The notes below the pieces were generated by a model, which searched no databases, was not told the origin of the DNA, and worked only from the letters and a program-made list of their open reading frames with translations. From Haliclystus octoradiatus (lineage: Eukaryota; Cnidaria; Staurozoa; Stauromedusae; Haliclystidae), in contig OU744453.1 in the NCBI GenBank assembly GCA_916610825.1, positions 3,788,724-3,852,723 on the forward strand: a DNA stretch of 64,000 nt. The letters run 5' to 3'. The translations under genes were made by a program, and so were the position numbers. The number at the start of each line of letters is the position of its first letter. The stretch's first letter is position 1. Of the stretch, positions 1-64,000 are shown one piece after another.

Positions 1-868
1 CAAAATCATCCTAAACGAAAAGACCGTCGGTAAAGTGGTACAGGTATAGTTCTGATTAGTCTGGGTAACTAAGCCTGACCAATGGCAGTTCTTTCTAGAA
101 GAAACATCTACCTTTACGCTGTTTACCTCAAATCAATAACCGATGTCTCCTTGTAAGTGGAATTCAATTTTCCATCGTATAATTGTAAAAGCTGTGAAGA
201 TGAACAAACAAACCATATAAATATTAAAAAATTATATTAGGCAGCGCAGCAAATATAAAAACTGGCAGTAGGTTTTTCACAGAAGTATGAAATTCTCAAA
301 GTCTTCATATTATTATACCAGCGTCCTGCAATCCAAAATCGCTTCAAGGCTGCAAATGTTAAACACAATACTTTGTATTGCTTGAAACAAGTTAAACTAA
401 ATGGAAACAAGAAAAATAATCTTAAATTTTTTTTCTTTCTAAAAGATGAGATTTAAAGTTCGCTTGTCAAATTTATCAATAATATTCTTACATTGTAACT
501 TAGACTGTCTTGAAACTCCATAAATTGCAAACTTTGATTATTATGCATTGATTCGTTCCATTGCAGATCAAATGAAATGGTCACCAATAATGTAGCACCT
601 AACAGAAATTTTTTACAAAATTAAATTAATATTTGAACTCAAATTTAAATATTTCAAAAATCTAAAACTGAAACTTAATTGATCTTTGTTTGTTCTACAA
701 TGAATCTATATATTTATTACTTGATGAATAATAGAAGAAATAAATATTTGTTTATAAGATAAGGTACATTTTAAGAAGAGATAGTGGTATAAGTTGTGCA
801 TGAAAATATTAGTAACAGTTACGGATGTGTAATCGTTTTAAATGATGACATCGGCATGATAATGTGTA
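1..868. other. AT-rich non-coding stretch
   Basis: No long reading frame, repeat or RNA gene is visible. It lies downstream of the last resolved exon of the minus-strand TSR gene, whose exon at 2289 ends in a splice donor. Any remaining 3' exon would be here or beyond the window, but I could not identify one. Confidence 0.5.
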
Positions 869-877
869 GCCTTTAAC

Positions 878-1092
878 CCCAATGGGGGGTAACTGGATTT
901 GAATTTTTACCCTTAAAAATGGAAAATCCCCGCATAGAGCCTATATGGAACCTGCACTTTTTGGGTAGCATTTTCACGTTTTTTATAACAATTTGAGTAA
1001 CTTTTGAAGGATTTTTGGGACTTTTCAGGTACTTCACACTTTTCAAAAGTGGCACCCCCGGGTTAATGCGGCACTTGGAGTTACACCCCGGG
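878..1092. mobile_element. hAT-like MITE, internally deleted copy
   Basis: This is a 215-bp copy of the element also found at 1816-2211 and 44249-44632. It is flanked by a perfect 8-bp direct repeat CCTTTAAC (870-877 and 1093-1100), the duplication size made by hAT transposases. It shares the family's 3' half (stretches such as GCATAGAGCCTATATGG) and the end ending in GGAGTTAC plus a C-rich run. Most of the 5' half is missing. It encodes no protein. Confidence 0.8.
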
Positions 1093-1100
1093 CCTTTAAC

Positions 1101-1807
1101 TAATTTTGTTAATATCTGTTGTATAATGATCGTTTAATAACGTGAAACTTGGAGTTACAACCAGAGAATGTGTCTTTCTTGACCTTCTCATTATTCTCAT
1201 TAATTTTGTTATTATACACTCAAGTAGCTCTGTGAAATGATTACATCGATCCTTTTTCCAAGCAGATGATATATTATATGGTATATCACAGTTTAAGTTG
1301 TTATTTTGAAATTTGGATATACAAAAATAATAATAAGATATTCTTTGGTGCTTGAAAAAAAATCTATTCAAAGGAATTTTAGTTATTTCCATTTTAGGAA
1401 ATATTAACAGAAGCTGAGAAATAAAACATTTCATCAAATATTAATAATTTACTATTAAAATATGGGGAATGTGTTCTACATAATTATTTATTTTTATGTT
1501 AATTTTCATCTTATCTGCGCTCCGTGAACCATATTATTTCTCTACTAGATGTCCATTTGCATCAAGACCTCAGGGAATCTTTCAATATACTGTTTTGATA
1601 TTTTCTACCTGAGGGATGATGAGTAAAACGGTACATAATATTCAATACAATGTATTAATGCATACTTACAACAAATTTCAAAAAGTCTTGCCCTCTAACT
1701 TCATTAAATCTCGCTATAACTAAACTTTACAATGATAAATATCCATACTGTTTTTGAACTGTTGATGTACCCATCATAGGTCCATGCATTTTTACAGTAA
1801 ACATTTC
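1101..1807. other. non-coding stretch between MITEs
   Basis: A minus-strand open frame at 1096-1437 has no domain, splice signals or recognisable composition. I see nothing else supportable here. Confidence 0.4.
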
Positions 1808-1815
1808 ATATCAAT

Positions 1816-2211
1816 CCCGGGGGGGTAACTCCCATACTGCTGCTATACGGGGACGTTCCACTTTTTTTGGGTCCATATTCCAGCTGAAAAATATACTTTT
1901 TGGGTAGGAAATTTTAGAATATCAAACGTTTTGGGTTCCATTTCGATTTTCTAGAGAATTTGGGAAAAAATTGAATTTGAAGGTTGAAAATTGAAAACTG
2001 GATGATTTGAATTTATCCATAAAAATGGAACATCCCCGCATAGAGCCTATATGAAAGTGCCCTCCCTTCACTTTTTGGATAGCATTTTCATGTTTTTTTT
2101 ATAACAATTTGGGTAGCTTTTACAGGATTTTTGGGACTTTTCGTGTACTTCACATTATTCCAAAGTGGCATCCCCCCATCAATGCAGCACTTGGAGTTAC
2201 CCGCCCCCAGG
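1816..2211. mobile_element. hAT-like MITE, full-length copy
   Basis: This 396-bp element is flanked by a perfect 8-bp duplication ATATCAAT (1808-1815 and 2212-2219). The ends are inverted repeats built on a G-run followed by GTAACTCC, with GGAGTTACCCGCCCCC at the far end. The body is low-complexity (TTTTGGGTAGG-like words) and non-coding. It is the best-preserved copy of a three-member family in the window. Confidence 0.85.
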
Positions 2212-2288
2212 ATATCAATTCATTGCAAATTCATAAACAGAATGTCGTCGTGCAGAGCTGGCTATCACAAGTCTATATTTCTCCTTAC

Positions 2289-2459
2289 CTGGGCATTCAA
2301 ATAGATTACATGGTATTGACACATTCTTATCCCCAATACATTCTAATCCACCATACGATGGCGCCGGGTTAGTGCAAAATCTCCAACGCCATTTATCACC
2401 ATAATTGCATGGTTTATTGCATCCTGTCCATTCTGTCCATGCCGTGAAACCTCCATCGA
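2289..2459 (-). CDS. TSR gene exon: fourth thrombospondin repeat
   Basis: A 171-nt phase 1-1 exon encoding one TSR. It opens with the WxxW motif (WTEW) and ends in a Cys-Pro-Gly boundary. The C-x-x-S/T-C O-fucosylation motif of classical TSRs is replaced by CNKPC. The acceptor is at 2460-2461 and the donor GTAAGG lies on the lower-coordinate side, so at least one more exon should follow. Confidence 0.8.
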
Positions 2460-5400
2460 CTGCAATTACATTGAATCAAGTCAAGAAATGTTTATGAGAG
2501 AATATTTTGGGCCGGTAAATAACTTCTACATGGACAAGAAGAAATTTATGTCAAATGAAAGAAATGATTAAAACTTCAGATTTTACCTTGATCAGTGTGG
2601 TTTATTGTTATTATATATACAGGCATTTCGAAATCTTCTAATACAGAAAACTCTATATGTTGGTCTTGATCTAGAATTATGATGCGATGAACTGGCTCAC
2701 TTAACTGTAACTTTCGTCAAGTGTGTTACTGAAACAACTAGAGTCAGGAATATTAACTAATCTATTGTCCATTATCGTCACAAGTCTTTCCCTAAGGTTC
2801 ATCTAGAGAGATAATGGATTATATGAATGACTGTTTTGACTCCATTTTGTTTTTATCAATTTTTGTCAGAAAGTTATTTGTGGAGTAAAATTGAAAGAAA
2901 AACAGCTAGCACAGTTATCTATATTACATGTGACGGTTAATACAACAACTCTTATTGGATTATAAACTATTTGAAAGAGGTTCTAGGAATTCATCTCTGC
3001 ATGATCTCATCGAGACAGTTATAGCTATTGCACGTTCTTTCCTTCCTTGATTAGTATATCAAATTTGCCGTATACGAATAATTAAGAGAAATAAAACAAA
3101 CTATTATAAAGTATACAGATCCTGGTCAAATGAAAGACATAATAGATACGATGACCTTGCTTTTCATTTCTTTAATATATAACTTTATATCAATGAGGAC
3201 AGGTGAAGGAATGTTAAGGCACGATATTACAAGGACGTTACATGAATTTATTCTATGCGCCACTATGGCAAATTGAAAACTTGTATGAACATTAGAGGTG
3301 GCAGTATAACCAAATCTTTCGCAAATCATTGCATGGTCATTACCTGGACAATTATCAATGCCACACATCTTTTCTTGGATGTATTCACCATAGCAAGGTA
3401 ATCCACCATAGGAAGGAGCTGGTTCCGAACACGTTCGATTCCTAACTCTAACACCACCTCCACAGGACACATCACAGTTAGACCACACAGACCATTGAGT
3501 AAAACTTCCATCGACTATATATTGATAAAAAAAAAAATTAAAATGCCATTGCAGTTAAATGTCGACATATGCTGAATAACGTTATCATGTCATTACCATT
3601 TGATAAAGAAATGGAATAATACTGTTGAGATCGCACGATGCAGTATTAAAATGTGAATATGCCATGAAAACATTATGAAATTGCATGATTCTTGCATGGC
3701 ATTGGTTTCAGTATAATAATTAATTATAGAGTGTTGCGAGCAATATGCAAGCAATGCCACATTCGTATAATTATATCAACCAACCTGGACAAAATACATC
3801 ATTACAGACTTGATTCTCTTTATGTTGACCAACACATGAATCAGTATCAAAACATCTTCTCTCTCTTTCCCTTACGCCTCCACCACATGTCACGTCACAT
3901 TGTGTCCATGGCAACCAATTTGTATATCCAGCATTTTCTGTATTGGAGAATGTAGACAACAAAAACAATTAAACTGTGGGAGAGCATTTCATACGTTTCG
4001 GCTCCCATTGTAATTTGACGTTTACAGATTTCTATATACCTAGGCATTTCAGTGATCGTTGATGTGTAATCCTGTAAATAACAGACTAGAGCATAATTTT
4101 CTTCTTAGATTTTTGTAGATTTTTAGGTAGCATTCACAGGTTTATGGAGCTCTTTGGAACGTCATCTATTTCAAAAGCTTTGCTTGCCCGCAATTAAGAA
4201 AACCCTTCCAACACGATAATGATGCAGTTAAATATTTGAAAGACATTACTATTTAAGAGTCATTCCCATCAGAAGCTCGTACCTGATGTTATGCAATTAC
4301 AAAGTCTCCTTTGAGTTTCATATGGTTTACACGAACAATTCACGTATTCTGGTACCAAAACAAACCCAGAACATAACGATGACGTCATATCATATAGTGG
4401 ATGACAGGAATCACTCCATAATAAATCAGATTGATCTGCCTCGCATTGTATTGATAAATCCAAGAAAGCATCTATTGTCTCACCAGTTTGAATATCAGCT
4501 GAACATTGAAACTCTACAATAGAATAAGAGACAAAGATGAGGCAAAAGACTTTTTCCTTTACTCATATTTTCGCGTGATTTGAATTCAGAAATTTTCCTC
4601 CAAAATTCTATTTTCCATAATTGCTACCTCAAATAGTTTATTCAAGACAAAAAGTATACCCTATAACTAATAATGCGACAAATGTATATCAACTGGAAAA
4701 ATAATTAAGAATAGAAATAGATCTTGCTTTAAGAGCTTTGCATGAATTATATGACTCACTGTCTCTATTACAAGCTGATACGCAATCTTCTCCAGGATTT
4801 GAAACTCTCAATCCGGGACAAGGCCCAAGATTACATGCTCTAGATTGAAGTAAGTCTCCTTCACAGTCTCGTCCTCCATTTTGTGGTATCGGATTATTAC
4901 AATATCTTCTAATTTCTTGAACACCTTCACCACAATCCTTACTGCATGCTGACCATGAGCTCCATTGATTGAATTTACCGTGGACTGGAGGACCTAAAAT
5001 TAAGAATATAATTAAAATGGAAATTGTAATATTATTGAAAACATTATATTCCTTCGTTCTGTAGTGCATTACTTGTTAATTAGCCACAGGTAGATAAGTT
5101 CATGAACTTTTACTACGCCTTACAAAACGTATAGTAAATAAAGCGGAAGAAGTTTTGTTGTCATATTACCTGCGAATACCTCTGCGTAAGGATCATCATG
5201 ATCTTCTTTTGTTGTTGAACTTTTTTGAAAAGACGATGAAGGAGAGATATCAATAGATGTTTTGAATGAACTTGATATCATACCTTAAAGTAGCAAAGCA
5301 TTGGGAATCAATAATAATCAATTTGAGCTGATAAACGAATAGCACGTAAAATTTCCTTGAACTATGACGAGTAATCTATGACAGGGCGTTGGATCTCTCC

Positions 5401-8400
5401 CCCAGGTTCTTGGCAGGAGTACTATTATATGGGTTGGCGTCAAATGAAATGTCAAATGAAAAATGAAATGTATGCTTGTCGTTTTTATTATCTGATATAC
5501 TTCACGAAAGATATTTGAAGATTTGTATTGACCCTCTTCATGAATGTCTCTGAGAGAATCATATATGGAGATTGGATAAACTTGTTAGTAATATGCTTAA
5601 ACTAGCCAAATAAAACGACTTTTTGCTCACAAGCGAAATGATTTACCGCCTGCTATGATAAAGATATTAAAAAGGACTGCATAAAATGTCCATTAATGCT
5701 GAATTCAGATAAAATGATCTAGCTTCAATCCGGTCTCAATTTTCCAATATTTCCAGAGTTGTTTAGTACATGTTTTACAATTCGCTAATAATTTTTTTAT
5801 CAAAATCTTAGATGACCTGAATCAATGATAATAATGTTTATGATCATATGTTTTCTCTTTACATCCCCTATCTCTATATTGATAGTATTGTCTGTTTGTT
5901 AATACATTATTTGTATATATTTGTGTTTTGTCGGCGACTTCTGTACGTCTCACTGGCGAAATAATACAGATAATCCGTTGTAAGGAAAGTTTGCAACGTT
6001 TGTGTTGAGAGAACCTTGCACAGTAACAGATTATTCGAGTGAGACTAGACAAGTTTTCGAGAAGATCTGTTCATGTTTTAGACTTATTCTTAAGAGTGTA
6101 ACAATTGTGTAATTGCTTTGCTATTTAGTAATCTGAAAGTCTTATCGCGAAAGCTCAAGTACTGGATCACACTCATTGCTAGTAATACATAGTATCCTAT
6201 ACATTTCATCAACACCATTAGATGTTTGGTAATAAGCAAGTTTAACAGGTATGAAATAAGGAAGGAATAATAACACGAACGTACAGGTCAACTAAGGGTT
6301 AGTATCAATATTACTTACTACTGATATATAGAGATGATGAAATGATTGGCGAGGACGAGAATACTGGTGTAGAGGATATTTGAAAGTAGCTTGATGATAT
6401 TGAACCTGAAAGATGAAAATGAATGTATTTTAATTAGGGGAAATAAACTGTGCAGATTTGAAACAGCTTCTTCTCTCATTCATTCTGTCGTTAGAAAATA
6501 TTAACAATATATGATATAAACAATTGTTCATTTCGATAACCTGAATAATAATACATATCAATAACGTGTTCCAGCTCTTTCGAATTAAGCTATGACGTTA
6601 ACAGACCTAAAACCATGTATATGTGGTAATGGCGTTAAATACTGGGGCACATGTCTTTTTTGTAAACCTTGACATAGGATGTCTATTATTACGGTGTAGT
6701 TGTTTCTAAATCAAGACTAAAGTTAAGTTGCGACGACGACATTTCGTTTGTTTTTATTGCGTCTCATTTAAGCAATAGTTCAAAATTCCCGCTACTTCCC
6801 GCTCTGTTTTCACCTTGGCTTGCATTTTCCTTTTGTCTTCATCATAAAGACCTTCTGATACGTTTTCTTTCTCTTAAAAATAAATATCGTTTTTTTATCA
6901 GTTTAATTTGACATTAACTAAATTGTGTGATACGAATTGCCCCTTTATTACTTTATAATTAGGAACTAATGTCAAACTCATAAACTTTTTTGAGAAGCAG
7001 TAATAATAATACAAATTGCAATTGTGAGAGTTAAATGATCAATTGATCATGAATTCCTCCATATCAATTAATCGTGTCTGAGGGTTAAAGCAGTATAAAT
7101 TCGACTGATATCATCATTCAGAGTAGGTTATTTCGACGAAGAAATATGCATGATAAAACAGTGTATCTAATTTCAGATATTGAATATAAATACCGTCACA
7201 CTAGATGGCAGATTTTATTTTATTGTAAACGTGCAATGGTATACCGCATCTGTTGATATTATAAATCCCTTTGTATCTTTCAACATATCATCAAGTTATA
7301 ATACAATTCCATGATTTAAATGATGCTTACATAGAAAGTCAAGCCTTACTGATGAATTTCAGGGAGCTCTTAAACTATTAGTTATCATATATTGTATGTT
7401 AATCGCTTAGTCTATATGATAATATAAACAAAGTGCAGGAAGCCTGTTATAACGGTCACCTACATGCAGCTTCCAACTTTCCATGAAGGTCAATATTACA
7501 ATATCTGAATTAGTATTTACTAGATACCTAAACCTGCATAGAACCTCCTTATAAAGACCTGACGATTATCTCCATAATTTATTTACATCTCATAGCTGAC
7601 TCATATATAAAAATTTTACTATATAGACATACAATGCATACATACTTGATAAAGCTGAAGTACTTTCCAGGATACTTTCAAAAGATGACGATGATATCAC
7701 TGCACTGCTACTGATTGGACACCAAGCTTAAAATAACATAATGAAAATAGCGACTATATAATTTCGTTGAACTCAGCTCCTCCAGAAAGGTAGATCGTGT
7801 TTACTAAAATCTGGCTGTCTTTTCAAAGTTGTCTTTTCAGATTTATTACATTCATTCCGATGATCTTTTTTACCATTAAATTTAAAAAATGCATGTAAAT
7901 ATACAACAAACATCAGATGGTCATTCATGTAAATCACTCTTGCTTATGGGGGGCTATACGAGACACACCAAATGACACAATCATTCAAATATAGCTTTTG
8001 AACATGCAAGACTATGTTTTCAATAAAAATTCACAATATAATCCTCTACAGTGTACCTTTATTTACACTTCTGATTTGATTTGTCGGTGTACATGTGATC
8101 AACTTCAACGAACCCCCATCATAGCCAGCACATCTTCCATTTAAAACATCAATGACGTAAGAGTTACCAAACATGTATACGTGATTGAAAGAACACTCTA
8201 AAAAAGATAGTCATAGCATTGACGATTGTAGTTATAACACTATAAAGGTCATACTTAGTAGTAATAGTCAGTTGTATAGTCATTCATTGTCCCAGGTGGT
8301 AATTACATATATAGTCGCTGTACCTTTAAATTGGAATTATCACATGCTAACTGAGAACTTGTAATTTTCCAATTACCATCTGATGATAGCAAATTAAAGA

Positions 8401-11400
8401 TATTTATAGAATTCTACCAATAGTTCAAGAATGTGAACAAAATAGTATCAAGCAAATGGGGATAAATTGAAGAACCCAAACGCCAACTTTGGTAGGATTT
8501 TTACAATGCCAAATATTCATATTCGAGGAACTATACATTTGAGACTAATTGAAACTGGTAGACACATGAACACCACACAGAATATACAAAACTTGAACAA
8601 ATATTGAGCTTTGTAAATCGTTGAATGTGATACTAATTGCTGATCGGCTGTTGTTGATGTTTGTGTCTATATAGACATTTCAATTTTGTATTTGACAAAT
8701 AGAAACGGTATACACATTCTTATGTAGCCTGCTAAATATATGAAACGCTGAGTGCGTCATGTTTAATTTATGATTTGGTTTAAAAATAATTGTGTTTTCT
8801 TGTTGCTAAGTTGCATTTGTAGGGTATTTTTAATTTCTCTATCAAAACAAACTCTTGCTTCATATGAATGCCAAATTGTTTCTATTGCTATTTTGTTGCG
8901 TTATTGGACTTCAAGCAAAAACCAGTGATTTTACAATGATTTTACAATGATATCAATAATTGTTATTGATATCAATAGAACGATAATATAGAAGGAGTTT
9001 TCTCACCTTTGCTGCTCAATATTATTTCTCTCAAGTTAACCTTCAAACACCAAACTTTGAATCCATCATATGCAGATAAAACTTTACTATCTTTAACAAT
9101 AAATTGCAAGTAGCATGTTCCATTCTCTACAATTTTGAGCTTTTTTCCTTCTTCAAAATTTCCATCGATTGTAATTGCAAATGTTCTATCATTGTAAGCT
9201 AATTGCAAGCCATTTGTATCTAAAAAAAATTTGGGATGAGAAAATTTACATAATATTTTATTGAGAATATTTGAATAAAATTAAACCGCAACAGCCAAAT
9301 GTTTAACAAATCAAAATATTTAAAACTCCAAATGATCCAGGGACAGAGGGGACGTAATCATGGGAGTGTGTGGGGAATCGAATCTGCCCATAGATGGCTC
9401 AAAAGGAGGCTTATTTCTCCATTTCAGAATATAATAGGATATACAGTGTAATATTTCAAAGTGACATCGCCTTGATTACGTACATCACAATAAGTATATG
9501 TACACTTTGAACCTTGATGCAATTTTGAAAGGCACACTTAAGAATATATTGCTGATATTTCTCAGGTGCCGCTTGGTTACAAATACGCAAGCAGATTTAG
9601 AAATTAAAAAAACAGCAGTGTTTACGCGGCATCTAAATATAGCGGAGTCTAGAGCTGTTTTTGTTTAGATTTACCATGCATGAGATGACTCACTAATAAA
9701 TTCAATAATATATTGTAATTATGCGTTTTCCCTAAAGGAGATAGCAATACAGTATTTAATTACCTCAGTATCTATACATGTAATTTAATACAATCTGAAT
9801 CGCTCGTTAATCAGATCAGCACTATTCACTAAACACAACAAACAACAGAACATATGTTCTTGCGTGCTTTGATAAACAGTCTATTAACAAACATAAACAA
9901 CATTACAACATTAATAAATTACATCGGTAATAACAAATCTTACTAAATTAATCACATGTTCTAATCAAACGACAATGTCAACCATTAATTCCTTACATAA
10001 TTTAGTGCGGCTCATTTCGCTAGTAGTTGATGCTAAGCACATGCAAATTCAAAATTAGCCCTCTTCAATTAGCCTCTCTATCGCTAGCCTCTCTATCCAT
10101 ATAACAATATAGGTCACTTAAATAATGGACAAATCACATCATAATTGTAAACGACAGGTTTATCTATCTTCCACACGCCTATGTATGGTTGGATGTAACG
10201 ATAGAGCCCAAAGATTCCCTGACTTTTGGATCCATATTTTCACTTTTCCAGCGAGGTAGGTGGTACGACAAGAGCAGTTTCATTTCTTCTAGATTTTTCG
10301 TCCACGTTGCTTCCTCTTTTGTGAGCATGCTGTCGTCCCAGACTATATCGGACCCACAATTATTCAAGGTCAATGCAATACTTTATGGGCACCGGTGTCA
10401 GGATTCCAATATCTTTGGGACGACACTGAGGGTGAACCGCTTCGTGAAGTGATAGATGTCATCCACTTGTTGCAGCTTTAGGCAGAACATATCATGCTCC
10501 ATTTTCCATCTGTGTCGCAGAAGATCAGTTATTTTTTTTCTTCTTGTACTTTATCTATGAAAATATAGTTGGAATGCCAAGCCTTGATTGTGAAGTTTCC
10601 CTTTGTTTAAACATCATTAATCTGTCGCATTGTAGACTTCGCTCCGGCAGATGTTGGCTTAGAATCTCCTATGTCTTTCACATATATGCGTTTGCCAAGT
10701 ACTTTCGCTGCCAACGGGTGTTCGTCTTTGCTCAAGTTTGCGTAGATTTAGAGCCTGCCAGGTTTGGACTTGTCTTGTCTCCAAATAGTAGTCGTAGCCA
10801 TTGATTGATGGATATACTGATTCATTTCCATCAAGCCAAAGGAACCGACGGTATTTTTGGTCTTCTTCGTTCTTCTTCGTTCTTCTTCGTTCTTCTTCGT
10901 TCTTCTTCGTTCTTCTTCGTTCTTCCTCTCTCCAAACCAGAACACAACCAAAACGCGATTTCAGGAGTCTGGCCCTTTCTGTAGGCCATCAATCAATGAC
11001 ACGCCCTGGTACTTATGAGTGGAATTGGAGACAATCCCGAGGTGGATAGACGCCTTATCAGGACGTTTTACTCCATGGTGACTCAGATACCACGCTGGTA
11101 GCTATGTGTTGATTTTAGTCTTGAAGATCGCCACCCCTCATCAATTTTCGCCCAATGCTTCATTGTTCGGTAACGTCTGGGGAGCTGTTCTTCCTTGGTC
11201 TTTTCACTTGTACTCGCTCCCCATTGAGTATGGTTGTATGTTTCCCATGTTTGACAAAAGCAGCTTCAGCTCCTCCCTTATCTGTGCAGATGCATTCCTT
11301 TGTTGTAATGATTCCATTGTATCTCCAACAAGCACTTTCTGCATATCATCTTCCTGCTGCATGGCAGAAAAATAGCTCACATAGATCATTTTTTGGCGTG

Positions 11401-14400
11401 CAACGCCTTCTTCACTTTGATGCTGCTGTCCACCCACTATTGCCCAGCCCAATTTTCTTCGTACAGCCATCGGTTATGCCTGTGGTTGGTCGTTGCCATA
11501 TATGGTATCCAGGTCAAGGAGTAGGTGGACTTGATTGTTGCCAAGTAGGATGTCAATTCCTCCTCCCTCTTTCATGAATCAAAGTTCCCACAGGTTGGAG
11601 GTGTGCGTTCCTGGTGAAAACATCTGACTTGATCCATCTGGCAGGTGAACATGGAGTCTTGACAGATAAACTCAAAGGTTTTCCGAATAAATGATGATGA
11701 TGATGATGATGATGCGTTCGTCAGTTCCGGTTGACCATTATTCTTGAGGAATGGTATCAAGCATTCTTGTGATATGAATATTATTCATATGTCTCGTGAG
11801 CCTCCCCATGTCGTCGGAGAAGAATCTTTTCCATCCAAAGAACTCTCCGTGATCACAGTCTCATTGTGGGGTTCTTGAATCAGCCAGCTTCATTCCTTTT
11901 GGCTGAGTGGTCAATTTGCTTGTAAATCGTAAAGTTATCTCATCGAAAGCTTTTGTTGTTGCCACCTGAGCATGAAAACTAGCATACGCTTGAGCATCCA
12001 GTTTAGTCATAAACCTTTCAATAATGGCTTCTGGGGGTCTCTATTTTCACCTTGGCTTGCATTTTGCTTTTGTGCTCCTTATAAGTCGCGAGACAACCCT
12101 TCCATCGCGGCTCCACATGAGTTGACAGGAATTCTTCGTGTTATTTTAGGTCTATGTCTTCATCAGCATCGATGTAAGCACCAATCGTCTGCTCGTGTGT
12201 GTTTACAATATCGTCATAACGCTCTTTAACCTTGTTAAATGCGACGGTGGTGTGGCCAACGTCGGATCCAGCTTCGATGATTGTCTAAAGTTCGTTGCAT
12301 GCCGAATTTAACTTTGATTTTATTTCAGTCATGGATATTTTTGTCACGTCATCAATTTATTTCAATCACTGTCTTATTGCATCGTTATCGTTGTCCAATC
12401 GACGTAAAAATTAAACTAAATCGTTCGTTGATCGGTTCGTTTCGTTTGTCCTACACTGATCAGCAGAATTCATTAAACACAACAAAAAACAAGACACATT
12501 TTCTTTCGTGGTATACCAAACAGTCTATTAAACAAACATAAACAACATTAATAGATTACATCAGTAATAGTCTTACTAAATTAATTACATGTTGTAACCA
12601 AACGACAAAGTTCAACTATCATTTCCACACCTAATTTAGTGCTGTTCGTTTCGCTAGTAGTTGATGCTGAGTACGTGCAAAGTCTAAATTAACCCTCTTC
12701 AATTAGCCTCTCTATCACTAGCCTCTCTATCCCTATAAAAATATACGTCACTAAGATAATGGGCAAATCACAATCAATAAAGGCGAATTACAGAATCACG
12801 GGACTACAATAATCACTTATAAGAACAATTAAACTAATTCAATAAACGTGACACAGAACACGAAGATTTACGGTAACGCTTGATTGACACGAAAAATCGG
12901 CCCCTATGAGGAATCACGGAAATCCTCGTTTAACAACAATAATATAATTATACTACAGTACTACTACTAATTATAATATGTATTTATGTAGCGCCATTTC
13001 TTAAGGAATCCAATGGCGCTTAAAAAGAATATCAATAGCAATAAAAAAATTACGGTATAAGTATATTGCATAATGTAAAGGTTCATTGATTAAATCTACA
13101 TGTTATTGACAAATAATGTTTTTTCTTTTAGTTTAAGGTAAACGATTCTTTTTACTTTCTTTTTGAATTGTTCAAGTGAGGGACAAGAGTGAATTTCAAA
13201 TTGAAAACCATTTGATAATGTTAGTGCTGCGATAGAGAATGCACGACATCCGTACGTTTTTAGGTTATAATCTGGTTGGACAAGCAGCATTTTATCTTTG
13301 GATCTCAAAAGTTCTGATTGCTATTTGAGGGAGCAATAGTTCATCTAAATAACTAGGTGCTATTTTATGCCATGCTTTATAAGTGAGTACTAATATTTTG
13401 ATCTCTATGTGCTCTTTCACAGATAGCCAGTGAATATCTAGTACAATCTACGTAACATGACCATAATTCCGTGTGAATGTCAGACCACGTGCCTCAGAAT
13501 TTTGAATACATTGTATATTCTTTAAATTTTCTTATGTAATCCCATATTGCAATACATTACAATAATCTATTCTTGATGAGATAAATGAGTGAATTAAGAT
13601 TTCACAATGTTAAAATGAGATGTATTTTCTTATCTTGGTAATATTGCAAAGATGATAAAGTGCCTTTTTACATAAGGCTTTTACTTGCTTTTCCATTGAT
13701 AGCATACCATCTAACCAGACACCAATGTTTTTTGGCTGATGTCGAATTAGTAATATCATTGTGTCTAATGCTAGTAGATGCTAATGGTGACAAGGGTCAT
13801 GAAAAGAAATTCACTTTTACTGCCAGTTAGCTAAAGTTTGTTGGAGGTCATCCAAGAGTCTACACCAATAAGACATGGTTCAACGCATGATTTAGAAAAA
13901 AATGGTTCACCTTCTGCTTTTGGGTTAAATGTCAGATAAATTGGGTGTTGTCTGCATAAAAATTAAATCAAATACCATGTGATTTGATGATTTCTGCGTG
14001 TGGTGAAGTATACATAGAATATAATATTGGATCTAACAGTGATCCTTGAGGTATTGAGGAACATTACAACTAAGTTTCCTTGTGAGAAGACCTCATTTTC
14101 TATTTGAACCAACTGTGTTCTACCTGATAGATAAATTTTCATCCATGAAAAATATTTCCCACTGATTCCACAACGGTTCTCCAATCTATTTATTAAAACG
14201 TTATGTGCGACAGGATCAAATGCAGCTGACAAATCATGTAAAATTAATATGATACATTTATTATCATCAATAGCACGAAGCAGAGCATTATAAATCCGAG
14301 AAATAGCAATCTCAGTGCTATGTCCTTCTTGTAAGCAGACTGAAATATTTCATGTGACTGGTCATCATCAAGGTGTTGATTCAATCTCAGTGATACCACT

Positions 14401-17400
14401 TTCTTGATTGCTTTTGGTATAAATTCCACATTAGCAATTGGTCAGAAATTTTTTAATACTTCCTTACCGAGGGAACTGTTTTATATAAGAGGATCCACAA
14501 CAGCTTATTTCAAATTTTCAGGAACAATTTCATTATCAAACGAGAGATTAATTATTTTTGAAATGGCAGGTAGAAGAACGGGGAGACAAGTTTTCATTAA
14601 CGCGCCAGGTATTGGATCCAAAATCGAGGTTTGACACACATAATTGTTATGGGAGATAATAACTCTTTAGGTGCTGTTGGTATAAAAGTATCGAATATTT
14701 CTTGAAAATAAGGTTCTTTGTTGGTCATACATGAGCTAGCCACAAATAAAAAGTTATTTCGTGTGATATTTACTTTGTTATAAAAAAGTCAGCAAATTGT
14801 TCTGCAGGATTGACTGCACTTTTGTAATGTGTTAGCTTTTATCTGATTCCAGATTTAACATTTTAGATACGGTAGAAAACAGCACACGTTGATTAGTTTT
14901 GTTCTCATTAACTATGTCAGTATAGAAGGTTATTTTTGATTTATGTATTACTTTGTTAACGATAATACAATGATCAACATACAGTTTTCAGTCTATGTTG
15001 AGTCTGCTTTTTCATTGAATATGCAATAATATGCATACGAAACGAACTCATTATCCTTCTGCCAATTTTACTATTGGTGTTGTTAAGCTAGTGCCACCGG
15101 ACCTAACCACAACCATTCGAACACAGCCACCATCCTGTCCTTTTGAGCTTCTATAATGCGTCCCATTGGTCATTGATTTCTGTGTGTTGGCTCTGCGAGT
15201 AATACGATACCATCAATTTGAAATTTTCTTTTCTCGGTGTGCCATTTTCTTCGTGTTTTCAAAATAGGTAAGTAGACTTTTACCCATTTTCGCCAGAATT
15301 GATCGAAAAGAAACTGAACTTGCATCCGTCGACGATTATATAAATTCTTATTTTGAGAAAAGACACCAGGGGGCAATATAGTCCCTCTATGATGGATTAG
15401 CTAGTGCATCCGTGTTATCGTTTTAATGTCGTCTTGGTCTTGATCGCTGCTCATTGGCCATAAAGGTTATAAGACCTTCATCATCTAGTAATGCATTAAC
15501 GATCGTGGAAAGTAAGATTTCTCTACAGCTATGTACCAATCTTACTCATTGCCTTCCATGTGACTTGCAGTTGGTGGGTTGAAGCTCCATTTGACATGCT
15601 GTGTCTTGAAAAACGATTCTAAATTTGATTGATCCAGTTGATCTAGGCATGATTTTAATTCTTTATTTTCCCCCACAGAATTTGTTTGAAGCTTGTCACT
15701 GAACATTTCGATCGGACTTCCTCTTCTAGAGATAAATCGTCTAAGAGCATTTATGAACAAGCTTGTATCCAAACAATCAGCAGCCTCTAAATGCACAGAA
15801 GGAGAGTTCATGCATGTCAACAAGCAAGAATACCTTTAGACTACACTCCTTTTTAGCTTGACCTTGTATGGGCCAAAGTAGTCCCCTCCACAATAGCTAA
15901 ATGCTGGTTCAAATGGAGTGATTAGGGCGGTCGGTAGATCAGCCATGAATTGATCCGATGTGGCCTTTGAAATATTTTTGAAATAATAAACAGTTTTCGA
16001 CATACTTCTTTTCACTGTTTAATCTACCAGCCAATGATAATGGTCAATTATTAAAAAAGCAATGCAACATCCCTCCGAAATATTGACTGGGTGACACTCC
16101 ACAAAAGTTATTGATGCATTCTCCAACCGACCATGCGTACGTATTGTATCTTCTACAAAGACTGGGCAAAGTTTTGATATGTGTGAAGAGACTTGTACAT
16201 CTTTATCCTTTTTCAAATACTTTAATTCATTGCCTTTGAAAAATCCCACAATATTGTTCTCTGCGCTATCCATCTCGTTGACGCTGATGCCTGTTGATTG
16301 TGTTGCTTTGCCAACTACATTATTTTTGAATTTTTGAATTTTTAAATGTGTGATAAACCTTATTAACCATGCCACTGAGGTCTTTAACTTCCACCAAGAT
16401 GAGCTTCTTTCGATAAGCTTTGATATTAACTCTTCTCCATCCTTGATTTCAGAATCTTGCTTTTCATTCGCCATTATTTCACTAATCACCATTTCCTGAT
16501 TGCAATCACTTTTGGTAGGAAGATGATGCCATTTGCTGTTTCTTCCATTCAAGAAAGATGGTCATGACAACAAGCGTTCTGAGTTGAAAAGTTGTTCTGC
16601 ATAAACTCCTCTAGGTAGATCATCTGCTGGGTTTAATGCCGTTTCTACGTAGTACCATTGAGATGTATCAGAAACCTCTCGAATCTCTGCTACCCGGTTG
16701 CTCGTGAATACTGGAAATTTTTTGCTATCGTTGTTGCTAAACTGCAGAACAACGTTGTGGCATCTGTCAAAAAATAGAGATATTTTATATTCAGCTGCAG
16801 CTCACTTATCAAAGTAGTACCAAGGTGAACTGACATCATTGCAGCTTGTAGCTCTTGTTTCGGGATCGTTAATCGCTTTTTAGGAGCAAGAAATGATTTT
16901 CCCATCAGTAGACTGTACTTCACTCCATGATCTGCTACTTGGTGCGGATATGCAACGGTTCCGAGTATATGTGTAGATGCATCAGAAAAGAAATGAATTT
17001 GATTTAACAATGAAGGATCTTTCTCCAGCGTCCATACTTTTCTTGAAATTTCTAGATTTTGCAATACAGGAAATAGCTACACTCACGACTTCCATGACTC
17101 CAGATGATCTCAATGAACGTGTTCATCTCAATCAATCTTTGCTCTCCATAGGTCTTGCTATAGAAGCTTGGCATTGAAAGTGAAGGGTATCACAAATGCA
17201 AGTGCATCAAATAATAAACTAATGCAAGACAGAATGTTCCTTTTTGCTGCTTCTTTTACTATCTTTATCGTCTTCACGCCAAAACGTATCACATTGTACA
17301 TACCATATCACACCTAGTGCTCTTTAGACTGGAAGATTATCCAATTCCAAATCTACAAACTTTTTGGCTCTTTCTTTTGGTGGGATCATATCAAGAACGA

Positions 17401-20400
17401 CTTTGCAATTCGATAAAAACTTTGTTAAGTGAAAACCTCCGAGGGCTAGCAGCTGTTGAAGTTCAATGGCAATCTTTAAAGCCTCCTCCTCCGTTTCTAC
17501 AGCTTTAAGGCAATCGTTGTAATCGACAGCTGTGCATCGTAGTAATTTGATGTTAGTTTCCCTTGCAGAAACATTTCTCAATATCGCACATGAAACATAT
17601 TATACCAAAACTAAATCTGTTTAAAATTCTTACTAAAGAGCTTGTCAGGTCTGGTCCTTGCAAAGGACATGAGTTAAGACTGACATCATTGTATATTGCT
17701 TCTGCGTCAAAAACCACTCTGATGCTGTTCTTATTGACATTGGTGACATGGTGGTGTGGCAGATAGCAGACTTTTTCTCCATTGGCCATGATCTCATCAA
17801 CCGACATCTTCTTCACAAATCCTTGTAAGATATGATAATTTATTACATCAACGTACTTGCTCTTAAGATAGGAACCTTTAGAAAGATGTCTCCCAAGCTG
17901 TCAAATTCTCTGCTCTGCAACTACTCTGTTGTTCGGCAATGAAACGTTTTCCTTCCATGGCAAACAGATCTGGTAGTGACCATCAACTAGACCGACAGAC
18001 TTCTCAATAATTGCCATTGCCTTCCAGGGCCAGATACGGGCCAAAAAATTGACTGGTGAAAGAAAATGGGCGTAGTCCAGTTGAAGAGGGGCGAAGCCAT
18101 GTCCATGTCAGGGTGTCCGGAATTTCTTTTGAAAACATAATGCATATAAGACCTTAACGCAATTTTCAGGATGCAAATTTGGCTGCCTCGCTTTCGCTAA
18201 GGAGGCTTGGCCATGAAAGGCAAGCCCTAGAAAAAGACCAACGACTCCAACCATATTACTGAATCAGCAAAGGCAAGTTTTTGTCTTCGAGTAGCAGAAT
18301 CTACTGTTTACCAAATTCACATTTTGACAGTGAGTCTGATAATGGAAATTGCATTTTCGAGAAGTCACATAATTCTAATTCGTTATGCCCAGCATTTCCA
18401 TTTTCTGGTTTCCTGGTTCCTCAATTGGATTGGTAGTCAAAAGGAGGCAACCTCAAACTCTATTGTTTCTCGTTTCACATGACGATATCACGAAAATAAA
18501 GATCACGCGATGCTTTTCATTGCTGACATTTTTCTAGTGGTGCAGACTGAAGCGAAAAATGCTAGGAATGCTAGATAAAGCACTTTGATTGGTTACTGGT
18601 CGAGTACTTTGAATGGAATGCTGCAGATATGTCATCCGACGGCTGCGAAATCAATTTATTCCATTGAAAAAGCAATCATACTGGAGCAAAATTATGATCA
18701 ACAATTGGTAGAAATATGAGAATGCACTGTACATAAGCAGGCCAATCACACGATGCTGAAAACAATGTCAATGCTAATTTCGACTACGAACAATTTTGAT
18801 GTAAACTAGACTGAACTTTGTCACAACGGCATTGTCTTCAAGAAGGAAAATTATGTAAAGAACAGTGGCGCCATCAGAGCTTGAAAGTTTTGACTTGTGT
18901 GAGCGCACCACCATGAAATCGCCTTTGTTGCTGTCTTATCGTTGATTGACGGTGCTGATTCTAAGCTGAATATAGTAGTGCTGTACCCCTCCATTTCTAG
19001 AACCGTTGCAATTGAAAATCTAAATCTGAAGACTGCGTCAAAGAATTCACAGAAGCTCTGAAATTATTGTTTACTTTTTTTACCAGTTGGGCCGAGGACA
19101 GACCATCCGAGTAATTTCTTGATGGCCAATGGTTTATTTGACGGTCCTCTTCTGAATTCAGGTGCTACCAGTGCCTCTGGGCAACCTGCTCCAATTAGAA
19201 TAGGACAGTATTCTTCAAAATTGAAAGCTTCAAATCCTCCTTGTGAAACATTAAAACTGCATAAGGACCACGTTGACTGTAACGTAAATGTTGACATTTT
19301 TTCTGATATTGATTACAGCTCTATGTCGACAGAAGTTGTCATTTCAAATTTAGTTGACCCTGTGATAGTTGTTAAGCCAAAGGATTGCTGTTGCCCTACC
19401 AATTTTAGCCTTTGAAGCAACCAAGACTCACTTAGATTTACATTTGAGGCTGAATCGAGTAAAGCATAAGTTTCAATATTTTTATGTCTACCATAGACTT
19501 TGAGTGGTACGACTTGCATCATGATCACACCAGACTCTGTCTTGTTTGTTTGACAACGGTTCACTGTGCCTTGATTATTTGATAGCTGTTGTGATCTATC
19601 AAATTGCATTGAGGTTTCAGGCGGATGAAAAAAGTGGTTTACTTTCAGGCAACAAAAACAGAGACGATTTTCCTTAGAAAATGCGAATCTTAGCTCGTAT
19701 TTAAGTGTTTTAAATTTGTTGCAACCAACGAGTTCATGAGCGTTATGACAACCAATGCAAGGTTTACCAGTGTATTCGTTAGTTGTTCCGATTTTTCATG
19801 CATTAAACGTCGCCGTATTTAAAATTGAATCTTTTTTTTTGATCACAATTTTGAACTTTGATCAGTTTTTTGTTCTCTAGAAATTCCGAAAACAGGATCA
19901 TTCAATTCCCTGGATTCCATGTCAAGGTGAGTGATCAAATTGTCAATGTTTACTTTACGTTTACAACTAATTTCGTAAGCTTTAGTTCTCCATCTATTCC
20001 GAAAATATATTGCCGTTTTATCAACAATCGTAGCCAAGTAGGTCATCGAAATTTCATTCAGGCTGTCAAGGTTTGCCAATATTTCACGTGCATTCAGAAC
20101 TATAATATCAGTAAACTTTTGAAAACTTGATGCATCTTCCGGTTTGATTGAATTTGCATTTGTTATGGATTGAAGGCATTCTTTAACAACTCGGGATGGT
20201 TCACCATACCGTTCATCTAGACGTTGCATAGCCTTGTTCAAACTCCCTTCTCCTGCAATTTCTAAATCTTCAACGGCTTCTTTATCAGGTCCATGTAGGA
20301 ATTCCAGTGGTCGACTTATCTTTTGGGCTTCACTGAGAAGTCTTATCATGACCAATTCGTTAATACGAAGATTTAACTTTGGATAATTTTTCGCGCGCCC

Positions 20401-23254
20401 ACCAAATTTGATTACTTCCAATGTTGGTAATTCTTGTGCTAAACTCAATCGTTGTACAGTCATGACAGCTTCTTTTAAAGCAGTTATTTGTAGATCGGAA
20501 CTGGATATTTGTGTGCTAGGGTCAGGACTGGCCTCACTCCATCACGGCCCTCATTCCCAGGTTAAAATGTGTTCCAGAAACCAAAAATATGGTGTGCCCA
20601 ATCACAGCGCACCTTAGTGTCATGTGAGTTACAGAAAAGTGTCTGTGAACAGAAATTGAAATTTGCTGAATTCAGCTATTTTGAATTTCAACATTTTGTA
20701 AACAAACTGTCGAAGAAAACTAAAAACGTCAAGTTTACGGTATTAATTTGGATCAAATTGGAGAAACAGAATTATAAATAATAGATTACATTATCTCGAA
20801 GAACTGTATGAACATTATGAAGGCCTTTTGTGGGCGTAGAATACAAAACAAAAGGAGAAAACATCATGTTTTGACAGAGCTATCGCCATCGTTGGAAAAT
20901 TGTAAGCACTTCCGTCATTTTGAATCATGATTTAAATAATCAAAATCAAAGAAATATTCAAAATTAAAGATCAAGTCCCCCAACATACAGCATTACTCTG
21001 ATTCAAAATCCCATTTCTCCGTAAATATATAATTAAAAATTGACAATACGACAGAATAAGCGATCGAGTTATAAACTTTGAAAATGATTCAAGCAAGTTT
21101 GTTTACATTTTTAGTGATTTATTCACCAACCAGCGCTCGATAAAACTTCACGTGATACAAAGGTGCGCTGTGATTGGGCACACCATATTTTTGGTTTCTG
21201 GCACACTTTAAAACCTTAAATTTTATTAGGCCCTCACTGGAGTGCTGCGCGGAAATGAGGGCAGTAATGGAATAAGGCTTGGTCGGGATTAGGCCCGTGG
21301 TCTACCCCCTTTGACGCTATCTATTTTTCTATATTTTATATCAGGCATACAGTCATTGCTAGTATCGTAATTTGGTAACAATCCGAATAGTATTTCCAAT
21401 TTTACTTTTATTACAAGATGTATGGTATTTCAATATCATACATGTTTTTTAGTTGTTCGTCGCCATTCGATTGCTCTTGCTTAACATCGAACGATGTGAC
21501 TATTTGGAAGAGTCTATTTGCCATAACTCTAAAGGCGACTGTGGTACTTGTTTGCTTCGTTGCTTTCGAGTAGCAACGCATGCGTATTATGAACGAATAG
21601 CAACTTAACCAACAGTTTGAAAAATAATAATGAAAATAAATTTACAATTTGGAGCGACCTGTCATCGAAATAGTATGATGCGCATACTAGTCGGACGCAC
21701 TACCACTGAGATGCCGACGAGAGATTAAGTAACGGAAACGAATTTAAACTGGACCGGGTTGTTATCACGTGACCAAACTCTAACCCTAATCCCTAACACT
21801 ATAAATTAAAATAAATTAAAATTTGGATCGACCTGGACATGAACTGCACGCTAGTCAGACGTATTACAAATAAGCTACGCCAACAGACGAAAGCTCCAGA
21901 AAGAGAAATTAATTTACCCTCGAAAGGGTGGTTATCACACGATCGGACCCAAAATCTAGCCAAATATAATCCTAACCCTTGGACGAGCGAAACACGTGAT
22001 CGAGCGTATGACGTATTTGACTGACTGTGCACCCGCAGTGGAATCTATAATGACTGCGACTGCCGGTCAAATAGACACTTTGAACACCGAAAGTTTGACT
22101 TGAATTAATGTCTCCAATTTCTGATTTAGCCTTAGCTATTGTTTGAATGGCTTTCAATTTAGTTTCGAGAAAGCGTAATTCAGCTTCCTCGTTATTTACT
22201 GCTAAATTTTCTTGATCTATCTGATTTTTTGCCTGCTCAGTTCTATTTACAGAAGTTCTGCTCATTTTGGAGCTTTTAGACGACACGCTACGATTATCAC
22301 CTAGTCTATTATCGTTTGCTATTCGACTAAAATGTCGAATGCTGATCGTTTGCTGTTCACAATGGGATTTAACTTACTCTAAATTACAAAATCACAAATG
22401 TTAATCATGCAACGTTCTTACAAATCCGGTTTGTTTTATAATGTGCGGACTCTAGTTCTTCTCGGTAATCATTGTATTGTGAACAGCTACACATGTTATT
22501 ATTATAGGTAACATACCGAGTCTAATGTTCATTAATTAAACTTTAAAACGTTAATACTTCCCGTCGTTCTTTTCTCTGAACAGACTGCTCTACCTCTTCT
22601 ATGATATCAATCAAATGTTCCCGACGATCTTCCAACTTTGCAATGGACGTTTCCATTGTTCTCCGTCTGCTTCTTGTTAGCATCGATCGAAGAATCATAA
22701 GGATAATTTCACTCAGATGACTGATACCATATGCCAAAGGAAAAATATTTTTAATACCATAAGAGAAATTGTTTACGTGGTATTTGAATATCACGGAGTC
22801 TTGAACTGTTTTCGTTTAGATTTACCATGAATGAGATGACTCACAAATAAATAACCAAGATTGACGAATTAAACAATATATTTTAATTATGCAGATTTTC
22901 TAAAGGAAATAACAATACAGTATTTAATTAATTAATTCAATATCTATGTATATATAATTAAATAAAATCAATAAATGCGAAATATGTATATTTACCTTGT
23001 TGGCTGTTACCCTCTCTGACAGTTCACACGCGACTAATTACAGAATTACGGGATTACAATAAAACAATTCAAAGAGCAATTAAACTAATACATTAAACGT
23101 GACAAAGAACAGGAAGATTTACGGCAACGCTTGATTGACTCGGAACAAGCAGCACGTTATTGAGTAAGATATATCGAATTTTACCTGGATCAAGCTGTGC
23201 TTCTGATATTAGTATCGTCAAAATGAAGAGAATATTGAATGAGGATAGAGCCAT
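2289..23254 (-). CDS. secreted multi-module thrombospondin type 1 repeat protein (3' end unresolved)
   Basis: I assembled this gene from 11 exons (minus-strand order): 23254-23185, 9219-9007, 8197-8057, 7726-7646, 6405-6319, 5283-5170, 4993-4760, 4513-4283, 3937-3785, 3514-3344, 2459-2289. All junctions are AG/GT. Exon 1 ends in phase 1 and all ten others are multiples of three in phase 1-1, so the frame stays open for 555 codons. Layout: signal peptide; about 118 residues of unrecognised extracellular sequence; Ser/Thr-rich linkers of about 94 residues; TSR1; cysteine-rich module; TSR2-TSR4. TSR proteins act in the extracellular matrix or at the cell surface in adhesion. This one's ligand is unknown. 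The last exon ends in a donor (GTAAGG), so the C-terminus is missing. Intron 1 (13,965 bp) is filled with nested retroelements. The link from exon 1 to exon 2 is inferred from phase and signals only. Confidence 0.75.
3344..3514 (-). CDS. TSR gene exon: third thrombospondin repeat
   Basis: A 171-nt phase 1-1 exon. It carries WSVW (the tryptophan ladder and C-mannosylation site), CDVSC (matching the O-fucose motif CxxS/TC) and GGGVRVRNRTC, the typical TSR core, and ends in NCPG. It is the same length as the next exon and starts with the same VDG motif, suggesting recent tandem duplication of a cassette. Confidence 0.88.
3785..3937 (-). CDS. TSR gene exon: second thrombospondin repeat
   Basis: A 153-nt phase 1-1 exon with WLPW, CDVTC (O-fucosylation-type motif) and CGGGVRERERRC, ending in FCPG. 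The spacing of six cysteines matches a compact TSR. Acceptor and donor are both canonical. Confidence 0.88.
4283..4513 (-). CDS. TSR gene exon: cysteine-rich module
   Basis: A 231-nt phase 1-1 exon encoding nine cysteines in 77 residues and ending in RRLCNC. The C-x3-C motif at the end of the preceding exon (GEDCVSAC) runs into this one. The combined pattern (GxxC, xxxC, spaced cysteines, then R-x-L/V-C-x-C) reminds me of the small cysteine-rich domain at the C-terminus of MGAT5-type glycosyltransferases and many secreted proteins. That resemblance is from memory and needs a profile search. Confidence 0.7.
4530..4552 (-). repeat. short dispersed repeat fragment
   Basis: The words AAAGATGAGGCAAAAGAC reappear reverse-complemented in the tandem pair at 37039-37193. 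It is a short remnant of that repeat inside a TSR-gene intron. Confidence 0.5.
4760..4993 (-). CDS. TSR gene exon: first thrombospondin repeat plus module start
   Basis: A 234-nt phase 1-1 exon. A full TSR (WSSW, CSKDC, CGEGVQEIRRYC, ending GPCPG) is followed by GEDCVSAC, the start of the cysteine-rich module completed by the next exon. The donor chosen is GTGAGT at the 4758-4759 boundary. Reading through it stays open to 4689 but loses the module's continuity, so I prefer the splice. Confidence 0.85.
5170..5283 (-). CDS. TSR gene exon: Ser/Thr-rich linker 3
   Basis: A 114-nt phase 1-1 exon rich in serine with a Lys-Glu-Asp-His-Asp-Asp acidic patch and no cysteine. It is probably an O-glycosylated spacer between the N-terminal region and TSR1. 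It is called from AG/GT signals, matching phase and composition. Confidence 0.65.
6319..6405 (-). CDS. TSR gene exon: Ser-rich linker 2
   Basis: An 87-nt phase 1-1 exon (acceptor side ...TTTCAG, donor GTAAGT). Serine makes up a large share and there is no cysteine. It begins Gly-Ser-Ile-Ser-Ser-Ser, like the neighbouring linker exons, suggesting linker duplication. Confidence 0.6.
6803..6842 (-). mobile_element. fragment of Pao-type gag in an intron
   Basis: About 38 bases here match the Pao-type gag region at 12045-12085 with only a few differences (shared words such as TTTTCACCTTGGCTTGCATT). It is a small relic of the same retroelement family outside the large intron-1 insertion. Confidence 0.5.
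7646..7726 (-). CDS. TSR gene exon: Ser-rich linker 1
   Basis: An 81-nt phase 1-1 exon with donor GTATGT. It starts with a Trp-Cys-Pro motif that would close the preceding cysteine-containing segment, then becomes serine-rich. Confidence 0.6.
8057..8197 (-). CDS. TSR gene exon: N-terminal segment b
   Basis: A 141-nt phase 1-1 exon with three cysteines and a GYDGG motif. I do not recognise the fold. Flanking AG and GT signals and the frame agree with both neighbours. Confidence 0.65.
9007..9219 (-). CDS. TSR gene exon: N-terminal segment a
   Basis: A 213-nt phase 1-1 exon encoding a beta-strand-like sequence (alternating hydrophobic residues, ITIDGNF, LQFIVKD) with an NGT N-glycosylation sequon and two cysteines. 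No family is recognised. It is the first exon after the retroelement-filled intron 1. Confidence 0.68.
9619..10143 (-). repeat. LTR A (3' LTR), truncated at its start
   Basis: It shares long similarity with the LTR at 22770 (for example TTTAGATTTACCATG and GAGATGACTCAC) over its outer part, and with the LTR at 12417 over its inner part (CGCTAGTAGTTGATGC, CAATTAGCCTCTCTATC). The last roughly 120 bp of the family LTR are missing at 10143, where the internal sequence begins. Confidence 0.75.
10861..10925. repeat. 10-bp tandem repeat (TCTTCTTCGT)n
   Basis: Six and a half perfect head-to-tail copies of TCTTCTTCGT. It expanded inside the decayed Pao RT region and accounts for the artificial Arg/Glu/Lys-rich open frame on the minus strand there. 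Confidence 0.95.
11692..11715. repeat. (ATG)n microsatellite
   Basis: About eight perfect GAT/ATG trinucleotide units inside the Pao remnant. Confidence 0.9.
12417..12897 (-). repeat. LTR B (middle LTR), truncated at its end
   Basis: It matches LTR A from about its position 9800 onward. It also provides the family's other end, shared with LTR C (GAATTACGGGATTACAATAA-like, then AACGCTTGATTGAC). Its low-coordinate 130-180 bp are missing where the Pao gag begins. It could be the 5' LTR of the Pao remnant or a recombinant LTR shared by two tandem elements. Confidence 0.65.
12955..15040 (-). mobile_element. CR1/L2-type LINE, 5'-truncated
   Basis: Minus-strand pieces give a consistent non-LTR RT. 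There is an upstream NENKTNQRVLFSTV segment, then the finger/palm (FIPKAIKKVV...EIFQSAYKK), the palm motif SAAFDPVAHNVLINRL, a YADD-like box read as ADN near 13960, thumb motifs (GVWLDGMLS) and the C-terminal YGCRAFSIAALTLSNGF (13250). The 3' end at 12970-13030 has a hairpin with complementary AGCGCCATT arms, seen in L2-like LINE tails. Many stops and frameshifts are present. It sits directly after the BEL integrase, so it inserted into the retroelement complex. Confidence 0.75.
15045..16552 (-). pseudogene. BEL/Pao integrase region
   Basis: The integrase core is at 15823-15542 (VHLEAADCLDTSLFINALRRF, then SPIEMFSDKLQTNSVG, and FNPPTASHMEGN, where BEL integrases have a catalytic Asp and Glu region). 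The C-terminal part is at 15376-15170 (PPGVFSQNKNLYNRRRMQVQF, WHTEKRKFQIDGIVLL), with a short continuation (PMGRIIEAQ, TTPIVKL) to about 15045. The stretch at 16552-16019 lies between RNase H and integrase and is collinear but poorly conserved. Stops separate the pieces. Confidence 0.75.
16690..18020 (-). pseudogene. BEL/Pao reverse transcriptase and RNase H
   Basis: Reading down the minus strand: HYQICLPWKE and NNRVVAEQR (18010-17890); YLPHHHVTNVNKNSIRVVFDA, SLNSCPLQGPDLTSSLVRIL and MCDIEKCF (17780-17560); then CLKAVETEEEALKIA and GGFHLTKFLSNCKVV (17530-17390); then the RNase H start HFFSDASTHILGTVAY, SLLMGKSFLAPKKRLTIPKQEL and FLTDATTLF (17000-16740). The expected YVDD is degraded to a VDYND stretch, and the segment between the first RT aspartate motif and the YVDD region is deleted. 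It is inactive. Confidence 0.85.
18030..18860. other. insertion of unknown origin between BEL protease and RT
   Basis: BEL-like sequence resumes on either side (DLDFQLQRF near 19000; EKSVGLVDGHYQ near 18000), but about 0.8 kb between them has no reading frame or similarity that I recognise. It is probably another insertion or fast-decayed linker. No clear terminal repeats were found. Confidence 0.4.
19064..19800 (-). pseudogene. BEL/Pao zinc knuckle, protease and pol linker
   Basis: The minus strand encodes a CIGCHNAHELVGC zinc-binding motif and RLCFCCLKVNHF (19790-19640), typical of BEL gag ends. A retropepsin-like segment follows with LLDSASNVNLSE (the DSGS-type active site, here DSAS, which is common in BEL elements), and then PILIGAGCPEAL and FRRGPSNKPLAIKKLLGWSVLG (19230-19090). 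Frame changes separate the pieces. Confidence 0.8.
19843..20510 (-). pseudogene. BEL/Pao gag (C-terminal part)
   Basis: This is an open stretch of about 220 residues with the BEL gag signature: LPTLEVIKFGGRAKNYPKL at the start, DLEIAGEGSLNKAMQRLDERY followed by GEPSRVV in the middle, and a ...MESRELNDP end. It is uninterrupted up to NTQISSS near 20510, where a foldback element is inserted. It is the longest surviving frame of the retroelement. Confidence 0.85.
20515..21293. mobile_element. foldback-type element with long inverted repeats
   Basis: The two ends are imperfect inverted repeats of about 45 bp (CACGGCCCTCATTCCC against GGAAATGAGGGCAGTAATGG). Just inside them is a second, stronger inverted pair (CAATCACAGCGCACCTT at 20595-20611 against AAGGTGCGCTGTGATTG at 21161-21177, continuing through AAACCAAAAATATGGTGTG). 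It is non-coding and interrupts the BEL gag frame. A target duplication could not be assigned. Confidence 0.75.
21640..22000 (-). mobile_element. tandem pair of tRNA-derived SINE-like units
   Basis: Two related units of about 175 bp lie head to tail. Both share GGA-CGACCTG..., CTAGTC-GACG, GGTTATCACACGA-like and CCTAACCC words. On the minus strand each has a tRNA-like head: an A-box-like TCTCAGTGGTAGTGCG or GTAGCTTATTTGTAATACG, an anticodon-arm-like GTCTGACTAGCGTGC, and a B-box-like AGGTCGATCC. They sit inside the interrupted BEL gag. I infer a dimeric SINE rather than functional tRNAs, because the acceptor stems do not pair. Confidence 0.55.
22110..22700 (-). pseudogene. BEL/Pao gag N-terminal fragments
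   Basis: Minus-strand fragments with charged coiled-coil character: MLTRSRRRTMETSIAKLEDRR near 22680-22620, and SSKSSKMSRTSVN followed by EEAELRFLETKLKAIQTIAKAK near 22270-22130. BEL gag proteins usually begin with such an Arg/Lys/Glu-rich helix. The 5' LTR lies immediately upstream (22770). It is separated from the gag C-terminal part by the foldback and SINE insertions. Confidence 0.55.
22770..23147 (-). repeat. LTR C (5' LTR) with internal deletion
   Basis: It begins TGTTTACG and ends CGGAACA on the plus strand, and is followed by AGCAG. The outer part matches LTR A, the other part matches the end of LTR B, and about 340 bp of the middle are missing. It lies 37 bp from the splice donor of the TSR-gene signal-peptide exon. 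Confidence 0.75.
23185..23254 (-). CDS. TSR gene exon 1: start codon and signal peptide
   Basis: A 70-nt exon encoding a Met followed by a hydrophobic core (ILFILTILIS) and a signal-cleavage-like SEAQ, then Leu-Asp-Pro and donor GTAAAA in phase 1. Phase and orientation match the exon at 9219-9007 exactly. An alternative is that it belongs to another, unseen gene. The 3' flank of this exon is where the LTR retroelement landed (23147). Confidence 0.6.
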
Positions 23255-23569
23255 AGCCTATTTAAACAATAAAGCAATTAGACACATGAAAATCATTCAA
23301 ATAGGTATAGAGTGAGGCAGTCCAGAACTGTTTCTAATGCTAATCCCTAAAATTATACCAAATTATTATTTCACATAGTGAGAAAAAACTAGATGAAACC
23401 GATCATATAGGTAGTATAGTTATGATAAAGCTGAAACAACGGCATAAATTTGACCTTTACTCATAGCTCGTATATAGTATGTTATATAAAACCGATGAAA
23501 TCATGATAAAACTACATTCAGAAGGTTTTAGTTGTCGTGTTTGATTATGACGGCCCTTGGTAATTCCCT

Positions 23570-23922
23570 GAGGGGGTACTTCCATACCCGTTTGTACTGG
23601 GGTGTGCCACTTATAGATAAATCGATACTAACCCAAAATTGCAGGTTTTGCTCAGAACCATCCCCTAATATTGTAAAAAAATGTATTATTTCCAAGTATT
23701 TGTTTTGCATAGAAAATGCCATTTCGGAGCCGCACAGCAGGTTTCCGGATATCTCACAGATAGAATATTTCCAGTTTTCACAGCTTGCAGCCGGCGATAT
23801 CAGGGCAGAGTTCCAAAATTTTAATTTTATACCCGAAAATTGACAACATGGTGCCAATATGATACGCAAAAATAATGGTAAATCCCCAACTCCCCGTATA
23901 GCGCCTATATGGAAGTACCCCA
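23570..23922. mobile_element. palindrome-ended MITE
   Basis: The ends are inverted repeats: GGGGTACTTCCATA near 23573 and TATGGAAGTACCCC at 23908-23921, with further similarity inside (GTGCCACTT; CCCCGTATAGCGCCTATATGG). The interior is unique and non-coding. The word AGCGCCTATATGG recalls the hAT-like MITE at 1816, so the two may be related families. No clear target duplication was seen. Confidence 0.65.
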
Positions 23923-23929
23923 CGGTTGA

Positions 23930-24340
23930 TGACTAGATAAGAACGAATATAGCCTAACAATGATTCAAAGAAAAAGAGAAAAGCAATTGGAAAGAAAAGC
24001 TCCAGTAATTAAATTAGTAATTTTTGATAATGTTCTGAAATCTTTGTCCAGTGATAAGATTGTCCAATATAATTTAAATAGTTTTCAAAACTAATAAAAT
24101 AGATGAAATTTTAATCAATTTTTTGGCGTTGATAAATAAGATTAAATACTATACTACTATACATTCTTAGAGCCCTATCAGTTAAAACTTAAGTATAAAC
24201 GATAATATTTATTATTTCATTAATAACATTTTCCCAAGTGAATATATCTGCTAAACTATTTGACCTAATTGACTGAAGTGACGTAGTTGCATGCATTTGA
24301 TGATTAAGCAAAAAGTGTTTACTCCCTAAGGATTACAGAT
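23930..24340. other. AT-rich intergenic stretch
   Basis: This is part of the region between the divergent starts of the TSR gene (23254, minus) and the LEKR1-like gene (25672, plus). No gene or repeat is recognised. Confidence 0.4.
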
Positions 24341-24348
24341 GATTTAAG

Positions 24349-24600
24349 CAGGGGTGGCACCAGGATTTACCCGACGAGGGGGCTGGCATCCCCGACAGGG
24401 AGGCTATGCCAAATTTCCATGTTACATAGAAACAATTTGGCAATCGTCTCTAATACTGGAATGGAGCTAATTCCTATTGTTTTTTACGAAATATGCTAAA
24501 AAAAATTCCCCGACAGAAAATTTAGCCTTCCCCGATGGGAGGGGCGATCATCCCCGACGGTAGGACTGAAGCCCCCTGTCCCCCTCTGGTGCCACCCCCG
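24349..24600. mobile_element. hAT-type MITE with 8-bp target duplication
   Basis: This 252-bp element has inverted ends CAGGGGTGGCACCAG and CTGGTGCCACCCCCG and is flanked by the perfect 8-bp repeat GATTTAAG (24341-24348 and 24601-24608). CAGGGGTGGCA-type ends and an 8-bp duplication are typical of hAT elements. The interior repeats CCCCGAC-rich words and is non-coding. Confidence 0.92.
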
Positions 24601-24609
24601 GATTTAAGT

Positions 24610-25380
24610 TAGTTACCATATATAGCTCTATGGTATTTTAGTGTCAATATCGACTGTTATAATATGATAATAATATAACAGAACTAAAACGGCAGGTTTC
24701 TTCGTGCAATTTGAAAATCACATAAAAGTGTTCATAAATATATTGTAAACAATTATCTATTTCTTGTTATGATTAAATAATATTGTAAACCCTTAAAAAA
24801 TCTAATTTACATTTCATGATTCACGGTCAAAGCCTTCTTATCAATTGGAGAAAATGCTGCATGTGAGCTTCATGGTCTTTGATTCTTAATTTTGTTCTTC
24901 CAAGATTTTGCGAATCCTTAGAAGCATGACGAAAACACGAAATGTATGAATTAAGAGGGCTCTGACCGTGAAATAATTTACAAATTCATCTCTGGTGAGC
25001 TCCACAATAAAATTTGACTTAAAAAAGTTTATGGTATTTTTATGAAAATTTTATGTGAATTTCAAGTTGCCCAGAGAAACCTGCAATTTTATCACTTATA
25101 AGATTCTTACGAATAGACCATGTATGTCAAGAGATTGCCAAACGGATACGGGTTTCCATGTAACGGTATTCCGGTAATCAAATAATCCGCTTATGAGTTT
25201 TGGAGAATGAGTACAAGTTGACAATTTTGGAGCGAAATCAAAGCAAAGGCAGTCAATCGTTTGAGCTGCTCATTTTTGACTCATGGTTATTATTTATTAA
25301 AATTCAATTTTCTTACAATTTACTACCAAAGATATAATATATACCTTCATTACAATGCATTAAACGTGAAATTATTGTAT
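24610..25380. other. upstream region of the LEKR1-like gene
   Basis: AT-rich, with no reading frame. The divergent arrangement (TSR-gene exon 1 on the minus strand 2.4 kb away) means promoters for both genes may lie between 23260 and 25660. I see no convincing TATA box. Confidence 0.35.
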
Positions 25381-25384
25381 TAAG

Positions 25385-25638
25385 GTGAGTCTTTAACTAT
25401 TCTTTAAATTTTTTATGTCGCTCTTAGTCTGTTTACATATTTTATGAAACAAACACTTAGGTCTTTGAATTTAGGCCTTTGAGTTTGTGCTTTCAAAGTC
25501 ACCTTTCGTAAAATTTTGAGCATGATTCTATCTGTTTATAATACAAAAAACTCACATATATCGTGTATTATTTGTAACTTAATCATGATTTATTAAACTA
25601 TAAATAGTTGTGAATGATTTGGATCAATTTTTATTTAG
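25385..25638 (+). other. possible 5' UTR intron
   Basis: AAG followed by GTGAGT at 25385 is a strong donor, and TTTATTTAG at 25638 is a plausible acceptor just before the coding exon. If used, it would join a leader exon to the exon holding the start codon. This is an inference from splice signals only. Confidence 0.4.
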
Positions 25639-25655
25639 TTGATCATTTGGTTGTC

Positions 25656-25739
25656 ATGGTGACGTCAAATCATGAACCCTTCATTTCACACACCAGAACA
25701 TCCTCTACCACAGGAGATTCAATCAATGAAAACAGATGA
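25656..25739 (+). other. overlapping upstream ORF
   Basis: An ATG 16 bases before the main start opens a 27-codon frame that runs past the main ATG in another frame and stops at 25737-25739. If transcribed, it could reduce initiation at the main start. The palindrome TGACGTCA (25660-25667, a CRE-type site) lies inside it. Confidence 0.5.
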
Positions 25740-28700
25740 TACAGTTTGCAAATTCTGTGGAATAAGTTATCTTATTCACAGAGAAGTTAAAAGATTACAA
25801 GATGAACTAAATTTATGTAAACAAAAATTAGGACAACTTGAAAATGCTGCTAGCAGAGAAGAACAAGCAAAACTTGAAACTGAACTATGGAAACAGAAAT
25901 TTAATGATTTATCAAAATCTTCAACAAAGATACATGACGAGTGAGTAATTTCAGTTATATTTTCCATCAGCTATGTCTGTTCTAAGGTAGGGTATGACAA
26001 AGTCTGGAAACTTGGAAACCTAGTCTGCGATAGGCTAGCTACATTCACAAGGAAGAGGCAAAATGCTGGATTTAAAGCTAAAATAAAATTTCGATTTTAT
26101 GTTTTTGTGTCAGTAAAATTACTCAAACGTTTGGATAACCATTTAACGTTGCAGAAGGTAAAACATTTTGTCAGACCCTGTCTGTAACTTGTGTTCTGGC
26201 ATGCATGCTGCATTCTTTTTCAGGAATTGGGTAATGATTCATCACGTTTCTGCTCAAGCCCAAATTTATTTGCAAGCAGAATAAGCAAAATCTCCAGGCC
26301 AAAAAAAGTAGGCCTTTTCATTTTGGAATTAGATTTGTTTACAACAAAAAAAAAAACAGGGTTGATGGATTATTTAATTTTCCATTTAACTTTCACTCAA
26401 TGGTAGGTCTACGCTTATTTTGATAAACGAAAGATGAAATAAAACTTTTACAGTAGACTTGAATTCTGCTATAAAAGTTTTGTAACGTATTCTTACTCAG
26501 TCCTACAAAAGGTTCATCCTTCTGGAATCCTAGAGTCATTTCAACATTTTCTTCTGAATTTTTCTGTTGATGTTTGACCAATAAATCATTTTAAAAATGT
26601 TCTAGGATTCTTACCTTTGTCGGTCCCTGATAGTGATAAGTTCAAACTAGAGCACTTGTATAGCCTAGCAGTTTCAGTCCTTCAGGATTTATCCTAGAAT
26701 TTCTATTTAACAGGCTCTTACATGTAGCCTAATAAGGATATAAATTTTCAGATAATGGGGCATGCTTAATGATTAGGTCTAAGTAGGACTACAAAGATTA
26801 CAGTACCGATTCTGAAGTTTTCTTCAGAATATCTGTAGAAATTCAACTACTGTATATTATTTTGGTAGGCTATACGGTAGGCTAACTGTACATTTCTGAA
26901 AATTTATCAAAACTTTACAAACTTCTGATGTTTTGTCAATTTGAATTTGAAACCCAGCTAGATCCCGGTGTCCCGAATTTTTTGTTATAGGGCTACTTTA
27001 TTGAAGCATTATTTCAATTCATGTTTTCTCTTCTAGATATGAAAATCTTCAACAAGAAAAAGAAATGATTTTACTTTCAATGAGAAACATTGATGGCGAT
27101 AATCGATCATTAAAACATCAACTAATTGAAATGAAAGATTTAGTCAATCAATTAAAACGTGGTACAAAAGAACGTGACATCTCCCTTCGAAATTGTAAAG
27201 TAGTATTAGTTGATCTAAAAAAATCATTTGGAACTGTCAAATTATCATCCATTGAATTAAAAGAGAACTTTGAAAGTAAGATAACAGATTTGAAATTCTG
27301 TGTATCGGAAATAAATGAAAAACGTTCAACAGAGAAAAGAAAACTCATTGAACAATTAGAAAACGTAAGCATAGTCCTAACGTAGGTCAACAGAAAACTA
27401 ATTGACAATATTGTGACCATGGAGGCCGTTTTAGGCATAGCCTTCGACTGCATCTGAAACTGTTTGAAACAGGGCGGAATTTCTTAGAAAGTGAGTTTTC
27501 TTGACTCATTTCAAGTTATATCCCCTGCAAAAATACTAGTTGAGTCCATGAACAGTTCATGGACGCTAGATAACCCGATTGTTATAAACTTTTCATGAAC
27601 TATTCTGAACTCTTCATAAAGATTTTGCCTAGTAATCCTGTATAATTTTTTCGTCACAGCGGCGTTTGATTTTTTATAACTTCGTTATACCTCATAACGC
27701 TACAGTCGTGCTTATACAACCCATATTGCACAGGAAGTGTTTTATATTTTGTAGAATTCTTACATATAGGCTAGGTTCATGTTTAGTAGTCGCGTTTACA
27801 GATTGAGTTTAGAGATTTCCAATTTATCACCTTTTTCATGTAATATTAGGCTGAAATCCAGTCTACATCACAGACATGAGAATTTTCAGACTTTTACCAG
27901 ATTTCGGACTATTTTTTACCTTTGTGCTACTCTATGTATCACTCTTTTCTATTGAAATTTATCAATTTATCCTAGATTTCAGACTATTTTCAATTTTTGA
28001 ATTCTCATGTCTGACATCAATGCAGATTGAAGGTCGAAATATAATATTCTGGTGTACTGCTTTTGTTTTTCAGAACAAAACGAAACACATAAAAATAGAT
28101 GAGTTACTGGATGCTAAGGACCAAGAAATATTATCATTAAATAGCTCAAATAATGAATTAAAATCTGATATCCAGGATCACATGACAGCAGTAAAAAAGT
28201 TACTCAAAGATAATACCCTCTTAAAAGGAAAGAATGGAAAATTAACTGATGTTGTGGATAAAACAAACACGGAACTGAGGTACACTTATTTATGTTTGAG
28301 GCTACCCCTGCGAAAAACAGTTCAGGAGTTCATGAACAGTTCATGAACCTTAAATGGCTCCAATTTTCCTGAATTGTTCATGAACTGTTCATGAACAGTT
28401 CATGAACACTCACAGACAGTTCATGAAAATGTCTTGCCATTTAACGTTCATGAACTGTTCATGAACTCTTGAACTGTTTTCGCAGGGGTATAGAGATATA
28501 ATCTAAACTTAGCTAAATATGTCTATTGAATCTCACTTAGAAGAACTATTAAATATCGATCCTGTAAGGTCTCTATGCAGGCTAAGTGTCAACACGAAAA
28601 TTTACTCAAGTTAGTACATTTCTTGTGGATAGTAAATTGGGGAAAAGAAATATGACACATATATATAACTGTAGGCTATATATTACAACTATTGTGTAAT

Positions 28701-31700
28701 ACTCATTAACGCATTCTATATTCTACCATAGGAATTTACAAGAGGAATTTTCTGAACAAAAATCTATGCTGTCTACTGAAGTATTAAGTTTAAAAGAAAC
28801 ATTATCACAACTCAATAGAGAAATGACATCAAAGTCTGTAACTATTTCAGAAATAAAAGAACTGAATGAAAGGCTATTGAAAGAAAATTATAACTTAAAA
28901 GAGTTGCAAGCTCACACAGCCAATGACGCTTCAGCTTATAGTGATGATCTAAAGGCAAGTTCAAATCAAATAGTTAATTACCCCTGAGTTCATGAACATT
29001 AAGTGGCCTATCTTTAATGAACAGTTTCCACAGGGGTATATTCATAAGTAAAGTAATGTAGACGGTGCCCGTACCACCTCTATTTCTAGATGAGTGTCTT
29101 TTTTCACTGAGAGCAATGATTTCAAACGCTTTTTGTTAACCTTAGTTGCAACACTGCAGATCAATTTCAACAGATGTTATGGCAGATAGGTCTCGATTGT
29201 CAATGCGCAACTATGTCAATTGCGCTGCAGCTACTCACAATGCAATTCCCTTTGGACTATTCCATCTGCCCTCCAGACTCCAATAGACTCCAGTGTTTTT
29301 GTGGGCTGTGTCCATAGACTTACATAGACTGCTGACAAAAATACGAAACATTGGGAACAAAGATGGCTGACGCTTAGGACTTATTTTAGCGCCCTCCTCA
29401 TTGACATTTTCAAAATTATTTGATCACTCCTATAAACTCTTGCAATCTAAACTCCAAACAATATGTTCTCACTGTCATAGAAAGATAGTATAGGATTTTC
29501 CTGCCAGCGAAGCGAGATTTGTTCATAGGATCACAATTATAACATTTATGAATAATTTAAAATCACACCGAGAGACAAGGAAATATAATAATTAAATAAA
29601 AAAATACTATTTACCTTCAAATGCGATTAAAAAATTGAATTTTTAACTCATATATGATGGTAGTCATAAATAACTCTTTTATAAATACAAATCCTGTTTA
29701 ATTTAGAAAAAATATGGCTTGAAATTTCGCGGTTTTCAAGCCTCTGTTTTGGTACCTTGCGTCAGCCATTATGGATGTCCATGGTCGCTATGTGTTTCCA
29801 TGAAGTTTGGCAATGGAATCAGCAGTCTGTGTAATTCTATGGCTGTGTCACATCCTACGATCTACATCACAGGCGTAAATAATTAAATTGTGAACATTAT
29901 CTAATTTCGTACAACAATATGCCCTATTATAGGATGGAAACAAGATTTATCTGGCTTTAATTTACTCTATAATATAGTATCCTTTTCGTATTTCTAGGCT
30001 GCAAATCTAACTTCTAAAATTGCGAGTGATGAATTAAAGCGAATAAAATCACAAAGGTAAATGGCATTTAATTGTGGATCAAACTTGACTCTTGAGCGAC
30101 TCAATTCTGACATTCTCATAGCTTTATGTATTTACTATCCAACTTTCTCCAATATTAATGAAGAATTTATTATCAACATGATTTTCGCCTAAATGGAATT
30201 CAACCTTCTTGTTTATCCCACACTGGACTACTATATACACTGCTCAGCGCACCTCTCCCCTGCGAAAAACAGTTCAGGAGTTTACGAATAGTTCATGAAC
30301 AGTTCATGAACGTTAAATGATTACAATTTTCCTCAACTATTCATTAACTGTTTATACTCCTGAACTGTTTTCGCAGGGGTTGTTATAGCTAGATCATGAA
30401 CGTTTAATTGGGCCATTTGATGAACTTTTTCAGTATCTTTTCATGCTAATATTCTTGATTTTTTTTTAGACAGCTCATGAATTGCCTTGCAAAGTTCTTG
30501 AACAAGTTCATGAAACTTAGTCCTTTTAATGTTCATGAACAGTTCTTGAACTTGTGTTGAGGTTTATTTAGGGTGAATTGTATATAACTGTTTTATTTAA
30601 TTTATTATTTTAATTTGTCTATTTTTTGTTGGCAGACAGCATGATATTGAAATGCATCAGGAACAGCTCAAAGAGATGAGGGAAAGCTACAAAGCAAAAC
30701 TCTTGGATGCTTCAAATGTATTAAAAGAGATGACTGAAAAGGTAATGCAGCGACAGAGCTATAAATACTCTGACGTGTTTTGATTTCCACTCTTGCAAAT
30801 TTTGAAAAAAAAAGAAAATCTGCATTGACCTTGTATGAATATTTAGGGAAACAGTTCATAGAAGCAATTGTTGAAAATTTCATGAATTTCATAATAAGTT
30901 CATAGGTTTGTAACTTATCATGAAGTATAGTCTACAGGAGTCATTTTTCAGAAGAAATTGATTAAAACTTGTGTAATTTGTGTTGCTGATGTCCTTTGAG
31001 ACATCTATGCAACTATACTTGAGACTATTCTACTATTTGAGAGGATTAGTGCAGATGACAGATGTTAAAGCCAACCACACTTCAGATCTGATCATACCTG
31101 ACTGACTGTAGCCCTGCGAAAACAATTCATGAACGTTAAATGACTCCTATTTTTCTGAACTGTACATGAAAAACTGTCCATGAACAGTTCATGAACCCTC
31201 ACAGACAGTTCATGAAAATTTCGGGCCATTTAACGTTCATGAACTGTTCATGGACTGTTCATAAACTCCTGAACTGTTTTCTCAGGGGTAGCTCAAATTC
31301 CCCAAAGGTACACCTTATCTTGACATTATCTATGAAACTTATCAAATGAATACAATCTTTTGATGGCAAAACCATGTATTTCACTGATTTAAGAGTTTTA
31401 AAGCCCACAGTTGTTATAGTGTTCAGACTTCCAAAATCACAAAATCTTCTTAGGCAATTTTATTTAAGTATGTTGTGGTTCAAACAGCTGCTTATTAATG
31501 TAGATTCCAATGAAAATTTAGAGTTTGTGATAACTATGACCAACAATATATGCCTATTTCAAAAACGTTGCCTGGTTTGAGCGACTACTATGCCTTTTTA
31601 GTAGCTTATCATTGACAGCAGAGGAATACAGAAGCAGGAGCTTAACTCCGACTATGGCAGGAGTACAGTCAAACCTGTTATAACGGTCACCTCTATATAA

Positions 31701-34700
31701 AGGCCACCTGTCTATAGTGGTCACTCTTGTAATGTGTTGAATAGCATTTTCTATTGAATCAAACCTGTATATAAAGGCCACCTGTCTATAGCGGCCAATT
31801 TATCTACCTCTTGTAGATGGCCGTTATATACAGGTTTCACTGTATCCATATCTGAACAGGAGCCGGATTAGAGTGAATGTTTTGCCAAACAGAACTAGGG
31901 GCTGGAGCAGGAGTCTTGAAAGTTGAATGCACTCCTTGTAATTTCTTATTTCATAAGCATTGCAAAACTGAAAATTGACTGGATATTCCAACATATTGGT
32001 TTAATTGACTACGTGTTTCAGATTAAGTAAATCTATTCTGTGCTTCTCTATGTTTTAATTTGGCGTTTATATATTAATTCATTTTCGGACTTTTTATGGC
32101 GTTTGTCTGGAATATTTTTTGAGTCGAAGCTAGAGTCTATTTCTTACATTTTTGGAGCCGTACTCGGTGTCAAACGCTTCTATTATTTCGGATTCTGAGT
32201 TTGGAAAATCTGACTGCATACACCTCTTGCTGGCAGTACAATTTCAAATTTCTTTCATACTTTATCAAAATACTTTGTGTTCAACATATATTGATATGTT
32301 ACCATCTGCTATCTATTTTAGCATGGAGTTGAATTATCATCTATGGAAAATCATTTTAAAAACGAAATCGAAGAACAGAAGAAATCAAACAACAAGGTAG
32401 ATTCATAAGCCTGATTTCTCTGGGGAGATGGAGGTAACTCAAACAATTTCAGAGACGGGGGTGCCAATTTGAATTCAGAAATTTGACCTTTAAAAAAATA
32501 TTTTTTTTTCCCAAAATATTCCTATACCTAATATACTTTTTTCAGGCCAAAATTTATACCCCGAATATTTTCTATCGACGGATTTTTGATAATTCATTAC
32601 AGCTTCTTCGTAGATATATATGAACCTGTTTGCATTGAAAACAATATCCTTAAAGATTTTGAAATTTCTGAAACATTTACCCCAAAAATAGCACGGACAA
32701 TGGAATTGTCTACCCTCAATAATTGGCACATCGGATCCGACACAGTTAGGAATCCAGGAATGCGAGGGTTAGAATTCCGAGGGTTAGAGCAAATTTAGAA
32801 GAGTATTGATATTTTTGATATTTATTGTTTAAACATCAACAAAACAATTCAGAAGAAATTATTATAATGCCTTTCGGATTCCAGAAGGCTGAACCTATCG
32901 CTCTGATCGATTCGGATTCTGGTTGATATTTTTTTCCGATTTCATAGAAAAATGTTGCATTAGTTCGGATTAATTTAGAAATGTTATTTTCGGATCAGAT
33001 CGGATCGGATTATATTTACGCTTATTGCTTCGGATTGGATCGGATTCAGATCACTAACTCATTCGTACACGTAATCAATTTTCTGTAAATTCGATCCGAC
33101 ACACATCTTTAGCGTACAGTACACCTGTAGTGCGATTGATTGCTTTGTGGGTCCCGCAATAGTATTTGCTTAAAAGCTATTTTGTTACGATGTATAATAC
33201 AAGTTTTGGCTATTGTTATTGAAGCGTTAATAATCTTCGATAGTCTCTCTTTCATGCCATCTATCGATAATCTCGCATACAGATAAAGGAGACTCATATA
33301 TTGTTTAAGTTTAAATTTAGTGCTGGTCAATTTTATATGTAGTACTCTCCTTGACCTTTTATATAATCATTATATTATATATTTAAATTTGTATCTAACT
33401 AGTTATTATTTGGATCGTTTACCTTCTTGAAGATACTTCATTATTATTTACCTTTTTTAATTACTTGCTTAATTCTATTACATCGGTACCTTTGTAAAAG
33501 TAGCCTTCCATTACTGTATATCTTTTCTCTTATTGCATTAGATGTTCTTCCTTCAAATGTTTATATAATTGCGTTGAAAGGTTCTTGTTTTTACGGTATA
33601 ATGGTGTGGTTCGAAAAAGACCGACTTTCATAAAACAGAAATAACAACATAGTGCCAAATTGTCTTAAAACATCGTATGTATAATTTGATTGCAATAGGA
33701 TAACGTTTGGTGATTGCGTACTTAAATATATATCGTGGCGGGTTATTTGTTAGCCTGCGCGCAGACGTTACGGGATCAAAAATTAACTTCCTTATTCTGT
33801 TCTTTGATAGTCTGCGTTACAGACCATTTGCGCAGTTTTAAGTCCAGCCACTTTTCAAAAACGTAGAGTGGAAGTTTCTGATCGATGCATGGGTTAATCT
33901 ATTGTTCTTAGTGAATAAATTCATCATCTCTGTTACGAGGCCCGGACAGAGAAACCGAGCAATTCACACAGACCCTATTCTTTCGTGAATGAATCGCGGT
34001 CTGTTACGCAGGCTAGTTCTTTGAAGGTCGGTCTTTTTTAGCCACCTTACTGTATATGTATCTGTCATATAACATCAGATAATCATCGTAGGTACTGTTC
34101 GTACGACATTTAGCTGCAGCTAGCGAGAATTCAATCTAAAACATACCAGGCATGCCGCGTGAAACTTTATGCCACACGTGGTTACGTATAATATGATAGC
34201 GAGATTAATTACAATATGGCCGGCTAAAGTACGTTATATCACAGGATCATAGGATGTTTCCATTCAAAATTTATTGTCGATAATCTTTACTGTTGTGTTG
34301 TTGTATTATCGTTTTATATAAACTAAATTGGTATTTCATTTATAGGAAAAATAATGGTTTGTTGCTTTTAAAGGTTTCGTTAAGCATGTGCTGATTACAA
34401 GACTATATTTACACGAGATCTGAATAATCTAGATTAGTGTCTTTGATTAGGATTAAGATTATTCGGATTGGTCTGATTATATTTTGAGTTAGTTTGAAAA
34501 GTTAGAAAAAATTATGAGAAATCAACTAAAGATTTAAAAATATTTGTCAATGTAGTATAGATAACTCCTTCTCATTATTGGGTATTAAGGTATTAAGGTA
34601 CACTTGACGCATTGTACATAATATTTGATTCTCTATTTTAAAATAATTAATAAATTTGTTTTACCGATATTATGAACTGATATTTGAATTACCCCTTATA

Positions 34701-37700
34701 TGGATGGACGCTTATTTAAATGTGTCTAAGCTGTTATTTAAATCCTTTATTACTTAATGTCTATGTTTTGCAGTTGCGTCTTTTCGTCATACCGATTACC
34801 GGTTAGAAAACACGGAGCGGTTAATACAGCTTTAATATTGACCGTTGTTATACCACTGATTATATCAATGAGAAAGATGAAGAAGAGTTGACCTCATTCA
34901 AATCATCCATCCGGGGATACACCGTATGACCGTAGGAAAACGCCCTTTTACAAATTCTAAAATTCTCAATATTTATATTACTTTTAACCGGAGTTTGAAG
35001 CAAGCAATATAAACAAAAAAATTCTTGATCGTATTTCGACGTCGGATTTTTACTACTATCCGGCCGATTCTTCCCCCTTCCCAATTCGAAATATGTACCC
35101 GAATTTTATAATTAATATAGTTCGTCAACCATGCTTGAGTCGATAAAATTGCTGAATAACATATGTATAAAAACATTTGATGGATTATTCTGTTCTTTGT
35201 TGATAAGGTTGTTTATTATAATCAATAACTGTAATTTTATTTCATTTTTATTAGGAAATTAATGATCAACGACAGGTGCACGAAGAACGCTTACGCCTAA
35301 CAGCAAATGAAGCCATAAACAACTTGAATCAGGTAATATATTTATTAATTAACGTAGGTCTATATCGGTGTTTATATGGAGTCAGAATTGAAGAGTGAAA
35401 AAAAGTTATAAGAAATTCACCGGAGTCAGAATCTGTATCGGAATATGCGAAAAATGATGATTAATTCTCCGGCCCCATAATATTCCGTCAAACTCCTGTA
35501 AAAATGTACGAAAATTGAACCAAATTGAATATGTATATTTCCAATGCAAACATCCTCACACAACACAAAAACGTACAAGAGCAGAAAATATATCCATCAA
35601 ATATTGTATCCTTAACCCCAACTCAGACTCCCAGCTAACTCCTATCTGGCAAGACATTCACTCCAGGCCGGTGCCTGTCGAAGTATGGATACTGCTACCG
35701 GAATCGGAGTTTGACTGCTGCTCCGGTAAACCTCTGTAAGTCTTTATTCACACGTGTTTCTTCAATATTAGGTTGTCAATCAGAATGCCTTCGTCATAAA
35801 CATTCATGAATTTGTACTACAATTCAACACTTGTTCACAGCAAAAATATTGAATAAAGCAATATGAAGCAATAATTAGTTTAATTTTCAATTTTCAATTT
35901 TCAATTTACGAATTAGGTATCTATTTTCATCACGATGTTATTATTTGACTATTTAAAAACGGCTAGATTTCAAAATTGTCCAACATTTATATAGATTTTT
36001 ATTTCATTCCACCGTATATGTGTTGAACATCCTTACCATAAAGTTATTGTGGCAACCATTAGAAATGGTTATATTGAATCATGCAAATGGTTATCATATC
36101 ATATCATATAATGGTTAAATCATGCAAATTTTTATATCTTTCCACTACTCCTTCGCCCAATACAAGAGTGTTTGCTTTTTGTATTTTACACCATTCCTGA
36201 TTATAATAAATTTTTTACTGTCAAATTTTGAAAAATATTTCGATCAAATTGAAGATGACGGTTCTCTTAAAAGTGCAAAAATGACCGGTTGGCTCTATGC
36301 GCTTATAGAGTCTGCGCTTGCGTGTTTGCCGTTTGTATTGTTTCTGTGCTTAAAACAATTCTGAAACTTGAAATTTGAAGACGAAGGAAAGACTGTCATT
36401 GATCGATAAATTTACGCTAATCTTAGTTCAATATTAACCTCGTAGCGACCACCGGGCAACGTTGCTCCTTTAATATTTACTCACGAAAGTATAACAATTC
36501 TATATATCTGATATGTAATAACATATTTTAACAGCAGACTACCAAATACAGTTTCTACGTGGTTATTGGGCATATTGTTTTCTGTACAGTATAACTGCGC
36601 CAAATGTTTTTGCGGTAGACCCTATTTAATTAATATATAATATGAAAAAGAGTTTTCTTATACAAAAATAAGAGTTTAATATACATTAAACTTGTGGTTT
36701 ATAATTGTGAAACATTTGCATTATGATTGATAACGATCAATAACAAGAAGATAATTAAAAAATCACCAAGATATTAGGCAAGTAATATTCCATATATATA
36801 TCTCCTATTATGATGCGGTTTATATGATATCTTCAATATTACTAGATTTTAATGTCGTATACTACCATACTACAGTTATAACCAGTTACTATACAACTTA
36901 ACGTTATATGCTCTTCAATGTTATGTAATATGAGGTAAACAGTTATGTATGTAAAAGTACTCAATGTTTGTTAGAACAGAGCATAATATAGGTTGACGGT
37001 TTTTTTCAAAGCATAATTATCACAAAATAAAAATGCCAAACTATGAGTAGCGGCAAAAGACTTTTGCCTCATCTTTGTTTCATTTTTATATTCTTTTCGA
37101 TATAAACTATACAGGCGTGAAACTCTGAGTAGCGGAAAAAGGCTTTTGCCTGATCTTTGTGTCTGACATTGTATTCTCTTCGATATAAATTATGAAACAT
37201 TTCTCACTATTTTGTAGATTTTGATAGCGCTACTCCGCCCTTAACTTTCTCCGCCCTTCAAATTATAGCGTATAGAATGCCACCTATAGTTTGATATCGT
37301 TCAACCTGTTATCATATCATGTCGGAAATGTTTTTACTATTGTTATAAGAACTTCCCTGTCAAAATGTTAGTACAAATTAATTTATGAATAAAGCTGTTT
37401 AGATTTTTATTATCATCATCATTATTCAAACAAAATGTAAGAGTACTTACCATCAAACCAGCATTAATTAAATGATAGAGCTTATTTTAAGCAAATATGC
37501 TATCCATTCAAGCAATCAATTCCTTTTTCATTTATCTCATAATATATATTTATACACTTCTGGTATAATTATAATTTTTTTAAATATGGTTGTTTCTATA
37601 TATGTTACTGGTGGTGTCCTCTATACAATTGAAATTAAAATTCATTCATGTATTATATTGTTAAAAACAGTCGTGCTTTTATCGCACTGTATAGCTATTG

Positions 37701-40700
37701 CCATGGCTACTTTGGTAGATCTCCCGTGTTTTAATCATGAACTTTTACATTCTTATCTGCTTTAAATAGAGATAATAAATTATGGCGTTAGTTTTATCAC
37801 CATGTTTTTCCATATTGAAAATATTTGGAATCTGTAGTCTCCTTTTTCAATAAAACAATTGTATGAAATTTATAGATTTTTTTATTTCTATTTTTCTATT
37901 TTCTTTGTTTATTTGACAGCTGTGTCTGGATTTGATTTCTCGCTTTTTGTGCAAATAGTAAATAATCCAGAACGAGGCTATACATATTAATGTCATTGTT
38001 CTCCTAGCTTACATGTAGACATAATTTTCTTCGTATCGTATAGTATGATATAGTAATATACGAATGAAAAGTCTGCATGTCTGCCCGCAGGCTACTAATC
38101 TCCTGCTTTAATTCCTGCTACTGCTACACTGCAGTATCTACCTCTTCAAAGTTTGTTTGAGATTTTGGCTAACAGCAATCAGTCTGACATAATCGGCAAA
38201 TACAAGTTAGAGTCTTCGGGTGGTGGAGGGACTTCCATATTTTTTAGACAGGATGGGCCCATTTTTAGAACACAGAAAGGACGGTAAAATTTCACAGAAT
38301 TAAAAGCCTGAAATTTCATTTTTTTACCATCAAAACAAAGGAAAAGTTCAACAATGGTAATAATCTACTAAATTACCATCAAATTTCACAAGAATCTCGA
38401 AAGGCACCCCTTTAAAATGGCACGTCCTCCAATAGTCGATGTATGAATGGATATGCCCCACCCCGGGTATAGACTATATAATATTTTTATTAGGTAAAGT
38501 ATGTTTCTTTTAATCTGACATCAATTTTGAAGTATGTTTGTGAAATTGAAAAATGTTCAAATTCCTATAATCCTTGCTAATCTTTAAAGTCTTTCAACGA
38601 TTTTAACCGTAGCAGCAACTGTTTATAAAATTATTGATTCTCTGCTTGATTTCTATCAGTCTCTGTTTTGCGAGATTATTTTCGATTTAATCGTTTCGAG
38701 ATATAATCTATAGAGTGTTGCTTTATTAGTGGTTTGTTGTAACTGTGTTTTTTTTATACGCACATTTGTTTTGAGGTAATAAAATGTCGCCTTTCATTAC
38801 TAATGTTGTAGTAAAGCATCCTTTTCAAATGCACAAGTCCTGTTTACATCTTATTTTATTCAAACAAATACTTCGTTGCTACTGTATGTAGTCCTCGAAT
38901 GGTCGATTGAATTGCTATTTCAACTTGAAACAAAGCCCATGAAAAGTTCACGATTTAGCTTCTTCTATATTATAAAGTAGTAGTCTGTTTATACGTCTCG
39001 TAAAAACAGCTGTTATAAAACTGTAAAATATTAATGAAATTAAAGTTTTTTCAGCAAATTATTATTCTCACAACAATTTTTTATAAAGAATTTAGTTAAC
39101 ATAAGTTTATCGAACGTTTCATATATATATATATATAGGCTTTGTATATATATATATATATAATAATAATAAAGAATTATGAACAAATAATACGATTAGG
39201 ATTATTTTTGGTCAAAACCAATTTTCATGGTAATACTCTTCGATCACACAAGGCGATTTCAATTTAACCATTTATGAAGAAGATTTCTTTTCCATATTTT
39301 TTATTAAAGTTCTGAATTTTCTCATTCATTACTCATGAAGTATGGTAATGTTAATCACTTTTACATATTTCAATTTGATTAATTATAGAAAAAATTTCAT
39401 TTCTACGTTTGTTATACTACCCGGCAACACCAAAACCATGAAAATTCTATAAAAATGTAGTGAAAACACAATGAAAATGTAAAAAAAGTAAAAACGATTT
39501 TATAGCCATGAATAACTTTAAAAACCATGAAAACATCTTTATTTACAATTTGTAAATATGAAAATGCCATTAAATCGCAATAAAAATGTCAAGCGTATTA
39601 TGATTTGAGTGTCTGTACTGTTTGTCTAAAAGATCCCGTTAATTCATGTATTAAATCGTTTTTGAGTTGAATTAATATTGAATATCTGTTACAGATTTAT
39701 TATATTCTCTGAATATTTAATAGTCATTTATTATCCAGTTTATCAATTGCTATAGAAATAATAAGAATTATAATAATAACTAATATATAACTAATAATCG
39801 CAACACGCTTTAGCAACTATCATATAATTGCGGTACTTTCAATTCTTGCTTGTATCCTTATTTATTGGATGATAACAACTTAACCACAAACAACGTAATT
39901 TGACAAATTCATTTGATCAGCTTATGCCTTTTCTATATATGATAGTCATTTATAATTTATCAGCGGAGTTGTCAGATCACCAGCTATCCGGAACTTATAT
40001 CTTATATCCGATCTTATATCTCAAACTATTATACGAGTAAATCTCAGTTTAACCATTTCTGAAAATCTCAATTAAAAAAAACATACATGGGACGCGCGCA
40101 CGATCCCTTTATTCATGAACATTTAATGAAAATGTTGTCATTTAATGTTCATGAACTGTTTGTAGAGGAAAGCCGACTGAGAAGAGTGACAATGGCAATG
40201 GCATTGCTATACTAAAACTAAACAAAAATGTCCAGACTAATATATTTGAAAGGCTTTGCAAAGTATTTCAACGGACAAATGTAAAATCTCAACGACAGAT
40301 GTGTTGGAATTATAGACTTATAACCTGTTAATCCCAACGATAGACGTATAAAAGAAAAAACATTAAACATAGAGAGAAACGTATCAACCGTATAGGGATC
40401 CATATAATCGCTAAATGCTGCGTGAAGTTTTAAACCACATTTTTCAGAATATTCGTGAGATGGAAACAGCTTTGTAAATGAAAGCGTTTGTTGACTGTCT
40501 ATATACATCAACTATTTTTATAAGTATAGAAGAATTCTCACGAAAACCTGCTTACGAATTCTCCCATTCCCATTGTGGCTACACTCGTCATGTTGCATAA
40601 CGGCAGTCTATGATATATAATTGAAATACGCCATTTATGCTCAATCAAGTTTGATAACCTACAATTTCCTGTGAATGTAATGTTGACCTTATGTTCTTGC

Positions 40701-43700
40701 ATAGCTGTGTAATAGTAATCGAAATTCTACTTTTAACTCACCGATAAAGCGATTTAGATTTACATAAACAGCCGCCATTCAGAAAAAAGTAGGCACAGAA
40801 CAACGAAGAGCACATTTACATTCAGAATATTTCCGTGGCGTCAATATTTGATGAGATTTTCAGTGAAATTGTTTTTCAATTTTTTACGTTAAGCTGTTCA
40901 TTAACGTTGTCCATATATAGTTCGATACAAATTCATTTATCCCTTTAGATATACTTACTACATTGATTTCATTACGAATTTAAAGTAATTTTTAATTGGT
41001 CTTCAATTTAATTTAACAATATTTATACTATGTATTTATTTTATTCAGGTAACCTCAGAAAGAGATTATGTGAAAAAGTCTCTCATGAAAGAGAGGCAGG
41101 AGCTTCAAGCTGTATTCGAATCTGAACAGGTGAGAAATTAATAGTTATACTTTACAGTTACAAATGAGCTCTAGAACAATAAAAATGCACTCTCACATAG
41201 ATTTGTCTATACCTCATATTTTAATTAATATCTGAAATCGATAATTGCTAGCCTGGTTTATTTTTACTGTTTCTCCTTGAAAACAAACTTGAAAACTTTC
41301 AGCTTTTATTCAGCTTTTCAAGTTGTCATGGAGATTACTCGGATCCAAGTAAATAGTTGTTTTTACGTAAATGAGGGAATATTGTTCCACTCGATCATTC
41401 TTTACTGTTAGGCACTTCCTTGACTCCGTAAAAAGGTTCGGAATTTATTAATTCTACCTTTCGTATTGAGTTCAGAAAATCTGCAGTATAAAGTAAACGA
41501 GAATGAGAGGCACACAATTTGTTTGAACATGTTTTGTTTTTACCAAACTGACTTCCTAGAGGTATAATCAGTGGTCACTTCTAGATACAGAAGAGTTGTA
41601 TACGGTTGCCTTTGGTAAGGCGATAATCTCCCAACTACTTACTCGCAAAATATTCTAATTATTTTAATCGTTATGAAATTTCTATACTATTTAGAAAAAA
41701 ATGAAAGAGCTATGTTTACAACATCAGTATGAAATCAGTGATTTAAAATCAAAATTAATTATATCCGAAAAAGTTAACACAAACGATCAAGATGTGAAGT
41801 CAAATTCTTTTCGGAGGAAATTCGAAACCAGTAATCGTGCTTTAGAATTAGCAAATGATGAGATATCGCGATTAAAAAACACGAAAACTTCGTTGGAAAA
41901 TAAGGTAAGATATCTTTAAAGATAATAAGTTAGTGGCTATAATAATCGATTTGCATTGGTAATAAATGTACTGCATATATTTTTTAACTTCTAGCTAATA
42001 AATAACAAGCAATAAGTTAATATAAAACAGAGAAGATGTTGTTGCAGTGGTAGGACTATTATTCGGATATTTGCTTCCTTTCAGGGGATCTTTAATATTG
42101 GAATAGAGGCTTTACCCCCTAAACCCGTCACTAAAAACAGCCCTATCGACTCAAGTGCTTATTGTCAACAATTCCTTGAGTTGAGTTTTTAATTATGGAG
42201 TCCATTTTCAAAACACGTGTTCTATCTGACGATTTAGATATAGAGAAACTGCGGAAGTGTGTGCAGAATATGCAGGTATAGAATATGCGGTTATAGGCCT
42301 ACATCTGCGCGGTCTAAACCCGACATACCTGCAAAAAACCATATATTTTTAGTGGTTGACATGGAATGTGGTGGGTTGTCTTGATAAAGCTGCAAATCAT
42401 GCACGTGATACAAACCCGCCATTCACGCATATCCACGACTCGCGTGTTTTCTTCAAATGATTATCCAAGTTTCTTATATTTTATCAATGAGCTCAATTTG
42501 TTATTTCTGAAATGATCGCTTACAATAGATTCCAATTTATCATCCTGGTATTGGCTGATACAGTGAGGTGAGAAGTTGCATACTGCGCAAAGATCGATAT
42601 TTACCATTCTATTATTCCGATCATCTCCCCACCCCCATCAAAAATTATATTAAAAGTTTAGAAATTTGCTTTAATTGTTTATTCAAATCTGAAATGTCTT
42701 TTTCAAATCACAATAGTAGATTGAACTCGGAAATTTTTGTTATATCCTATTAGAAGGAAGAATAATATATGAATATTATTTGCAACTTCGTTTTTCATTT
42801 CCAATTCGTCTACAGTTTTCTTAAGTGTTATCTATGAAATCTATAAAATACCGTCACCAGCATAAAATTTGATATTTTATCGATAGATAATCACCATTTT
42901 ATTCAATCGATTTACACAGTATATATATATATTTATTATACATTTAAACTATAATATATATAATATAATAAAAGGATTCATAGCATACATATTCATAATT
43001 GTGCTATATTTAGATCTATCAAATGACATTGAACACTATTTTTTGCTATTATATTTGTTTAACATTTTTGGCATGGTAACATCAAAATTACTTATGCTTT
43101 TATGGCTGTATGTCTGTCTTTATCGGGAACGCAACAATTGTTTTCTAAACCTTTAAACCTTAGGTCTTGAGAACATATAAGCATTTAGATAATATATTTG
43201 CATAACAATAAAATTGCCATGTCAGGCAGATACAAGATAAAACACTATATATCAATTCTACCGCTTATGTACAGCCATAAAATACATACATTAAATACAC
43301 ACATATGTATATATAAATGTATATGTTATGCAGAGACAGAATTTTTAGAAATAAGCTAAATAATATACTAAGATGTATATCTACAAAATTTTGACAAATC
43401 TAATTATGAAAATTTGCTCTTGAAAATTGAAAAGGGATTTGGAAGAGACAACTTCAATTGGAAGATCATTCCATCACGGTACAACGCGATTACGGAAATA
43501 GTTATTTACAAAGTCGTTGGCATGACTTATTGTTCTTAGTTTTGATGAATGACTGCGTGTATTGTATGTGTTGATATCAAAGGTGAATAGTTCGTCTTTT
43601 GGTAGGTCTACTAGATCATTTAAAATTTGATATAATAAATACAGATCGAATTTTATCCTCCGGACTTCTAGTGACTCTAGATTGCTGAACACAATAATCT

Positions 43701-44999
43701 CAATGAAATCACCTGCCTGGACGAATTTTAGATCTTACATCTTAATTATGTCATCGGTTTGACAACAATTGAACGAAGTTGATTTATTTTTGCTAATTTT
43801 GTTGTTTCTCTATACTATAATATATATTTGTAAAACGTTGTCTTACTGATTGAACATATGGCTCAATGCAAAATATAGCAGAGCTTAAATAATAAAAGTC
43901 AGAGAATCAGATGACTGTCTGATTCTCTTACTTATATTACTATAATATATATATTTCAAATTCTGATGATGTTTTTTTCTTTCCCACAATTTTCAAAGTA
44001 TTTTCTTATGCAATTTAATTTACTTGCATAATCTAATCAATTCACTGTTTTCCAATGGAGATGTTGTGAGGCTTTGATTTTTTTTAGCAAAATATAATAC
44101 ATCAGCCAAAGTACAATAGCTAGGAATATGACTTAGGACCATATCCTGCATGTCTTTGGCCGATTCACTCTCATTCTGGCCGTTTATATCTTGCTTAATC
44201 AATTCGTTCAAACAATATAATTAAGTCTAGGCGGAGCAGTGTTCCAAGTCCGGGGGGGTAACTCCCATACTGCTGCTATACGGGGACGTGCCACTTTTTT
44301 GGGTCCATATTCCAGCTGATAACTATACCTTTTGCGTAGGAAATATATTGAACGTTTTGGGTAGCATTTCGATTTTCTAGAGAATTTGGGAAAAAACTGA
44401 ATTTGAAGGTTGAAAATTGAAACCTGGATTTGGATTTTTACTCATAAAAATGGAACATTCCCACATAAAGCCTATGAAGTGCCCTCCCTGTACGTTTTGA
44501 GTAGCATTTTCAAGTTTTTAAAACAACTTGGGTAGCTTTTAAAGGATTTTTGGAACTTTTCAGGTACTTCACATTTTTCCAAAGTGGCACCCCCTCATCA
44601 ATGCCGCACTTCGAGTTACCCCCCCCCCCGGGGTTCAAAGACGAATTCTTGAAAAGCTTCTCCTTTAAATATAGCTCTATTTATCGCTTGCTGATTGCTT
44701 TTTGTTTTTGTTAATGTGCAGTTTTCTTAATATACTTACAGATGGAACAACTCCAAGAAACGGTGCGAAATGAATGTGAAGAGAGATTAGAACTAACACA
44801 GTCTCTTTGTGATGCCCGAATGGAGGTTCTTGAACTACAAAGAAAACAGCAGCTTCCATTACACGATAATCGAACCTCTTATTCAGGAACAAGTTCACAT
44901 TCATCAAGTTTAACCAAATCACCAAGAAAACTATCTCGGCCTCAGAAACCGAAAGGATTATCCTATACTGAAATTAAAAAGAGATTAAGTCCACCATAG
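25672..44999 (+). CDS. LEKR1-like: LEKR1-like coiled-coil protein, 11 exons, 630 aa
   Basis: Exons: 25672-25940, 27037-27364, 28074-28279, 28732-28954, 29998-30056, 30636-30741, 32322-32396, 35255-35332, 41049-41129, 41695-41904, 44742-44999 (TAG). The phases join without a stop, giving 1,893 nt. The N-terminus holds PLPQEIQSM and VCKFCGISYLI; a closely similar Cys-x2-Cys-Gly stretch near the start of vertebrate LEKR1 (leucine, glutamate and lysine rich 1) is the basis for the name. The rest is nearly continuous heptad-like coiled coil rich in Leu, Glu, Lys and Gln, ending with a Ser-rich, basic tail and SYTEIKKRLSPP. The function of the family is poorly known and I infer only a structural coiled-coil role. 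Introns range from 565 to 5,716 bp and are full of MITEs. One intron has a GC donor. Exons 6-9 are short and all end in phase 0. Confidence 0.85.
27522..27602. mobile_element. half copy of the GTTCATGAAC MITE
   Basis: It starts with CCCCTGCAAAAATAC, followed by GTCCATGAACAGTTCATGGAC, but the far inverted end is missing. It is a decayed copy of the family at 28305. Confidence 0.5.
28305..28488. mobile_element. palindromic TA-flanked MITE (GTTCATGAAC family), full copy
   Basis: This 184-bp element has inverted ends CCCCTGCGAAAAACAGTTCA and TGAACTGTTTTCGCAGGGG, flanked by TA on both sides. The interior is itself built of repeated GTTCATGAAC palindromes, so the single strand can fold into a long hairpin. 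It starts 25 nt after the donor of LEKR1-like exon 3. A TA duplication suggests a Tc1/mariner-type transposase acting in trans. Confidence 0.85.
28981..29036. mobile_element. minimal 56-bp copy of the GTTCATGAAC MITE
   Basis: It starts CCCCTGAGTTCATGAAC and ends CCACAGGGG, with TA on both sides. Nearly all of the interior is lost. It begins 26 nt after the GC donor of exon 4. Confidence 0.75.
29047..29275. mobile_element. SINE body fragment
   Basis: It matches the SINE at 60537-60760 in the same orientation. Shared stretches include AAAGTAATGTAGACGGTG, CTCTATTTCTAGA, CAGGTCTCGATTGTCA-like and ACAATGCAATT. The tRNA-like head present at 60806-60892 is absent here. Confidence 0.7.
30257..30379. 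mobile_element. GTTCATGAAC MITE copy
   Basis: Inverted ends CCCCTGCGAAAAACAGTTCA and CTGAACTGTTTTCGCAGGGG with GTTCATGAAC units between. The flanks have drifted from TA. A further decayed stretch of the same repeats follows at about 30460-30560. Confidence 0.8.
31111..31288. mobile_element. GTTCATGAAC MITE copy
   Basis: Ends GCCCTGCGAAAACAATTCA and GAACTGTTTTCTCAGGGG with TA on both sides. The interior contains the same ordered blocks as the 28305 copy (ACCCTCACAGACAGTTCATG, CCATTTAACGTTCATGAAC). Confidence 0.85.
31666..31842. mobile_element. mariner/pogo-like MITE
   Basis: This 177-bp element begins CAGTCAAACCTGTTATAACGG and ends CCGTTATATACAGGTTTCACTG, an inverted pair, with TA on each side (31664-31665, 31843-31844). 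CAGT-starting ends and a TA duplication are typical of Tc1/mariner-group elements. An internal duplication of the word AAAGGCCACCTGTCTATAG is visible. A short relic of the same end lies near 7445-7460. Confidence 0.9.
32930..33080. repeat. degenerate GGATTCGGAT-rich tract
   Basis: Imperfect repetition of TTCGGATT and GGATCGGATT units over about 150 bp inside a LEKR1-like intron. It is not an exact tandem array. Confidence 0.55.
33601..34046. mobile_element. long-TIR foldback/MITE with possible 10-bp duplication
   Basis: The ends are inverted: GGTGTGG plus GAAAAAGACCGACTTTC at the left and GAAGGTCGGTCTTTTTTAGCC at the right. Inside is a second inverted pair (TAGCCTGCGCGCAGACG against GGTCTGTTACGCAGGCTAG). 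The flanks TTACGGTATA (33591-33600) and TTACTGTATA (34047-34056) differ at one base and may be the target duplication. It is non-coding. Confidence 0.65.
37039..37193. repeat. two-copy tandem repeat of about 85 bp
   Basis: Two adjacent units each contain GAGTAGCGG, then AAAAG-CTTTTGCCT-ATCTTTGT and TATTCT-TTCGATATAAA. An inverted fragment of the same unit occurs at 4530-4552, so it is a dispersed element. Confidence 0.75.
38219..38465. other. possible MITE-like segment
   Basis: It is bounded by GGAGGGACTTCCATA on the left and GGCACGTCCTCCAATA on the right, with a central T/A-rich body holding TTACCATCAA words. The style resembles the other low-complexity MITEs here, but the inverted ends are weak and no target duplication was found. 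Confidence 0.3.
39121..39170. repeat. (AT)n microsatellite pair
   Basis: Two AT runs of about 17 and 20 bases are separated by GGCTTTG, followed by (AAT)n. Confidence 0.9.
40113..40170. mobile_element. remnant of the GTTCATGAAC MITE
   Basis: ATTCATGAACATTTAATG and TTTAATGTTCATGAACTG form the core inverted pair. The CCCCTGCG ends are lost. Confidence 0.45.
43380..43740 (-). mobile_element. 3' fragment of a CR1/Jockey-type LINE
   Basis: The minus strand encodes NLESLEVRRIKFDLYLLYQIL, TRSHSSKL, NYFRNRVVP, a stop, then WNDLPIEVVSSKSLFNF. This is the standard C-terminal tail of non-LTR retrotransposon ORF2 (LE-RR-DL-YKI ... TR-H ... FF-RVV-WN-LP). Only the last roughly 100 codons remain, inside the last LEKR1-like intron. 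Confidence 0.8.
44249..44632. mobile_element. hAT-like MITE, third copy
   Basis: This is a 384-bp copy of the 1816-2211 element in the same orientation, ending in a long C-run. It is flanked by GTTCCAAG (44241-44248) and GTTCAAAG (44633-44640), an 8-bp duplication with one change. It ends about 110 bp before the last LEKR1-like exon. Confidence 0.85.
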
Positions 45000-45282
45000 A
45001 AATGGAAATTATGATATTTAAAACTATTTGATAGCTATTATAAAGAGGCAAACTGCACCGTATTAGCACTGCTGGTTTTAATCTGATTTTTACCTCCATA
45101 AAGCATATTCGATTGCATACTATTCAACCCTAGTTCTCTCTTTTGAACAAAATTTCCAATAATTCAAATGCTTCTTCTCTTGTTATGCTTTTGAACATCT
45201 TCCATTGTGTCAACATGGGCCGTCACCAGCGGGATGTTTTGAAGGTGTAATATAGGCTGTGGGCCAATTTCGAAACAATTTC

Positions 45283-45563
45283 AAAAGGCTATACAGTTTA
45301 CGAAGAGGAAGGCTCAATTACCTTATCTTGAAATATATACTATTAAAAGTGTTTTCCCAATTTTTAGCATATTTTAATTCCCCAATAAAGTAGTTATCAG
45401 CATTTAAATATTGCCAGTATTACTCCAATTCCTGCCGCCATGTTTACTTGCTTTTTGAGTTTTTGGGGCAAGGTTCACCTTCACGTGCCTCGCTTGCTCG
45501 AACGGAGGTGATCTGATTGGCTGCATTTCGATGACAACAATCGGCGTTCATAGCAACATAATG
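45283..45563 (+). repeat. left terminal inverted repeat
   Basis: It begins AAAAGGCTATACA and ends CAACATAATG. It is the reverse complement of 52368-52648 over its whole length. It contains an AATAAA (45384-45389) that could serve as a poly(A) signal for the LEKR1-like transcript, whose stop is 283 bp upstream. Confidence 0.9.
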
Positions 45564-45687
45564 GAGTTCGTATATTTTTTTGAAAATTGGTAATTTAACG
45601 AGGAAATTGCACAATCGAAGAATGTTAACTAATTAGGTAATATTTTCAGAATTAAAATGTTTTCCAGATTTATTTACTGATGAAATC

Positions 45688-47184
45688 ATGGAAAATAGCG
45701 TCAACGAAGATGCAGTAAATCAAAATAATGTTTGCTTGATTCATTTTCAGGGCTGTATTGGGACTTTACATGCTTTCACAAGTAAAAGAATTTCTACTTT
45801 TTTATCTCGACGAGAAGAATGGTTGGAGTTCAACACCGTGCAAGGAACAGTTGCTCCAAGGTCTTTAACAATTTATCGAAGAGAACGAGCGATTTTTCGA
45901 AATATTTTTACCATGAAGGGTGCTACCAGCGTTTTACTGATAAAACACAGTTTAAAAAGACATGTAATGTACAGCCAGTTCCGAAAAAAGTAACAAGGTC
46001 ATCAAATTCGTCTTCTATAAAGAGATTGACTAATAGAACAACAAACGTACTCCCGAGAGTTTGAATTGTATGCAAGAAAGGACATTCTTATTTTTTCAAA
46101 AAAGTAAGATTAAATTACATACTTTTAAGAGCATTATTACTTTAATATAACAAATGTTTATATTTTTTTCTTTTTCTTTTCTTTTTCTTGATTTTACCGT
46201 ATTCAGAGTGAACAATAAAACGTGGCTGATAATTTCCGCAAAGCAACTTCTTTTGAAGCAGGTAGGCTATGTGAGGCAGCTGGGAAGAAGAAAGATGAAC
46301 AAGTTTTGATGTATATCCGAATTGGAGACTGCGTGTCCAATGAAGTGCACTATCATAAAAGATATTATGATAGCTACACTCGTTTTCTATATATCAGAAA
46401 GGAGGAAGAAATCGTTAATAAGAAAGCTGCAGCTGGATTATATGAACCTTCATTCGAAATATTTTGCAATAATATTATCACAGAAAAGATTTTAAATAAC
46501 CATGAGCCATATACAATGAAAGACCTTGTTTAATGAATTTGTTGATATTGTCAAAGAAGTCGAATGTTTGGAGGCTGATAATTACAACAGATCCCGCTTT
46601 AAGCAAAGAATTGTAGAGGAATTTCCCCAGCTAATGTTTTTCCAACCAACTAACAGAAGCAAAAGCGAAATTGTTTACTGCAGTGATCTCAATCCAGGTG
46701 CAATGTTAGAAGGTCAAATGGATTCTGATGGGGATGTTTATAATTTTGAAGACGATAGCGGCGATGAACTTCCCGATAACGACCCAATGTCAAAAATCAA
46801 AGCTGAAGAGCATACAATACTTTACAAAGCCTCCCTGATTTTACGGGATACCCTAGAATCTGTTGAAAAATTTTCCGAAGTATGGCCTCCTACGTCAACA
46901 GATATCAATCTAGATAATGCTAAGCAGTTTGTGCCGTCGAGATTATATGATTTCCTTTTATTGATTACGAGAACAAGAACTGATTGTATAGATCCTGACA
47001 CGAAAATTGAGCATAAAGTATTATCCATTGCTCAGGATATGATATATATTTACCACCGTGGAAGAAAACAAACGCCCAAGTCTATTGCATTGAGCATGGC
47101 CGTACGTCAGATCTCTGGCTGCTCAAGTATTATTGATATTCTTAGCGGTTTTGGTCATTGTTTCTCTCATTTATCGACTCTAAG
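45688..47184 (+). pseudogene. Academ-like transposase, N-terminal part
   Basis: Frame pieces run in order: VCLIHFQGCIGTLHAFTSKRI (45730), a frame change near 45870, then FYHEGCYQRFTDKTQFKKTC (a Cys/His zinc-finger-like motif), a stop at 46062, an apparent intron, and ADNFRKATSFEAGRLCEAAG from 46222. Another frame change near 46526 precedes EIVYCSDLNPG, then RGRKQTPKSIALSMAVRQISG, ending at a donor at 47184. Two frame changes and two stops show decay. Confidence 0.7.
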
Positions 47185-49042
47185 GTATAGTATTTTTAAT
47201 TTACTGTGATATACGTATAATTTCTTTAACGCTCCGAATAAAATGTATTTATCAGCGTATATTTTCATTTAAGGTATGAAACTGACTTGGCAAAGGCTGA
47301 TATTTGCGATGGAATACCAAAGCAGTTGGTCGCTGATAGTCACACTATGTTGGTATTTGATAATGATGATTTTGGAGAGGAAGTAAAGCAGGCGACGCAT
47401 ATAACTAACGGCATAGCAATCCAACCTATATCCGCAATATCAAATCAAGAACCCGTTACATGAAATTCAATTATAAAAATACGACGCAAGACTCTAGATT
47501 ACCAAGAACCAGAAATACTGCCATACTCTATCATCTAGAAAAAGTCCCCTGATTTTTCAGAAATAAATAACGGTGAAAACATTCGTGACTCGAAACCAGA
47601 TATTCTAGAAAAGGAAAACTTACTTGATTTCGCATACTGTATTATATCATAAAGATGATAAGAGGGAGTGAATTTCCAGACTGGACCGGCTATAATACAA
47701 TTCTCAATAGCGAAAATATCCCCTCACTCTGCAAAATTACTTATCTCCCTGTTATTACAGCTACGGAAACCCAATATTTTACTGTATATATACTGTTTTA
47801 ATGAAGTGTTTGGAATTGCAAAAGTATTTAAAGTGACCCGGAATTTCAGCTGCCTTTGATTAGGCAATTTATGCCAAAGCACAGCAAATTCGCTGGGAAA
47901 ATATAGAGTTTTTAGATAATTTGGTATTCCGTCTTGGTGAATTCCACACTGCAATGTCGTTTTGTGGAGCAATTGGAAAATTATTTCGCAATGCCGGACT
48001 TCACGTAACTATTGTATGAGGTTTTGACTAAGCTCAGATTTCGGAATAATCCTATACTGATACTTTCAGTTTTCAATTTGTGTCTGAAAATATTGTATTT
48101 TAGGACATTCTAGTTGAATCCGGTATTACAGATCAGGAGTCTGTCAATGGAGTACTGAGTGGGAAGTTTTATAATGGGAGTATCCGTTGTCACATGATTA
48201 TGCATGAGGCTCTTCAAAGATTACGCTTTGAGGCTTTCATGGATAGCTGTGAAGAACCATTTCTATCAGAAGTTCAATTCAAAATCTGTAAATTATCTAA
48301 TTTATTTCCTAATCCTGACTTCAACGAGTACTTAAAGGATGAGGATTTCAAGACCGTTTGTGATATTTATCATAATTCTGCGGAAGATATGTGTCGTAGT
48401 TCTCCCACTTTTTCACTTTGGTCGTCCTACATTGCTAATACAGGTGAGGTCTATAAATCTAGAGTTTTCTTCTTCTATTCTGTACATTTTTTTATAAGTA
48501 ACCACCTCAATATTTTTGACTTTGCAGGCCTATTGATGACTTTTGAAAAAGCAACGCATGAAAATAAATAGGAATTACATTTATCTACCTTGAGATCCAT
48601 GCTACCATGGCTTTTTGTAGCTGACAGAATCCATTACTCCCGTTATGGTTCTGCGTATTACCTTGAAATGATTTCGTTGAAGGATACTCATCCAGGTATT
48701 AATAACGATTAAAGTTATTTAAATTTAGACGATTTATAATTCTAAAATATCACGAAGGTTTTCTGCGATCTGATTGGTCGGAAGAGCGTGCATGAAATCC
48801 TAGGGTAAAACATGGCTCCGAAAACCGGGAAAAACCGCAAGCTTCAAAAAGTTTGTTCTGTGATAAAATACAGGATTTATAACTTTTTGATAACAATCCA
48901 ATAAATATCTCAATAATGGCTACGATTTAAAAAACGACATTAAGCACAAGATGTTTATATTTATTGAAAAGCGTGGTGAATGAGTTATTGGTCGTCTAAC
49001 ATGCAAAATAAAAACACAGAATGAAGACAATTATAGGCAACG

Positions 49043-49143
49043 TCGCTGTTTCAAGGTAAACCTAAAATTTAAATAACAATTACTGCATTAATTTGCTAAA
49101 GGACTATTGTACCACTTATATTATAGACGCTCTTGTATATGTC
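49043..49143. repeat. dispersed repeat copy (pair with 63905-64000)
   Basis: CGCTGTTTCAAGGTAAACCTA and roughly 75 further bases recur at 63905 with scattered differences. This copy is inside an Academ-like intron; the other runs off the window. Confidence 0.65.
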
Positions 49144-49281
49144 TTTCTTTATTCGACAATATCTATCTTGTTGTGGGATTCTCTTTGCTTGGTTTATGAA
49201 TTGAAATTGAATTTTAAATTGTGAATTCATGAATTGAAAATTCACCGTCGAATGAGATTCCGACATTTGTTTTATTTTAGA

Positions 49282-49361
49282 AAAGGGTTACCACATGCTT
49301 GCAAATGTTTGTATTCATAGTAAATACGAATACAAACATGGCAAGTATTTGGTCACCCTTT
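49282..49361. mobile_element. 80-bp near-perfect palindrome in a transposon intron
   Basis: The arms read AAAGGGTTACCACATGCTTG against CAAGTATTTGGTCACCCTTT, with a centre GTTTGTATTC-ATAGTAAATAC-GAATACAAAC. It can fold into a long hairpin. It is either a tiny foldback MITE inserted into the Academ-like gene or a structured intron element. Confidence 0.7.
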
Positions 49362-50429
49362 AATGATCTTTAAATGTATGCAAACCATATTTTGCAGAGG
49401 TTTATGAATCGTTAAAAAGTCAGTGGACTGTCCAAAGACAAGATAAATTTGGATTTTCATCAACTGCTTACGATCAAACCATCGAGCAAACTGCAAACCG
49501 CGACTCTAAAACGAAGGGTACAGTATTTAACATTTAAATTATATAGGTATACTGAAAATCATGTATAGGCCCGTTAATGAACTAATAAGGTAACATAATT
49601 CATGTTGTTCTTTATTATAAGGTGGTTTGATCGGTTTCACACTTAATAAAGCTGCAGTACATCGTTGGCTCCTTGCCCAACCTGAGCGATCATCAATTAT
49701 ACATCAATGCCAATATGGCTGGTATTAAATCTGAAGCAAGGTATAAGCAATAAATCTGTAGTAATGAAATGATAATCTCTATAGATGTGAAATGCAATGG
49801 ATTTACCCAAACGTTTTCCCTTCAACAGAAAGAAAAGAACCTCGATAAGACACAATATCAACGACATGAAAATGAAGTACAGAGTTTTTTATCAACTATA
49901 AACTCAATGGTCAAGCCATTCGATTTAAATGAACAGCAACTAGTCCAACTATCTAGTGGTATAATCGACCCAGATGAAGTTGCAGAAGGTTTACTAAAAG
50001 CAGTTGAGATTGGTGAAACGATGTTTCAATAGTTTGCTAAAGATAATTTGCTCGGTGAAACCCCCGATTCATTTGTACCTTTTACTAAAGCTCAACGGCC
50101 GACTTTTACGACCAATCTCAAGCCTACTAGTTAACAACGTCGAAAGGAAAGGTGATATCTCTGAAGACCTCGAGAAACCTCTGTGCAAGATTGCTTTTGT
50201 TAGCTCGTACTCAGGACATTGACCTCAAGACTGTTCTGTCTCATACTCTCTTGATCCGTACCCTCTAAGCTTATCAACGATGGACGGCTGTAGGACAAAA
50301 ACCAATAAAGCGAAGCTTTTGCATATTTTAGAAGGTAAATACTTTTAAAGACTGTTTCGTCTTTATATCGAGAAATACTATATCTACATTACATTATTAT
50401 TTTATGCTCTACTACATTTTATCACCAGG

Positions 50430-51211
50430 TTCATCACCGAATTGTATGGTTCCCTCTGTAGAAGAAAATGGGGCTTTGATGGTCGATGCGATGGCTCTTT
50501 TGCAAAAGTTGGGTAAAATCCCAGACACTTTTGATGGTAACTCTTCCATGGTATTATCAATATTAAAATCACAAGCAAAAACATTGTGCGTTAAACGAGT
50601 GGATTTTGTTTCTGATACATATCCACTTATAAGTATTAAATCAGGCGAGAGCCGCAAAAGGAGCAAACGTCATTAAAATATATGGAGATGATTGATGATT
50701 GCGGTATTTTATGAATGCTTTCAATTATGTACTTCATTCATTCATTTATCCATTTATTTTTTTACAGTTGATCAGAAAAGTCCCGTTCAATGGGCAAAAT
50801 ACCTGAGACATAGATCAAATAAAGAAGCTTTGATATCTTTTTTGGTTGATAGCTGGACGAAATTGCAAGATTTGCCGTTCCAGCTCTACTGCACGATTGG
50901 CTCAAATTGTATCTGCTTAACTCCATGCAACTGTAACAGTACTGTTGTTTCAGCACCTGATGTACCTGAACTTCCTTCCAACCACGAAGAAGCTGACACC
51001 AGACTTCTTCTTCATGCCCAACACGCACCTGAAGCAGGTTATGGTATCGTTATTATCTCAAGTCCAGACACAGACGTCCTGGTCATGATGACTGAGATGC
51101 AGTTGAAAACAAAATGCGATTTGTACCTTTCAACTGGTTCTCGTGAAAAAGCAAGAATAATCAACGTAGAACATTGTCACGATCATTGCGCAACGATATT
51201 TGCAGGAGCTT
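50430..51211 (+). pseudogene. XPG/FEN1-like nuclease part of the Academ-like protein
   Basis: The first piece has VDFVSDTYPLISIK (the N-terminal acidic motif position). After an intron ending near 50766, the second piece has NHEEADTRLLLHAQHA and IVIISSPDTDVLVMM. The E-A-D-T-x4-A and S-x-D-x-D pairing matches the internal metal-binding motifs of XPG/FEN1 and asteroid-type nucleases. A later piece (GCDSVSSFFRKGK, near 51340) fits the G-x-D helix-hairpin-helix region. The motifs are intact here although the whole gene is broken. Confidence 0.7.
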
Positions 51212-51478
51212 GATTTGATTTATTCGTTTACTTGTAAATGATCAGCAGTCACAAATTAAAGGATGATACTCTAATCTATGCTCCAATGAAGACGTATTTA
51301 TTAACAAATGCTCACACTTTTCTTGTAAATTTCAGGTTGTGATTCAGTAAGTTCTTTTTTCAGGAAAGGTAAAGATAGCTGCTGGAAACTGTTTCTTGAC
51401 CTAGAAATATATCCTTTTCAAAACCTTGGGTGCCAAAATTTATTTACGGATGAAGTTTTTACGTGATAAAAAATATTT

Positions 51479-51963
51479 GTGTGTAAACTTTATGGTCAGC
51501 ATACTCAGTCAAATGTTGACGAAGCAAGATTGAAATGTTTAAAAGCGGAAAATTTTCGGGTGAATCCCTGCCCCCTAATAAAGATTGCCTGGAAAAGCAT
51601 GCAAAGCGGGCTAATTATCAGGCGTACATATGGAAGCACTGCCTTGAATCCAATATCAACGTTGGAGACGCTCACATTCACAACAATGGATGGATAAAAA
51701 GCAACGACGATGCATTAGATATTGATTGGATGGAAAACAAACCCGTTCCAGATGCTCTTTTGGATAACGTTAATTGTGGCTGTAAAAGTGGCTGTGTTAC
51801 GAATAGATGTTCTTGCCGCAAATCCAGTGTCAAGTGCAGCGAGTTCTGCAAATGTTCGAATTGTGAAAATTCAGAATTAAGTAGCGTTATTGATGCTGAC
51901 GAAACGATTAATATTGAAACTCAGCTGCATTATCACGTGGAAGATAAAGAACAAGACATTTGA
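51479..51963 (+). pseudogene. C-terminal CXC cysteine motif of the Academ-like protein
   Basis: Two overlapping frames (QHTQSNVDEARLKCLKAE, then LPPNKDCLEKHAKRANYQAY) show one frameshift near 51540-51560. The end holds NCGCKSGCVTNRCSCRKSSV and CSEFCKCSNCEN, a tesmin/TSO1-type CXC repeat, which binds zinc and DNA in other proteins. The stop is at 51961-51963, and the poly(A) signal AATAAA is 48 bases on. Confidence 0.7.
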
Positions 51964-52010
51964 GAAGTTACTGACACAGAAGATTCCGATCAAGGTGTAT
52001 AATTTTAAAC

Positions 52011-52016
52011 AATAAA
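52011..52016 (+). terminator. poly(A) signal of the Academ-like gene
   Basis: AATAAA shortly after the CXC-encoding frame, in the sense direction. Confidence 0.6.
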
Positions 52017-52367
52017 AATGTAACTTTATTGAAGAAAAATTGGTTCAAATTATTATATTATCTGACTCGTGTTAATTATATGCATATAATGTTAAGTAAG
52101 AGCACCTTATACGGTTACCAATATACAGTTACATTTTTATAATAAACATTATTAAATTAAATCCTTTAAAAATAAAAACTAAATACTTAAATATACATAT
52201 TAAATTAAATACTTTACTAATATATAAAACCTTTGCAAGGTTATCAAGAGCAGTTATTGATCTTAATCCTTTCATATTTGATATAAAGCCACCAATTCAT
52301 TTTTATTAAAATAATACGCAAATTTATAGAAATTAGATCGAGTCTGCACGCAGGCTATGTTCGCTGG

Positions 52368-52648
52368 CATTATGTTGCTATGAACGTCGATTGTTGTCAT
52401 CGAAATGCAGCCAATCAGATCACCTCCGTGCGTGTAAGCGAGGCACGTGAAGGTGAACCTTGCCCCAAAAACTCAAAAAGCAAGTAAACATGGAGGTAGG
52501 AATTGGAGTAATACTGGCAATATTTAAATGCTGATAACTACTTTATTGGGGAATTAAAAGATGCTAAAAATTGCGAAAACACTTTTAATAGCATATATTT
52601 CAAGATAAGGTATTTGAACCTTCCTCTTCGCAAAGTGTATAGCATTTT
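52368..52648 (-). repeat. right terminal inverted repeat
   Basis: Reverse complement of 45283-45563, ending TATAGCATTTT. Its inner edge is at CATTATGTTGC. Confidence 0.9.
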
Positions 52649-52659
52649 ACGGTTATACA

Positions 52660-54185
52660 GACTCCCTTGTATTCGTCCCACGGACTAGTCCCCCCTCTCT
52701 GAGCAAAATTATGTTGGCAAATTCTGGTTCTTCGATATCTAATCTGACATTATCACTTATATTTATCAGCCGTTTTTTATTATCTGCAAGGCTCTGAATG
52801 GCAATATAAACTTGAAATTCACTAATTTATTGGAAATAAACTTATTATGGCGTCATTGACCGGCAGTCGCTGCATGCTCAATTTCAATTAAGCTTAGCGT
52901 AAATTCAACGATCAACGTTAGTCATGGCTCCAAATGTCAGTTTCAGCATGGTTTCTGGTACAGAAACAACACGAACAACTAACTCGCACGAGACTCTAAG
53001 TGCGTAGAGCCCAACGGTCATTTCACCCTTTTAACAAAACAAGAGATAATATCACAATGCCTCGGATCATGCAATAATCATAATAATTGAAGATATCAAC
53101 GAGAATAGACATGACTCACCTGAGATAAAATTTGATAGTAGAGCTTCTGTTTGTTACTAGCTCAGTCCACCAGTTCAGCAATGTTAGCAAAACGTAACGA
53201 TAGATAAATCAAGTAGCAAAAATCAAGACAAGTATAATATGCTAGTCCTTCTTCTGGAGTATAAGCAAAGAAATTTGGAACGAGAACACAAACAATATAT
53301 TAAATTGTTATAATAAAAATAGTAGCATTTGCTAATAATCTTGACTTGATATTAAATTTAACGTCTACCATGAACGACAATAGGATGCTGAATTCGACAA
53401 TAACATTTCAACCGGAAAAGTATACTATTTAGAACACTCTTTAATGTCATGATAAATGATTTGTGTAACTAATAACGTAATGAATTCGATCAATCTGAGT
53501 GGTTGAAAGCTTTGACTCTAAATCACAATCTCAACAAAGAACTAAACGAGGTTCGAAAACGCAATCGATCTTTCAATTCGAAGCTTGCATCACAAATTGA
53601 GGATTTCCAAATTGTTTTCAGGTGTTTTCAAAAACATAAACTTATGAGTAGTAAAGTCTTGTAAACTATAAAAAAGCCTGATAATCCTTATACTAAGCAA
53701 TTGGTGCACAGTATTCCTTGAATTATTGTTATTTGGCGTACTATAGGTTCACTCCAGGAGAAAACTGGAAGATGAAAATCTCACGCGGTGGCGTCTAATG
53801 AGTTTCTGATGTCTTTTCTTTTTTCCTTACGTAGCTGCTTATACGTGAAATATAAAAAGCTTATAGATAACTGTGCGCCCGTTGCTTCTTGTTATAACTT
53901 TATTTAATGACAAAATTGAAAAATTCAGCATTGTGATCAATTGCGATGAGTGAAAGTGTAATTAACTGAATAACCCTTTTTAGTTTAATTGTTTATGTCA
54001 ACAATTGTTAAGACTTTCTTATAGAATTTCGTCTATTAAATGTCTTTTAATTATAGAAAATTATTAATTAACAACCTGCATGATATATCTAATCTATTGA
54101 ATTCATGATAATAACATATAGCTTTAAATAAATCGAAAATATTACATGTTAAAATTTCAACTATACAGATATAATTCAATATAGA
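52660..54185. other. intergenic stretch with one coiled-coil-like ORF
   Basis: At 53479-53621 an open plus-strand stretch encodes a charged helix (SEWLKALTLNHNLNKELNEV and KRNRSFNSKLASQIEDF) and ends at CAG before GTGTTT. It could be an exon fragment of an unknown coiled-coil gene, but there is a stop just upstream and no acceptor. Nothing else is recognised. Confidence 0.35.
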
Positions 54186-54189
54186 TTTA

Positions 54190-54458
<269 letters not shown>

Positions 54459-54484
54459 GATTATCCCCTTGGAGAACCATAGAT

Positions 54485-54733
54485 TTGACAAATTCCAAGG
54501 GAGCTTATAGGCTACCTAAATCCCTTTTAACACAACATTTCTTTCCAGCACAAGCGCTTAATAAACATTTCTATGGCGGAATTAAGAAAAAAAGGATAAT
54601 AAAGGATGGCAGCTTAATTGGTGGAAAAACGTTTATTGACGCACTTCTTCGTAAAATGATGCTCCGATTAATGTACGGTTTGATCAAATTCGAATTGAAG
54701 AAAAATTTCAAAGGTGAACCTGAAATGAATTAG
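54485..54733 (+). other. unidentified 82-codon ORF
   Basis: It is Lys-rich and basic (IKKKRIIKDG, LKKNFKGEPEMN) with no domain I know. It follows the ATT array directly. It could be part of a decayed element. Weak support. Confidence 0.2.
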
Positions 54734-54739
54734 AATGTC

Positions 54740-56540
54740 AATTTGACAATTAAATAAACAACTATTTAAAGGTAGATAAGTTTGATTGGAAAACAAGGGA
54801 TAGAATAGACGTAATTTGTTTTGAGTCATTACTATATCTTTTCTTTGTAATTTGTATACTCTGTTCTTGTCTTAATTTTATCACATAATATAAAAAAAAT
54901 GTTATCACATATTTTGAATTAGCTAAATTAAAACATATAGATGTTATCGTCTTTTAAATTTCTATCCTTATAATAATTTTATTCGCTTGAAAATGTCATA
55001 TATTAGTATTAGACGAAACATCACAAAACACGTGGATCGATAGTTTTACGAGTTAGATATAGTTAAGTTATAATATGCATTGTTATTGTTTCATGTGACA
55101 AACCAAATTGTTTCATTTCACGATGAAATGCTAAACATTTGTTCAATAATTGACAAGGAGCATGGAGGATGGTATGACAAGCCAGTTACACTCCTTACAA
55201 GCAGCGGTTTAACTGTTCCTCGAAAGCCCAAGGTGCTTCTACGCAGACTCATGGAAACAATATACCTTTTGAGCTTATTTGTCAATATTTTTGTCGCACA
55301 GTAGTCGTCCCATATCTTGACCAATCATCAATTCGCTCTTAGAGAAAATGGATAAATTACAAATATTTATTTGAAAAATGTCGGTCATCATATGCAAAAC
55401 GAAAAAAGTTGTATTTACTTCCACGTGTGAAGAAGGACCGAGGAAAAAGATCTTTTTATTTTCGAGGTGCACGTCTTATGAAAAAATATATCAATGTATA
55501 TAGCTATAACAAAATAAATACAAACAAGAAAAATTATTAAACTTATTAGATACATCAAATACCCAACAAAAGTAAATAGAATCACCAGGCTTCAAAAAGC
55601 AACTGCAAAATCGTCTTATTCTGAATACTATATGTGAAGTATGTTGAACTAGCTATCTATGTAATAAGTTGTTTGTGGACCATAAAATATACTTTATGCA
55701 AATACTATACTAACACTCAATACGAGCAGTTAACCTTTTCGAAATGAACTATGAAAGCTCAAGTGTCCATTATACGGAATGCATGTTAAGGTTGTGTCTG
55801 GCAAAGACTGGATAGCAAAATCCTGTGTTTTTCTTGATATTTATCAAAATGACATTTCCATATTTCAACCCTAATGGGCTATACGAAAATCTCCCAATAT
55901 ACGAAACAGCCGTTGCTGAGCTGGAGTTGGAGTGTAGTACTGGGGCATGCTTAACAGGTTAAATACTCTTGCATGTGTGGAACAAATAATATATAGCAAC
56001 GAGAAATTAGGGATCAGAAAGTCTATTTTTTCGTATGTTTTTAATTTTATTTTGTATTTATTTGATTCGGTGCCGATGTATAACATTTTTTGTATATGTT
56101 TCTTGCATGAAATCCCTATCATCTTGGCACATAGGTTTTCATATTCATTTGTGTTTGATGTTTCTCAATAAACATTGATTATTGTATACTGAGAACATAA
56201 TATAATATGAAACAACAACCTTTTTTATTATAATTTACCTTTATTCTCCCTTCCCCATAAGACATTTTAAGGCATTACTGTTGCTTCTTCTGTCATTGAT
56301 CAGTACCACATGAGATGAGAAGCCAATCTTGGTTTACATGCAGTATTACAATGTTTAATATTACTAGTAATCAATAAAACAATTATATTTTTATTAGTAG
56401 TTTCTTAGTAAAACATTGTAAAGTAAAGGATAACGACAAGAGAAAACTGTGAGAATTGCGACGTTTCGATATTCATATATCATTTTCAAGCGAAAGGGAA
56501 TAAATTTAAAGTTGAAATGGTATATATAGTATAACAAAAT
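54740..56540. other. AT-rich intergenic stretch with a small ORF
   Basis: A 74-codon plus-strand frame at 55080-55304 (HGGWYDKPVTLLTSSGLTVP) has no recognised domain. I see no other gene, RNA or repeat boundary here. Confidence 0.3.
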
Positions 56541-56543
56541 AAT

Positions 56544-57757
56544 CTAATTTACATAATCTATTGTATAAATAATAAAAATAGTACGTCGACCATATACAAA
56601 ACTATGAAACTTTTTAACTCCCCAATCGATTGCCAATAATTCTCGTTCGATGTTTGCGTAATGACTCTCCGTAGTAGTCAATGCACGTGATGCATAAGCA
56701 ATGGGTTTTCCGTGCTGCATCACAACAGCACCAAGTCCTGTTCCGCTGACATCAACATTGAGCACAGTTTCCGCAGTATTGTCAAAATATGAGAGAACAG
56801 GTGCATTAGTAAGAATTTGCTTCAGTTGTGTGAACGCTTCTTCTTGTGCCTTATCCCATATAAATACAGATTATTTCTGTGTTAACTGAGTGATAGGACG
56901 TTGGATACTGGCTTTATTACTTATAAACTTGTCTAGATAGTTAATTGTTCCCAAAATTCTCAATATCCCTTCCTTGTCTTGTGGAGCAGGCATATTACAA
57001 ATAGCTTTTTCTTTATTAGGATATGGCTTCAGGCCATCAACATCTAATGTATGTCCTACATAATTGACTTCAGCTACACGTAGTTTTACTTTACTAGGAT
57101 TGAATTTTAATCCAACCTCCTGGCTTCGCTTCAAAATTGCTCTAAGTTTATTGTCATGTTCTTCTTTGTCCTTGCCGGTGATAAGGAAATCATCAACAAT
57201 TATATCTACAGGCAAGTCTTGAAATAAGCGTTTCATTTCTCTCTGATATATTTTGGGCGCTGGTGCAATCCCAAATGGCAACCTCTTAAATCGATACCGC
57301 CCCCAAGGACTATTAAAAGTTAATAACTTTGATGTTTCCTCGTCGACAAGCAATTGCCAAAAACCACTACTACCATCTAGACTTGTAATTGTTGTCATGG
57401 GGTAATGTTGTCTCTTAAGAGCCTTATTAAATTCTCTTGGATCAATACAGAGCCGTATATCATTTTTAGATGGTGGGTCAGCAGTAGATTTTCCTTTAGC
57501 TTTACGCTTATCCACCACGAGTATAGATGAAACCCAAGGAGTATGATCAGTCTCTTTGACTATTATTTCATCGTCTACCATTTCCTTCAGTTTACTCTGT
57601 ACAGCGTCCATGAGAGCAATAGGAATTTTTCTGGGTGGGTGAATTACTGGTGATATGGCATTGTCAATTTCTAAATGGATAAAGTTTTGTAATTTTTCAG
57701 GTTTTTCGCTGAAACAATCTCTAAACTCTTGTAAAACTGAATCAGTATCAATTAAAC
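56544..57757 (-). pseudogene. Gypsy reverse transcriptase and partial RNase H
   Basis: RT begins with PPRKIPIALMDAVQSKLKEM, then TPWVSSILVVDKRK, IRLCIDPREFNKALKRQHYP, SLDGSSGFWQLLVDEE, RYRFKRLPFGIAPAPKIYQR and IIVDDFLITGKDKEEHD (catalytic VDD), NYVGHTLDVDGLKP and INYLDKFI. About 16 residues expected between QHYPMTT and the SLD motif are deleted. RNase H starts TVLNVDVSGTGLGAVVMQHG and IAYASRALTTTESHYANIER, and stops after the third motif. Active-site aspartates remain, but the deletion and in-frame TAA make it non-functional. Confidence 0.88.
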
Positions 57758-58981
57758 GGTTTTTTCATAAGATGCAGCTATCTCTGTTATAAGATTGACA
57801 TTCATAAATTTGATAATTTCTAAATCAAGACAGGCTTCACATCCTAGAAGGGGAACAAATTCCCCATCTACAACAAGAACGCATGCATTAATGGTTCTAG
57901 TCATGCATTTTATTGGTAAAGTTACATAACCCAATGACTGAATTGGCTGCTTTGCCATCTAACCTTTTAAAGGGATTTTTATCTTTTTCAAAGGTTTTGT
58001 TGTTAACATTTTATATAGGCTTGCAGGGATCACAGTTGCATCTGCACCAGTGTCAGCTTTTACATCAACTTTCTTTCCAGCAATGTTCAATTTCACAATG
58101 TTACATCTGTCTGATATTCTCAATAGCTTAATTTGAACTGTGTCCACTTCTATACTATCAAAATACACATGTGATTCTTCTAATTGGTCAGTACAATCTG
58201 TCACAGTACTGATATTTTTTGCTTGCTTAATGCTCACTTTTAAGAAATGATTTAATTCTTGGCATTTATTGCATTTTTTACCATATGCTGGGCAATTCTT
58301 TGGGTTAGAAAATGAGTGACGGTAGCTGCAAAATTTACATGACATTTTGAAATTATCATTAGCTTTGTGACTTGGTCTCGATACACTGTTGACTTCAACA
58401 TCAGCAGGAGTACTCTTTCCAAATTGAAATTTTTGTTGTTCGGCCGCTTCAAACGTTCTGCAATAATCATGAGCTGTTTGAAGTTCAAGATCTGCTTTCT
58501 TCAATAATTCTCCGTGCAGCTGGTCAGATCTTACACCACCCACTATTCGGTCACGAATAAGAGAATCTCTTAGCACTGAGAAATCGCATGTTAAGGATAA
58601 ACGTTTCAAGTCACTAACAAAGTTATTTATACGCTCACCTTCTTTCTGATTTCGTTGGTTAAACATCAGGCGTTCGTATATAGTGTTTTTTCCTCCTTGG
58701 CAAAGTTCTTGGAATTTGCAACACACATCTTCGTACGAATTTGCACTTTCCCCTTGTCTATATGTAAAGTGACTGAATTCTTCAATAGCCTCTGGGCCAG
58801 CACAGTTTAGCAATAAATTCACTTTTAATTTATCCGATTTGCCATCTTTTTCTTTCGCAATTAAATATATATTGAACTGCATTATAAATCATTTGCAGTT
58901 TGCGAGTCGCCTCCAATTCTCCGCCGATTGTGCATCTAGCACAAGGGGACCAGGTTTGCTGAAACCCTCTCGTTCAGCCAT
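57752..58981 (-). pseudogene. Gypsy gag-protease
   Basis: The frame runs from ATG at 58981 (MAEREGFSKPGPLVLDAQSA) and hits TGA near 58893. It then stays open from 58882 to 57959. Features: KVNLLLNCAGPEAIEEF (capsid-like), zinc knuckle cysteines (CKFCSYRHSFSNPKNCPAYG and KKCNKCQELNHF) and the protease motif VKADTGADATVIP with the catalytic DTGA. A TAG at 57961-57959 splits off LPIKCMTRTINACVLVVDG and LLGCEACLDLEIIKF, the usual segment before RT. Confidence 0.85.
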
Positions 58982-59015
58982 ATCGTTGTAAATAACTTTC
59001 AAAATTAATAAACCC

Positions 59016-59033
59016 TTGATACATCTGACACCA
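59016..59033 (-). other. Gypsy primer-binding site
   Basis: TGGTGTCAGATGTATCAA (minus strand) lies directly after the LTR end. TGG followed by such a sequence is the usual match to a tRNA 3' end in Ty3/Gypsy elements. The tRNA was not identified. Confidence 0.55.
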
Positions 59034-59172
59034 TGTTTTAATTCTGTTGTATTAATCAATCACACAAGACATATAAAATAGACTTGTAAATGTAAACATC
59101 AAGATAGATTTTATAGCATCTCCATTTCTAACAACGCTGACACACGTGGAGGGACTGGGAAACAGTCCAACA
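59034..59172 (-). repeat. Gypsy 5' LTR, 139 bp
   Basis: On the minus strand it starts TGTTGGACTGTTTCCCAGTC and ends AATTAAAACA, a TG/CA pair, with a TATAAAAT box in the middle. It is followed at once by TGGTGTCAGATG, a primer-binding-site-like sequence. No 3' partner is in the window. Confidence 0.65.
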
Positions 59173-59179
59173 TAATTAA

Positions 59180-60530
59180 TTAACATAAATTATAACAGTT
59201 TGCACTTTTAATGTGGGGTGCAACTCCCTGATGGCTAGCATCTCGTGTATTAGGCAATCAAATTGTATATTATCAAACATTTGTTTGCCTTACTTTTTTC
59301 ATGTGTTCTGGAACTTCAGGGCTGCCTCTCTTTTTGCAGATCTCGGGATTCTTTTCAATTCCGAGTATGTATGCCAATATCACTTTTAGATGTAAATATT
59401 TTTAAAATTGAAAACATTGGAATTGTAACACAGCTCAAACATTGTTTTTCTTTGTTTCATAATTTTCAAATATCATAATTTTTAAACTGGTTAATAGTCG
59501 TAGTGAAGCTTTTATAATGCGCGTTTGAAGTGAAAGTTTTGATTGTAAGCTTTGAGCCTTTAAAAAGCTTGAAAATTTACAATTTTCGAACGTTTAGAAG
59601 AGGATCATGTTCCGGACTCCTTGTAGCTGGGGTTTTCCCACTTCTTCGTTATCTTTCTATTAGTCATTAGTTTTCCTGAATCAGCCCCTGTGCAATAACA
59701 CAGAAAAACCCTCCAATTAATAGGAATAAAGATTAATAAATTTAAGGAACAATATCTTTTATATTTGAAAAATAGCATTACTCGAGACAACGCAAAAACA
59801 CCTTTCACATTTCCGTTGCAGATGTTAAAATTCTGTTATCTAAATCTTGATTCTAGATTATATCAAGTTTAATCAATTTGCTGCTAAATAAATTATGGTA
59901 GTGATGACGATGAATATTCGGGTTTCCAAGTTATCGTATGCTATGCATAGGATAGCTTTTTCTTGTTTCCTATTTGTTAATTGAAAAATGACAATGTCTA
60001 TATGTGACTTTGAACGGGAATTAATAATCTGAGTCAATAAGGTAGAGCTCGAGACAATAAAGTCGCGGCGATATGTCCAGATTGACGTGATAAAAAACAT
60101 GTTTCACAAATGTTTACATTTCGAAGTAAAGATTTCCTATTAACAAAACCCAGAAACAGAGCTATCAACTTTACTAGATAAAAAAGATGCAGAATATTCA
60201 AAATAGACAACGAAATACAAATAGCTCTTTATCTAATCAAGTAATATCGATACCGTATCAAAACTATTCAAGTCTTTAAATTATAACCAATTATATTTAA
60301 TAAACTGGTTACATGTACTATGAAATCGCAATATTTCTCAAAACGCAGTTGTTCTTGAATAATGGGATTAATCAAAGTATGAATTAATAAGAAAACAATT
60401 TCAGCTGTTGATTATATGACCGTTGTCATATTAATATAATGTGTTCATAATTTGTGCATACAATCGTGTGTTGATATATAATGGAACTTTTTAGCTTGCT
60501 TGTTTTGAACTTTTGGAATTTTTGTCAATG
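59180..60530. other. intergenic stretch
   Basis: AT-rich. Several 60-75-codon frames on both strands show no domain or splice context. No gene is supported. Confidence 0.35.
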
Positions 60531-60536
60531 TCTGTA

Positions 60537-60893
60537 AAAAAGTAATGTAGACGGTGGCGCCCTACAGGAGGCACCGTACCATTCCTCTATTTCTAGAGGA
60601 GCTGTTTTTTTGCTGAGAGGAATGATTTTAAACGCTCTGTGTTGATCTCAGCCGCGACACTGCAAATCAATGTCAATAGAGTTCATTGCAGACAGGTCTC
60701 GATTGTCAGCTACTTACAATGCAATTTCCTCTTGATAATTCTATCTGCCATTCTCAGATGATACTCATTTGATGTTTCAGATAAAGTCAAGGCTGAGTTG
60801 ACCTTCGGGGAATCTGAACCACAGTCGATCAGATATGATCCGATCCGAAGTTCGATTGCTTTGCCAACTGAGCTAGATTTCCACATATAATGT
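60537..60893 (-). mobile_element. tRNA-derived SINE with intact-looking head
   Basis: On the minus strand the head (60892-60806) has a perfect A box TAGCTCAGTTGGC, an anticodon-arm-like GAACTTCGGATC (as in tRNA-Arg(UCG)) and a B box GGTTCAGATTCC, with a tRNA-like length plus a short extra segment. The body to 60537 is shared with 29047-29275. Pairing in the acceptor and anticodon stems is poor, so I call a SINE rather than a working tRNA gene. Confidence 0.75.
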
Positions 60894-60899
60894 CTGACC

Positions 60900-62060
60900 A
60901 ATTTAATAAATTGTTTTTGTTCAAAAGTCTTTTACTGTCACTTCTTAAATCCGTCACATTCCAATAGAGCTTTTCACAATTTCCCGATGAGTCCCTTAAG
61001 AATTAGATAAATAAGAGATTGATAACCTGGTTGGTGTATTTTAAAAAGACCATGACACCTGGATATATTGCTATGCAACACCAATATGTTGAACTGATAA
61101 GAACAATCAACAAAAAAACTGGCAATTTTCGAACCGAAAAAGTTGCCTGTCCCACCTCCTATAAATAGATGGAACTTGTTAGGGTTTCCCTTTCATATTT
61201 CTCTGCACTTTTCTCTCAAAATGTATCGCAATCTGAAGTAAAACTTTGTGTTGAGCCAGGGCTTATTGTTATTCAATGTAGAAACCTCCCAGAAATGAAT
61301 TCTGATGGAATACATGCATATAAATACAAATTACATAATAAATAATACATAAAGGCATAATACATGCATATACAAGTTATTACTCAATGCTTTTATAAAT
61401 GAATTAAGGATATATATTTAAAAAAAGATATTTTTGTTAATTATTTATAAAATTTGAAAGAGAATATTTAAATGCGATGAGCTATTTTGCACTAACTACA
61501 CCATCTGTTAATGGCTTCCAATAGTGCACTATACACGATAATAATAAAAATCATTATTGAACTTAGGTTCGGAGGTGTCAACATGATAGCGCACTGCGTA
61601 TAATGCATACGTAGGCGTCTTTGTTTTCACAAAAACCCGTTGTGGGTTCTGAACCTGATCGATTCTATTTTCATTTAGTTTATGACTTCATGATTAGCTG
61701 CAAGTTGGGATCTTATGTGGCAAACTTATGAACTTTGACAGCTCCGACTTTTATGTGTATTTCTTATTAGTAAATGATTTTATTCGTGCTTCACTGTGAC
61801 CTTCACATCCTACTAAAGGTGACATAATGAAATGAATATTTAATTATAATTTCGAGTTCATCTATGCTATAAATCTATTATCAAATATCAGGTAGTGATA
61901 TAACATAGATTAAATCGAATCAAATATATAAGATCCATGATAAAATCAGAAAGTTGTAGCAGCTGGCTATTTAGCTATTATATATGATAAAGAATTTTGT
62001 TTTTGTGCATTATTTGATTATATGGCATATAACTGACATCTTAGCTCATCGAAGAAAGAT
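60900..62060. other. intergenic stretch upstream of the secreted-protein gene
   Basis: It contains a TATAAATAG at about 61161 followed by pyrimidine-rich sequence, but no open frame follows. Otherwise AT-rich without features. It may include the promoter of the gene starting at 62066. Confidence 0.3.
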
Positions 62061-62065
62061 TTAAA

Positions 62066-63816
62066 ATGTTTTCAATAATTGTTATTGTATTGATTGTCAA
62101 ATCCTTTTTAGTTAAAGGAGATGATATATTAGATCTGATAACATACAAGGAAATAGACTCAAGCAATGCAGTCATGCAACCTATATCAGAACTTATAACC
62201 AATGGAAAAACTGATTGCTTGCTATACTGTAACACCATCAAGGCTACATGCAATGGCGTATATTTAAAGACTGAGGCAAATGGAAACATTCATTGCAAGT
62301 TAGTTAATGTTACCTTGACAAACTATGAGGAAGAAATAAATAAAGTGACAACATTCCGAAGTGTGAGTCCATTTTATAATTCTTATTTTTTAAATGTAAT
62401 CACTATAAAATATCTTCATTTATATAACATGGAAATGATAATTAGCTACACAGGAAAGTGCAACATTTAATAGCCCTTGATACATAGTTGTTTGTATTTT
62501 TAAATTATTTTGTTGCTTACATTTAAAAAATCAACTGGAAACACGTTCTTCTCGGATATTTTTAATTTTTCTCGCTTGTTTATACTTATAGATGCAAATT
62601 TCTTTATGTATATGTCATTTTAGTGGTTTCGCGCCATATTATTGGGCATATCTAAACCAAGTGAATCAATCAACAACTCATCTGATAGATATAGATGTAC
62701 CTGACCGGCATTTGTTTTAGAATTTTTCCTTTGTCTTGCGCATCAAGAGAAAATGGCATTTCACACACTGACTTTGTTCGCTCTTGGATTTTCTTTTGCT
62801 TCGCTGCGTCGTGTTCGTATTGTTTGACATTGAAATTCACATGTTCTCCATTTTTATCCATGCCAAAGAATGCAGCTTTAATTCAGCCAAAATTAACTAA
62901 GCAAAGTAAGAAAGACATTGCTAGTAAATCTATACTCTACAAAAACTCATATTATATAATTTTTTATCGAGCATGTCATTAAACGACTGATTTAATACAA
63001 AATGCAAAATGTTTTCGAAAGCTTTTTATGAGTTCAAAGATGTGTATTTATTATACCTTTCAGATGACAATTGGATCGTATCAACTCTTTCATCGTGTTT
63101 CAAGGAAAGGTAAGCTCATTATATTCTCTGATATTAATCTATGTAAATGCGAAAGTTTGCACGTGTATGCTTCCAGCTTATGATGTTTCTAAGCTACACC
63201 TTAAGAAACATGTTTGAGTTATATAAAATCTATAGATTCTTCCTTCCGCTGCCGTATTATGGACGAACTTCGACTTTTATATTTCATTTTGACACGCAAT
63301 TCAATTATTTAATTACTATGGTACATTTCTTTTTCAGCTAAAGTGGTATTTCATCATGACAAAGAACATCGAATTTATGTCAATGGCTATGAAGAACCAA
63401 ATTATTTCGTTATAAATATGGTTTATGATGAAAACATAGATCGTATCCATCGATTAATCAATTCCGCAAATCATTGTCAACAGTTTTTACGATACGAAGG
63501 CCAGAATGCTGGCATTTCCTATTGTGATTGGTCAATTCCAAAGAGTACAACTAAATTTAAATTTTTTCCAAAAAGTAACAACGGTAAAACATGCTACTGT
63601 TCTGGAGAAGAATCTTGTTGCTGTAAAGCACTGTCTTGGGATGTGTGTGAGTCAATTTTTGATAGTCCTGCTGGAGTGCTAAACATCGATGAAGGATATT
63701 TCACAAATAAGACATTACTTCCAATTATTCAGTTTCGAGTTGGTGACACAGGCAGCACTGTAGAATATGCTTATGTTACGATTGGACCATTAGAATGTGA
63801 AATTATAGTACCCTAG
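62066..63816 (+). CDS. secreted protein with Caspr/neurexin-type cysteine region, 3 exons, 273 aa
   Basis: Exons 62066-62362, 63064-63109 and 63338-63816 (TAG) join in frame. The donor AGT/GTGAGT gives phase 0, and the 46-nt middle exon ends in phase 1. Splicing two bases earlier would break the frame. Residues 1-18 form a signal peptide (IIVIVLIVKSFLV). Residues 45-80 carry a Cys-x3-Cys-x5-Cys...Cys motif (DCLLYCNTIKATC) that loosely resembles a PAN/apple fold. The C-terminal part has NHCQQFLRYEGQNAG, GKTCYCSGEESCCCK, AGVLNIDEGYFTNK, LLPIIQFRVGDTGST and VTIGPLEC. This resembles the fibrinogen-like region of neurexin/Caspr proteins, where C-QFIRYEC, a CxC cluster, W-D-G-L, LPV-GDT and GPL-C occur in that order. 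Its second cysteine is replaced by glycine. There is no transmembrane segment. Partner and role are unknown. Confidence 0.7.
62670..62861 (-). other. small Lys/Glu-rich ORF in intron 1 of the secreted-protein gene
   Basis: A 63-codon minus-strand frame (KQYEHDAAKQKKIQERTKSV) has protein-like composition but no splice context or known domain. It may be a relic of an inserted coding fragment. Low support. Confidence 0.2.
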
Positions 63817-63904
63817 AAAACAGATATAAATACAGTCATAAGATTGAGCTGATATCATTTTCCACTTTTGCACATTTTATTTGTATACTCGAACTTGCAC
63901 AAAC

Positions 63905-64000
63905 TTCGCTGTTTCAAGGTAAACCTAGACTTTATATATCAATTTCTAAATTAATTTCATGGATAATTATTGTACAATTTATATTAAGGACGTCCTTGTA
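63905..64000. repeat. dispersed repeat copy cut by the window end
   Basis: It matches 49043-49143 (CGCTGTTTCAAGGTAAACCTA, then TTAATTT-, ATTGTAC-A-TTATATTA-GACG-CCTTGTA) with scattered changes. The element continues past the window. Confidence 0.65.

Follow-up and report, generated by a model that had tools for sequence, protein, structure and literature searches.

A probable AcademX-type transposon copy with an apparently inverted interior in Haliclystus octoradiatus, and its chimeric relatives

The window, a stretch of 64,000 nt of Haliclystus octoradiatus contig OU744453.1 (assembly GCA_916610825.1) that was compared with the 262 Mb genome, probably harbors a dead AcademX-type transposon copy of the cut-and-paste kind, whose interior appears flipped. 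Two of its relatives are chimeric, by the proposed route that a member of a second Academ-like family (D) inserted into a window-family element and a homologous deletion followed, after which the product was mobilized again. The window copy itself is ordinary; its chimeric sister copies represent a natural domain swap in the Academ superfamily, from which one may predict the part of the protein that recognizes the element ends, and they suggest a concrete route for the exchange of catalytic modules among long-armed transposons. A literature search found no chimeric Academ element, and the open-access literature yielded no experimental study of an Academ transposase. Relatives were also sought in viral contigs, where 35 and 41 pattern stretches gave 0 confirmed elements.

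Extent, gene pieces, and decay of the window copy

The complete transposon copy, delimited with the help of sister copies and a genome-wide tip pattern, occupies 45253..52687 (7,435 bp, coding strand +). The 281-bp inverted repeats described in an earlier note on this DNA are present as two arms of 281 nt each, 45283..45563 on the + strand and 52368..52648 on the − strand, which are 95% complementary. The same arm is found at full length with 91–96% identity at other genome sites, and chance is thereby excluded. The arms had been regarded as the ends of the element; however, the sequence runs beyond both of them to the tip TAGKCYGTGGG, so that the ends are placed at 45253 and 52687. The terminal sequence overlooked outside the arms consists of two dissimilar blocks, 30 bp on the left (45253..45282, +) and 39 bp on the right (52649..52687, −), each ending in this tip. 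The tip pattern has 32 matches genome-wide, compared with one for the backwards control. This layout of a common tip, unlike blocks, and long arms is a caution against taking the visible arms of elements of this type for their ends.

The split gene that had been proposed is borne out by a multi-piece coding region in which both the CXC cluster and nuclease-like motifs were found, and the gene is broken. It comprises an N-terminal region, DDE-type transposase motifs, a nuclease-like part with a FEN1-style order of motifs, and the CXC cluster, all on the + strand. The N-terminal region is represented by a frameshifted exon 1-like piece (45637..46142), located by tblastn with relatives, and an exon 2-like piece (46195..47185) with one frameshift, which includes the block at which the chimeric sister copies switch family (47087-47100). 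The transposase pieces at 47269..48016 contain the motif DNDD at 47356-47375; the second D motif, at 47855-47875, is followed by a stop codon. A middle transposase piece (48104..48697) precedes an insertion of 622 bp (48740..49361, strand unassigned) that is missing from the sister copy C2, and another transposase piece (49370..49710) holds the third acidic motif, DQTIEQ (49472-49492). A linker with three frame-breaking indels (49820..50342) leads to the nuclease-like part (50368..51354), which has the motifs VDAMAL, VSDTYP, HEEADT, SPDTDV, and GCDS, and the C-terminal piece (51505..51963) bears the cysteine cluster of CXC type from about 51775.

The window copy is dead, as indicated by 12 indels not divisible by three relative to the C2 copy, the stop codon after the second D motif, and a dN/dS of 1.07 between these two copies. 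Following its insertion into the genome, it would have acquired the 622-bp insertion and decayed neutrally. The earlier claim that the arms are better preserved than the gene does not hold, given that identity to non-chimeric sister copies is 91–96% in the arms and 92–96.5% in the longer interior blocks. Arms and interior show the same divergence, so mobilization in trans, offered as the cause of arm conservation, was rejected and the reason stated for it fails. Movement in trans is possible for internally deleted copies such as L009, a sister copy flanked by a TTG target duplication and lacking element positions 118-4156. The best 12 genome matches to the arm include no family of short copies. 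It is hardly to be expected that the window element is itself a non-autonomous copy that was moved in trans, keeping its arms and losing its gene: L009 demonstrates that deleted copies exist, while the equal divergence of arms and interior and the lack of short copies among those 12 matches argue otherwise.

Target duplications and protein motifs

Target duplications flank 10 of the 12 two-ended elements examined, nine of them being 3 bp and one 4 bp long, and with eight bases compared per side no duplication in the 12 elements exceeds 4 bp. No duplication is present at the window copy, with the flanks ATA and GTC, or at L038. The two-ended elements C2:36097442 and C7:8299815, together with most single tips, lie outside this count. 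The motifs DNxD and Dx(A/P)xY occur in six of six, and DQxxE in three of three, of the aligned sequences that cover them. All three acidic motifs are recognizable in the window copy and would together constitute the active site.

The only Pfam match of the transposase region is DUF6589 (E 0.059), which is below the cut-off, and no Pfam family clearly marks the proteins. This leaves some room for a different superfamily whose members have long arms and cysteine clusters, of which the KDZ group is an example, or for a separate new one, although such an assignment is very improbable: the 3–4 bp duplication in 10/12 elements and a transposase combined with a nuclease-like protein fit AcademX, for which a duplication of 3 or 4 bp and a nuclease beside a DDE-type transposase are given in an excerpt of the published description (PMC10045372). 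Academ is counted among the DDD/E superfamilies in an excerpt of another study (PMC9587614). The Academ-like identity suggested by the earlier note is accordingly supported by the duplication of 3–4 bp in relatives, the DDE-type motifs, and the nuclease-like part with its CXC cluster. Duplication length, which the note had named as a check, is that of AcademX in the relatives, while no duplication flanks the window copy.

The nuclease had been described as XPG-type. The order of its motifs fits this description, but no search returned a significant match, and the XPG assignment is therefore a motif-based one. In a profile alignment to 33 archaeal FEN1 proteins, the motifs are collinear with those of FEN1 (P 0.05; shuffle controls 6/150, for column shuffles scoring as high, and 0/150). 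The acidic motifs of FEN1 have catalytic roles. The nuclease-like part has no match to PF00867, and sequence searches of the PDB, one with a single relative and one with a 9-row profile, had no match at E values up to 10. Single-sequence structure prediction of the window piece was unusable (mean pLDDT 35.7). The CXC motif is better supported in a relative than in the window copy: against the curated cut-off of 23.5 bits for PF03638, L044 scores 26.0 bits, whereas the window piece (18.8 bits) and L037 (20.2 bits) stay below it, and L010 has no match.

In an active relative, the N-terminal region would bind the element ends, and the DDE-type core would cut and join DNA, producing the duplication of 3–4 bp that is seen in relatives. 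The FEN1-like part might trim flaps or gaps at the joints, and the CXC cluster may provide additional DNA binding.

Chimeric sister copies and exchanged terminal blocks

Two sister copies elsewhere in the genome, M and N, carry one common in-frame chimera and constitute the entire chimera sample. Their ends and exons 1–2 belong to the window family, and their catalytic, nuclease-like, and CXC exons come from family D. At the 3′ junction, both copies have a complete D-type right tip with window-family sequence immediately after it, while the 5′ switch lies in exon 2 within a short block common to both families (GCATTGAGCA-GGC). D matches M in two main parts, as D is without about 1.2 kb of its middle. 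The intact D right tip at the junction points to a nested insertion followed by homologous deletion. The proposed recipient is a window-family element whose 3′ non-coding part took up a D element. The second exons of the two are similar, and recombination at these exons would have deleted the intervening sequence, leaving a hybrid with window-family ends and N-terminus and the catalytic, nuclease-like, and CXC half of D, which would then have transposed again. Copying from D during gap repair of a window-family element would agree with a 5′ switch in a shared short block, as in template switching; it is nonetheless unlikely, as the whole D-type right tip in both copies is what an insertion would be expected to leave.

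The captured exons have been under purifying selection after the fusion on one branch. Core dN/dS between M and N is 0.31, and the M branch has nine synonymous and seven nonsynonymous changes (p 0.0024), while the 8:18 on the N branch agrees with neutral evolution. Against the proposed history stands the synonymous divergence between M and N, which exon 2 shows at a lower level than the core (p 0.003). It is conceivable, if somewhat doubtful, that intact window-family elements merely moved the chimera in trans and that its hybrid protein never functioned: the chimera has window-family ends, the nuclease-like part of copy M reads DTNV in place of DTDV, and copy N is broken. The core dN/dS and the post-fusion 9:7 ratio of the M branch count against such passive carriage. 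We tentatively propose, at not quite an even chance, that AcademX elements evolve by modular capture, through insertion into a relative and homologous deletion at exon 2, by which the recipient gains another catalytic, nuclease-like, and CXC half but retains its own ends and end-binding N-terminus, and that the hybrid protein was functional and brought about its own transposition. If so, exons 1–2 would be a separable end-recognition module, able to work with a core in which only about half of the residues match the original.

The terminal blocks of the window copy appear exchanged, as if the interior had been inverted by recombination between the arms. The left block is of the type found at the 3′ end in other copies and the right block of the type found at their 5′ end. 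Outside 45301, 18 of 20 diagnostic columns are swapped, and from 45564 inward, all but two are normal, which places the crossover within 45301-45563. The interior would have been turned round after insertion; however, a simple flip should retain the target duplication, and the unlike flanks (ATA/GTC) count against it. A search with the right flank matched itself and one dispersed repeat, which does not account for the missing duplication. There is a substantial possibility that the window copy joins parts of two insertions, by ectopic recombination or by a transposition event in which ends from two copies were used. This would account for swapped blocks and unlike flanks together, with ATA and GTC mismatched in copies only about 5% diverged, but it needs two events, whereas a single crossover between the arms would explain both swapped blocks at once.

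Comparison with known systems

FEN1/XPG nucleases resemble the nuclease-like part in the order of acidic motifs but show no significant sequence match to it, and the first Glu of the FEN1 motif EGEA aligns with the His of HEEAD. The cysteine spacing of the C-terminal cluster fits the Pfam model of the Tesmin/TSO1-like CXC domain (PF03638), with the window copy and L037 scoring under its cut-off. AcademH, which belongs to the same superfamily as AcademX, is characterized by duplications of 9 or 10 bp and a helicase in the excerpt of its description (PMC10045372). The elements studied here differ in duplication length, with 3–4 bp and no case of 9 or 10 bp in 12 elements, and Pfam scans of nine window pieces and of 10 proteins from relatives (E up to 1 for the latter) show no helicase family. 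At 7,435 bp, the window element is near the length range of Academ, for which an excerpt on bivalve elements gives a mean of 5,565 bp (PMC10294476). The terminal inverted repeats of AcademX are matched by the 281-nt arms (95%) together with the TAG tips. The window copy departs from AcademX in being dead and rearranged and in lacking a duplication, and the sister copies M and N do so as chimeras between families.

Ends and extent of the element

The window element is a dead, rearranged member of an already known kind of transposon, and it is of interest for the chimeric relatives found through it. The two 281-nt arms described in the earlier note are real (45283-45563 and 52368-52648, 95% complementary). 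The window lies at C10:3788724-3852723 in a genome of 262 Mb and 33 contigs, in which a search with the left arm gave 12 matches among the best candidates, namely, both ends of the window element and sites on C2 (two elements), C4, C5, C8, and C10; identity is 91-96% for those among them that span all 281 nt. When the flanks of the copies were aligned, homology was found to extend beyond the arms on the outer side. In the window family and the related L037-L040 family, the end starts with TAGKCYGTGGG (one L038 tip is damaged), followed inward by a block that is unlike between the two ends and then by the long repeat. A TAG start is also present in more distant families, including D (TAGTCCGTGAG and TAGCCCGTGGG), L041 (TAGTCCGCCGG), and L042-L043 (TAGTGGGGG). 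Genome-wide, the tip pattern TAGKCYGTGGGMCRA is matched 32 times, versus once when read backwards, and eight facing pairs 3.4-9.1 kb apart were counted from the match list, of which all but two (C2:36097442 and C7:8299815) were read. The window element is placed at 45253-52687 because the tips were found there.

A dispersed repeat of ~185 bp (52854-53040) lies a short way to the right of the element. It has 676 first-look genome candidates; of the 40 that were scored, 39 are non-self, with identities of 79-86%. On C10, five copies (1247613-1254440) recur at intervals of about 1,667 bp, resembling a tandem array.

State of the window copy and its relatives

The C2 copy (L011/L012) is 13,570 bp long and holds two insertions, each of about 3.3 kb, that are missing from the window copy. 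Between the two, 12 indels that are not multiples of three fall in exon-like pieces, some of which may be the C2 copy's own, and the dN/dS of 1.07 over 461 codons of exons 1-2 is as expected for dead copies. The window copy also has a stop codon immediately 3' of the D in the second acidic motif and, compared with the C2 copy, a 622-bp insertion (48740-49361). The insertion is probably another repeat, since 99 bp within it match the last bases of the window (63902-64000) at 79% identity. The arms had been thought better preserved than the gene; they are equally diverged, with 91-96% identity in the arms and 92-96.5% in interior blocks of the non-chimeric copies.

Diagnostic columns separating 5' from 3' ends were defined from the other copies (three 5' ends and five 3' ends), and 18 of 20 at 45256-45300 are swapped in the window copy. 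Inward from 45564, its arrangement is normal, two left-side columns excepted, and there is no diagnostic column between 45300 and 45564. The simplest reading is that a single crossover between the arms, inside 45301-45563, turned the interior round. Such a flip by itself should preserve a target duplication, yet the window copy shows none.

Among the sister copies, L009 is 3,375 bp long, lacks element positions 118-4156, and has a 5' arm shortened to 117 nt that is 98% like the 3' arm; it carries a TTG duplication and is possibly a non-autonomous form. The related family (L037, L040, and the places of L021 and L022) is 66% identical in the nuclease-like part. Several of its copies are nearly the same, their arms being 99.6-100% identical, and these look recently active.

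Chimeric copies M and N

M (L010, C2:2744073-2751013) has a GTG duplication and arms that are 98% identical. In 150-column stretches, it is 86-99% identical to the window copy across the first 1.9 kb and 92-96% across about the last 0.45 kb, with 45-72% between (gap-only stretches excluded). The middle of M is instead 84-88% identical to D (L050-L052, C2 near 26.04 Mb), an element of a second Academ-like family with its own 282-nt arms (88% alike) and an ATT duplication, except for about 1.2 kb of M that is absent from D. No convincing resemblance was seen between the arms of D and those of the window copy (best E 0.11). At the protein level, exons 1-2 of M share 86% and 92% identity with the C2 copy and 66-91% with the frameshifted window pieces, versus 31-35% with D, rising up to 65% in the final 36-residue stretch at the switch. 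Identity of the later exons is 35-56% with the window copy, 42-62% with the C2 copy, and 77-86% with D, save that D lacks some of the nuclease-like part, and there the two overlapping matches to it are 72% and 45%.

The 5' switch lies within a short coding block, which in the window reads GCATTGAGCATGGC (47087-47100), and the frame is kept. The 3' switch comes directly after an entire D-type right tip, beyond which the sequence is again of the window family, from the equivalent of 52176 on. Both junctions are accounted for by a D-family element inserting into a window-family one, with a homologous deletion between their second exons afterwards. N (L014 on C5) carries both junctions too, although the first has a small gap beside it. 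A single end of N was located; its flank is unlike that of M, so the chimera has moved at least once.

Codon changes bear on whether the hybrid gene worked. The M and N cores have a dN/dS of 0.31 (636 codons). When changes are polarised by D as outgroup, nine synonymous and seven nonsynonymous ones fall on the M branch (p 0.0024 for departure from neutrality), compared with eight and 18 on the N branch (p 0.17); after the fusion, the captured core was thus constrained on at least one branch. The dN/dS of 0.27 in exons 1-2 between M and the C2 copy (488 codons) refers to the time before fusion. Against a working hybrid, the chimera is represented by two copies only, M now has DTNV in place of DTDV, synonymous divergence between M and N is lower in exon 2 than in the core (p 0.003), and 201 codons of exon 2 show two synonymous and 20 nonsynonymous changes between them (polarised over 200 codons, 1:2 in M and 1:13 in N). 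The N-terminus and ends kept together in the chimera are by themselves no proof of interaction because the proposed route predicts the same.

Encoded protein and lineage

The window frames are broken, and the protein was read from relatives with long open frames, some intronless. Intronless genes (L041, L042, and L043; 1,508-1,527 aa) coexist with many-exon ones (window family and L037). The order is an N-terminal region, DNxD, Dx(A/P)xY, DQxxE, a nuclease-like region, and a cysteine cluster; we infer a DDE site made up of the three acidic motifs. The nuclease-like region has the motifs D, DxY, SIK, EEADT, DT(D), and GCD, the last D of DTD being N in L010. A PDB search with this region gave no match, and none of five genome matches to PF00867 (XPG_I) lies at the places listed for Academ proteins. 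When its profile was aligned with that of 33 FEN1 proteins from archaea, the result was marginal (P 0.05, probability 1.1), but it placed acidic positions with catalytic roles in FEN1 in the same order as the N-terminal D, the second D, the EA of EEAD, both D of DTD, and the D of GCD. Column shuffles scored as high in 6 of 150 cases and 20-column-block shuffles in 0 of 150, and the reversed alignment scored lower. Kinship of the region with FEN1/XPG nucleases is probable but unproven. The CXC cluster scored 18.8 bits in the window piece, below the cut-off of 23.5, compared with 20.2 in L037 and 26.0 in L044; L010 gave no hit.

Target duplications were read in 12 two-ended elements from five families (the window copy, L009, L010, and the C2 copy; L037-L040; D; L041; L042 and L043). 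Nine have 3 bp (TTG, GTG, ATG, TAA, GTA, GTG, ATT, TAA, and TAA) and L042 has 4 bp (ATCA), while none was seen in the window copy (flanks ATA/GTC) or in L038 (TAT/TAC, tip damaged). The chance probability of at least 10 of 12 is ~8e-15 given local base composition. According to a published account, AcademX generates a 3 or 4 bp duplication and AcademH one of 9 or 10 bp, a length that seems linked to the nuclease (AcademX) or helicase (AcademH) encoded (PMC10045372). The lengths given there for AcademX are those found in 10 of the 12 elements here.
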